This document shows positions 1 to 40,702 of a stretch of DNA of 40,702 bases, piece by piece. The stretch spans positions 1-40,702 of the forward strand of contig CALYRM010000008.1 in assembly GCA_945482995.1 (NCBI GenBank), read 5' to 3'. The notes below the pieces were generated by a model, which worked only from the letters and a program-made list of their open reading frames with translations, searched no databases and was not told the origin of the DNA. This stretch comes from an uncultured Clostridia bacterium. Its GTDB lineage: Bacteria; Bacillota; Clostridia; Christensenellales; CAG-1252. How positions within the stretch are numbered: the stretch's first letter is position 1; every line of letters starts with the position of its first letter. The position numbers and the translations under genes were made by a program.

Positions 1-47
1 GAAAGTACTTGGCTGGACACGGCCCGGGAGGATATGTTGTCGCCGGA
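1..47 (+). rRNA. rrf: 5S ribosomal RNA, 3' end only
   Basis: This is the 3' part of a 5S rRNA cut by the window start. The stretch from about 5 to 31 has the loop E and helix IV pattern (TACTTGGCTGG, then CGGCCCGGGAGGATA) typical of Bacillota 5S, and GTCGCCGGA at 39-47 would form the 3' strand of terminal helix I. It lies 8 nt upstream of a tRNA-Asn gene, a common arrangement at the end of Bacillota rRNA operons, so 16S and 23S genes probably lie just outside the window. The 5' half cannot be seen, and the exact 3' end is estimated. Confidence 0.8.
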
Positions 48-55
48 TACCAAAT

Positions 56-131
56 GCCTTTTTAGCTCAGTCGGTAGAGCATTCGGCTGTTAACCGAAGT
101 GTCGTAGGTTCGAGTCCTACAAGAGGCGCCA
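56..131 (+). tRNA. tRNA-Asn (anticodon GTT)
   Basis: The cloverleaf is complete. The acceptor stem 56-62 pairs with 121-127 (one G-T pair). The D arm contains AGCTCAGTCGGTAGAGC. The anticodon stem TTCGG/CCGAA encloses loop CTGTTAA with anticodon GTT at 89-91, and the T arm contains GGTTCGAGTCC. A 3' CCA (129-131) is encoded in the gene. It follows the 5S rRNA end and is followed at once by a terminator, so it is probably the last gene of an rRNA operon. Confidence 0.97.
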
Positions 132-134
132 ACA

Positions 135-170
135 AAACAGGATTTTTGATTAGTAAAAGTCCTGTTTTTG
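135..170 (+). terminator. Rho-independent terminator after tRNA-Asn
   Basis: A 12-bp stem (AACAGGATTTTT with AAAAGTCCTGTT, one G-T pair) has a short loop and is followed by a T tract. It ends the rRNA/tRNA transcript. From here to the promoter at 557 I see no credible gene: an AT-rich open frame at 168-392 has no ribosome binding site, and the rest is the repeat pair at 414-496. Confidence 0.85.
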
Positions 171-413
171 TTTATACAAGCTGAGCATTATAGTCTCATT
201 CTACGCAAGAAAAAAATTAACAATAATACGATTTTAACTCATATATGCTATCTATTTAATGAAGTTAGTCATTTTTTTTATTATATTATTTCATTAACTA
301 CTTTGCTGTATTGGATACTTATATTCGTCATTTTGTTATTCTCTTTTTTATTTGCTTGGTTTTTATTGGCGTTATGTTTTAGTTATATATAACCATCTAA
401 ATTGTTATTTTAA

Positions 414-496
414 GCGTAGATCCCTCCACGTTGGTCGGGATGACAAAACATCGTCATTTTGAGCGAAGTGCAACGAAGTCGAAGAATAACATCCAC
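414..496. repeat. Two GTCAT-type hairpin repeats in opposite orientation
   Basis: A minus-strand copy (414-444, reading GTCATCCCGACC... with ATCCC paired to GGGAT) is followed by a plus-strand copy (453-496, GTCATTTTGAGCG...CGAAGAATAAC). The first 29 bases of the minus copy recur identically at 31618-31646, over 31 kb away. This is the first of about a dozen intergenic sites of this family in the window. Confidence 0.8.
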
Positions 497-556
497 TTTA
501 TGTTGTAACTACTAAGAAATGTTAAAAAAATATGTTCTAATAAATGTTTAAATCTC

Positions 557-585
557 TTGTATATTCCTAAAAAAAATTTTATAAT
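557..585 (+). promoter_or_regulatory. Sigma-A-type promoter for mrnC
   Basis: TTGTAT (557-562), a 17-nt spacer and a perfect TATAAT (580-585) lie 36 nt upstream of the mrnC start. It is the only good promoter seen before the mrnC-rlmB-sigH block. Confidence 0.6.
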
Positions 586-620
586 ATTATATAGAGTTTA
601 TCTGTCATGGAGTATTATGC

Positions 621-1016
621 ATGGATTTTGTTCCCATTTTACCAAATCCAATAAGTAAAAAAGAAGCAGAGTTTAAGAATTCGCTTGTTTTGGCGTTTGT
701 CGGTGATTGCGTTCAAGAGCTTTACGTAAAAGCAAAGCTTGCAATAACCGATAATCATAAATCGGGCTTGTTGCACCAAATGGCAATAAGTGAGCTTAGT
801 GCAAAATCTCAGGCTATTAAAACCGTGCGCCTTTTAGATCTTATGACCGAAGAAGAAATGAATATTTATAGACGAGCAAAAAACAGCAAGCCCAAGTCGC
901 AGTCAAAAAATGCGGATACTATGGAATATCACAAGGCAACGGGAATCGAAGCAGTATGGGGATATTTGTATCTCACAGGACAAACTGAAAGACTATTGCT
1001 TTTGCTTGAAGTGTAA
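621..1016 (+). CDS. mrnC: Mini-ribonuclease III (MrnC)
   Basis: This 131-residue protein is a stand-alone RNase III catalytic domain without the double-stranded RNA-binding domain. In Bacillota, Mini-III trims the ends of 23S rRNA precursors. The family signature is visible near residue 26 (LAFVGDCVQELYVK, the G-D-x(3)-E metal-binding pattern), followed by the conserved RRAKN...K region around 84-95 and the C-terminal EAVWGYLYL helix that carries the second acidic site. Length is normal for the family. GGAG nine bases upstream supports the ATG at 621. In many Clostridia mrnC precedes rlmB and sigH, as here, although 190 nt of repeat-derived DNA separates it from rlmB. Confidence 0.93.
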   Translation: MDFVPILPNPISKKEAEFKNSLVLAFVGDCVQELYVKAKLAITDNHKSGLLHQMAISELSAKSQAIKTVRLLDLMTEEEMNIYRRAKNSKPKSQSKNADTMEYHKATGIEAVWGYLYLTGQTERLLLLLEV

Positions 1017-1024
1017 ATAATGCT

Positions 1025-1056
1025 GTCATTCTGAATGTAGTCGATGAATCTAATCC
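1025..1056 (+). repeat. GTCAT-type hairpin repeat, single copy
   Basis: This short copy reads GTCATTCTGAATGTAGTCGA then TGAATCTAATCC. Its inner stem ATTC/GAAT pairs. It lies 8 nt after the mrnC stop codon. Confidence 0.7.
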
Positions 1057-1062
1057 ATAACG

Positions 1063-1187
1063 AATTGCAACCATTAGGTGCAACTCAATTCACCTAGTGC
1101 GAAAGATAATTCACGGGCTTTAGGCTCAATTTCCGCAACCGATAGGTTTCAAATTCATGTTAAAACTGCTACATTCGTTTTAACATG
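1063..1187. repeat. Array of mini-palindromes with AATTC/TGAATTG-type spacers
   Basis: The motif AATT(C/G/T) recurs at 1063, 1088, 1108, 1128 and 1152, spaced 25, 20, 20 and 24 nt. Between the occurrences lie different short palindromes: ACC-atta-GGT, CAC-cta-GTG, GCT-tta-GGC (wobble) and AACC-gata-GGTT. The last and longest is an 11-bp perfect stem, CATGTTAAAAC with GTTTTAACATG (1156-1166/1177-1187), about 12 nt upstream of the rlmB ribosome binding site. Read on the minus strand the spacer resembles (G/A)TGAATTG. The layout matches the arrays at 18653 and 40605. Function unknown. Confidence 0.55.
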
Positions 1188-1207
1188 GCGAATAAATAGG
1201 AGAGAAT

Positions 1208-1924
1208 ATGTTAATTGAAGGAAGAAACGCAACGAAAGAAGCTTTATTATCGGATACTACAGTTGAAAAACTATTGGTATCGAAAGGACAAATAGATAAT
1301 ACCCTAAAAGTCATTGTTGCAATGGCAAAAGAAAAGGGGATAAGAGTTAATTTTGTCGATAAAATGATATTAGATAAAACTTCGGAAACGGGCAAACACC
1401 AAGGGGTTATTGCCTATACAACCGAGTTTAAGTATTCGGAGCTTGAGGACATTTTGTCTGCAAAACCCGATAACCGGTTGATATTAATACTTGACGGCAT
1501 AGAAGATCCGCACAACTTAGGAAGTATTATAAGAGTTGCCGAGTGTATGGGAGTTGACGGCATTGTAATTCCCAAAATGCGCTCGGCTACCGTCAATGAA
1601 ACCGTTATTAAAACCTCGGCAGGCGCAACGCAATATATGAAAATTGCCAAGGTAACCAATATCAATGATACGATAAGAGAGTTGAAAGATAATTTTTTCA
1701 ATGTTTACGGACTTGATATGGAAGGCGTCCGACTACAAGACGCACACTTAACAGGAGATTTAGCGTTGGTTATAGGCAACGAAGGCTCGGGCATAAAGCA
1801 ATTGACAGGTAAGCTTTGCGACCAAATGGTTAGCATACCTATGAGTGGCAAGGTTTCGTCGCTTAATGCATCGGTTGCAACGGGTATTGCTTTATATCAA
1901 TGCTTTATAAAGAGAGAAAAATAG
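1208..1924 (+). CDS. rlmB: 23S rRNA (guanosine-2'-O-)-methyltransferase RlmB (TrmH/SpoU family)
   Basis: This 238-residue SPOUT-class enzyme is predicted to 2'-O-methylate a guanosine in the 23S rRNA peptidyl-transferase region (G2251 in E. coli numbering). The N-terminal substrate-binding domain starts with LIEGRNATKEAL. The knotted SAM-binding domain shows motif 1 (EDPHNLGSIIRVAECMG, with the catalytic Asn and Arg), motif 2 (LVIGNEGSGI) and motif 3 (SIPMSGKVSSLNASVATGI). AGGAGA five bases upstream fixes the start. The stop codon overlaps the GTG start of the sigma factor gene (TAGTG), so the two are probably co-translated. Confidence 0.95.
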   Translation: MLIEGRNATKEALLSDTTVEKLLVSKGQIDNTLKVIVAMAKEKGIRVNFVDKMILDKTSETGKHQGVIAYTTEFKYSELEDILSAKPDNRLILILDGIEDPHNLGSIIRVAECMGVDGIVIPKMRSATVNETVIKTSAGATQYMKIAKVTNINDTIRELKDNFFNVYGLDMEGVRLQDAHLTGDLALVIGNEGSGIKQLTGKLCDQMVSIPMSGKVSSLNASVATGIALYQCFIKREK

Positions 1925-2472
1925 TGACTGAAGAAGAACTGATTGAAAAAGCAAAGACAGATAACATCGCCCTTGAACAGCTACTTACTAACTATGAACC
2001 GATGATTAGTTCGATTGTTAAAGGCGTGAAAGTTCACGGTTATACCAGGGAAGACCTTATGCAAGAGGCAAGAATGGTATTTTGTCAAGCCGTAAAAAAG
2101 TATGATAGCACAAAAAGCAAGCTGTCGACTTTCGCGTATACCTTGATTAAGCGTCGTTTAAGAGATTTAAAAAAAACCGAATCGGTACTGAAAAGAAGGG
2201 GAACGGTTGTGTCGATTAATTCCGATTCAGAAGATACAGAGTATTATGATATTCCGTCGCTTAACCCTACGCCTGAAGAAAAGGTTTTAATGGAAGAAAA
2301 ACGACAGGAAATCGATGCAGCGCTAAGAGGTAAGCTTACTTCTTTAGAATTTGATGTGGCTATATTGTTTTCTCGCGGATATACCTATCGAGATATCGCC
2401 ACACTAATGAATATAACCACCAAACAAGTAGACAATGCTCTACAACGAGCAAGAAATAAATTGAAGGGATAG
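1924..2472 (+). CDS. sigH: RNA polymerase sigma-70 family factor, SigH-like
   Basis: This is a sigma factor of about 182 residues with region 2 (YEPMISSIVKGVKVHGYTRE, then DLMQEARMVFCQAVKKYD and LSTFAYTLIKRRL) and a C-terminal region 4 helix-turn-helix (FSRGYTYRDIATLMNITTKQ). Size and order behind rlmB fit the SigH (sigma-30) type that controls transition-state and early sporulation genes in Bacillota. I chose GTG 1924 because it overlaps the rlmB stop codon and has GAGAG about 8 nt upstream; an in-frame ATG at 1900 lies inside rlmB. Whether this organism sporulates is not shown here; a SpoIIQ-like gene at 30504 is compatible with it. Confidence 0.85.
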   Translation: MTEEELIEKAKTDNIALEQLLTNYEPMISSIVKGVKVHGYTREDLMQEARMVFCQAVKKYDSTKSKLSTFAYTLIKRRLRDLKKTESVLKRRGTVVSINSDSEDTEYYDIPSLNPTPEEKVLMEEKRQEIDAALRGKLTSLEFDVAILFSRGYTYRDIATLMNITTKQVDNALQRARNKLKG

Positions 2473-2476
2473 CGCC

Positions 2477-4948
2477 ATGGAAGATTCTAATTCTAAACCC
2501 GAAAATGAAATAGTCAGCGAGACAAAAAAAGCACCAACTGCTGAAACTATTGGACTTAGCGACGATGAAGTAAATGAACGAATCGCTAGTGGTAAGGTTA
2601 ATGGTAATTGTAACATTAAGTCCAAGTCCTTTTTGCAAATTCTTAAATCCAATTTCTGCACGTTGTTCAATTTGTTGAATTTAGTGCTTTTTATCTTGAC
2701 AATCACCTTAGGAAAGTCCATCAAGAACGCAACGTTTGTAGGACCTGCCATAATCAATATTATCATTGGTATCGTTCAAGAGGTTAGAGCAAAGAAAACC
2801 ATAGATAAGTTAAGTCTTATCTCTGCGCCTAAGGTAAAGGTTATAAGAGGCGGTGAAGAACGTGAAATAAACGTTCCCGATATTGTTTTAGACGACATAA
2901 TGGTTTTGAATGCAGGAAACCAAATTTGCTCGGATTGCAAGGTGATTGAGGGTACATGCGAAGTAAACGAATCGCTTATAACCGGAGAATCCGATCCGAT
3001 AGTTAAAAATGTCAGCGACGAACTATTGTCGGGCTCATATGTGGTTAGTGGAAAGGCAAAGGCGCAAGTTATTCACGTAGGAAACGACAATTACGCTACC
3101 AAAATTACAAACGGTGCAAAGTATGTAAAAGAAACGACAAGCGACATTTTGAAGTCATTAAGGTCGGTAATCAGAGTAATGAGCTTTGTCGTAGTCCCAT
3201 TGGGCTTGCTACTTTTCTTGAAGAGTTATTTCCTTTCTTCCCCATCTATGCAATTAGCACCTTCGATTATCAAAATGGTATCTTCAATGTCAAGTATGAT
3301 TCCGCAAGGCTTAATTGCATTGACGTCTACCATTTTTGCGGTGGGCGTAATAAGACTATCAAGGCATAAAACGCTATCACAAGATTTATACTGCATAGAA
3401 ACGCTTGCAAGAGTTGACGTATTATGCTTAGATAAAACCGGTACAATTACCGAGGGTAGTATGCAGGTTGACGATATTGGTATGGTGAACAGCACTCCAA
3501 AAGAAGTTGATGACGCATTAACAATGCTTGTTAATCTGTTGCCCGATTCTAATCCTACGTTTTTGGCAATAAAAGATAAGTATTCCGAAAAAGTGGATAC
3601 CAAAGCTTGCTTTGTTGCGCCGTTCTCATCGGCAAGAAAATGGAGTGGAATATCGGTCGACGGCAAGGGAACATATATTATGGGAGCTCCCGAATTTGTT
3701 TTGGGAGATGGTGTGGCTAGCTATAAAGAACAACTTGAATATTACACAGTTCAAGGCGAACGTGTATTGGTGTTGGTTCACTCAAACGAACTAATGACAG
3801 ATACCGTTTTACCGCAAAACGTCAATGTAATGGCGTTGATAATAATCGGAGACAAAATCAGAAAGGAAGCACCCGACACTCTTAAATTTTTCAGAGAGCA
3901 AAACGTTGATATAAGAATTATATCGGGAGACAATCATATAACCGTAAGCGCCATTGCCAAGAAAGCAGGCTTGCAGAATTGCGAGGCTGTGGATATGACT
4001 ACCATTACCGACGATCAAATACAAGAGGTATCGAGAAAATATAAGATTTTCGGTAGAGTTACGCCCGATCAAAAACTTAAACTTGTAAAGGCGCTAAAAG
4101 CGGACGGACACACAGTAGGCATGACCGGCGACGGTGTAAACGACGTTTTGGCATTAAAGGAAGCGGATTGCAGCATCGCAATGGCTTCGGGCTCGGACGC
4201 AGCAAGAAATGCGTCCCAACTTGTTTTGTTAGACAGCAACTTTGCATCTATGCCTAAGATAGTTGCAGAGGGTAGAAGAAGCATAAATAATCTTCAAAGA
4301 ACGGCCGCTTTGTATCTTATCAAAACGATATATTCGGCATTGTTGACTTTGCTTTTTATTTTCATACCGTACACCTATCCATACGAGCCTACAAATATAA
4401 CCTTGGTTGGTGCCGTTACAATAGGTATACCTTCATTTATCTTGGCATTAGAGCCAAACAAGGAACTTGTAAAAGGACGTTTTCTACCGAACGTATTATC
4501 AAAATCCTTGCCAGGTGGCTTGAGCATAGTAGTATCGGTTGCATTTTTACAAATTGTAAGAATGTTCTTAGGTAATGCGTTAGGATTTACACTTACCGAA
4601 GACCAAATGACAACTGTTTCAGTTGTTTTGCTTGCATTCGGCGCATTTGTTCAACTGTTCATAATTTGTATGCCGTTTGATATTAAGCACGTTTGCTTGT
4701 ATGTCGGAATGGTAATTATGTTTTTCTTGTGTTGGTGGTTCTCTTCGATAGACTTAGTTGTATTCGGCAAGCCTATGAACATATTCTCAATGACGCCTAT
4801 TAACGAGATTACAGGACATATGTGGATTTATATGGGAATTGCCTTAGGGGCGGCTATACCATGCTTCATATTGACGAGTTGGCTTGTTAGGAAATATGTT
4901 ACAAGCAAAAATAGCAAATTAATGAACAAAATCAGCACTTTAAACTAA
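2477..4948 (+). CDS. P-type cation-transporting ATPase, CtpE-like
   Basis: This 823-residue integral membrane ion pump has all core motifs: actuator TGES at residue 169, phosphorylation site DKTGT with Asp319, and the hinge TGDGVND at about 550. Membrane helices lie near residues 53-90, 228-310 and in a C-terminal bundle from about 620. The layout fits the CtpE-like branch linked to Ca2+ uptake in mycobacteria. The M4 motif reads IPQGL (residues 275-279) where calcium and sodium/potassium pumps have PEGL; the Glu is an ion ligand in SERCA, so ion choice may differ. It starts 4 nt after sigH with AGGGA in front, so it is in the same operon. Substrate unknown. Confidence 0.85.
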   Translation: MEDSNSKPENEIVSETKKAPTAETIGLSDDEVNERIASGKVNGNCNIKSKSFLQILKSNFCTLFNLLNLVLFILTITLGKSIKNATFVGPAIINIIIGIVQEVRAKKTIDKLSLISAPKVKVIRGGEEREINVPDIVLDDIMVLNAGNQICSDCKVIEGTCEVNESLITGESDPIVKNVSDELLSGSYVVSGKAKAQVIHVGNDNYATKITNGAKYVKETTSDILKSLRSVIRVMSFVVVPLGLLLFLKSYFLSSPSMQLAPSIIKMVSSMSSMIPQGLIALTSTIFAVGVIRLSRHKTLSQDLYCIETLARVDVLCLDKTGTITEGSMQVDDIGMVNSTPKEVDDALTMLVNLLPDSNPTFLAIKDKYSEKVDTKACFVAPFSSARKWSGISVDGKGTYIMGAPEFVLGDGVASYKEQLEYYTVQGERVLVLVHSNELMTDTVLPQNVNVMALIIIGDKIRKEAPDTLKFFREQNVDIRIISGDNHITVSAIAKKAGLQNCEAVDMTTITDDQIQEVSRKYKIFGRVTPDQKLKLVKALKADGHTVGMTGDGVNDVLALKEADCSIAMASGSDAARNASQLVLLDSNFASMPKIVAEGRRSINNLQRTAALYLIKTIYSALLTLLFIFIPYTYPYEPTNITLVGAVTIGIPSFILALEPNKELVKGRFLPNVLSKSLPGGLSIVVSVAFLQIVRMFLGNALGFTLTEDQMTTVSVVLLAFGAFVQLFIICMPFDIKHVCLYVGMVIMFFLCWWFSSIDLVVFGKPMNIFSMTPINEITGHMWIYMGIALGAAIPCFILTSWLVRKYVTSKNSKLMNKISTLN

Positions 4949-4957
4949 GCGAGTATT

Positions 4958-6112
4958 ATGAAACTAAATCCAGATGAATTGTTTTATATCGACAACAAAC
5001 TGTTTGTTTTCGATTCGGTAGTTGTCAAACTAATAGAATATAAAGATAAGTACGGTATAGTTTTGGATAAGACCGGTTTCTTCCCCGAAGCGGGCGGACA
5101 AAAGGGAGATCTCGGCACGCTAAACGGAATATCGGTTTTAGACGTGCAAGTAACCGAAAATGGAATCGAGCATTTTGTTTCTTGTTCGATTGAGGTTGGT
5201 ACGTTAGTTCACGGCGAATTAGATAAGGAGTTGCGACTCAAAAAAGAACGCAACCACTCGGGCGAGCATATAGTATCTGCCGTCGTTCATAAGTTATTCG
5301 GATACAATAATGTTGGATTCCATATGGGCGAAGAGGGAATGGACGTCGATTTCGACGGAAGCTTTACCAAAGATGAACTTGTGGAAATCGAACGACAAGC
5401 AAATAGAATAGTAAGAGAGAATGTTGCTGTAAAATGCTATTTTCCAACCGAGGAAGAGTTAAAGCGTATCAGTTACCGCTCGAAACTTGAACTTTCTACG
5501 CCAAGAATAGTTGAAATAGTCGGCTACGATTTTTGTGCTTGCTGTGCACCTCACGTTAGCACAACAGGCGAAATAGGCTTGATTAAAATTGTAGATTGCT
5601 ATAAAAATAGGGGCAATACAAGACTTACGCTATTATGCGCAGAGGATGCCGTTGAGTATGTTTTGTCTGTTTGTTCCGATGCGGATAAGAGTGGCGCAAT
5701 GCTTAGCGTAAAGCCATATTCGGTGTCGTCCGCTATTACTAAACAGTTGAAATCGAATGAAGAGCTTGTTAGATTGAATGCAGAGTTAAAGCATTCGATA
5801 TCTTTAGAGATAGTGTCTAATTTGAAAGCAAGCGAAAATTATTTGGTTGTTTTCGCCCCTAGTTTTGCTTCAAAGGACGTTTTGAATAAAGGATTAGAAC
5901 TATCACAAAAGGGTGTTTGCATATTTAGCGGAAATGACGATGATTATACATACGTTCTAGCCTCTAAAGCGGGTGATATGCGAGGCTTGGCTACTTCCTT
6001 GAACCAAACATTCTCGGGCAAGGGTGGCGGTAAACCAACTCAAGTACAAGGTAGAATAAAGGCTAGTAAGGAACAAATAGAAAAATTTTTCCATAATGGA
6101 GAAAAGGAGTAA
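4958..6112 (+). CDS. Alanyl-tRNA editing protein, AlaX type with DHHA1 domain
   Basis: This is a free-standing 384-residue homologue of the editing half of alanyl-tRNA synthetase, which hydrolyses Ser- or Gly-tRNA(Ala) made in error. An N-terminal beta-barrel (TGFFPEAGGQKGDLG, residues 37-51) is followed by the zinc-binding editing core: HSGEH (HxxxH, near residue 98) and CCAPHVSTTGEIG (CxxxH, near 193). The C terminus is a DHHA1 domain ending in the usual FSGKGGGKPTQVQG segment. Length fits the long AlaX class. It begins 9 nt after the P-type ATPase stop with only a weak GAG before it, so translation may be coupled. Confidence 0.93.
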   Translation: MKLNPDELFYIDNKLFVFDSVVVKLIEYKDKYGIVLDKTGFFPEAGGQKGDLGTLNGISVLDVQVTENGIEHFVSCSIEVGTLVHGELDKELRLKKERNHSGEHIVSAVVHKLFGYNNVGFHMGEEGMDVDFDGSFTKDELVEIERQANRIVRENVAVKCYFPTEEELKRISYRSKLELSTPRIVEIVGYDFCACCAPHVSTTGEIGLIKIVDCYKNRGNTRLTLLCAEDAVEYVLSVCSDADKSGAMLSVKPYSVSSAITKQLKSNEELVRLNAELKHSISLEIVSNLKASENYLVVFAPSFASKDVLNKGLELSQKGVCIFSGNDDDYTYVLASKAGDMRGLATSLNQTFSGKGGGKPTQVQGRIKASKEQIEKFFHNGEKE

Positions 6113-6114
6113 TT

Positions 6115-6525
6115 ATGTTAGATTTTGATAGGTATTTTTTAAAGGAAAGTCAAGTTTTTCTTTCACATATAGATTATGATTTTTTGAGTTTTCCTCAACA
6201 GGTCGACAACAAACTATCAATAAAAGATACCATTGGTGTATACAACCTAGAGGACGGCAAGGTAAAAATTGAAATAACAAGATCGTTGGATTTTGGCGCG
6301 GGTAAGCTCTTTTCTTTGACCGTGGTATTTGGTATATTGTTAAGAAAGAATCCTTTTTCAGAAAACGAGATAGATTGGGCAAATATCAATCTCGCAGAAG
6401 AAATCAAAAATGCTAATTTACCGCTTATTAAAAACGTAATGAGTAAAATGTGCGTGCTGATTGCAGAAATCACTTCTTCGTACGGACAAGTTCCTGTCAT
6501 CACGCCACCTCAACTAATTAAATAG
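6115..6525 (+). CDS. SecB-like protein-export chaperone (small)
   Basis: This 136-residue protein starts 2 nt after the alaX stop with AAGGAG six bases upstream. The C-terminal half (FSLTVVFGILLRKNPF, then NLPLIKNVMSKMCVLIAEIT and VPVITPPQLIK) has the pattern of the SecB fold: a beta strand, a long helix with buried small residues and the terminal PP motif. In proteobacteria SecB holds preproteins unfolded for SecA. SecB is generally absent from monoderm bacteria except as SecB-like chaperones of toxin-antitoxin systems. No toxin-antitoxin pair is adjacent here. The N-terminal part is unremarkable. The family call is by pattern only and could be wrong. Confidence 0.5.
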   Translation: MLDFDRYFLKESQVFLSHIDYDFLSFPQQVDNKLSIKDTIGVYNLEDGKVKIEITRSLDFGAGKLFSLTVVFGILLRKNPFSENEIDWANINLAEEIKNANLPLIKNVMSKMCVLIAEITSSYGQVPVITPPQLIK

Positions 6526-6557
6526 GTCGAGCCAAAGCTTAACACAAAGGAGGCAAT

Positions 6558-7088
6558 ATGAAAGGTAAAAAAATGACAGGGGTAAAATTTATATTGAACC
6601 CATCAAGCTCAAAATATTATGAAAATTATACTGCTTGGCTAAGTGAAAACCTTGTTATGCGTGCAATGGAATTGTCTGAGCCAATGCAAGAAGCACAACA
6701 AAAAAAATGGTTTAGACAAGGTATTACCTCAACTAATACCGTTAGATTTGAAATTCTCGAAAAATCAACTAAAAAGCCTATAGGTTTTTGTCTAATTCAC
6801 GACATTGACGAGAGAATAAGCACTGCAAAAGTTGCCGTATACATTGGTGATCCGAATTATCGTTTCAGGGGTTATGGTTCGGAAACATTGAATTTGCTTT
6901 GCAAATATGCGCTATACGAATTAAAGCTTCATTCTCTATGGTGCGAGGTTCCGTCTTATAATTCTGGTGCATTATCAATTTTTAGAAAGCAGGGCTTTAC
7001 CGAGTGTGGCACTCGCCATCACGCAGGCAAAATCGGGGACGAATATTACAACTTAACGACATTTGAATTAATCAATCAAAGCCATTAG
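6558..7088 (+). CDS. GNAT family N-acetyltransferase (RimJ/RimL-like)
   Basis: This 176-residue acetyl-CoA-dependent acyltransferase carries the acetyl-CoA-binding motif A in YIGDPNYRFRGYGSETL (R-x-x-G-x-G/A pattern, near residues 92-108) followed by the helix LNLLCKYAL and the late signature LWCEVPSYNSGALSIFRKQGF with the conserved Asn and Phe. The substrate cannot be told; relatives acetylate ribosomal protein N termini, amino-glycosides or small amines. A strong AAAGGAGG lies seven bases before ATG 6558. The gap of 32 nt from the SecB-like gene suggests it closes the operon that began with mrnC. No clear terminator follows. Confidence 0.85.
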   Translation: MKGKKMTGVKFILNPSSSKYYENYTAWLSENLVMRAMELSEPMQEAQQKKWFRQGITSTNTVRFEILEKSTKKPIGFCLIHDIDERISTAKVAVYIGDPNYRFRGYGSETLNLLCKYALYELKLHSLWCEVPSYNSGALSIFRKQGFTECGTRHHAGKIGDEYYNLTTFELINQSH

Positions 7089-7205
7089 TATGCCTTTTTT
7101 AAATTGCCAGCGGCATCCCGAACATAGTAGAGGGTAAAAATTTAACTTATCATCCTGCATAAGCCAATGTGCAATTATTAAATGTCATTTTCAAGCGTAT
7201 AAATC

Positions 7206-7247
7206 GTCATTCTGAGCGCAGTGCAACGAAGTCGAAGAATCTAATCC
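7206..7247 (+). repeat. GTCAT-type hairpin repeat with GTGCAACGAAG insert
   Basis: The copy reads GTCATTCTGAGCGCAGTGCA, then ACGAAGTCGAAGAATCTAATCC. The inner stem ATTCT/AGAAT pairs perfectly. The extra GTGCAACGAAG in the loop defines a long variant also found at 453, 10963, 28265 and 30236. A CAATGTGCAATTA motif (7164-7176) lies in the same gap. The rest of 7089-7359 shows nothing else. Confidence 0.8.
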
Positions 7248-7359
7248 GCTTTCGGGAAATCTCTATTAATGCACAAACTCTACCTTATGATGAGATAATC
7301 ATACTAGCACTACTAAAAATCTAACAAAACAATATAACAAAGCAACAAGAGAAACAAAA

Positions 7360-8193
7360 ATGAATATTATAGAAAACATTCAATTAGATCAAGAAAGAGC
7401 CTTATACGGAAGCAATGATTTGATAATAAGGAATGTATCGTTCAGCGGTGAAGCGGATGGTGAAAGTGCAGTCAAGGAATGTAAAAACATAGTTGTTGAA
7501 AACTGTTATTTCAATTTAAGATATCCTTTTTGGCACGTACACGGTTTAAAAATAACCGATACCATAATGACGGAAAATTGTAGAGCGTCGCTGTGGTATT
7601 CCGACAATATACTCATTCAAACCACCAAGATGCACGGAATTAAAGCTTTGAGAGAGTGTTCAAATGTTAGTATTAAGAACTGTGATATAATCTCGCCCGA
7701 ATTTGGTTGGTCGGTAACAGGCTGTAATCTAGAAAACGTAACAGCCGTAAGTGAGTACTTTATGATGCGTTCAAAAGAGTTGCATTTTGAGAACGTTAAG
7801 TTTAAGGGTAAGTATTCTTTCCAGTACATAGAAAATGCTTATTTCAATAATTGCGAATTTGATACAAAGGACGCTTTTTGGCACGGCAAAAATATAACCG
7901 TTTTAAACTCGGTAGTTAAGGGCGAGTATTTAGCGTGGTATTCGGATAATTTAACTTTTGAAAACTGTACGATCATAGGCACTCAACCATTTTGCTATTG
8001 TAAAAACTTAAAGCTCATCAATTGTAAAATGATAGATACCGATTTGTGTTTTGAAAAGTCTTATGTGAATGCTACCATAACCACGCCCGTAATAAGCATA
8101 AAAAACCCGTATGACGGCAAAATTTTTGTACCCTCAGTCGGTGAGATTATACGAGACGATACACTATCAACAGGTGAAATCATTGTAGGATAG
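7360..8193 (+). CDS. DUF3737 family right-handed beta-helix protein
   Basis: This 277-residue protein is built from about ten short strands repeating roughly every 20 residues (for example KNIVVENCYFN, NVSIKNCDII, NITVLNSVVK, NLTFENCTII), the signature of a right-handed parallel beta-helix. Conserved aromatic steps such as YPFWHVHGLKI and DAFWHGKNITV mark it as DUF3737, a cytoplasmic family with no established function in Bacillota and some other gut bacteria. No signal peptide is present. The end, ISIKNPYDGKIFVPSVGEII, is also typical. The start at 7360 has only a weak AAGAGA upstream. It stands alone between repeat-rich gaps. Confidence 0.85.
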   Translation: MNIIENIQLDQERALYGSNDLIIRNVSFSGEADGESAVKECKNIVVENCYFNLRYPFWHVHGLKITDTIMTENCRASLWYSDNILIQTTKMHGIKALRECSNVSIKNCDIISPEFGWSVTGCNLENVTAVSEYFMMRSKELHFENVKFKGKYSFQYIENAYFNNCEFDTKDAFWHGKNITVLNSVVKGEYLAWYSDNLTFENCTIIGTQPFCYCKNLKLINCKMIDTDLCFEKSYVNATITTPVISIKNPYDGKIFVPSVGEIIRDDTLSTGEIIVG

Positions 8194-8208
8194 GCATACC
8201 ATATAAAT

Positions 8209-8449
8209 GTCATTCTGAGCGTAGTCGAAGAATCTCATCCGCTTCCGTCATTCCGATTAAATCGTCATTCCGACCAACGTGGAGGGTGAATTGACAGCTC
8301 CGCTGTCATCCTGAAAGCGTTGTTCGAGGGACCTCATCCGCTTCCGTCATTCCGACCGAAGTGGAGGAATCTCATCCTTGTTTGTCATGTCGAGCGTAGT
8401 CGAGACATCTCTATCCTAACACAGACTCGTTGCGAAGCATACGGAAACC
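8209..8449 (+). repeat. Cluster of GTCAT-type hairpin repeats, GTGAATTG unit and tail module
   Basis: Starts at 8209 (ATTCT/AGAAT stem), about 8260, 8305, 8346 (ATTCC/GGAAT) and 8384 (ATGTC/GACAT). GTGAATTG (8286-8293) is followed by the hairpin TGACAGC-tcc-GCTGTCA (8292-8308), which runs straight into the next copy. The cluster ends in the tail module ACAGACTCGTTGCGAAGC (8421-8438) and ATACGG. The cluster fills nearly all of the gap 8194-8501. Confidence 0.85.
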
Positions 8450-8501
8450 TTGAGTTTCGTCAATTTGACCAAGGTTGATAAATACATTAAGGAGAAATAA
8501 A

Positions 8502-9038
8502 ATGAAAAATATTTTAGTAATAACATCAAGCCACCGCAAAAACGGTAATTCAAATATGCTTGCAGAACAATTTATAAAGGGTGCTGTTGAAGCCAACAAC
8601 GTTGAAAGAGTAGACCTAAGCGAAAAGCAAATCAACTTTTGCCGTGGTTGCCTAGCTTGTCAAACCTTAAAAAAGTGTGTAATCAACGACGATGCTGCTC
8701 TCATTGCCGAAAAAATGGGCAGGGCTGACGTCCTTGTATTTGTAACCCCAATCTATTACTACTCAGTGAGTGGACTATTAAAAACTATGTTGGATAGGGC
8801 TAATCCTTTGTATGGTTCTGATTATTCTTTCCGTTCGGTTTACTTGATTGCTACTGCTGCCGACGAGGACTCAAGGGCTGTTGACGGTGCGGTAAAGGCT
8901 GTTCAAGGATGGGTTGATTGCTTTGAAAATGCAAAGCTTGAATGTGTTTTATTTGCCGGCGGTGTAGAGGCTCAAGGCGACGTTAAAGATAATATCGCAA
9001 TGTGCAAAGCCTATGAATTGGGCAAACAAATCATATAA
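8502..9038 (+). CDS. Flavodoxin-fold NAD(P)H-dependent oxidoreductase
   Basis: This 178-residue FMN-binding reductase belongs to the NADPH-dependent FMN reductase/NAD(P)H oxidoreductase family. The phosphate-binding loop lies at the N terminus (ITSSHRKNGNSNMLA). A Cys-rich FCRGCLACQTLKKC segment near residue 47-60 matches clostridial members. The dimer and flavin loop VFVTPIYYYSVSGLLKTMLD is well conserved. AAGGAG eight bases upstream of ATG 8502 favours this start over an in-frame ATG at 8475. The electron acceptor cannot be told from sequence. Confidence 0.88.
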   Translation: MKNILVITSSHRKNGNSNMLAEQFIKGAVEANNVERVDLSEKQINFCRGCLACQTLKKCVINDDAALIAEKMGRADVLVFVTPIYYYSVSGLLKTMLDRANPLYGSDYSFRSVYLIATAADEDSRAVDGAVKAVQGWVDCFENAKLECVLFAGGVEAQGDVKDNIAMCKAYELGKQII

Positions 9039-9096
9039 TACATAAAATCATTTGACAAATTAACTAAAATAGGTTAAACTAATATCAATTTAATAG

Positions 9097-9141
9097 AAAG
9101 ACAGTTCGAAACCATCCTGTCTAAAAATAAAACTATGGAGG
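9097..9141 (+). promoter_or_regulatory. PreQ1-I riboswitch
   Basis: Stem P1 is AGACAG (9099-9104) with CTGTCT (9117-9122). The 12-nt loop TTCGAAACCATC keeps the conserved TTC and CATC elements. An A-rich tail (AAAAATAAAACTA) then leads into TGGAGG, where the Shine-Dalgarno bases 9137-9141 can pair into the pseudoknot. This is the preQ1-I architecture in which ligand hides the ribosome binding site. The downstream gene is a queuosine-precursor-type transporter, which agrees with the ligand. Expected effect: preQ1 lowers translation. Confidence 0.85.
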
Positions 9142-9154
9142 ATGATGGCGTACT

Positions 9155-9961
9155 GTGCCAATGGACTTGCTTTCCGTTGCATACGCCTTCTTTGTTTGTA
9201 TGAAAGAAAAAATAAAGAGAGAATTTCAAGAGTTTAGACTACTTCTAAAATCGGTACCAAGCATTGTAATTGTTTTATTCGTGGTATCGGTTTTTTCAAT
9301 GAATTTGCTTGCAAACAAAAGCATAAATTTAGGCGTTGATTGGTTGGCTCTCGACACGGGAATTATCGTTTCATGGTTTGCCTTTTTATCAATGGACGTC
9401 ATCACCAAACATTTTGGACCAAAGGCAGGCACTCAAATTTCGATTATGACGCTTGTATTTAGTTTATTCTTTTGTTTGCTGTTTTTCATAGGCTCGGTGA
9501 TCCCCGGAGTATGGGGCGAATCCTTTGTCGAAGGTAGCGAAGACGTAATCAATACGGCATTAAACAAAACGTTTGGCGGTACTTGGTATGTATTATTGGG
9601 TAGTTCGGTTGCGTTTTTAGTATCTTCCGTAGTGAATAATTTTTCAAATTGGGGCATAGGCAAGATTTTTGTCAAAAAACCTGACGGCATTCTTGCTTAT
9701 ATCACGAGAACATACGTTTCGACTGCAATCGGACAGTTTGTAGATAACTTTGTGTTCGCTCTTATTGTTAGTCACAACTTCTTCGGTTGGACAATACTTC
9801 AATGCTTTACTTGCGCATTGACCGGAATGGTTGCCGAGCTTTTGGTAGAGGCTATATTCTTCCATTTGGGGTTTAGCATTACTAAAAAGTGGAAAAAACA
9901 AGAAATCGGAAAGGAATACTTTGAATTTAGAAAAAGGAAGGATAGCGTATGCGAGTGTTAG
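9155..9961 (+). CDS. VUT family queuosine precursor transporter (YhhQ/QueT-like)
   Basis: This integral membrane protein has about six helices and the family's opening pattern (LKSVPSIVIVLFVVSVFSMN, LLANKSINLG, then SFLSMDVITKHFGPKAGTQ with the conserved Asp and Lys) and the late motif RTYVSTAIGQFVDNFVFALI. It should import queuosine precursors (preQ0/preQ1) for tRNA modification; the preQ1 riboswitch just upstream supports this strongly. The start is uncertain. GTG 9155 is 13 nt after the GGAGG and ATG 9161 is 19 nt away; ATG 9200 gives the usual family N terminus but has no ribosome binding site. It overlaps the SDR gene by 13 nt. Confidence 0.88.
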   Translation: MPMDLLSVAYAFFVCMKEKIKREFQEFRLLLKSVPSIVIVLFVVSVFSMNLLANKSINLGVDWLALDTGIIVSWFAFLSMDVITKHFGPKAGTQISIMTLVFSLFFCLLFFIGSVIPGVWGESFVEGSEDVINTALNKTFGGTWYVLLGSSVAFLVSSVVNNFSNWGIGKIFVKKPDGILAYITRTYVSTAIGQFVDNFVFALIVSHNFFGWTILQCFTCALTGMVAELLVEAIFFHLGFSITKKWKKQEIGKEYFEFRKRKDSVCEC

Positions 9962-10593
9962 TTACAGGAACGAGTCAGGGGATAGGACGGGCAATTTCAG
10001 AGAAGTTTTTGTCAAGCGGACATACTGTTTATGGGCTTGATATTCTTGACGGGACGATTAATAATGCAAATTATATTCACTTTAAAACCGATGTTTTAGG
10101 GACTTTGCCCGAGATTGAAAACTTGGATATAGTAATTAATAATGCAGGCGTTCAAGCTTCGGGAAAGGATATAGACGTGAACTTAAAAGGTTCGATAAGG
10201 GTTACCGAAAAGTACGCAATTCAACCTAATATAAAGAGTGTTTTATTTATTGCTTCGGCAAGCGCTCGGAGTGGCTCGGAATTTCCTGAATATGTGGCAA
10301 GCAAAGGCGGACTGGTTAGCTATATGAAGAATGTCGCTCTAAGAGTTGCAAAATGGGGAGCAACCTCAAATAGTTTATCTCCGGGTGGCGTCACTACTGA
10401 CTTAAATTTAAGGGTTATGACGGACAAAGAAAAGTGGCAACAAATAATGAATGAAACCTTGCTTCCCAAATGGGCAAGTGCTGAAGAAATAGCAGAGTGG
10501 GCATATTTTGTAACGGTAATCAACAAATCAATGACTGCCGAAGACCTGCTTATCGATAACGGCGAATTTGCAAAATCAAACTTTATTTGGTAA
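9949..10593 (+). CDS. SDR family NAD(P)-dependent oxidoreductase
   Basis: This 214-residue short-chain dehydrogenase has a Rossmann fold with TGTSQGIGRA (cofactor Gly motif, residues 7-16), NNAG (residues 64-67), the catalytic Ser in FIASASARSGS and the YxxxK pair in YVASKGG. A PGG motif follows (SLSPGGVTTDL). It is short for the family, with abbreviated loops between strands 2 and 4. The gene overlaps the queuosine transporter by 13 nt, so it is co-transcribed behind the preQ1 riboswitch. No link to queuosine metabolism is known to me, so the substrate is open. Confidence 0.85.
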   Translation: MRVLVTGTSQGIGRAISEKFLSSGHTVYGLDILDGTINNANYIHFKTDVLGTLPEIENLDIVINNAGVQASGKDIDVNLKGSIRVTEKYAIQPNIKSVLFIASASARSGSEFPEYVASKGGLVSYMKNVALRVAKWGATSNSLSPGGVTTDLNLRVMTDKEKWQQIMNETLLPKWASAEEIAEWAYFVTVINKSMTAEDLLIDNGEFAKSNFIW

Positions 10594-10602
10594 TTCCTAA
10601 TT

Positions 10603-11004
10603 GTCATTCTTGACCTGTTTGCGTGTTCCTACTCATATTGTCATTCTTGACCTATTTGCGTATTCCCGACTCATATTGTCATTCTGAGCAACGTCAAAGG
10701 TGAATTGACAGCTATGCTGTCATCCTGAAAGCGTTGTTCGAGGGACCTCATCCGCATCGTCATTCCGACCAACGTTGAGGAATCTCTATCTAAGCACCTA
10801 TTATTAGCAAAGCATACGAACAGTCTGAAATCACAATATTGTCATCCTGAAAGCGTTGTTCGAGCGACCTCATCCGCATTGTCATTCCGACCAAGGTGGA
10901 GGAATCTCTATCCAAGCACCTACTATTAGCAAAGCATACGAACAGTCTGAAATCACAATATTGTCATCCTCAAGCGTTGTGCAACGAAGTCGAAGGATCT
11001 AATC
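10603..11004 (+). repeat. Large GTCAT repeat cluster with tandem 122-bp and 37-bp units
   Basis: Two near-identical 37/38-bp units (10603-10639, 10640-10677, GTCATTCTTGACCT...) are followed by a copy with GTGAATTG (10700-10707) and hairpin TGACAGC-tat-GCTGTCA (10706-10722). Then come two 122-bp units in tandem (10719-10840 and 10841-10962) that differ at only a few positions, and a third, partial unit starting at 10963. Each 122-bp unit contains two hairpin repeats and the tail module TTAGCAAAGCATACGAACAG. This fills the gap 10594-11036. Confidence 0.85.
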
Positions 11005-11036
11005 CACTTCCAATGCGCAATGTGCAATTTTATTAA

Positions 11037-11088
11037 TGCCTTTGAAGTATAAATTGTCGCTCATATGCAAAATGCTTCAAAGGCTTTT
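11037..11088 (+). terminator. Probable Rho-independent terminator
   Basis: A 10-bp perfect stem (GCCTTTGAAG with CTTCAAAGGC) is separated by a long 27-nt loop and followed by five T. It lies 440 nt after the SDR gene and just before the next promoter. The long loop makes it weaker than a classic terminator. Confidence 0.55.
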
Positions 11089-11107
11089 TGTATTATTTTA
11101 AAAAATG

Positions 11108-11136
11108 TTGAGAACAACTTTTTTTTGTGATATAAT
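11108..11136 (+). promoter_or_regulatory. Sigma-A-type promoter for the 5'-nucleotidase gene
   Basis: TTGAGA (11108-11113), 17-nt spacer, TATAAT (11131-11136), 26 nt before the start codon. Confidence 0.7.
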
Positions 11137-11162
11137 AAATAAAAAATTATCGGAGAAGCATT

Positions 11163-12893
11163 GTGAAAAGAAAAATTATTTTTACTTTATCCGTATTACT
11201 AATACTTTGTTTTATTCTTTCGTCTTGTACGATTGACTTTAATAATAAAACTTCTTTATCAGTCCCCGTTGTTGAAGTCGACGTTATGGGTAACGCTAGC
11301 TGGAGTGTGGTAGAAAATGCGTCAGGCTACTCCTACAAAATTAACAATGGAGAGATTGTCAAGACAAACGGCAACAGTGTAAAAATTGAGGACGGACAGT
11401 ATATTCAAGTTAGAGCAGATGGCAAGGGAAACTATTTAGACAGTGCATTTTCCGAACCTATTTATTATAGAATTACGGACTGCGAGCATATGGATGCAGA
11501 TGAAGATGGTGCTTGTGATAAATGCTCTTTAACTATTGCATTAAATTTGACATTCTTATCCATCAACGATTTGCATGGTAAGTTCGTTGATACAAACGAA
11601 CAACCCGGTGTTGACGAATTGACAACATATCTAAAAGATTTATACCGCGATAACTCAAGAGAGGAAATATTGCTTTCCACCGGCGATATGTGGCAGGGAA
11701 CAGTTGAATCCTCTACAAATAGGGGCGCTCTTATGACCGAGTGGATGAATGAAGTCTCTTTCTCTGCAATGGCTCTAGGTAATCATGAATTCGATTGGGG
11801 TGTTGATTATATCACCCAAAATGCTCAAAAAGCAAACTTTCCATTTATTGCAATAAACGTACGATATAAGGGCGCGCAATTAGCAGGTACAACGCCATCG
11901 GTTATCGTTGAAAGAAAAGGTTTTAAGGTTGGTATTATCGGAGCTATAGGTAATTGTAGAAGCTCTATTTCGGGCGAGTATAACCGTGATTTACATTTTA
12001 TCGTTGGCGATGAATTAACTCAGCTTGTCAAGGACGAAGCCACGAGATTACGTGCAGAGGGCTGTCGCTTTATTGTATACGCTATTCACGAAGGACCGAG
12101 TTATTTTGGCGAAACTAATGTAAATGAAAACGGCGAAGTTTTCTATGATATGTCACTATCAGACGGATATATTGATTTGGTATTTGAGGGACACACTCAT
12201 GCTAAATACGTACACCAAGACGATTTTGGAGTTTATCACATTCAAAGCGCTGCGGAAAACCGTGCATTGAGCTGTTCCGAAGTAACCGTCAATTTATTGA
12301 CTGATGAAATAATGGTTACAAGTGCATTCAATATGTTGAATACCGAATATGCCGACGAAGATATAAAGGGCGACGACGTGGTAAATGAAATATTTGAAAA
12401 ATATTTTGAGAATTCCAATCCATATACAACTGTGGTTGGTACAGCAAGCAAAACCCTTTATTCAGATGCAGTATGTGATAAAGTGGCGGAATTATATTAT
12501 GAAGTCGGCAAACAAAAATGGGGTGATAAATACGATATTATATTAGGTGGCGGATTTATATCTCTAAGAACTCCATATAAAGTTGAAAGCGGCGAAGTAA
12601 CCTATGCGGATTTATTTGCGATATTACCTTTTGATAACACACTAATATTAGGCTCAATTAAGGGTTCTAAGCTCAAATTTAATTTTATTAATACTCAAAA
12701 TGATAGATATCACTGCTACTATGATAAATCGATAGTATCGTCAATAGAGGATAATCGCACATATTACGTAATAGTTGATACATACACTTCAAACTATTAT
12801 CCAAACGGAATAACCGAGATTGCAAGATATACAAATGGCGTTTACGCAAGAGATTTGCTTGCAGATTATTTTAGAAAAATTAAGGTTTGGTGA
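11163..12893 (+). CDS. Lipoprotein 5'-nucleotidase/metallophosphoesterase
   Basis: This 576-residue surface enzyme removes phosphate from nucleotides outside the cell. The lipoprotein signal is CFILSSC (lipobox, Cys near residue 22). A short Ig-like segment and a Cys/His motif (CEHMDADEDGACDKCS) follow. The calcineurin-like metallophosphatase domain shows INDLHGK, STGDMWQG, LGNHEFDWG, IHEG and FEGHTHA, supplying all metal ligands. The C-terminal 5'-nucleotidase domain (LGGGFISLR..., about residues 450-576) binds substrate. It starts with GTG at 11163 behind GGAG. It has its own promoter and a terminator at 12909. Phosphate or nucleoside scavenging is the likely role. Confidence 0.92.
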   Translation: MKRKIIFTLSVLLILCFILSSCTIDFNNKTSLSVPVVEVDVMGNASWSVVENASGYSYKINNGEIVKTNGNSVKIEDGQYIQVRADGKGNYLDSAFSEPIYYRITDCEHMDADEDGACDKCSLTIALNLTFLSINDLHGKFVDTNEQPGVDELTTYLKDLYRDNSREEILLSTGDMWQGTVESSTNRGALMTEWMNEVSFSAMALGNHEFDWGVDYITQNAQKANFPFIAINVRYKGAQLAGTTPSVIVERKGFKVGIIGAIGNCRSSISGEYNRDLHFIVGDELTQLVKDEATRLRAEGCRFIVYAIHEGPSYFGETNVNENGEVFYDMSLSDGYIDLVFEGHTHAKYVHQDDFGVYHIQSAAENRALSCSEVTVNLLTDEIMVTSAFNMLNTEYADEDIKGDDVVNEIFEKYFENSNPYTTVVGTASKTLYSDAVCDKVAELYYEVGKQKWGDKYDIILGGGFISLRTPYKVESGEVTYADLFAILPFDNTLILGSIKGSKLKFNFINTQNDRYHCYYDKSIVSSIEDNRTYYVIVDTYTSNYYPNGITEIARYTNGVYARDLLADYFRKIKVW

Positions 12894-12908
12894 TAGCGTC
12901 AAATGCAA

Positions 12909-12943
12909 ATTGGCTAAAGTGTTTCGAACTTTAGCCAATCTTT
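12909..12943 (+). terminator. Terminator after the 5'-nucleotidase gene
   Basis: A 12-bp perfect stem (ATTGGCTAAAGT with ACTTTAGCCAAT) with a 7-nt loop is followed by CTTTAATTT, 16 nt after the stop codon. Confidence 0.75.
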
Positions 12944-13029
12944 AATTTACATAAGAAAAAAAGTTGTATATACGAAAAAATTTCTTGAGTCTATTAATAA
13001 GTTTAAAAATGTTTTCTTACAAAGTTTAC

Positions 13030-13072
13030 AAAATAATACCCAATAGCAATTTTTGCCATGGGGTATTATTTT
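13030..13072 (-). terminator. Terminator after fhs (minus strand)
   Basis: A 12-bp outer stem (AAAATAATACCC with GGGTATTATTTT) carries an irregular inner part. Read on the minus strand it lies 26 nt after the fhs stop codon. The AT-rich arms could also act on plus-strand transcripts. Confidence 0.65.
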
Positions 13073-13097
13073 GAATAGATAAATTATGAACTTCTTT

Positions 13098-14762
13098 TTA
13101 GAATAGTCCTGTAATTTTGCCGTTTTCGTCAACGTCAATGTTTTCTGCTGCGGGAACTTTAGGAAGTCCGGGCATAGTCATAATATCGCCTGTAAGCACC
13201 ACGATAAAACCTGCACCTGCGCTTATTTTTACATTTTTAACGGTTACTGTGAAATCGGTAGGCGCACCCAAAAGAGCGGGGTTGTCCGAAAAACTATACT
13301 GTGTTTTTGCGATACATACAGGTATTTTGTCAAAACCTAATTTAGTCAAGCGGTCAATTTCTTTTTTTGCTTGTGGTAAAATGGTAATACCTTTGCCACC
13401 GTAAACTTTTTGAACGACGCTTTCGATTTTTTTGTCTATTGGCAAATCCAAAGAATAACAAAATTCAAAATTGTTTGGCTCTTCGGTGAGTTTTACAACT
13501 TCTTTGGCAAGGTCTTCGCCACCCTTGCCGCCGTCAGCCCAAACTGTAGATAAAACAACGTTTACGCCCAATTCCTTGCATTTTTCAATAACCAAATCAA
13601 TTTCTGCATCGGTATCGGTCGGGAATCTATTTACTGCTACGACTGTGGGAAGTTTGTAAACGTTTTTAATGTTAGACAAGTGTCTTAGTAGGTTTGGAAT
13701 ACCCTTTTCAAGCGTCGTTAGGTTTTCTTTGTTTAAGTTCGATTTTAGACTACCGCCGTGTAATTTTAATGCTCTAACGGTTGCAACTATGACAACGGCA
13801 TCGGGTTTAAGGTTTGCGAACCTACATTTGATATCCAAAAACTTTTCAGCACCTAAGTCGGCGCCGAAGCCTGCCTCGGTAACCACGTAATCGCCCAACT
13901 TTAATGCAAGCTTAGTTGCGGTAACGCTGTTACATCCGTGTGCGATATTAGCAAACGGTCCGCCGTGTACAAGAGCAGGGGTGCCCTCGAGCGTTTGAAC
14001 CAAGTTAGGTTGCAAAGCGTCTTTTAATAGGGCAGTCATTGCGCCTTGCGCCTTCAAATCGCCTGCGGTTACGGGCTTATCGTCAAAGGTATAGCCAACA
14101 ATAATTTTTGAAAGTCTTTCTTTTAGATCAGAAATAGACGAGCTTAAACATAATACAGCCATTATTTCGGAAGCAACGGTTATATCAAATCCGTCCTCTC
14201 TCGGTACGCCGTTTGCTTTGCCACCCAAACCGTCAACAACAAATCTTAACTGTCTGTCGTTCATATCCACGCAACGTTTCCAAGTGATTTTTCTTGTATC
14301 GATTCCAAGAGCATTGCCTTGGTGAATATGGTTATCAAGCATTGCTGCTAAGAGGTTATTCGCTGCGCCAATTGCATGGAAGTCACCTGTAAAATGTAGG
14401 TTAATATCTTCCATAGGAACGACTTGAGCATATCCGCCACCTGCCGCTCCGCCTTTTACACCGAATACAGGGCCTAAGGACGGCTCTCGAAGTGCAACGA
14501 TTACATTTTTACCAATTCGTTTTAAGCCGTCTGCAAGTCCAATGGTCGTGGTGGTTTTGCCTTCTCCGGCGGGGGTTGGGGTAATAGCGGTAACTAAAAT
14601 AAGTTTACCGTCGGGATTTTTATTTTCATTCATTATAGACAAATCTATCTTTGCCTTATACTTACCGTAATAATTAATATATTTTTCGTCAATACCGGCA
14701 GTCGCTGCAATTTCCGAAATATGTTTAGGTGTAATAGATTGAGCAATTTCAATATCAGTCAT
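13098..14762 (-). CDS. fhs: Formate-tetrahydrofolate ligase
   Basis: This 554-residue ATP-dependent enzyme makes 10-formyl-tetrahydrofolate from formate, feeding purine synthesis and, in acetogens, the methyl branch of the Wood-Ljungdahl pathway. The start is the classic [18 protein letters not shown]. The ATP loop [17 protein letters not shown] lies near residues 62-78. The folate and formate region ([20 protein letters not shown]) and the ending [20 protein letters not shown] are canonical, and length is standard. AAGGAG seven bases before ATG 14762 fixes the start. It is a single gene between terminators. No other Wood-Ljungdahl gene is in the window. Confidence 0.98.
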
Positions 14763-14820
14763 AGTTATCTCCTTATATTAGGGTAATCAGTAGTATTGCC
14801 TAAATAAAGTATTATATATA

Positions 14821-14850
14821 ATTATCACATATTATATAGAAAATAGTCAA
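14821..14850 (-). promoter_or_regulatory. Possible promoter for fhs (minus strand)
   Basis: On the minus strand TTGACT (14845-14850), an 18-nt spacer and GATAAT (14821-14826) lie 58 nt before the start codon. The surrounding DNA is very AT-rich, so another -10 box is possible. Confidence 0.45.
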
Positions 14851-14890
14851 TACTTTATTTAAAAAGTATAGAATATAATTTTTGCTAATA

Positions 14891-14932
14891 AAAAAACATT
14901 GGTTGTAAACTTTGTGAACACCAATGTTTTTT
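14891..14932 (-). terminator. Bidirectional terminator hairpin
   Basis: AAAAAACATTGG pairs with CCAATGTTTTTT around an 18-nt loop. On the minus strand it ends the zinc-ribbon gene transcript, 86 nt after its stop codon and past one repeat copy. Confidence 0.7.
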
Positions 14933-14954
14933 TAGATGGCAAATTATGTCTTTC

Positions 14955-14981
14955 GTCATTCCGAGCAAGGTTGAGGAATCT
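14955..14981 (+). repeat. GTCAT-type hairpin repeat, single copy
   Basis: GTCATTCCGAGCAAGGTTGA then GGAATCT. The inner stem ATTCC/GGAAT pairs. It sits between the zinc-ribbon gene and its terminator, so it would be transcribed with that mRNA. Confidence 0.75.
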
Positions 14982-15018
14982 TGCGAAAAACATATTTCTA
15001 ATCACAAACACAATTCTG

Positions 15019-15492
15019 TTAAAGTTGTTGTTTTCCACAATATTGGCAAAATTTTGAGTCGGTGGGTATCTGTTTCCCGCAATATCTGCAGTAGACAGTG
15101 TTTTCTACAGTATTTGTTGCAGTGTTATCAGTGGGACTGTCCCAACCTGTTTTAACGGCGCTTGCAACCTTTGTAACGGATTCTTCCACAATGTCGGCAC
15201 GATTGTTTGATATATCCCTCAAGTCATCTTTTGCTGTTTCCTCTAAGTATTTTACCATGCGAACTCCTGCCTTGTGTATTTTAGGCAAGAAACTAATAAA
15301 AAATAAAGGAAAGGATATAACCAAAATGAAAATCCCCGGTGCAAGAAAACCAAAGTTAGGGAAGTCCGTTTTTTCTTCTCTAAATACCAATGTCCCCAAA
15401 AATATCAGCGTGATGCCGATTACGAGTGCAAAACAAGCGATTACTCTTAGTACAAAAAACAATTTTGGTTCTTTAACTTTTTCTTTTTTCAT
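15019..15492 (-). CDS. Membrane protein with C-terminal zinc ribbon
   Basis: This 157-residue protein has two transmembrane helices (about residues 13-36 and 50-72), a cytosolic linker and a C-terminal zinc-ribbon knuckle pair (YCRYCGKQIPTDSKFCQYCG, two CxxC motifs). Such zinc-ribbon membrane proteins are common in Clostridia and have no settled role. AAAGGA eight bases before ATG 15492 favours this start over an in-frame ATG at 15534. A weak promoter may lie at 15507-15534 (TTGATA, 16 nt, TATCTA on the minus strand), which would overlap the longer N terminus and so argues against it. Confidence 0.75.
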   Translation of the reverse strand: MKKEKVKEPKLFFVLRVIACFALVIGITLIFLGTLVFREEKTDFPNFGFLAPGIFILVISFPLFFISFLPKIHKAGVRMVKYLEETAKDDLRDISNNRADIVEESVTKVASAVKTGWDSPTDNTATNTVENTVYCRYCGKQIPTDSKFCQYCGKQQL

Positions 15493-15653
15493 AATAAATC
15501 CTTTTTTAGATAAAACTAAGACTATATTTATCAACTAATAGTCGTTTATTTGTGTAGATTCGAGAGATTGGAACGCAAATATCGGTTGATAAATCATCTA
15601 CTTATATAATAGCAAAATTTATAATCGATAGAAACATTTTAAGTAAAATTATA

Positions 15654-17114
15654 TTAATTCTTAATCCAAGACTTCGGATAGAACACAAGAAGAAGAGGAA
15701 TTATTTCAAGTCTACCTATAAGCATATCGAAGCAAAGCACCAATTTAGAGAGAATTGAGAAGCTCGAAAAATTTCCCGTTGGACCGATTTTACCAAAGCC
15801 CGGACCAACATTATTAATACACGTAGCCACGGCAGATAGGTTTTCCAATAAGCCGAAGTCGCTTGGAGATGTTAACGATACTAATAACGTTGAAATTCCA
15901 ACAATAATAAAGAACATGCAAACGTAGTTATTGACGCTGTTCGTCAATTCGTCTGTTATCGGTTTACCATCCAACTTGACAGGCGAGAAACTTTTGGGTG
16001 AAATACTTGTTTTTAAACGTCTAAGTCCTGACTTGAAAGAAATGATTATTCTCGAAACTTTCAAACCGCCCGCAGTAGAACCGCCGGATCCACCAATAAA
16101 CATCAACACAAAAAGTATTACTTGACAAAACGCAGGCCAAGCGGTGTAATCGGCTGTTGAAAATCCCGTAGTTGACATTATTGACGCAGATTGGAAAGAC
16201 GCCAATCTCAATGCTTCTCCGAAATTGCCTACTGTTTTGGTAACCGTTAGCGAAATACCTATTGCAAAGGCTGACACAATAAATACGCCGAAAAGCGTTC
16301 TCAATTCTTCGCTTTTAATGACGTTTTTAAAATGTCCGATAATCAGTAGATAGAAAAGGTTGAAATTGATTGAGAAAATCATCATAAATATGGTGATTAC
16401 AATCTCGGCAGCAAGTGAATTTAAGCCTGCGACGGACGCATTGTAAGACGAGAAACCACCTGTTCCGGCTGTTGCAAACGTATGCACAAAGCTATCGTAT
16501 GCACTACAACCGCAACAAGCGAGTGCAATAACTTCAATTAAGGTTAAAACGATATAAATTCCATATGTTATTTGAGCCGAAAAGCGAAGTTTGCTAACCA
16601 ATTTACCGAATTGAGGCCCGGGGGATTCGGCTTTAATTAGGTGTACAATTGTCGGATCGCCCTTTGGAAGAACTGCAATGATGAAAAGCAAAACGCCCAT
16701 ACCGCCAATCCAATGGGTAAAACTTCTCCAGAATAGAATACTTTTCGGAAGAGCTTCAATTTCGGTTAAGATTGAGGCTCCGGTAGTTGTAAAACCTGAA
16801 ATTGTTTCAAAAACAGCGTCGATATAGTTAGGAATTGCCTTTGAAATACAAAAGGGGATTGCTCCCATTAATGAAATATAAATCCATCCAATCGAAACAA
16901 TCAAAAAACCGCCTCTTGCCGAAAGCTTTTTGTCTTTTGCTTTTATGAGGGTTGCAGGGATTCCGACAACCAAAAGGGCTAAAATGGTTATTCCAAAAGC
17001 AAGAGGGGTTGCGACTTCGCTATACGCTAAAGCCAATATAAAAGGAATTGCCATTAGTCCTGCAACTGTAAGGGATATTATTCCTAAAACGTTTAAAGTG
17101 AGCTTGTAATTCAT
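15654..17114 (-). CDS. trkH: Potassium uptake protein TrkH (membrane pore)
   Basis: This 486-residue K+-translocating subunit has the four pore-loop repeats of the Trk/Ktr family: TISGFTTTGASIL, ATAGTGGFSSYNASV, STTGFSTADYTAW and INNVGPGFGKIGP, each with the filter glycine. About ten membrane helices are visible. It starts 1 nt after the trkA stop codon on the same strand, so the two are translated together and work as one complex. Length fits TrkH better than the shorter KtrB. Confidence 0.95.
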   Translation of the reverse strand: MNYKLTLNVLGIISLTVAGLMAIPFILALAYSEVATPLAFGITILALLVVGIPATLIKAKDKKLSARGGFLIVSIGWIYISLMGAIPFCISKAIPNYIDAVFETISGFTTTGASILTEIEALPKSILFWRSFTHWIGGMGVLLFIIAVLPKGDPTIVHLIKAESPGPQFGKLVSKLRFSAQITYGIYIVLTLIEVIALACCGCSAYDSFVHTFATAGTGGFSSYNASVAGLNSLAAEIVITIFMMIFSINFNLFYLLIIGHFKNVIKSEELRTLFGVFIVSAFAIGISLTVTKTVGNFGEALRLASFQSASIMSTTGFSTADYTAWPAFCQVILFVLMFIGGSGGSTAGGLKVSRIIISFKSGLRRLKTSISPKSFSPVKLDGKPITDELTNSVNNYVCMFFIIVGISTLLVSLTSPSDFGLLENLSAVATCINNVGPGFGKIGPTGNFSSFSILSKLVLCFDMLIGRLEIIPLLLVFYPKSWIKN

Positions 17115-17115
17115 A

Positions 17116-18465
17116 CTATCCCAAAATTTCGTTCAAATCGTCAAGTGCGTAGTGAGTAGTAACAACGACAACTATATCGCCTATATCGAGGTAATCGTTG
17201 CCGTCGGGAATTAAAATTGTTCCGTTTCTAACTATAGTTGCCACAAGAATATTAGATTTAAGTCTTATATCCTTTAGAGGAATACCGACGTATCTAAAAT
17301 CTTTTCCGACAGTAAATTCAATAGCTTCGGCTTGCTCGTTTACAATACGATAAAGCATATTGACCGAACCGCCCTGTGAATCCTGCTTTGCGCGGACATA
17401 TCTTGTAATTTGGTCTGCGGTTGTGGATTTACTCGAAACAATGCTGTCGATATTTACATGTTGTAACATTCTATAATATGAGTTATTGTCGAGACGAGTA
17501 ACGACCTTCTTGATACCTTGGTGGCGCGCAAACATTGAAATAATGATATTTTGTTCATCGTTGTCGCTCAAACAAACGACTGCGTCCATTCTTTCAAGCC
17601 CTTCGTCTATCAATAGTTTTTGATCTGTGCCTTCGCCTTGAATAATTTCAAGTTTACTAAAACTTTCGGATAAATGCTCGCATCTTTTTTGATCGGCTTC
17701 GATTATCTTGATTTTCATTCCGAACTTCAAAAGTTCATTGACAAGGTAAAATGCGGTGCCGTTACCACCGATAATCATAACCTTTTTTATTGGTTTTTCC
17801 TTTGAAGCAAGGTCTTCAAATATCGAAGAAATATCGTTATTTGGCATAATGATATATATTTTATCATTATCTTGAAGTACGAAATCTCCCGACGGAATAA
17901 TAACGTCGTCGGCTCTTTCAACTGCGCAAATAAGAATTTTACGCTTGAAATGCTGTTGGATATCCTTCAAACCAACGCCTGATAGTTTTGTGTTGTTGGT
18001 AACCTTGAACTCTACCAAATCAACCTTGCCGTCTGCAAACGGTTTAAGTTGTAGCGCCGATGTGTAATAAAGAATTCTTGAAATACTGACTGCCGTTTCG
18101 TATTCAGGATTAACCATCATACTCAAACCGAAATCGGTGCTTTCAAAAAGAGTGAAATATTCAGGTGTTCTGACTCTTGCGATTGTATCCTTAACGCCAA
18201 GCTTTTTGCCGACCAAGCAACACAAAATATTCAATTCGTCCAACGCGGTGCAAGCGATAAGTAAATCGGAATTACCGGCTTCCGCTTCGGTGAGAATGTC
18301 GTAACTTGCGCCGTTACCTAAAATACCCTTGACATCATATTGATTGACAATTTGCTCCAATCTCTTTAAATCGTTGTCAATAGCTACGATAGAGTGATTT
18401 TCTTTAGAAAGTCGACAAACCAATTCTTGACCGACATTGCCTAATCCAACAATAATTATATTCAT
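17116..18465 (-). CDS. trkA: Trk system potassium uptake regulator TrkA
   Basis: This 449-residue cytoplasmic gating ring subunit has two RCK units. The first NAD-binding fold starts at residue 3 (IIVGLGNVGQELV, with acidic IDND at the end of strand 2), and the second near residue 230 (VMIIGGNGTAFYLVNELL). Each is followed by a TrkA-C domain (around 140-220 and 370-449). It binds NAD(H)/ATP and controls TrkH, encoded 1 nt downstream. AGGAAGG before ATG 18465 and a clear promoter further up support this start. Confidence 0.95.
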   Translation of the reverse strand: MNIIIVGLGNVGQELVCRLSKENHSIVAIDNDLKRLEQIVNQYDVKGILGNGASYDILTEAEAGNSDLLIACTALDELNILCCLVGKKLGVKDTIARVRTPEYFTLFESTDFGLSMMVNPEYETAVSISRILYYTSALQLKPFADGKVDLVEFKVTNNTKLSGVGLKDIQQHFKRKILICAVERADDVIIPSGDFVLQDNDKIYIIMPNNDISSIFEDLASKEKPIKKVMIIGGNGTAFYLVNELLKFGMKIKIIEADQKRCEHLSESFSKLEIIQGEGTDQKLLIDEGLERMDAVVCLSDNDEQNIIISMFARHQGIKKVVTRLDNNSYYRMLQHVNIDSIVSSKSTTADQITRYVRAKQDSQGGSVNMLYRIVNEQAEAIEFTVGKDFRYVGIPLKDIRLKSNILVATIVRNGTILIPDGNDYLDIGDIVVVVTTHYALDDLNEILG

Positions 18466-18500
18466 GTAACCTTCCTAAATAATTGAAACTAGTTTTTATC

Positions 18501-18529
18501 AGTATAACATAGCCTGTGTAAAAATACAA
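18501..18529 (-). promoter_or_regulatory. Promoter of the trkA-trkH operon (minus strand)
   Basis: On the minus strand TTGTAT (18524-18529), 17-nt spacer, TATACT (18501-18506), 35 nt before the trkA start. Confidence 0.65.
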
Positions 18530-18586
18530 TAATATTTTATTTGTCATAGATAAATGTGTTATTTTGTAATATTGGGCATACCAATC

Positions 18587-18640
18587 GTCATTTCGACTAT
18601 ACCAATAGTAATCCTTAAGCGACGTCGAAGAATCTAATCT
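18587..18640 (+). repeat. Degenerate GTCAT-type repeat
   Basis: GTCATTTCGACTATACCAAT is followed by a second partial copy, CCTTAAGCGACGTCGAAGAA then TCTAATCTGC. The first copy lacks its 3' arm; the second lacks its 5' GTCAT. CATACCAATCGTCA (18578-18591) also occurs at 31547-31560. Confidence 0.6.
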
Positions 18641-18652
18641 GCTTTAATAATG

Positions 18653-18714
18653 AATTGCGACATAGCGTTTTCATGAATTGAACGCAAGCTCACTAATTGG
18701 CTTTGCCATGAATT
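18653..18714. repeat. Short array with TGAATTG spacers
   Basis: TGAATTG or a near match recurs with AATT at 18653, 18676, 18695 and 18711 (steps of 23, 19 and 16 nt). Between them lie different short sequences, of which GGC-ttt-GCC (18699-18707) is a clear mini-palindrome. Others are degenerate. The spacer is the same as in the 1063-1187 array and in the GTGAATTG units of the repeat clusters. Confidence 0.45.
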
Positions 18715-18733
18715 TTACGTTGCACATTGCTCA

Positions 18734-18763
18734 TTGGATTAAGTGCTTTGGCATTTAATCCAA
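18734..18763 (+). other. 13-bp hairpin upstream of dapB
   Basis: TTGGATTAAGTGC pairs with GCATTTAATCCAA (one G-T pair) around loop TTTG, ending 21 nt before the dapB ATG. There is no T tract, so it is not a classic terminator. It could be a leader structure or a relic of the nearby array. Confidence 0.5.
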
Positions 18764-18784
18764 CCATTTCGCATATGTTAAATT

Positions 18785-19486
18785 ATGAACATAATTCTAA
18801 TTGGTGCAAAAGGGCGAATGGGTAGTGAAATTATAAAAGTTGGCAGAGAGCATAGCTTTTATGAAGTGGATAAAGATAATTCAGACGAATTTTTTAAAAA
18901 TAATCAAAAAGAAGGTGACGTGATAATAGATTTTTCAACGCCCATACTTACCGAAAAATTGTTGAAGTATGCAACCGTCACAAAAACGCCCTTGTTAATT
19001 GCAACAACGGCGCAGACTGTAGAGCAAATCAACAAAATAAAACTGGCAGCGGAGAGTGTTCCTATATTCTTTTCTCATAATGTGAGTATAGGGATTGCCT
19101 TATTGGAAAAAAGCATAAAACAAATATTGACGGTTTATAAAGATAGCGAAGTTGAGATAATCGAAACGCACCACTCAAAAAAGGTTGATTATCCCTCGGG
19201 AACTGCATTAATGTTGGCGGAAACGGCAAGAAGCGTGACTAATGGTGAAATACTGATATCGGGAGCAAGACAAAAACAAAGCGATATAGTAATACATTCG
19301 CTGAGACTTGCCGATGTAGTCGGTAAACATAAAGTAATAATCAATACAAAATATCAAAGTTTTATCATTGAGCATAGTGTCGAAAGCCGAGAGTTATTTG
19401 CGATAAGTGCAATACAAATTGCTCAAATCTTAGTGAATTTAAATGTAGGACTTTATCAAATAGGAGACGTTTTAGAAAAACTATGA
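18785..19486 (+). CDS. dapB: 4-hydroxy-tetrahydrodipicolinate reductase
   Basis: This 233-residue NAD(P)H-dependent enzyme performs the second committed step of lysine and diaminopimelate synthesis. The nucleotide-binding loop IGAKGRMG opens the protein at residue 5. The catalytic region ETHHSKKVDYPSGTALMLAE (around 123-142) supplies the HH pair, Lys and substrate-binding SGTA. It is slightly short, with a trimmed nucleotide domain between residues 30 and 45. The start must be at 18785 because the Rossmann loop follows at once, yet no Shine-Dalgarno is visible. It overlaps dapF by ATGA. Confidence 0.95.
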   Translation: MNIILIGAKGRMGSEIIKVGREHSFYEVDKDNSDEFFKNNQKEGDVIIDFSTPILTEKLLKYATVTKTPLLIATTAQTVEQINKIKLAAESVPIFFSHNVSIGIALLEKSIKQILTVYKDSEVEIIETHHSKKVDYPSGTALMLAETARSVTNGEILISGARQKQSDIVIHSLRLADVVGKHKVIINTKYQSFIIEHSVESRELFAISAIQIAQILVNLNVGLYQIGDVLEKL

Positions 19487-20292
19487 AAATAAAATTTATA
19501 AAATATCAGGCTTACGGCAACGATTACATATATATAGACAATAGAAACGCGCAAAACTTGAATTTAGTGGAAATTGCCAAAAAACTTTCTGACCGTCATT
19601 TCGGGATTGGTGGTGATGGAGTTGTTTATATAGAAAAAAGCGACGTTGCAACTGTAAAAATGCGTATGTTTAATTCAGACGGAAGCGTTGGGGAAATGTG
19701 CGGAAACGCAGTAAGATGTATCGCCGATTATATATCAAAAAATGATTTAATCGATATAGACAATATCACGATAGAAACCTTGTCGGGCGTTAAACAGGTA
19801 TGGCTCGACGACGGAGTAATTGCCGTTGATATGGGCGTACCCTCTCTTGAATCTGAAAAAATAGGACTTAATCGTTCAAAGCCTATGATAGACTATCCGA
19901 TTATTGTTGATGACTGTGTTTATTTAGTTACCGCCGTATCTATTGGCAATCCGCATGCCGTTATATTTCAAGAAGAAAAGCGCGCTTCGGTGGGACGTGC
20001 GATAGAAAAGCACAAGCTTTTCAAAAACGGTGTTAATGTAGAGTTTGTCGCTATAAAAGAGGGGCATATATCAGTTAGTGTATGGGAAAGAGGGACAGGA
20101 GAAACTCTTTCTTGCGGAAGCGGAGCGTGCGCTACTGCTTACGCAGGTGTAATAAGCGGTAGATTTAAGAGAAATGAATGGATAAATATAGAAATGAAAG
20201 GCGGAGTACTTATGGTATTAGTTACTACTGATGATAAAGTGTTGCTCAAAGGAGCGGTCAAATATGTATTTAGCGGAGAAATTGAGTTATGA
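19483..20292 (+). CDS. dapF: Diaminopimelate epimerase
   Basis: This 269-residue cofactor-independent racemase turns LL- into meso-diaminopimelate for peptidoglycan and lysine. Both catalytic cysteines are in place: GEMCGNAVRC (near residue 71) and SCGSGACATA (near 208). The opening KYQAYGNDYIYID and GIGGDGVVYIE are standard, and length is typical. It overlaps both neighbours by 4 nt (ATGA), so dapB, dapF and dapL form one translationally coupled unit. Confidence 0.97.
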   Translation: MKIKFIKYQAYGNDYIYIDNRNAQNLNLVEIAKKLSDRHFGIGGDGVVYIEKSDVATVKMRMFNSDGSVGEMCGNAVRCIADYISKNDLIDIDNITIETLSGVKQVWLDDGVIAVDMGVPSLESEKIGLNRSKPMIDYPIIVDDCVYLVTAVSIGNPHAVIFQEEKRASVGRAIEKHKLFKNGVNVEFVAIKEGHISVSVWERGTGETLSCGSGACATAYAGVISGRFKRNEWINIEMKGGVLMVLVTTDDKVLLKGAVKYVFSGEIEL

Positions 20293-21455
20293 CAGTAGAG
20301 ATTAATAAAAACTTTTGTAGTTTAGAGGATAATTATCTATTTAGCAAAATAAGAGCTAAAAAACGTGATTATGAAGAAAAGCACCCTGACCAAATAATAA
20401 TAAACTTGGGTGTGGGTGATGTGATAGGGGCGCTTACGGAAAGCGCAATAAACGCGTTGAAGTCTGGAATAGAAGCATACAAGAGCGTTGAAAACTTTAA
20501 GGGCTATCCGCCCGAACAAGGCTACCCTTTTTTGCGAGAGAAGATAGTAAACTATTACAAAAAATTTAACGTTAATCTTGATATTGACAGCATTTTTATT
20601 TCTGACGGAGCAAAAAGCGATTTGTCGAATATTATCGAGATTTTTTCCGACCTTACCGCATTAATTCCAACCCCCGTATATCCCGTTTATGTCGATACGA
20701 ATATAATAAAAGGTAATAAAATAAAATATCTTGAATGTATTCCCGAAAATAACTTTTTACCTTTACCGAACAAGCAATTAAAGGGAAGTTACTTAATATA
20801 CTTGTGTTCTCCAAACAATCCAACAGGAGCGGTTTTTAGTTACGAAGATTTAAAAAAATGGGTAGATTTTGCAAACAGCACAGGCTCGATAATAATTTTT
20901 GACTCTGCCTACGAAGCGTTTATAAGAAGCGGTGTGCCCCACAGCATTTTCGAAATTGAGGGTAGCGAAAACTGCTCAATAGAAATTGCAAGTTTTTCAA
21001 AAAGGGCGGGCTTTACCGGTTTAAGACTTGGCTATACCATAATAAATAGAAAATCCAAGAGAATGAACGAATTTGCACTATGTTGGGCAAGACGACAAGC
21101 AACCGAATTTAACGGCGTAAGCTATCTGATACAAAAAGCGGGTGAAGCTACTTTGACTGAACTAGGCTTGGCAGAGTGTCAATCGAAAATCGATTACTAC
21201 TTAAAAAATGCCGAAATAATTAAAAAAGTCTTTATTGATAAAGGGTTTAATGTATACGGCGGTACTGATTCTCCATATATTTGGATAGACTGCAAAAAAG
21301 ATTCCTGGGAATTCTTTGACGAAATGCTTGAAAAATATCAAATCGTAGGCACGGCAGGAGCAGGCTTTGGCAAAGGCGGCGAGCACTTTTATAGATTATC
21401 AGCCTTTGCTTTAAGAAAAGACATTTTGCTTGCAGTAAATAGATTAAAAAAATAG
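20289..21455 (+). CDS. dapL: LL-diaminopimelate aminotransferase
   Basis: This 388-residue PLP-dependent class I/II aminotransferase makes LL-diaminopimelate directly from tetrahydrodipicolinate, bypassing the succinylase or acetylase steps. Motifs: LGVGDVIGALTE (residue 40), GYPPEQGYPFLREKI, SDGAKSDLSNI, CSPNNPTGAVF and the PLP lysine in ASFSKRAGFTGLRLGYT (about 237). The start overlaps the dapF stop codon. dapA, needed upstream, is not in the window. A strong terminator follows 23 nt after the stop. Confidence 0.95.
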   Translation: MTVEINKNFCSLEDNYLFSKIRAKKRDYEEKHPDQIIINLGVGDVIGALTESAINALKSGIEAYKSVENFKGYPPEQGYPFLREKIVNYYKKFNVNLDIDSIFISDGAKSDLSNIIEIFSDLTALIPTPVYPVYVDTNIIKGNKIKYLECIPENNFLPLPNKQLKGSYLIYLCSPNNPTGAVFSYEDLKKWVDFANSTGSIIIFDSAYEAFIRSGVPHSIFEIEGSENCSIEIASFSKRAGFTGLRLGYTIINRKSKRMNEFALCWARRQATEFNGVSYLIQKAGEATLTELGLAECQSKIDYYLKNAEIIKKVFIDKGFNVYGGTDSPYIWIDCKKDSWEFFDEMLEKYQIVGTAGAGFGKGGEHFYRLSAFALRKDILLAVNRLKK

Positions 21456-21478
21456 CATTCTTTATAATTTTTTCAAGT

Positions 21479-21513
21479 AAAAGGACTATGCAATATGTCG
21501 CATAGTCCTTTTT
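21479..21513 (+). terminator. Bidirectional terminator between dapL and the P-type ATPase gene
   Basis: AAAAGGACTATGC pairs perfectly with GCATAGTCCTTTT around loop AATATGTC and is followed by T. It ends the dap operon and could also end the convergent minus-strand ATPase transcript. Confidence 0.9.
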
Positions 21514-21594
21514 ATGTCATTGCCTACAATAATAACATTATAGATTGCACATTGGATATTGTATTAGTTCACTGCGACTATAATAACGATTTGG

Positions 21595-24099
21595 CTATTT
21601 TTTGCGGCTAATAATCAATTTTACCGCCTTAACCGCTTCGTACCACATAACCGACCCGAAGCCTAATGCCAAACTTATGAAGAACCATTTTGCCGATAGA
21701 GCTTCAAGCGCCAAAACGTGGTTAATAGGAGTGTATAGCACAATTAAAAGTGCCGCCAAAAACACAATATGCACAATCCACATTACTTTATCTTTTGCTA
21801 ACTTTGGTATACTCTTTATAACCAATTCGGAGGACGAGCTGTTTGTTTGAACAAGGAATATGTTTGCAAAAACAATAGTAGTGATAGCTACAGTCCTCGA
21901 GAGTTCCACGCTATAACCGTTGTGAAGTAGTAGGTAGTAACTTAAAAATGAGCTTAAACAAATTGCTATACCTTGTATAATGCTTCTGATTAACGTAGAC
22001 GGATTTAAAATATTATCCTTGACTTTTCTCGGCGGTCTATTCATAGCGTTACCCTCTAATGGCTGTCTTTCCAGTACGACCGAGCAAGTCGGGTCGATTA
22101 TCAATTCCAACAAAACCACGTGTAAGGGGGCTAATAGCGCATTCGCTGTAGGTATTCCCAATAGTGGAACCAATAGAGACGAAATTGCAATAGGAATATG
22201 GATAGCAAATACATAGCCCATCGCTTTGCGGATATTATCATATATACGTCTACCGTCTTTGATGGTTGAGATAATAGTTGAGAAGTTGTCATCAAGCAAT
22301 ATCAAATCCGCAGCTTCACGAGATACTTCGCTACCTCTTTTGCCCATAGCGATTCCGATATTTGCTTGTTTTAGGGCGGCGGCGTCATTTACCCCGTCTC
22401 CTGTCATTGCCACAATTTCACCATTGGCTTGCAATGCTTTTACAATTCTCGATTTATGCTCAGGGATAACTCTTGCGAAAACGTTGCAATGCTTGACCCT
22501 TTCTTTTAATTCAGCATCGGTCATTTTGTTGATTTCGTCACCCGAAGTCGAGCCAAACGAAGTATCCATTCCGATTTGCTTCGCAATAGCCATTGCAGTG
22601 CTTCCGTTATCGCCTGTAATCATGATTACCCTTATACCTGCCTTATGGCAAACCTTGATATCGTTTTCTATGCTTTTTCTCGGCGGATCGTACAATCCTA
22701 CTAAACCAAGAAATTTAAGCGTACACTCGCATAAGTTAAGCGGTATGCTGTCGGCATTATCAAATTCATTTTCGGCAACTGCAATTACTCTTAAACCTTT
22801 TTCGGAAAGTCTATCCATTTCCTTATGAAGGTTTTTGCGTTCGCTTTCGCTTATATCGCATAACTTCAATATACCTTCGGGTGAACCCTTTGCAGATAGA
22901 ATATATTTGTTATTCTTAAACCAAATATGCCCCATTATTTTTGTATTGTTATCAAATGTGTACTCTTTAAAGAGTTCTCCTTCAAAGACTTTTTCTTTTG
23001 TGATGCCAATACTTTCAGCATATTCGAGCATAGCCTTTTCCATAGGGTCGTAAGCCTCTATTTCGCAGCCTGAACCCATAATAAGGGCTAAATGTTCAAG
23101 GCTTGTGTTATAAGGCACGGCTTCGCTCAATTTCATATTGTTTTCGGTTATTGTTCCCGTTTTATCCACGCACAAAACCGAAACGGAGCCTAAGGTTTCA
23201 ACTGACGGCAAACGGCGTACAAGTGCATTCTTTTTAGCAAGTCTCCAAGCCCCCATAGATAGGAAAACCGTAAGAATAACCGGAAATTCCTCGGGTATCA
23301 TTGCCATAGCAAGAGTGATACCTGATAAAATCGAGCTTATGATTCTATCCTTCATTTCCGCATTTAAGTTTACTCTGAAAAAGGTCAGTAGGGTAACTAA
23401 AACAAATAAGACACCTGCAAATATAGCAGAATATTTAGTAAGTGTGTCAGTTTGTTTTTGAAGGGGAGTTTTCTCAGGTTTCACTGCGGCGATAGCCTTG
23501 CCGATTTTGCCGTATTCGGTATTCACTCCGGTTTTTTCAACTTTTACCGTAGCCAAGCCTTGAACTACCAACGTACCTTGATAGACTTTATTTGTTTTCC
23601 AATAATCGTTTGAATCGCAAACCGTGGATTTTCTAACCGCTTCTGCTTCGCCTGTTAAAGTTGATTCGTTTACCATTAAATCGTTTTCACTGAGTATAAT
23701 TCCGTCGGCAGGAATTTTTGTTCCTTCGCTGATAAAAATGATATCATCGGGGACCAATTCAGCGCTCGAAATTTCAATTTCCTCCAAGTCTCTTAAAACC
23801 CTAACGCGAGGTGCGGAAAGCTCCTTTAAACTTGCTAAAGTCTTATCGGTTTTCCACTCTTGGAAGATGTCTATACAAATTATTGATAGCACGAAAATTA
23901 GCATAATTGCGCCGTCTCTCGGTTCGCCCAAAATGAAATAAATGACCGATGCGATAATCAATAACAAGAACATCGGCTCAATGAGTATTTTAATTATCTT
24001 AATGAAAAAATTTTCTTTTTTGTCCGAAGCAAGCTCATTTTTACCAAACTTGTCTAAGCGTTCCTTAGCTTCGGTAGAAGTTAATCCCTTGTATTCCAT
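21595..24099 (-). CDS. P-type metal-cation ATPase under a NiCo riboswitch
   Basis: This 834-residue integral membrane pump of the P2 (PacL/SERCA-like) class has the N-terminal cation ATPase domain (MEYKGLTSTEAKERLDKFGKN), TGEAE in the actuator, phosphorylation site DKTGT with Asp312, MTGDGVNDAAAL, and a six-helix C-terminal domain. The M4 ion motif is IPEEFPV (residues 268-274) rather than PEGLP. From family alone one would call it a calcium pump. The NiCo aptamer in its leader instead argues for export of Ni2+, Co2+ or Fe2+. AGGGGA and AAAGGA precede ATG 24099. It has its own promoter. Confidence 0.9.
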   Translation of the reverse strand: MEYKGLTSTEAKERLDKFGKNELASDKKENFFIKIIKILIEPMFLLLIIASVIYFILGEPRDGAIMLIFVLSIICIDIFQEWKTDKTLASLKELSAPRVRVLRDLEEIEISSAELVPDDIIFISEGTKIPADGIILSENDLMVNESTLTGEAEAVRKSTVCDSNDYWKTNKVYQGTLVVQGLATVKVEKTGVNTEYGKIGKAIAAVKPEKTPLQKQTDTLTKYSAIFAGVLFVLVTLLTFFRVNLNAEMKDRIISSILSGITLAMAMIPEEFPVILTVFLSMGAWRLAKKNALVRRLPSVETLGSVSVLCVDKTGTITENNMKLSEAVPYNTSLEHLALIMGSGCEIEAYDPMEKAMLEYAESIGITKEKVFEGELFKEYTFDNNTKIMGHIWFKNNKYILSAKGSPEGILKLCDISESERKNLHKEMDRLSEKGLRVIAVAENEFDNADSIPLNLCECTLKFLGLVGLYDPPRKSIENDIKVCHKAGIRVIMITGDNGSTAMAIAKQIGMDTSFGSTSGDEINKMTDAELKERVKHCNVFARVIPEHKSRIVKALQANGEIVAMTGDGVNDAAALKQANIGIAMGKRGSEVSREAADLILLDDNFSTIISTIKDGRRIYDNIRKAMGYVFAIHIPIAISSLLVPLLGIPTANALLAPLHVVLLELIIDPTCSVVLERQPLEGNAMNRPPRKVKDNILNPSTLIRSIIQGIAICLSSFLSYYLLLHNGYSVELSRTVAITTIVFANIFLVQTNSSSSELVIKSIPKLAKDKVMWIVHIVFLAALLIVLYTPINHVLALEALSAKWFFISLALGFGSVMWYEAVKAVKLIISRKK

Positions 24100-24121
24100 A
24101 ATATTTCCTTTTCCCCTTTAC

Positions 24122-24218
24122 AAAAAAACACCTGTGAGAGATCTGTCCCACAGATGTGCAAATGACTTCCGTTGCCAAAATTGGCCCGACCAACGAAAAA
24201 CGCCGTCTGATCAGATTG
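24122..24218 (-). promoter_or_regulatory. NiCo (czcD) riboswitch with terminator
   Basis: The minus-strand leader carries the conserved NiCo elements in order: ATCTGATCAGACGGCG, CGGGCC...GGCAACGGAAG and CACATCTGTGGGACAGATC. Helix P1 pairs ATCTG (24212-24216) with CAGAT (24141-24145). An alternative hairpin, CATCTGTG (24149-24156) with CACAGGTG (24129-24136) plus seven T, is a terminator that uses the last aptamer helix. Metal binding should hold the aptamer together and prevent termination, giving an ON switch for the downstream ATPase. Members of this class respond to Co2+ and Ni2+ and, by later work, Fe2+. Confidence 0.85.
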
Positions 24219-24268
24219 TACTGTAATTTTAGTGTTGCAGTGCAAAGAGATAATTTTATTCTAATAAT

Positions 24269-24298
24269 ATTATACTACCTTATATGTAATTTTGTCAA
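24269..24298 (-). promoter_or_regulatory. Promoter of the NiCo-riboswitch ATPase gene (minus strand)
   Basis: On the minus strand perfect TTGACA (24293-24298), 18-nt spacer and perfect TATAAT (24269-24274). The aptamer begins about 45 nt after the expected transcription start. Confidence 0.85.
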
Positions 24299-24388
24299 TT
24301 CTTTTTCGTAATTCTCAAGCGTTGCTCGAAAAATCTTACTTTTATTCATCATAAACGTATTAAAAATACATAAACTTTTACCTATCCA

Positions 24389-24417
24389 TTGATTTTTAAT
24401 GTAAAATGTAATAGAAT
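24389..24417 (+). promoter_or_regulatory. Promoter for the VRR-NUC gene
   Basis: TTGATT (24389-24394), 17-nt spacer, TAGAAT (24412-24417), followed closely by the AGGAGG ribosome binding site. Confidence 0.55.
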
Positions 24418-24435
24418 AGTCAGGAGGCATAAGTA

Positions 24436-24810
24436 ATGGTTGATTATTTTCAAGGAAGCGAAAGCGAAGAACAACAAGCCCTCTTTCAATGGGCAGAAAT
24501 GATGAGTAGGCGTTATAACGAGCTTACGTTGCTATATCATATCCCAAATGGTGGAGCGAGATGCAAGGGTACTGCGGGTAGACTTAAAGCGGAAGGCGTT
24601 AAGTCGGGCGTCCCCGATATTTGTTTACCTGTTGCTAAGGGAAAATATCACGGTTTATACATAGAGTTAAAGGTTGGTAATAATAAGCCAAGCCCAAACC
24701 AAGTAAGGTGGATTGACGCTCTTCTCGAACAAAATTATCAAGCCAAGATTTGCTATGGGTGGCAAGAGGCTGCCGCTGTAATTAGTAATTATATGGAAGG
24801 AAAAGACTAG
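24436..24810 (+). CDS. VRR-NUC domain nuclease
   Basis: This 124-residue protein consists only of a VRR-NUC (PD-(D/E)xK-type) nuclease domain. Catalytic pattern: Glu in SEEQQALFQWA (residues 9-19), Asp in GVPDICLPV (near 59) and ELKVG (near 75), plus the Gln of NQVRWIDAL. Stand-alone VRR-NUC proteins are mostly phage genes with Holliday-junction or structure-specific activity, yet no phage gene is nearby. AGGAGG nine bases upstream is strong. A lipoprotein gene follows 37 nt later, perhaps co-transcribed. Confidence 0.88.
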   Translation: MVDYFQGSESEEQQALFQWAEMMSRRYNELTLLYHIPNGGARCKGTAGRLKAEGVKSGVPDICLPVAKGKYHGLYIELKVGNNKPSPNQVRWIDALLEQNYQAKICYGWQEAAAVISNYMEGKD

Positions 24811-24847
24811 TTTTTTAAAAACATCGAATAATTTAAGGACAAATCAT

Positions 24848-25375
24848 ATGAAAAAAATAATTATGCTAACAGTGATTATAACCATTTTCACATTGATTGC
24901 AGGTTGCATGGTTGCTTGTCAAGAAAATGAAGGCGGAATAGAATATGTCACAGTAACCTTTTGCGACTATGATGGTAGAATAATCCAAGTGAATAGGGTA
25001 GTAAAGGGAAGTACGCCTGTACCCCCTATGAATCCAACTCGTCCGTCAAAAAATGGAATCGAGTATAAATTCACAAATTGGGATGTCGATTTTACCGAGC
25101 CCAACGAAGATATAACAGTAACGGCAGTATACAAGTCAAATCGTAGAGTACAAATATATTTTTTGGTGGATGGCGAGATATACAAAACTTTTTCGTCGGG
25201 AGAATCATTTTCGGAGCCAATTCCCGAAAAGAATGGTTATCGCTTCGATGGCTGGTATGAGGACGAGAATTTTACCGAAAAAGCCTACGTCAATTGGCTT
25301 TATTATTCCTATCTTTCCGAAGATAAATACTTATACGCAAAATTTGTTGAGGAAAACGTTCCCGACGCTCAATAA
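24848..25375 (+). CDS. Lipoprotein with InlB-type (Listeria-Bacteroides) repeats
   Basis: This 175-residue predicted surface lipoprotein has a signal peptide with lipobox LIAGC (Cys 20) and two repeats of the InlB B-repeat family: YVTVTFCDYDGRIIQ...FTNWDVDF and VQIYFLVDGEIYKTF...GYRFDGWYEDENFTEKAY, the second with the typical GYxFxGWYxD core. Such repeats form small beta-grasp units in cell-surface proteins of Bacillota. AAGGA precedes ATG 24848. The protein is short for the class and has no wall-anchor motif, so it probably stays attached through the lipid. Function unknown. Confidence 0.85.
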   Translation: MKKIIMLTVIITIFTLIAGCMVACQENEGGIEYVTVTFCDYDGRIIQVNRVVKGSTPVPPMNPTRPSKNGIEYKFTNWDVDFTEPNEDITVTAVYKSNRRVQIYFLVDGEIYKTFSSGESFSEPIPEKNGYRFDGWYEDENFTEKAYVNWLYYSYLSEDKYLYAKFVEENVPDAQ

Positions 25376-25808
25376 GCCCTATCGTGATGTCGACCGCATA
25401 GGAGACGTTTCTGTATAATCACAATGTCAGTGTTATGATAGGCAAACATATCTTTATCACTAATAAATTTACTTCGTACTTTGGTACAGTTGGTTGGGCA
25501 GAAAGTTCATAAATAAAAGTTTTTGATTTTTAATATAAATCTTAACACGTAAATGCTTTTTCAAGGATTATTTATGATTTGTCCCAAAGTATTAGTGCTG
25601 GCAGAATGTTTGCCTAAAGAAATTAATTCACAAAAGCCGTAAATAATACGGATTATTTTTCAATCACTATCCTAAACAATCAAAACATCCAAAGTTGTTC
25701 GTTGCACATTAAAGATGAAATTTTTTGGCGTTGCTGTAAAGAATGATGATATGGAACGCACATTGCACATTTAATAAAAGTGCAACGCACTTTTATTAAA
25801 GTTGGGTA
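25376..25808. other. Gene-free gap with degenerate repeat and small hairpins
   Basis: About 430 bases without a credible gene. A worn GTCAT-type copy is recognisable at 25384-25416 (GTGATGTCGACCGCATAGGA then GACGTTTCT). A CCGTA-aataa-TACGG mini-palindrome lies near 25638-25652. GCACATTG motifs occur near 25704 and 25757. A 22-codon open frame at 25573 (ATGATTTGTCCC...) has no ribosome binding site and no similarity I recognise; it may be noise or a gene scar. Confidence 0.4.
25771..25799. other. Perfect 13-bp palindromic hairpin
   Basis: TTAATAAAAGTGC and GCACTTTTATTAA pair without mismatch around loop AAC. It lies 10 nt upstream of the -35 box of the nucleoside kinase gene. The inner AAAAGTGC/GCACTTTT could act as a bidirectional terminator, but no further T run follows. 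Confidence 0.6.
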
Positions 25809-25837
25809 TTGAAAAGAGCTTCAATGTATGATATAAT
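25809..25837 (+). promoter_or_regulatory. Promoter for the nucleoside kinase gene
   Basis: TTGAAA (25809-25814), 17-nt spacer, perfect TATAAT (25832-25837), 57 nt before the start codon. Confidence 0.75.
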
Positions 25838-25894
25838 TAAGTACAGCATAATGTAATATCAGGTAGAAAAATATAGAAAAGGAATATAATAGAA

Positions 25895-27550
25895 ATGATT
25901 AAAATTAATTTTGAAGGTAAAGAACTTAAAGTAAAAGAAGGTACTAGGGTTATTGATTTAATTCCGACTGAAGAAAAGTGTAAACACTGCGTGTGTCGAA
26001 TCGGCGTACAAGTCAAAGAGCTGAACTATGTACTCGGCGATAGAAATGACGGAATGACTGTTTCCCTATTGGATTTGGATAATGCCGAATCGGGCAAAGC
26101 CTATGAGGCAACGTTGAGATATGTAATAGCAATGGCTTTTCGTAATCTATACCCCGATGTAAAAATAAGATTTAGCTATAATGTTTCTCGTTCGATATTT
26201 TGTCAAGTGTTGAATAAAAATTTTAATATTTCAAAAGCGTCAAAGCCATTGACAGAAGAAGTCGATCGTATCATCAAAGCCAATCTTCCCATTGATAGAA
26301 TTACAATTTCAACCGAAAAGGCCCAAGAAATCTATGAAAAAAGCAACCTTTCGGATAAAATGGATATTTTGCAATATCGCCCCGAAAAGTACGTACACTT
26401 ATATAAATGCGGAGATTATTATAACTATATGCATTCATATATGTTGCCGTCTACCGGTTGTATCCATCAATATGTTTTGCGACCATATAGCCCGGGCTTG
26501 ATTATCCAATATCCACGTTATGAATTAAATGCTACCATTCCCGATTTTGTAGAGGAATCCACGTACGGCAGAACTCTTCAACGCGAATATCAATGGTCAA
26601 AGGCTGTCAATACGCAAACTATTGCGCAAATCAACCATAGAGTGGAGAACAATCCGCTTGAATTTGTTCAAATGTGCGAGGCTAAGCATAATAAAATGTT
26701 AGCGGAGCTTGGCTCATTGATAGAATCGGATATATCTAATTTAAGACTTATTGCTATAGCAGGACCAAGCTCGAGCGGTAAAACGACTTTCTGTAATCGT
26801 TTGAAAATCGAGTTGCTATCAAGAGGTATTAATCCCGTAACCATTTCGATGGACGACTATTATTTGGAAAAACCTGAGTTGTGCAAATTACAAAACACAA
26901 CAATGGATAAGCTTGATTTAGAACATATAAATTGCTTAGATATCGAGCAGTTCAATAAGGATTTATTTGATTTAATTAACGGCGAAGGGGTCACCTTGCC
27001 TCGCTTCAACTTCGTTTCAGGTAAGCGTGAACAGGGCAAGACAATCAAGGTTGATATGCATAGTCCGATTATAATTGAGGGCATACATGCATTAAATGAA
27101 AAACTTACGTCTTCAATACCGAAACATCAAAAATTCAAAATCTATATTGCACCGCAAGTGCAAATCAATATTGATGATCACTCTCCTTTGAACACCACCG
27201 ATATGCGTTTGATAAGAAGGATTGTTCGTGATATGCAATATAGAAACTGTCCTGCAAGCGATACAATCGATATGTGGCAATCGGTTCGTCAAGGCGAATT
27301 TAAATGGATTTATCCAAATCAAGAGGGTGCGAACTATGTATTCAATTCAAGCCTATCCTACGAGTTTTGCGTTTTGCGTAAATTGGCATTGCCTGCTTTG
27401 CAAAAAATCAGCTACACCGATCCGCAATTTTTGGTTGCAAACCGCTTGATAAAATACCTAAAATATTTCAAATCTATCGAGGACGAATCTATCATTCCGT
27501 GTAACTCCTTATTGAGAGAATTTATCGGCGGAAGTTGTTTTAAACTATAA
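25895..27550 (+). CDS. Uridine kinase-like nucleoside kinase with TGS/ThrRS-type N terminus
   Basis: This 551-residue fusion has a TGS-like domain at residues 1-60 (INFEGKELKVKEGTRVIDLI) and a region like the threonyl-tRNA synthetase second additional domain up to about 200, including the metal-site-like PSTGCIH segment. The C-terminal P-loop kinase is of the uridine kinase/phosphoribulokinase family with Walker A GPSSSGKTT (near 289) and SMDDYYL. This architecture is a known Bacillota family annotated as nucleoside kinase; the tRNA-synthetase-like half has no proven role. AAAAGGA precedes the ATG. The gene is monocistronic by its promoter and the hairpin after it. Confidence 0.88.
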   Translation: MIKINFEGKELKVKEGTRVIDLIPTEEKCKHCVCRIGVQVKELNYVLGDRNDGMTVSLLDLDNAESGKAYEATLRYVIAMAFRNLYPDVKIRFSYNVSRSIFCQVLNKNFNISKASKPLTEEVDRIIKANLPIDRITISTEKAQEIYEKSNLSDKMDILQYRPEKYVHLYKCGDYYNYMHSYMLPSTGCIHQYVLRPYSPGLIIQYPRYELNATIPDFVEESTYGRTLQREYQWSKAVNTQTIAQINHRVENNPLEFVQMCEAKHNKMLAELGSLIESDISNLRLIAIAGPSSSGKTTFCNRLKIELLSRGINPVTISMDDYYLEKPELCKLQNTTMDKLDLEHINCLDIEQFNKDLFDLINGEGVTLPRFNFVSGKREQGKTIKVDMHSPIIIEGIHALNEKLTSSIPKHQKFKIYIAPQVQINIDDHSPLNTTDMRLIRRIVRDMQYRNCPASDTIDMWQSVRQGEFKWIYPNQEGANYVFNSSLSYEFCVLRKLALPALQKISYTDPQFLVANRLIKYLKYFKSIEDESIIPCNSLLREFIGGSCFKL

Positions 27551-27566
27551 TCGTTTTAATTTTTTG

Positions 27567-27598
27567 CACGATAAAGAATAGCATAATTCTTTATCGTG
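27567..27598. other. Perfect 13-bp hairpin between nucleoside kinase and deaminase genes
   Basis: CACGATAAAGAAT pairs with ATTCTTTATCGTG around a 6-nt loop (AGCATA). No T tract follows on either strand, so it is not a standard terminator; it may be an mRNA-stability or processing element, or a palindromic relic. Confidence 0.6.
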
Positions 27599-27628
27599 GC
27601 AATAACAAAAAAGAATAAAAGGTGAATT

Positions 27629-28093
27629 ATGAACGAATTTATGAAAGTTGCCATTGATGAGGCAAGAAAAGGAATTTTGGCAGGAGATGGCGGTCCTTTC
27701 GGTTCAGTTATCGTCAAAGACGGTGTGATAATTGGTAAAGGACATAATCACGTTGTATCGAGAAACGATCCTACGTGTCATGGTGAGATTGACGCAATAA
27801 GAAACGCTTGTAAAAATATCAATTCATTTGACTTATCCGGTGCTGACGTTTACACAACGGGTGAGCCATGCCCAATGTGCTTAGGCGCGATTCTATGGGC
27901 AAATATCAATAAAATATATTACGGCTGTTCGATAAAAGAAAACGATTCAATAGGATTTAGAGATGAAATTTTTTATAAAAACCTATCTATTTCCACGAAA
28001 AAAATGAAAGATCGAATTATTCAAATCGACCATGAAGAGTGCAAGGAATTGTTTAAAGAATATGCCGAACTGAACAACAAAACATCCTACTAG
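27629..28093 (+). CDS. Nucleoside/guanine deaminase (cytidine deaminase superfamily)
   Basis: This 154-residue zinc hydrolase has the signature CHGEIDAIRNA (residues 50-60; His is replaced in position but the C-H-x-E zinc/proton-shuttle pattern is present) and PCPMCLGAILWANI (near 82). The region NDSIGFRDEIFYKNL and the overall length resemble guanine deaminase (GuaD) more than tRNA adenosine deaminase TadA. It probably works in purine salvage: guanine to xanthine. AAGGTG lies 8 nt before the ATG. Its neighbours, a nucleoside kinase and a deoxyinosine glycosylase, also concern bases and nucleosides, but each seems to be separately expressed. Confidence 0.85.
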   Translation: MNEFMKVAIDEARKGILAGDGGPFGSVIVKDGVIIGKGHNHVVSRNDPTCHGEIDAIRNACKNINSFDLSGADVYTTGEPCPMCLGAILWANINKIYYGCSIKENDSIGFRDEIFYKNLSISTKKMKDRIIQIDHEECKELFKEYAELNNKTSY

Positions 28094-28103
28094 GTATCTC
28101 AAC

Positions 28104-28412
28104 GTCATCCTTGGCGTAGGATAATGTCAACCTTGGCGTAGGGTAATGTCAACCTTGGCGTAGGACAATGTCATCCTGAGCGGAACGAAGTGGAGTCGTG
28201 AGGATCTCATCCTTGTTAATCATCATCATCATTTTAAGCACATTCGAGAAATCTAATCCACATCGTCATCCTCAAGCGTAGTGCAACGAAGTCGAAGGAT
28301 CTAATCCTTATTACGTCATTCTGAGCGCAGTCGAAGGATCTAATCCTTGTTTCGTCATGTCGACCAACGTGGAGACATCTCCCTACAAGCACAGACTCAT
28401 TGCAAAGCGCAC
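28104..28412 (+). repeat. GTCAT repeat cluster with three tandem 22-bp units
   Basis: Three tandem 22-bp units of the form GTCAWCCTTGGCGTAGGRYA+AT lie at 28104-28125, 28126-28147 and 28148-28169. They are followed by hairpin repeats at 28170 (ATCCT/AGGAT), 28265 (long variant, ATCCT/AGGAT), 28314 (ATTCT/AGGAT with a wobble) and 28354 (ATGTC/GACAT). The tail module CAAGCACAGACTCATTGCAA ends the cluster. It fills the gap 28094-28492; the remaining 80 bases show no feature. Confidence 0.85.
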
Positions 28413-28492
28413 ATTAAAACGTGCAACAAATAATATACTAAATCTAATTAGTTTACACTACATCTATAAATTACTGAATACTCGAATACACC

Positions 28493-28981
28493 ATGAATCC
28501 TCGTCACGTTAATCACACTTTCCCTGCGGTTATTGATAGCGAATGTAGAACGCTGATTTTAGGAAGCGTTCCGTCTGTTAAGTCGATAGAGCAGGGCTTT
28601 TATTATATGCATCCGCAAAATAGATTTTGGAAAGTGTTATCCAATCTTTTTCATATCGATTTTTTGACAATGAGCATTAACGAAAGGAAAACTGAATTGT
28701 TGGCAAGACATATTGCCTTGTACGACTCAGTCGAAGAGTGCGATATAATGGGTAGCGCCGACTCTAAAATAGAGGGAGTAATACCAGCCGATATAGGTAA
28801 ACTTATAAAAGAATCTAAAATTACAAGAATATTCTGTAACGGCAAAGCTTCATATAAATATTTTGCAAAGTATAATCCGGAGTACTTGCATTTTGTTTCT
28901 ATTCTACCCTCGACAAGTCCTGCAAACGCTTCTTATTCACTTGATAGGCTAATTGAAGAGTGGAAAGTTATCTTATGTTAA
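28493..28981 (+). CDS. DNA-deoxyinosine glycosylase (uracil-DNA glycosylase superfamily)
   Basis: This 162-residue repair enzyme has LILGSVPSVKSIEQGFYYMH (residues 20-39), the HPQNRFWKVL motif and the late LPSTSPANASYSLDRLIEEW segment. These mark the hypoxanthine-DNA glycosylase branch (family 6), which removes deaminated adenine. Length is normal. No Shine-Dalgarno sequence precedes ATG 28493, but the conserved N terminus (RHVNHTFPAVID) starts right there, so the start is probably right. Confidence 0.9.
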   Translation: MNPRHVNHTFPAVIDSECRTLILGSVPSVKSIEQGFYYMHPQNRFWKVLSNLFHIDFLTMSINERKTELLARHIALYDSVEECDIMGSADSKIEGVIPADIGKLIKESKITRIFCNGKASYKYFAKYNPEYLHFVSILPSTSPANASYSLDRLIEEWKVILC

Positions 28982-29020
28982 ACCATATGGCATTAACAAA
29001 TGTGCAACAGCCGAATGGCA

Positions 29021-29104
29021 GTCATCCCGAATTGGTCGACATGACGGAACAAGGATGAGAGTCTCTTTTACACTCAGAATGACATTGACTATTATCGGAA
29101 TGAC
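29021..29104. repeat. Rearranged GTCAT-type repeat fragments, mixed orientation
   Basis: GTCATCCCGAATTGGTCGAC then ATGAC is a head-to-head pair of half repeats. It is followed by minus-strand fragments ending CTCAGAATGAC (29080-29091) and ATCGGAATGAC (29094-29104). It lies between the glycosylase gene and the rplM promoter. Confidence 0.65.
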
Positions 29105-29143
29105 ATTAGTTAAAAAATAATTTAAAATAATAGAAAAAAGTGC

Positions 29144-29172
29144 TTGACAGTTTTATTATATATGAATAAAAT
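29144..29172 (+). promoter_or_regulatory. Promoter of the rplM-rpsI operon
   Basis: Perfect TTGACA (29144-29149), 17-nt spacer, TAAAAT (29167-29172). It leaves a leader of about 110 nt before rplM. Confidence 0.85.
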
Positions 29173-29185
29173 ATTTATTGCGTTA

Positions 29186-29243
29186 ATAACTCGGAATTTA
29201 TGCGAATTAGCCCCTTGCGTGATTATCGAGAAAGGTGAGTTAT
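29186..29243 (+). promoter_or_regulatory. Candidate ribosomal protein L13 leader
   Basis: The rplM leader begins with a structured element closed by ATAACTC (29186-29192) and GAGTTAT (29237-29243), a perfect 7-bp stem just after the transcription start. Bacillota rplM mRNAs often carry an L13 autoregulatory leader at this place. I recognise it by position and outer stem only; I could not confirm the inner fold or consensus. Confidence 0.45.
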
Positions 29244-29287
29244 CCATTTAGCCTTTGATTAAAGCAAGAATTATTGGAGGAATTAAG

Positions 29288-29716
29288 ATGAAAACATATA
29301 TGGCAAAACCGGCTACCGTTGAAAGAAAATGGTACGTTGTTGACGCTGAAGGTTTGGTTTTAGGTCGTATGGCAAGCCAAGTTGCTTCCATTCTTCGTGG
29401 TAAGAATAAGCCTACATTCACACCAAATGTTGACACCGGTGACTATGTAATTATAGTAAACGCAAGCAAAGTTGTATTAACCGGCAAGAAGCTCGAAAAA
29501 AAATTGTATAGACATCACACAGGATACGTTGGCGGACTCAAAGAAGAAGTTGCTAAGGACGTATATGCAAAGAAGCCCGAATTTATGGTAGCTCAAGCTA
29601 TAAAGGGTATGCTTCCAAAGAATGCTCTTGGTAGAAAAATGTTTAAGAAGTGCAAGATTTATGCAGGAGCAGAGCATGACCATCAAGCACAACAACCAGA
29701 AGTGCTCAAGTTTTAG
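29288..29716 (+). CDS. rplM: 50S ribosomal protein L13
   Basis: This 142-residue ribosomal protein is full length from [20 protein letters not shown] to the conserved [20 protein letters not shown] near the end. GGAGG seven bases before ATG 29288 fixes this start over an upstream ATG at 29255. rpsI follows after 11 nt, the universal L13-S9 pair. Confidence 0.98.
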
Positions 29717-29727
29717 TGAGGTGAATT

Positions 29728-30141
29728 ATGGCAACTAAAAAAGTTAAGAATACACAATATTGGGGAACAGGCCGTAGAAAACATGCTGTTGCAAGAGTTC
29801 GTCTTGTACCGGAAGGAAACGGCAATATCGTTATCAATAAGCGTTCAATCGACGAGTATTTCGGCGGATTGGAAATCGTTAAATCAATCGTTCGTCAACC
29901 ATTAGAGTTAACAAATACCACAGCAAAGTATGATATCTACGTAAACATCGCAGGTGGTGGCTACACAGGTCAAGCAGGTGCTATACGTCATGGTATTTCT
30001 CGTGCTTTAGTATTAGCTGAGCCGGAAACAAAGGCTGCTTTAAAGGCACAAGGTTTCTTAACAAGAGACCCAAGAATGAAAGAAAGAAAGAAGTACGGTT
30101 TGAAGAAAGCTCGTAAAGCACCACAATTCTCAAAGCGTTAA
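29728..30141 (+). CDS. rpsI: 30S ribosomal protein S9
   Basis: This 137-residue protein has the standard core [17 protein letters not shown] and [19 protein letters not shown]. The basic tail [20 protein letters not shown] ends in KR, which reaches the P-site tRNA in the ribosome. TGAGGTGA precedes the ATG. A terminator follows 29 nt later. Confidence 0.98.
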
Positions 30142-30170
30142 TCTTGTTTACGAAGCTTGTCTTCGTTTTC

Positions 30171-30204
30171 AAAAAATCTCGGAAGTATTTTCCGAGATTT
30201 TTTT
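30171..30204 (+). terminator. Terminator of the rplM-rpsI operon
   Basis: AAAAAATCTCGGAA pairs with TTCCGAGATTTTTT around a short loop and is followed by a long T-rich run. Confidence 0.95.
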
Positions 30205-30235
30205 GTTTTTTTATCCACAATATCATCTTATAATT

Positions 30236-30390
30236 GTCATTTTGGGCGTAGTGCAACGAAGTCGAAGGTGAATTGACAGCTCTGCTGTCATCCCGAGCGT
30301 AGTCGAGGGACCTCATCCTTGTTCGTCATGTCGACCGAAGTGGAGACATCTCTATTTTCGTACCGACTCATAGCGAAGCACGCAGACAGC
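30236..30390 (+). repeat. GTCAT repeat cluster with GTGAATTG unit and tail module
   Basis: A long-variant copy starts at 30236. GTGAATTG (30268-30275) and hairpin TGACAGC-tct-GCTGTCA (30274-30290) lead into a copy with CATCCCGAGC/CGAGGGACC. A third copy at 30325 has ATGTC/GACAT. The tail module CCGACTCATAGCGAAGCACG closes it. Same module order as at 8209. Confidence 0.85.
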
Positions 30391-30503
30391 ATTAATACCT
30401 ATTGCACATTAATTATTCTCATTGTTTTCGCCACAAAAAATAATCAAAAAACATGTATAACCATTTTTTTTCTTGGCAATCATAATGGAAGGAGGAATTC
30501 ATT

Positions 30504-31181
30504 ATGGAAAAGGAAAAGAAATTTAAAGGTTCAAAGTTCTCTACATTTATTAAAAAGAACATATACTTAATACTTATGATTGTTTGTTTATTGGCTATAA
30601 TTGGTATGATTGCATATACATTTGCAGTACAAGGTGCGGAAGATTCCACTCAAACAAATGCTAATATAAACGATAACCAAAACGTCAACATTGAAAAACC
30701 CGACGATAATAAACCAAACGAAAACAATCCCAATGAGGGTAATGAAGATGTTGAAACTCTAACCGAGATTGGTCAACCGGTAGTCAACGTTGAGGTTATG
30801 AAAGATTACACCGATACCGAATTGGTATTCAATGCAACAATGAAGCATTGGGCAACTCACCAAGCAGTTGATTACAAGTGCGAAAAAGGGGAAAAAGTTT
30901 ATGCGGTATTTGACGGTGTAGTTACATCCATTTCGGCGACAACGCTAAGAGGTACAACCGTTACAATCAAGCATAGCAATGGCTTTGAATCGGTTTATTC
31001 CTTGCTTGACAGCAAAGTATCTGTAAAAATCGGCGACAAGGTTAAGAAAGGTGACATAATCGGAGTTGTCGGCGACACAGGAGTTTTTGAGTCTGCAGAC
31101 GGAACACACTTTCACTTTGAATTTAAAAAAGACGGAGAGTTTGTCGATCCAAACTACTACTTCGAGGGAGCAAATAAATAA
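30504..31181 (+). CDS. M23 family metallopeptidase, SpoIIQ-like
   Basis: This 225-residue protein has one N-terminal membrane helix (about residues 19-42), an Asn/Pro/Glu-rich linker (50-88) and an external LytM/M23 domain. Zinc ligands are intact: HQAVD (HxxxD, near 119) and HFH (near 207). The segment VFNATMKHWATHQAVDY resembles SpoIIQ, the forespore membrane protein that pairs with SpoIIIAH. B. subtilis SpoIIQ has lost a zinc ligand, whereas clostridial forms can keep the site. A general cell-wall peptidase is the alternative. GGAGG lies 8 nt before the ATG. Confidence 0.75.
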   Translation: MEKEKKFKGSKFSTFIKKNIYLILMIVCLLAIIGMIAYTFAVQGAEDSTQTNANINDNQNVNIEKPDDNKPNENNPNEGNEDVETLTEIGQPVVNVEVMKDYTDTELVFNATMKHWATHQAVDYKCEKGEKVYAVFDGVVTSISATTLRGTTVTIKHSNGFESVYSLLDSKVSVKIGDKVKKGDIIGVVGDTGVFESADGTHFHFEFKKDGEFVDPNYYFEGANK

Positions 31182-31212
31182 ATATGACAGCCGTTAGGCT
31201 GTCATATTTATT
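31177..31212 (+). terminator. Terminator hairpin overlapping the M23 gene stop
   Basis: A perfect 16-bp stem AATAAATATGACAGCC/GGCTGTCATATTTATT has the 4-nt loop GTTA. The stop codon lies in the 5' arm. The T run is weak. Confidence 0.75.
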
Positions 31213-31239
31213 AATGTGCAACGTGATAACCACAAGATT

Positions 31240-31672
31240 GTCATCTTCAAGCGTTGTTCGAGGAATCTAATCCACTTTGTCATTCCGAGCGTAGTCGAGG
31301 AATCTCATTCATTTTGTCATCCCGAGCGTAGTCGAGGGACCTCATCCGCTTTCGCCATCCTTGACCTGCCCGCGTCATTTCGACCGAAGTGAAGAAATCT
31401 CTATGCAAGCACCGACCTTTTGCGAAGCATAAGAGCAGCCATTCTAAATTATAACGTCATTCTTAAGCGTTGTTCGAGGGTGAATTGACAGCTCTGCTGT
31501 CATCCCGAGCATCGTCGAGGGACCTATCCGCTTTGTCATTCCGAGCCATACCAATCGTCATCCTCAAGCGTTGCGTAGCGTAGTCGTGAGGATCTAATCC
31601 ATATCGTCATTCCCAGAGTAGATCCCTCCACGTTGGTCGGGATGACGTACCAAGGTGGGAATGATGAATATG
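31240..31672. repeat. Largest GTCAT repeat cluster, with a nested inverted copy
   Basis: Plus-strand copies start at 31240, 31279 (ATTCC/GGAAT), 31316 (TCCC/GGGA), 31374 (ATTTC/GAAAT) with tail module, 31456, about 31498, 31536 (5' half) and 31557 (ATCCTCA/TGAGGAT). A GTGAATTG unit is at 31480-31487 with hairpin 31486-31502. At 31618-31646 a minus-strand copy lies inside an outer inverted pair, TCATTCCCA (31607-31615) and TGGGAATGA (31656-31664). The cluster fills the gap 31213-31686. Confidence 0.85.
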
Positions 31673-31686
31673 CAAGAGAAAAAGTA

Positions 31687-31715
31687 TTGAAAACCCTATT
31701 TTTTTATGTTATAAT
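31687..31715 (+). promoter_or_regulatory. Promoter very close to a start codon
   Basis: TTGAAA (31687-31692), 17-nt spacer, perfect TATAAT (31710-31715). The next ATG is at 31723, so transcription should start at or next to the start codon and give a leaderless mRNA. Confidence 0.7.
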
Positions 31716-31722
31716 TAGTAAC

Positions 31723-32511
31723 ATGGAAAACTACAAAAGCTATTATAAAAAAGAATACAATAATAATAAGTCATTCGATTTAGCAAATACGTTGTCATTG
31801 CTGTTGACGGGCGATGAGGTTAACCCTTTATCGGATAATTACACCGAGCTTGTGAATTTGGCAAAAAGGGTTGATAGGGCTGTGATATATTGTCCTTTAT
31901 CGCTTGCTGAATGGATTTTGGTAAATAATGCAGGAGTATACAACAAACTATGCGAATTGTCTCATGTGCAAGTAAAAGCGGTAGCGTTGCCTAAAAAATA
32001 CGAAAATATTTCTCTACTTAATATGTTCGCAGCACGCGCCTTATCAAGAAGAGAAGTTAAGAATAGAATAACTGTTGATACAGTGTTCGATTGCTTGCAA
32101 AAAGCGCAAAAAAAGAATTTAGTTGTAACTTCTGTGCCAAAATTAGAAAAGCAATTATCTAATAAATATGTTGATGTTATAAAGGTGCCGAACGGAATGG
32201 AAGCTGTTAATAAAGCAGTTTCCGCAATAAAGTCGGGAGATTATCACCTAATCATTGTAGTTGATAGAGACTATGAGGATTGTATAGGTTTAACGCGTCC
32301 ATATTCTAAGTCAGGCTTAGTCGCGCTTGAAAAAGTAATGCAAAAATATGAGTTGATAAACGACGCCGTAGATGTCTATTATAAATGCGATTGCTTGGTT
32401 GGAATGTGTCCTGACAAGGGCTGTTCGGTTAGACTATTTCATTCCGCAACAAGTGCAATTGGTATAGCTGACTCAAATGTAGAATACTTTTTCACCATCA
32501 AAACGCACTAA
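31723..32511 (+). CDS. Degenerate alkaline-phosphatase-superfamily-like protein (phosphodiesterase relative)
   Basis: This 262-residue cytosolic protein has no clear family label. Its order of segments (VDRAVIYCPLSLAEWIL, HVQVKAVALP, TVDTVFDCLQKAQKKNLVVT, SGDYHLIIVVDRDYEDCIGL, DCLVGMCPDKGCS) resembles a Bacillota family of alkaline-phosphatase-fold phosphodiesterases. Where those have the nucleophile Thr and a PDHG metal site, this one shows KKYENISLLN and PDKG, so it would be catalytically dead. This is from memory of the pattern and is uncertain. ATG 31723 is preferred over 31633 because the promoter lies between them; there is no ribosome binding site. Confidence 0.6.
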   Translation: MENYKSYYKKEYNNNKSFDLANTLSLLLTGDEVNPLSDNYTELVNLAKRVDRAVIYCPLSLAEWILVNNAGVYNKLCELSHVQVKAVALPKKYENISLLNMFAARALSRREVKNRITVDTVFDCLQKAQKKNLVVTSVPKLEKQLSNKYVDVIKVPNGMEAVNKAVSAIKSGDYHLIIVVDRDYEDCIGLTRPYSKSGLVALEKVMQKYELINDAVDVYYKCDCLVGMCPDKGCSVRLFHSATSAIGIADSNVEYFFTIKTH

Positions 32512-32559
32512 ATCTGAAATTCACAAGGCTTTAACAAATTTAGTGTGCAATCCTTATCG

Positions 32560-32725
32560 TCATTCGACCGCAGTGCAACGGAGAGGAGAGTGAATTGAGA
32601 GCCCTGCTGTTATCATGAGCGTTGTTCGAGGGGCCTCATTAGCACCAATTATTGGCGAAGCACACTGATGGCTATTCTGACCATTTTAATTATCATTTTG
32701 AGGGAGTGCAACGCAGTCGAAGAAC
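32560..32725 (+). repeat. Worn GTCAT repeat cluster
   Basis: Copies with several changes: GTCATTCGACCGCAGTGCAA (32560), a degenerate GTGAATTG unit (32590-32597) with broken palindrome GAGAGC-cct-GCTGTT, CATGAGCGTTGTTCGAGGGG, a tail module AATTATTGGCGAAGCACACT, and a last copy ATCATTTTGAGGGAGTGCAA then CGCAGTCGAAGAACGAC. TTGCACATTGCAAATTGCAC follows at 32735-32754. Together these fill the gap 32512-32823. Confidence 0.7.
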
Positions 32726-32823
32726 GACATTTTATAATTGCACATTGCAAATTGCACGTTGGCTTATGAGAGATATTAAAGCGGAATAAATCCCTTTACC
32801 TCGCTCGGGATGTTGCTGGTATG

Positions 32824-33675
32824 TTAACGACGGCGAATAGTGATTGTCCCATTAAAAACTGTTGTGGAAAGGTGTAGAGGGGATGTGCATACTTCTTCAT
32901 CGCCGTCAAGACAAAAAGAAATGTCGTTGTTAAAATCAATATCCGCATAGTTAATTGGACTGAATATTATACCGTTTTTGCAGTATGGTTTATTAAATCC
33001 TACAAAGAAACAACGGAAAAATTTTAAAAATAAAGATAATCTATTTTTTGGAGCTTCTACCAACAGCAGATAAAGCTCCTTTTTGTTTGGGTTATATAGT
33101 TTATTGAAATTAAAACCAAAGCAACGCGGTGAACGCAAGCACATAATTAGGGTATAAGAACCCGAATATCTATTTTTTTCGGTGTGGATATTAGCGTCGA
33201 TATTCTGAATTTTAAAGGCTTTCAATGCTTCTAAAAAATAGGCAATCCTTCCTAAACGTACCTTTACCTTCCTTTTGGCCGTATATCCTATCGAAGTAAA
33301 AGTTCCGGACGCTAAAACATAGCAAAAACGCTTGTCATTTGCTTTTCCTATGATAGGTGTTGGACTTTGTTTGCCGATTTTGCCGAAATCATTTATTGTA
33401 CCTGTCGGCGCATAATATAATCTATGGCTATCTTGATTACACAAATTAACCGCATTCGAAATAGTGCCGTCACCGCCCGATACGATAATATCAAGATAAT
33501 CCCGTATCTCTTGATTGCCGTCATATACAACAAAATCTTGATTCAAATCAAAAGATTTCATAAGCTGTTCGGGAGTTGGTTTTTTACCTTTTCCGCTGTC
33601 ACAGTTTTGAATAATAAGGCACCGATTTGCGCCGGATAAATATGTGTTGACTTTGCTTTCGTTTTGTGTTATCAT
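32824..33675 (-). CDS. Diacylglycerol kinase-family lipid kinase
   Basis: This 283-residue protein has the catalytic fold of the DAGK/YegS/DgkB family, related to NAD and 6-phosphofructokinases. The nucleotide motif DIIVSGGDGTISNAV lies near residue 63; the second motif APTGTINDFGK (near 89) has Gly where most members have Ala. The late SFCLDGDEE (near 255) is the DGE motif in altered form. It probably phosphorylates a membrane lipid at the inner face. No ribosome binding site is seen before ATG 33675 (AT-rich TATAGAGTA), so the start is open. It diverges from the alpha-CTD/WG gene. Confidence 0.82.
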   Translation of the reverse strand: MITQNESKVNTYLSGANRCLIIQNCDSGKGKKPTPEQLMKSFDLNQDFVVYDGNQEIRDYLDIIVSGGDGTISNAVNLCNQDSHRLYYAPTGTINDFGKIGKQSPTPIIGKANDKRFCYVLASGTFTSIGYTAKRKVKVRLGRIAYFLEALKAFKIQNIDANIHTEKNRYSGSYTLIMCLRSPRCFGFNFNKLYNPNKKELYLLLVEAPKNRLSLFLKFFRCFFVGFNKPYCKNGIIFSPINYADIDFNNDISFCLDGDEEVCTSPLHLSTTVFNGTITIRRR

Positions 33676-33759
33676 TACTCTATACTATATTATATATTAT
33701 AATCGGAAATTGTGTGTTTTATCCAAAAGGACATGGTTTGCCGATAAAAAGGTATTAAA

Positions 33760-34833
33760 ATGCAGGATAATATGAATAATCGTCCAAATAATTCCGCTAA
33801 TATTCAACAAGGCGGTAAAAGAAACGATAATAAAAAATATAAGAAACATAAAAATAACAACAAAAAGAAACAGTCTGACAAGCCAAAATATGTTCCACCG
33901 TATGATAAAGCCGTTTTAGAAAAAAGCGTTGGCGATATTGGATTAAGCGAGCAAACAACAGCCGTTTTGATGGCAGGGGGAATAGATACGGTATATAAAA
34001 TATGCGAACGTATGGCTTGTGAGATGTATTTTATTCAGCACTTCGGCAAAAAGCAACTTAATGAAGTATCTCAAGTTCTTAAGAAATTAGGTGTTGATTT
34101 TCGTGTCAGCGCAGAGTCTTCTCTTGCTGAAAACAAAGAACAAGCAAAAGAAAACAGCCGAAACGACAAAAACATGGTTAAATCCGATAAAGGACAAGGA
34201 AAATCGGATAAGAAAGAGGTAAAACTCGAAAAAACGCAGCCAAAATCCGAAAAGGCACAACAAAGAGTAGAAAAAACTCAGGAAAAAGTTGCGGAAAAAG
34301 CACCAAACAAGGCTGAAAGTAAAAAAGAAAACAACAATCAAACAAATCACCTTGAGTCAAAAAAGACTAAGGACGGTGCTTTTGATGTTCACAAAATATT
34401 TCCGAAGCCACCTTTTGTACCGACTCCGAGCGTAACGCGTGAGGGCGATAGGTTTGTCAAATTCCAACGTGGAGGCAAATGGGGCTTTAAGGATAAAAAC
34501 GGAAAAGAAGTTATCCCACCCATTTATGACGAGGTATTTAATTTCAAAGAGGATGTTGCTTGCGTTGAACGCAAGGAACTCTTTGGATATATAACAAGGG
34601 ATAATGAGATGATAATCCCATACAAATATGAATGGGCGTCAAGCTTTTCAGAGGGCTTGGCATGCGTAGGCGACGATTCAAAATGCGGATATATCAACAA
34701 GCAAGGCGAAGTTGTAATACCGTTTATTTTTGACGCAGGCACACCGTTTGTAGGTGGTGTTGCGCAGGTTAAGCAAAACGGGAGATGGGGTACGTACTGT
34801 CTGCAAACCAAAGAAGTAGATTGGACGAACTAA
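33760..34833 (+). CDS. Fusion of RNA polymerase alpha-CTD-like domain and WG repeats
   Basis: This 357-residue protein has three parts. A Lys/Asn-rich start (1-45) leads to a domain at about 48-116 (VGDIGLSEQTTAVLMAGGID, ...HFGKKQLNEVSQVLKKLGVD) that follows the RNA polymerase alpha C-terminal domain pattern: LGLS...L..AGI.T...FGKKSL.EV...L..LG. A charged, disordered, KSEK-rich linker (120-208) follows. The C terminus has about three WG repeats (GKWGFKDKNGKEVIPPIYDE, LFGYITRDNEMIIPYKYEWA, KCGYINKQGEVVIPFIFDA). AAAAGG precedes the ATG. It is 31 nt from the ABC ATPase gene, so likely one operon. Role unknown; binding to DNA or RNA polymerase is an inference. Confidence 0.75.
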   Translation: MQDNMNNRPNNSANIQQGGKRNDNKKYKKHKNNNKKKQSDKPKYVPPYDKAVLEKSVGDIGLSEQTTAVLMAGGIDTVYKICERMACEMYFIQHFGKKQLNEVSQVLKKLGVDFRVSAESSLAENKEQAKENSRNDKNMVKSDKGQGKSDKKEVKLEKTQPKSEKAQQRVEKTQEKVAEKAPNKAESKKENNNQTNHLESKKTKDGAFDVHKIFPKPPFVPTPSVTREGDRFVKFQRGGKWGFKDKNGKEVIPPIYDEVFNFKEDVACVERKELFGYITRDNEMIIPYKYEWASSFSEGLACVGDDSKCGYINKQGEVVIPFIFDAGTPFVGGVAQVKQNGRWGTYCLQTKEVDWTN

Positions 34834-34864
34834 CCATTTGATTATATTTAGAAGGTAAGTTAAT

Positions 34865-35722
34865 ATGAAATTTTTAAATAAAAAACAAGCAATTGTTGAA
34901 AATAATGAAAACATTGAAGAGAATGTTGAAAACACAACAACTGAAATTATAGAAAGCGATAATATAGAAACCACCGAAAATGGCGATGTCGAATATATGT
35001 TAGATATAGATCACCTTTCAAAAAAGTATCTAAACAGCCCACATTATTCGGTAACCGATCTGACAATCAAGGTTAAGAAAGGTGAAATTTTCGGCTTTTT
35101 AGGTCAAAACGGAGCAGGTAAAAGCACGACGATTAAGTGCTTGACGGGCATTTATCCATTTGACAGTGGGGATATAAAGGTTAATGGTTACAGTATAAAA
35201 ACCGAACCGCTTAAAGCAAAACTCAATATCGGTTACGTACCCGATAACCACGCGGTGTACGACAACTTGACGGGTAGAGAGTATGTTAATTGTATCGCGG
35301 ACCTATATGGCGTTAGCGAAGAGGATAGAACGGCAAGACTTGAAGAATACTTGAAAATTTTCAAATTAGGTTTTGCTATCGATCGCCAAATTAAGGGTTA
35401 TTCTCACGGTATGAAACAAAAAATATGTATCATTGCCGCACTTATTCACCAACCAAAGTTATGGGTTTTAGACGAACCGATGGTTGGCTTAGATCCGCAA
35501 TCTATATTTGAGATAATCAATAGAATGAAAGCGCATGTAAGCAGTGGTAATACCGTGTTTTTCTCTTCTCACAACATAGATTTAGTTGCGAAATTATGCG
35601 ATAGAGTGGCTATTATTCACGACGGACAGCTTTGCACGATTATGGACTTAAACGAAGGCTGTAACCGTGATAGGCTTGAGGATGTTTTCCGTGGTTACAC
35701 GATGAAGGAGAACAGAGAATGA
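34865..35722 (+). CDS. ABC transporter ATP-binding protein (ABC-2/NatA type)
   Basis: This 285-residue nucleotide-binding subunit has Walker A GQNGAGKSTT (residue 80), Q-loop region YVPDNHAVYDNLTGREY, signature YSHGMKQK in place of LSGGQ (normal for NatA-type exporters), Walker B LWVLDEPMVGLDP and switch His in FFSSHNI. Residues 1-48 form an unusual acidic, Asn/Glu-rich extension before the ABC domain (ENNENIEENVENTTTEIIES). The stop codon overlaps the permease start (ATGA). Export of an unknown substrate is likely. Confidence 0.92.
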   Translation: MKFLNKKQAIVENNENIEENVENTTTEIIESDNIETTENGDVEYMLDIDHLSKKYLNSPHYSVTDLTIKVKKGEIFGFLGQNGAGKSTTIKCLTGIYPFDSGDIKVNGYSIKTEPLKAKLNIGYVPDNHAVYDNLTGREYVNCIADLYGVSEEDRTARLEEYLKIFKLGFAIDRQIKGYSHGMKQKICIIAALIHQPKLWVLDEPMVGLDPQSIFEIINRMKAHVSSGNTVFFSSHNIDLVAKLCDRVAIIHDGQLCTIMDLNEGCNRDRLEDVFRGYTMKENRE

Positions 35723-37335
35723 GCAACTTAAAAGCACTTTTTCGCTTAGAATTTAAGGCGAGGTTCGGCAATAGGGGCGTGCCTATAAAAAAGCAAGTTA
35801 TAAAATATTCTATTGCGGCGCTATTTGGAGGCGTAGTATACTTTGTATACGCCTATTTTTGTAATTCGTTAGTGCAAATGTTCCACGTATATGAGGCGGA
35901 TTATTCGCTTCTTATGCTTTTTACCTTGGTATCACAGCTATTTTTGATAGGCTTTGGCACAAGCTCGGTAATAAAAAATCTTTATTATAGCGGTGATAAT
36001 GAATTAGAATTACGTTTTCCTGTAGACAGCAAATCGATGTTTGCCTGTAAAATGGGCATTTTGGCGATTATTCAATCAGTCGGTTGTCTTTTGTTGTTGC
36101 TCCCGTTTTACATTAGTTTTGGATTGGCAGCAAATAGAGGCGCTTATTATTATCTTATGATACCATTGGTATTGGTATTGAATTTCATATTTTCTTTGTC
36201 GGTATCCAATCTCCTAGCGCTTCCCGGAATGTTTGTTTCACAAATTTTCAAGCATAAGCATTTATTGAATTTGATTATCAACATTGCAGTTGTTTCGGGC
36301 TTTTTTGCATTATATATGTCGCTTATAAACTCGGTCGTTCACTTTATGAAGGATCAGTCGTTGACGATTATGTCGCCCGAGGGTATGCAAAAGATAGCAG
36401 TATTAAAATATATTTATCCAATTAGCTTATTTGCTGAAATTCTTATGTATAGAAGCGGAACCGCGCTTGCAATCTCTATTCCCGTATCGATTGTGGTTGT
36501 TGCCTTGGTAGCGTTTGCATCGTTAGCACTTTCTCGCAAATTGTTTTTGAAAATAATTTTGAGAAATATCGAGTCAAGCGGTGCTTCCTTCAAAAAGGTG
36601 ACGAAAAACAAAAAGCACAATCCGTTATATGCGGTATTCCAAAGAGAAGTACACGACATTTTCCGTTCGTCAAATTATAGCTTCCAATATCTAGTAATGG
36701 CTTGCGCCGCTCCTATAATGGTTTATAGTTGTAATAAATTAAGTTCAAACGTCGGGAGTGAAAGCTTGGATTCAATTACAATGCCTATGATTACATCGCT
36801 TGTAATGATGATATTTATCACAATCATCGTATCGTTTGCAGGTTCTTGTATATCAAGAGAGGGCGAAGCTTTCTATCTAACCAAAATTTCTCCCGTTGCG
36901 GTTGAAAAGCAGGTTTTGATTAAGGTTGCATTGTACATATTGGTTGGTGCGGTAGCTACTATCGTATCGCTAGGCGTTGTAATGGCAACCAAACAACTTC
37001 CTGTAAAAGACGGCTTTATACTTATGGCAAATTCGATAATGTTTAGTACTGCGCTCACTTGCTTTGCCGTCAAACTAGATATTACAAAACCGCAGTTTCC
37101 TGTAGGCGGCGACGGCGAATTGTCAAACGGCAACCTTGCGACGTTCGTTACAATTCTTGTCGGCTTCATACTGTCGGTAGGAGAGGGCATATTCGGTATA
37201 GTCGGTTTCATTACTTGGAACCCACCATTTACATATGGAATGTTAGCTTTAATCAACGGAGTATTAATGATTGCGGCAATAACTTGGTTGCTAGTTAAAC
37301 TTCCGCAAAGTTATAATAAAATAATGCAGAGGTAA
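35719..37335 (+). CDS. ABC transporter permease (ABC-2-like, two six-helix halves)
   Basis: This 538-residue membrane protein has about 12 hydrophobic helices in two halves, joined by a basic loop at about 285-300 (FKKVTKNKKHNPLYAVFQRE). The size and the motif REVHDIFRSSNYSFQYLV match the large ABC exporter permease type of Bacillota that pairs with NatA-like ATPases. It overlaps the ATPase gene by 4 nt and precedes the exported Ig-like protein gene by 6 nt. The substrate is unknown; the neighbouring exported protein has its own Sec signal and need not be the cargo. Confidence 0.85.
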   Translation: MSNLKALFRLEFKARFGNRGVPIKKQVIKYSIAALFGGVVYFVYAYFCNSLVQMFHVYEADYSLLMLFTLVSQLFLIGFGTSSVIKNLYYSGDNELELRFPVDSKSMFACKMGILAIIQSVGCLLLLLPFYISFGLAANRGAYYYLMIPLVLVLNFIFSLSVSNLLALPGMFVSQIFKHKHLLNLIINIAVVSGFFALYMSLINSVVHFMKDQSLTIMSPEGMQKIAVLKYIYPISLFAEILMYRSGTALAISIPVSIVVVALVAFASLALSRKLFLKIILRNIESSGASFKKVTKNKKHNPLYAVFQREVHDIFRSSNYSFQYLVMACAAPIMVYSCNKLSSNVGSESLDSITMPMITSLVMMIFITIIVSFAGSCISREGEAFYLTKISPVAVEKQVLIKVALYILVGAVATIVSLGVVMATKQLPVKDGFILMANSIMFSTALTCFAVKLDITKPQFPVGGDGELSNGNLATFVTILVGFILSVGEGIFGIVGFITWNPPFTYGMLALINGVLMIAAITWLLVKLPQSYNKIMQR

Positions 37336-37341
37336 AGAATT

Positions 37342-40113
37342 ATGAAAAAGATATTAATTGCGATTTTATTATTGGTTCCGGTTATCATAATTCTTACATT
37401 GAATGTTTCAAGCACCATTGTCAGCGCACAAATTGAAATTGGCGTTGAAAGACTCGTTTTGAAGCATTTAGGCGAAACGGTAGATTATGTAGTAATAAAT
37501 TTAGAGGAATATACCGAAACAAACAAGCAATACCTATTATTCCCCGACTTCACGCCAACATACGCAAGCAATAAAAAAATTGATTGGAGCGTATCCGACG
37601 AAAGTATGGCGACAATCCGCAAAAGCGGTGATGGCGTTGCCGTATCCTTTATTAAAGGACAATATGGCACCGTTGACGTTATAGCCACGGCAAAGAGCAA
37701 TACAAGTATTAGTGCGGTGTGTACCTTTGTTATCACAGGCAAGGTTATTGGTAGAATTGACTTTTACGATTATAACACTCTTAGCGAGGTAAAGAATTTA
37801 AATCTCAAGCTCTATGAAAGCACGTGTATTGAAGCAAGACCAATACCGTTTGCGGCATTAGGTAGTAAAAAGATAAAATGGCAGTCGTCCAACGAAAGCG
37901 TTGCTACCGTCAATCAAAATGGTGTAATAAACGCAGTAGGCGAGGGTGTTGCAAGCATTACTGCAAGTATCACCGAACAAACCGAGGTTGTAAGCAATAC
38001 CTTGACGGTTAGCGTTGCAGGAAAAGCTTTGTCAAATAAACCAACAATTTACAGCGTTTCAAGAGAAGTGGATATGACCGAATATCTATCAAGTAGCGAC
38101 GTAGAAATTCTATCAGTGGAAAACGGCGCTGCTGCCGGAAACAAGATTACAGTTGACGATAACAAACAAGTTGCCACCGTTACGTTGATGAGAAACGACG
38201 ATTTACAAACGGTAAATATCTATATTTGTGAGGAAAATGCACTTGTAATCGACGATCTCGACGAATACAAGAAAACAGTATGGGCAAATAAAAACTTTGT
38301 TCCTTTACGCACCGAGTATTTCCCGATATCTGCAAGCTGTCCTTTCCAAGAGACTGGCGAAATCACTTGGACGTCGGATAATCCGTCGGTAGCTACTGTC
38401 ATAAACGGAAGAATAGCAGCCTTAAAAGAAGGTACTGCTGTACTGACGGCAACGGCTGAGGGCTTTATACCTGTTTCAATAGAGGTTGATATCACCCCTA
38501 AGATAGTTGACGTACGTTTAGAACTTGACTCATTGGGAGACATTGCAGGCTTAAACGAAGAAAGAGTATTCGGTATAAATACCTGTACCTTTAACGGCAC
38601 AAACTTTAACGTAACAAATTCTTTGCAAATGCGTATAAGTTATGTTTATCCCGACGAAGTAATGGATAGCGAAAACATTTATGACTATTTCTATTTTGAA
38701 AGTAGCGACGAAAACTTGGCTACCATTGGCGATGACGGAACAGTATTCTTCAATCGTGAAGCAATAGGTAAAAAAGTGAAAATAACGGTAACGGCTCGTT
38801 TTTCTGAAAACAACGCGCACGATAGTTATGTATTCAACATTATTGACGGTATAAATATCGGTTACGATATGCCATTTATTCACTATGATAAGAATGTAAG
38901 TGAAGAATTGCCAAGCTATTATTCTACAAAAGAGTATGAGTATTTAATGAACGCCTATACCGCCGATTTTGATATTGACGGAACAATGGGCGCAGTTGTA
39001 TTTCAAAATAACGTTTACTTGCCACGTCCCGAGGACTACGATTTTTATGTCAAAATCAATCGTCCGATTTACGGCAACGGCTACGTAATTGACGGACAAC
39101 TTCACAGCAATTCTCACGATACAAGAATTTTTGATACCGGACTTGATTATGATAGAATAGTCAAGTACTTTGGCAATGACTACGAAATGAAAGTTGAAAA
39201 TCTTTTCATTCAATCCTATTCGCCGATATCGGACGACTCCGAAGAAGCGTTTAAGGATTTGAAGGTAAAAGGCGGCATCCCCTATAGATCTACATCTTGT
39301 TGGAATCCCGATATTCACGTAGGACTAACCTTCAAATATTGTATGTTTAGATATGCGTACTGTCATTTGAACATTGCAGGCGGTCCTGTAACCTTGGACG
39401 GTTGTATTATGAGCAATTCGGCAGGTCCGGCTATTACCCAACAATCCAATAGGGATGCTGCAAGTACGCTTATCATTAGAAATTGTATATTCTCAAATAC
39501 CATTTCTCCGGTATACATAGCGACTACCGGTAATTTAGGCTATGAAGATGATAACTTATACGATAAATATATCGACTTAAGGCTAGAGGGTGTAAACTAC
39601 GTATATAACTGGAAGCTAGTCGATGAAGTTTCACTTGACATATTCCCGAAGACCAACAATGATATTATCGATAATCAATTAATACCCGCGCTAAACGATC
39701 AAATCGCGACCTTCTTCAATATGATTTTGGATGATCCTGATAATGAGGCTTTGTTATACCACGGCGTAAACGACTATGTAAACTTTGGTTTTATGTTCTT
39801 AGGTGTTTGGAGAAAACCAAAATTAGAGGTCAATCCCGATATTCCTATAGAAGAGTATGGTATTAATGGCTCAACCGTAACCTTTGACGAGAATGATTAT
39901 TCCTGTTCAATGATTGACATGTCGAAATTGCAAGATTGGATAGACAACAATTTGATATTTAATCCTGTATGTAAATCGCTTGGAATCAACTTCGTAACCA
40001 ATGAATCCTATATTATAACTCCAATTGGGAAGAATGGCGTGTATAACACTAAACCGGGCGACACCTATCAACTGGACGAAGAAACCAAAAACAGATTGCA
40101 CGGTATTAACTAA
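37342..40113 (+). CDS. Large exported protein with bacterial Ig-like (BIG2) domains and beta-helix region
   Basis: This 923-residue protein has a Sec signal (MKKILIAILLLVPVIIILTL, ending SAQ near residue 33), with no lipobox and no C-terminal sortase motif. At least three BIG2-like units are seen: KKIDWSVSDESMATI (about 74), KKIKWQSSNESVATVNQNGV (176) and GEITWTSDNPSVATVINGRI (340); FYFESSDENLATIGDDGTV (453) is a fourth. From about 560 on, segments such as VENLFIQSY, LTFKYCMFRYA, VTLDGCIMSNS and LIIRNCIFSNT suggest a right-handed beta-helix. It is encoded 6 nt after the ABC permease gene. A surface or secreted adhesin-like role is possible; no enzyme motif is recognised. Confidence 0.8.
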   Translation: MKKILIAILLLVPVIIILTLNVSSTIVSAQIEIGVERLVLKHLGETVDYVVINLEEYTETNKQYLLFPDFTPTYASNKKIDWSVSDESMATIRKSGDGVAVSFIKGQYGTVDVIATAKSNTSISAVCTFVITGKVIGRIDFYDYNTLSEVKNLNLKLYESTCIEARPIPFAALGSKKIKWQSSNESVATVNQNGVINAVGEGVASITASITEQTEVVSNTLTVSVAGKALSNKPTIYSVSREVDMTEYLSSSDVEILSVENGAAAGNKITVDDNKQVATVTLMRNDDLQTVNIYICEENALVIDDLDEYKKTVWANKNFVPLRTEYFPISASCPFQETGEITWTSDNPSVATVINGRIAALKEGTAVLTATAEGFIPVSIEVDITPKIVDVRLELDSLGDIAGLNEERVFGINTCTFNGTNFNVTNSLQMRISYVYPDEVMDSENIYDYFYFESSDENLATIGDDGTVFFNREAIGKKVKITVTARFSENNAHDSYVFNIIDGINIGYDMPFIHYDKNVSEELPSYYSTKEYEYLMNAYTADFDIDGTMGAVVFQNNVYLPRPEDYDFYVKINRPIYGNGYVIDGQLHSNSHDTRIFDTGLDYDRIVKYFGNDYEMKVENLFIQSYSPISDDSEEAFKDLKVKGGIPYRSTSCWNPDIHVGLTFKYCMFRYAYCHLNIAGGPVTLDGCIMSNSAGPAITQQSNRDAASTLIIRNCIFSNTISPVYIATTGNLGYEDDNLYDKYIDLRLEGVNYVYNWKLVDEVSLDIFPKTNNDIIDNQLIPALNDQIATFFNMILDDPDNEALLYHGVNDYVNFGFMFLGVWRKPKLEVNPDIPIEEYGINGSTVTFDENDYSCSMIDMSKLQDWIDNNLIFNPVCKSLGINFVTNESYIITPIGKNGVYNTKPGDTYQLDEETKNRLHGIN

Positions 40114-40114
40114 T

Positions 40115-40516
40115 ATGAAAAAATTAAACGTAGTCGGCGCAATAATAATAGAAAACAATAAACTTTTTTCAGCCAAAAGAGGAGAAGCAAAAAATCCCGA
40201 GGTTGCCTATAAATACGAATTTGTCGGTGGCAAAATCGAAGACGGCGAAAGTGGCGATATAGCGGTAATCCGAGAGTTAAAAGAAGAAATGGATTTAAAA
40301 GTTGAAGTGCTCGAGCATTTTATGACGGTAACCTACGACTATCAAATGTACGAGGTCACACTATCGACCTATCTCTGCAAACGACTATCCGACTATGTTG
40401 TAAAAGAACACGTATCAGCAGATTGGCTATGCTTAGACGAACTTGACATATCCACTTGGGCGCCTGCTGATGAACCGATATTGCAAAAACTAATTGACGA
40501 AGGCTATTTGGGCTAA
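40115..40516 (+). CDS. Nudix hydrolase (MutT-like)
   Basis: This 133-residue pyrophosphohydrolase has the Nudix box GGKIEDGESGDIAVIREL, then KEEMDL (residues 37-60), keeping G-x5-E-x7-REL-x-EE; the usual Gly before the last hydrophobic position is Asp. The fold opens with NVVGAIIIENNKLFSAKRG, as in 8-oxo-dGTP or CTP pyrophosphohydrolases. ATG 40115 follows the Ig-like gene stop codon by one base and has no strong ribosome binding site, so translation is probably coupled. A longer frame from 40025 would lie inside the upstream gene and is rejected. It ends the operon. Confidence 0.9.
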   Translation: MKKLNVVGAIIIENNKLFSAKRGEAKNPEVAYKYEFVGGKIEDGESGDIAVIRELKEEMDLKVEVLEHFMTVTYDYQMYEVTLSTYLCKRLSDYVVKEHVSADWLCLDELDISTWAPADEPILQKLIDEGYLG

Positions 40517-40537
40517 CAAAAAACGGAATAAAAGTAT

Positions 40538-40578
40538 AGCACACTATACTTCGCAGTCGCGAAGCGTAGTGTGCTTTT
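40538..40578 (+). terminator. Terminator of the 33760-40516 operon
   Basis: GCACACTATACTTCGC pairs with GCGAAGCGTAGTGTGC (one mismatch, one wobble) around loop AGTC and is followed by TTTTCTT. Confidence 0.9.
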
Positions 40579-40604
40579 CTTATCCACAAAAATTAAAGAT
40601 TAAA

Positions 40605-40702
40605 GTTATATTTTTAGCCTTGTGGCTAAAAGTGATATGCAAGTATCTTGCGTTATATTTTGACTTAAAGTCAAAGTTATATTATATTTGCCTTAACTTC
40701 TC
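40605..40702. repeat. Array of different mini-palindromes with GTKATAT spacers, cut by window end
   Basis: GTTATAT (40605), GTGATAT (40632), GTTATAT (40652) and GTTATAT (40676) separate three different perfect mini-palindromes: TTTTAGCC-ttgt-GGCTAAAA (40612-40631), GCAAG-tat-CTTGC (40639-40651) and TTTGACT-taa-AGTCAAA (40659-40675). Palindrome and spacer abut with no extra base. The fourth unit (TATATTTGCC...) runs off the window. No gene is visible in it. The spacer is constant while the palindromes share no sequence. Confidence 0.75.

Follow-up and report, generated by a model that had tools for sequence, protein, structure and literature searches.

Two-armed mini-hairpin arrays at transcription terminators of Clostridia: a probably mobile element family linked to a four-helix-bundle protein

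The window analysed here, a 40,702-nucleotide stretch of DNA from an uncultured Clostridia bacterium, ends in an array of perfect mini-hairpins separated by a constant heptamer, GTKATAT. This array very probably is one arm of a two-armed element that has relatives in many Clostridia genomes. With a probability of roughly 0.6, we read the family as mobile elements that target transcription terminators and are related to the intervening sequences (IVS) of 23S rRNA: a small four-helix-bundle (4HB) protein would guide insertion of the folded element, and the host would copy it. The window is the whole of contig C8, one contig of a 163-contig draft genome, so the array is interrupted by an assembly break. 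Its parts are as follows.

40538..40579 (+): outer terminator-like hairpin of the element, AGCACACTATACTTCGC / GCGAAGCGTAGTGTGCT followed by TTTTC; common to contigs C107, C12 and C108 of the same genome and to genomes G028, G560 and G536
40580..40604 (+): TTATCCACA, conserved, then a variable AT-rich linker; from the homologue alignment
40605..40611 (+): separator 1, GTTATAT; from the sequence
40612..40631 (+): mini-hairpin 1, 8-bp stem, 4-nt loop; from the sequence, with a homologous hairpin in C107 and four other genomic copies
40632..40638 (+): separator 2, GTGATAT; from the sequence
40639..40651 (+): mini-hairpin 2, 5-bp stem, 3-nt loop; from the sequence and the homologue alignment
40652..40658 (+): separator 3, GTTATAT; from the sequence
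40659..40675 (+): mini-hairpin 3, 7-bp stem, 3-nt loop; from the sequence and the homologue alignment
40676..40682 (+): separator 4, GTTATAT, the last in the left arm; from the sequence
40683..40697 (+): element centre, TATATTTGCCTTAAC; the same or a similar centre, then an inverted arm, in the homologous copies of C107, G028 and G560
40698..40702 (+): TTCTC, putative first bases of the first hairpin of the inverted right arm, placed by alignment with the C107, G028 and G560 copies

The first-pass annotation of this DNA had located the separators exactly (40605, 40632, 40652 and 40676) and had correctly described three perfect hairpins between them (8-, 5- and 7-bp stems; 4-, 3- and 3-nt loops) in a non-coding array. 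It was also right to set CRISPR aside: the constant element is only 7 bp, the inserts are palindromic, and the long identical repeats of a CRISPR are absent. Two of its claims hold in part. It took the end of the contig to cut through a fourth unit; the element does continue, but the sequence from 40683 onward is the centre, followed in related copies by the inverted arm (CCTTAAC also opens the inverted arm in contig C26). It further placed the array behind the terminator of the preceding operon; a tie to terminators stands, but this hairpin belongs to the element itself, being common to C107, C12, C108 and two other families. The window thus shows the left arm, with its four separators, and the centre; the right arm lies past the contig end, and the part of the copy inside the window contains no visible protein gene. 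The copy is located after a Nudix-like gene and not within a 23S rRNA gene. No orthologues of the window's flanks were found in the genus. Elsewhere in the window, an ABC-transporter operon is followed by a gene (37342-40113, +) for a 923-aa protein with a hydrophobic amino terminus and repeated SSNESVATVNQNG-like segments.

Complete copies reveal a common plan: two arms, (hairpin-GTKATAT)x4, a short centre, and an inverted (ATATMAC-hairpin)x4, spanning about 150-215 bp between the outermost separators. The plan is clearest in genome G074 (an assembly of about ten contigs), whose copies read (hairpin-GTKATAT)n, hairpin, GTTGNGG or a variant, short centre, CCNCAAC or a variant, then (hairpin-ATATMAC)n. 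By strict matching, nine of 19 complete elements have 4:4 separators, and seven more have 4:3 or 3:4. Elements often carry their own terminator-like end hairpin. The C107 copy, 92% similar to that of the window, shows the right-arm continuation, as do the homologues in G028 and G560. The window arm, including its outer hairpin and TTATCCACA, has conserved counterparts in G028 of family f10 and in two genomes of family f24, G560 and G536.

Arrays were sought with the pattern GTKATAT-N8..30-GTKATAT-N8..30-GTKATAT, and the reversed pattern served as control. The window's genome yields 8 overlapping matches (control, 0), and up to 120, in the same order, occur in one genome (control there, 0); the control gave no match in any array-rich genome and few in the whole panel. 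Copies are present in many Clostridia genomes, patchily within a genus. In the window's genome, contigs C12, C108, C90 and C107 also carry the same repeat, at their ends or close to them. Several contigs of this genome stop inside copies, which makes the repeat one source of assembly breaks. Viral contigs were also scanned with the loose array pattern and no palindrome filter; the matches listed appear to be AT-rich noise and were set aside unused.

Could the pattern be chance in AT-rich sequence? The part visible in the window is short, and loose matches that lack palindromes do occur in a few genomes (G006 and G055, for example). However, perfect end-to-end stems of at least 4 bp are formed by 99 of 137 distinct inserts, where shuffled inserts give a mean of 0.66 and a maximum of 3, and the reversed-pattern controls are near zero. 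Chance is exceedingly improbable. The annotation's description of a constant separator with variable palindromes was right, and the genome and its relatives, where it had advised looking for the pattern, hold many further arrays.

The hairpins are conserved as structures. In a neighbour analysis of the inserts, single differences lie in the loop in 23 cases and in the stem in 2, and double stem differences are compensatory in 13 cases and uncompensated in none, although this test is weak because most inserts already are palindromes. In the window-arm alignment, standard pairs fill 96.4% of the pair cells and four pairs change on both sides: two in mini-hairpin 3 and two in the helix of the outer hairpin, which also varies from U-A to U-G in two pairs. 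The stem of mini-hairpin 2 is invariant among six homologues; its loop varies in sequence and length. The covariation score for the arm is 0.123, a value reached by none of 500 shuffles (0.071 for shuffles), and structures slid along the alignment drop to a paired fraction of 33-49%. A further candidate structure, zipping of the two arms through their complementary separators, was rejected: it is paired in 41 of 70 predicted folds, but the variable base lacks in-register covariation (35 of 64, with 33.6 expected).

These comparisons also bear on how the arrays arise. The annotation had favoured growth by capture or synthesis of snap-back DNA. Such in-place growth, by slippage, snap-back synthesis or hairpin capture, has one clear case of arm expansion on its side, in genome G775 (C5:43629-43804), where a two-hairpin GTGATAT/GTTATAT module is repeated in tandem about three times. 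As a general origin it is nonetheless very improbable, given the near-fixed 4:4 plan and the position-by-position homology of hairpins between copies and between families.

The partner gene that had been supposed to lie beyond the window's edge exists, but it adjoins other copies and was not seen at the window copy. In contig C26 of the same genome, the array is adjoined by a gene for a 117-aa protein of the PF05635/TIGR02436 type (PF05635, 102.4 bits against a cut-off of 33.8; TIGR02436, 113.2 bits against a cut-off of 24). In G074, the 4HB gene lies between the two arms. Array-linked 4HB proteins match the solved structures 2RLD and 2GSC; those of other separator types, described below, also score above the profile cut-off. 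Among 101 genomes, a TIGR02436 gene is present in 16 of the 18 with palindromic GTKATAT arrays and in 13 of the 83 others (p=4.7e-9), six genomes with non-palindromic pattern matches having been excluded after the matches were read. In the two exceptions, G047 and G056, arrays are present and a TIGR02436 gene was not detected; they fit movement in trans or loss of the gene, yet weaken a strict dependence on it. PADLOC models of anti-phage defence gave no match for three 4HB proteins.

Enzymes of known mobile elements show no such link. Reverse transcriptases and HUH transposases had been suggested as neighbours together with 4HB proteins, and only the last associate with arrays. Across the 101 genomes, neither RVT_1 (p=0.12) nor Y1_Tnp (p=0.60) is associated with arrays; RVT_1 was undetected in G002, G003, G028, G047 and G074, and Y1_Tnp in the array-rich G002, G003, G028 and G074. 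The element itself encodes no DNA-cutting or DNA-copying enzyme. These results weigh on two alternatives. A Y1 HUH transposase could move the arrays as palindromes of the REP/RAYT or IS200 kind, since REP sequences likewise are hairpins with constant short flanking motifs. REP/BIME sequences with their RAYT, and MITEs, also resemble the arrays in being multicopy, non-coding, extragenic palindromes in inverted pairs, and the MITE-like combination of a terminal inverted structure (the two arms) with many related copies (about 20 in G074) is present here. The arrays differ, however, in having several palindromes per element, a constant separator that depends on the 4HB clade and no link to a Y1 transposase, and this alternative is highly improbable. 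Alternatively, the family could be a retroelement moved in trans by a reverse transcriptase, with the 4HB protein in an Avd-like role. Terminators are known insertion sites of group IIC introns. The Avd protein of diversity-generating retroelements resembles PF05635 (PMC10053308). Nevertheless, the arrays depart from diversity-generating retroelements in lacking an association with reverse transcriptase, which five array-bearing genomes appear not to encode, and a retroelement is improbable.

The same architecture recurs with other separators in other 4HB clades: TGATG, TGAAGT, ATGAAGC, GCTAAAT, GTTATGA, TGAATT, GTGAAAT, GCGATAT, ATGATATA and more. In a sample of 80 named Clostridia loci, mostly from ruminant and gut metagenome assemblies, the chains of hairpins cluster in the 400 bp before the 4HB gene (31 of 73, compared with 7 of 131 control stretches). 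The separator tracks the 4HB protein clade. Over 70 loci with 12 such dialects, the separator changes 14 times on the 4HB protein tree, against a mean of 44.7 and a minimum of 39 in 300 shuffles; the tree rests on 107 columns and has many weak forks. The correspondence holds also inside single genomes. That of the window contains a GTKATAT unit (C26), two GCGATAT units (C128 and C31) and a ATGATATA unit (C71) whose 4HB gene has an in-frame stop; G028 combines GTKATAT and GCGATAT with two other dialects. The array-linked members fall into clades of the EAxY type, separate from the classical AEG type: arrays accompany 66 of 92 EAxY-type proteins and 1 of 28 classical AEG-motif IVP proteins, the latter nearly all drawn from a wider phylum sample. 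From this pattern in the sequences, it is an evenly balanced proposition that the 4HB protein itself reads the separators.

Some loci depart from the plan. A few 4HB clades (TTCACT, TTCATTA) have tandem separators with no hairpins between them. Hairpin-less tandem separators of the TCTTACC, TTCACTA and TTCATTA types occur at loci L272, L276, L278 and L280 (upstream of the 4HB gene), L064 and L284, where they surround a second copy of one terminator arm. In a half-arm of genome G101 (L367:860-1110, compared with L082), two separators both read ATACAAC in place of ATATAAC, which may mark an emerging dialect.

Copies sit at transcription terminators. An intrinsic terminator lies at most 90 bp from the outer edge of 14 of 20 arrays (18 loci, 16 from G074 and two from the window's genome) and of 49 of 923 random places, a contrast somewhat inflated by the coding DNA included in the control. 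Moreover, some copies lie inside a terminator, with one arm of its stem on each side. This split-terminator arrangement was found around 9 of 19 two-armed copies and, at the same score threshold, 3 of 224 control placements; a stricter test gave 6 of 19 and 0 of 224. The same test detected no split terminator in the other 10 copies. The C26 element, together with its gene, is for example bracketed by terminator arms AAAAAATCGAACG / CGTTCGATTTTTT; the C107 element by GCTCACAC / GTGTGAGC; and an element on contig C1 of G560 by a 17-bp terminator stem with one mismatch. Other copies occur at terminators of protein-coding or tRNA genes, and many 4HB-bearing elements of other dialects are placed after a tRNA gene and its terminator. 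The terminators that precede TGATG-dialect elements at L054, L056, L256, L257, L258, L260 and L262 have differing stems but the same apical TTTGTCTACC(T)GACAAA, which may be part of the end of the TGATG-dialect element.

The family probably is mobile. G074 holds about 20 copies, 75-96% identical, at unrelated sites. Its 4HB element at C5:24095-24724 is absent from the congener G101, where the flank alignments lie 23 bp apart (677 in G074); a flank identity of 71-80% is too low to place the edges to the base. The L080 site is occupied in G101 by unrelated intergenic sequence, with no array. At a third site (L082 element 1), first considered as a clean empty site, G101 keeps the right half-arm only, which makes it a partial polymorphism. 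A 263-bp segment of G101 (C117:421-682) was also put aside: it is array-free and appears to be coding sequence missing in G074. These presence/absence differences between congeners support mobility. In the G074/G101 comparisons, whose flanks are 71-88% identical, no base-exact empty site was found, and target-site duplication was not established, the flanks being too diverged to fix the ends. At greater distance, the likeness of the window arm in three families, together with 4HB proteins that are 87% identical between families f1 and f10 (L050, L053), may reflect horizontal transfer.

One arm of such an element has probably been described before. Rfam RF01706, Gut-1, was presented as a likely non-coding RNA that had been seen in human gut sequence only (Weinberg et al. 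2010; PMC2864571). Its consensus is hairpin-GUGAAAU-hairpin-GUGAAAU-hairpin, the architecture of an element arm, and its model matches one arm of ten related elements at or above the Rfam gathering score. GTKATAT elements are among these; the left arm of the window gave no match up to E=5. At L068, the matched arm lies directly upstream of a GTGAAAT-dialect 4HB gene. Gut-1 therefore is best read as one arm of the hairpin-array family, in its GTGAAAT dialect, and the annotation's phrase "string of RNA hairpins" is fair for a single arm. As published, Gut-1 is a free-standing RNA, whereas the elements add an inverted second arm, a 4HB gene, other dialects and probable mobility.

The Gut-1 matches also bring in the main rival to the mobile-element reading, a cellular system of non-coding RNA or 3'-UTRs. 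Here the arms would be small RNAs and the 4HB protein their RNA-binding partner, with a host job in regulation or RNA stability, and duplication and horizontal transfer would account for the spread. The stems covary, the U-A to U-G changes in the outer hairpin are of a kind tolerated by RNA, and the arrays come after genes and terminators, all as this rival would have it. Against it, expression of Gut-1 is only inferred; the high copy number, unrelated sites, congener site differences and patchiness within a genus resemble insertion; and elements inside split terminators look inserted rather than like a fixed regulator. We consider a cellular RNA system unlikely.

Under the preferred, mobile-element reading, the family is related to the IVS of 23S rRNA. 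That of Coxiella is a selfish element lodged in an rRNA helix; its ends are complementary, and its S23 gene is preceded by GACAGAT heptamer repeats (PMC4990558). The array elements share the complementary ends, the PF05635-type gene that is either carried or lost, and insertion into a host RNA hairpin: an S23/IVP gene is carried by some copies, and host stem arms flank 9 of the 19 two-armed copies on both sides, as at an IVS. They differ in being multicopy, in occupying terminators, and in having mini-hairpin arms with a protein-specific separator. A literature search turned up no account of arrays like these next to PF05635/TIGR02436 genes, subscription papers and preprints being outside its reach.

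The proposed mechanism is as follows. The 4HB protein would recognize, in single-stranded DNA or in RNA, the separators and hairpin arms that belong to its dialect and would steer insertion of the folded element into a further hairpin, with terminators as the favoured targets. Copies without a gene would be mobilized in trans, and the host would be spared by the terminator hairpin that the element brings with it. For copying, our best guess is that the host's replication or repair works on single-stranded DNA folded into hairpins, given that neither RVT_1 reverse transcriptases nor Y1 transposases were detected in array-rich genomes; any specific chemistry put forward for this step is unlikely to be the right one. 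A bolder generalization, speculative and rather doubtful, is that the family represents a kind of mobile element not recognized before: a very small 4HB protein, not known to be an enzyme, would read the code word specific to its clade and direct hairpin-folded nucleic acid into terminator hairpins by host enzymes alone, 23S IVS and Gut-1 being special cases.

The element family ties together the orphan Rfam family Gut-1, the S23/IVP 4HB proteins of unknown function and the puzzle of how 23S IVS spread. The relation of one protein to one separator offers a direct binding test of 4HB function, and nesting in terminators, combined with a terminator-like hairpin of its own, would let a selfish element insert harmlessly.

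Other repeats and RNAs were noted in these genomes. A different dispersed repeat family has more than 100 matches in the window's genome, including L014:8420-8743 and, in the window, 7180-7252 (-) and 31278-31605 (-); sequence of the same type (CAAGCGTTGTGAAACGCAGTCGAAG) occurs at L013:540-660. A lysine riboswitch (RF00168) lies at L014:13096-13267 (-).
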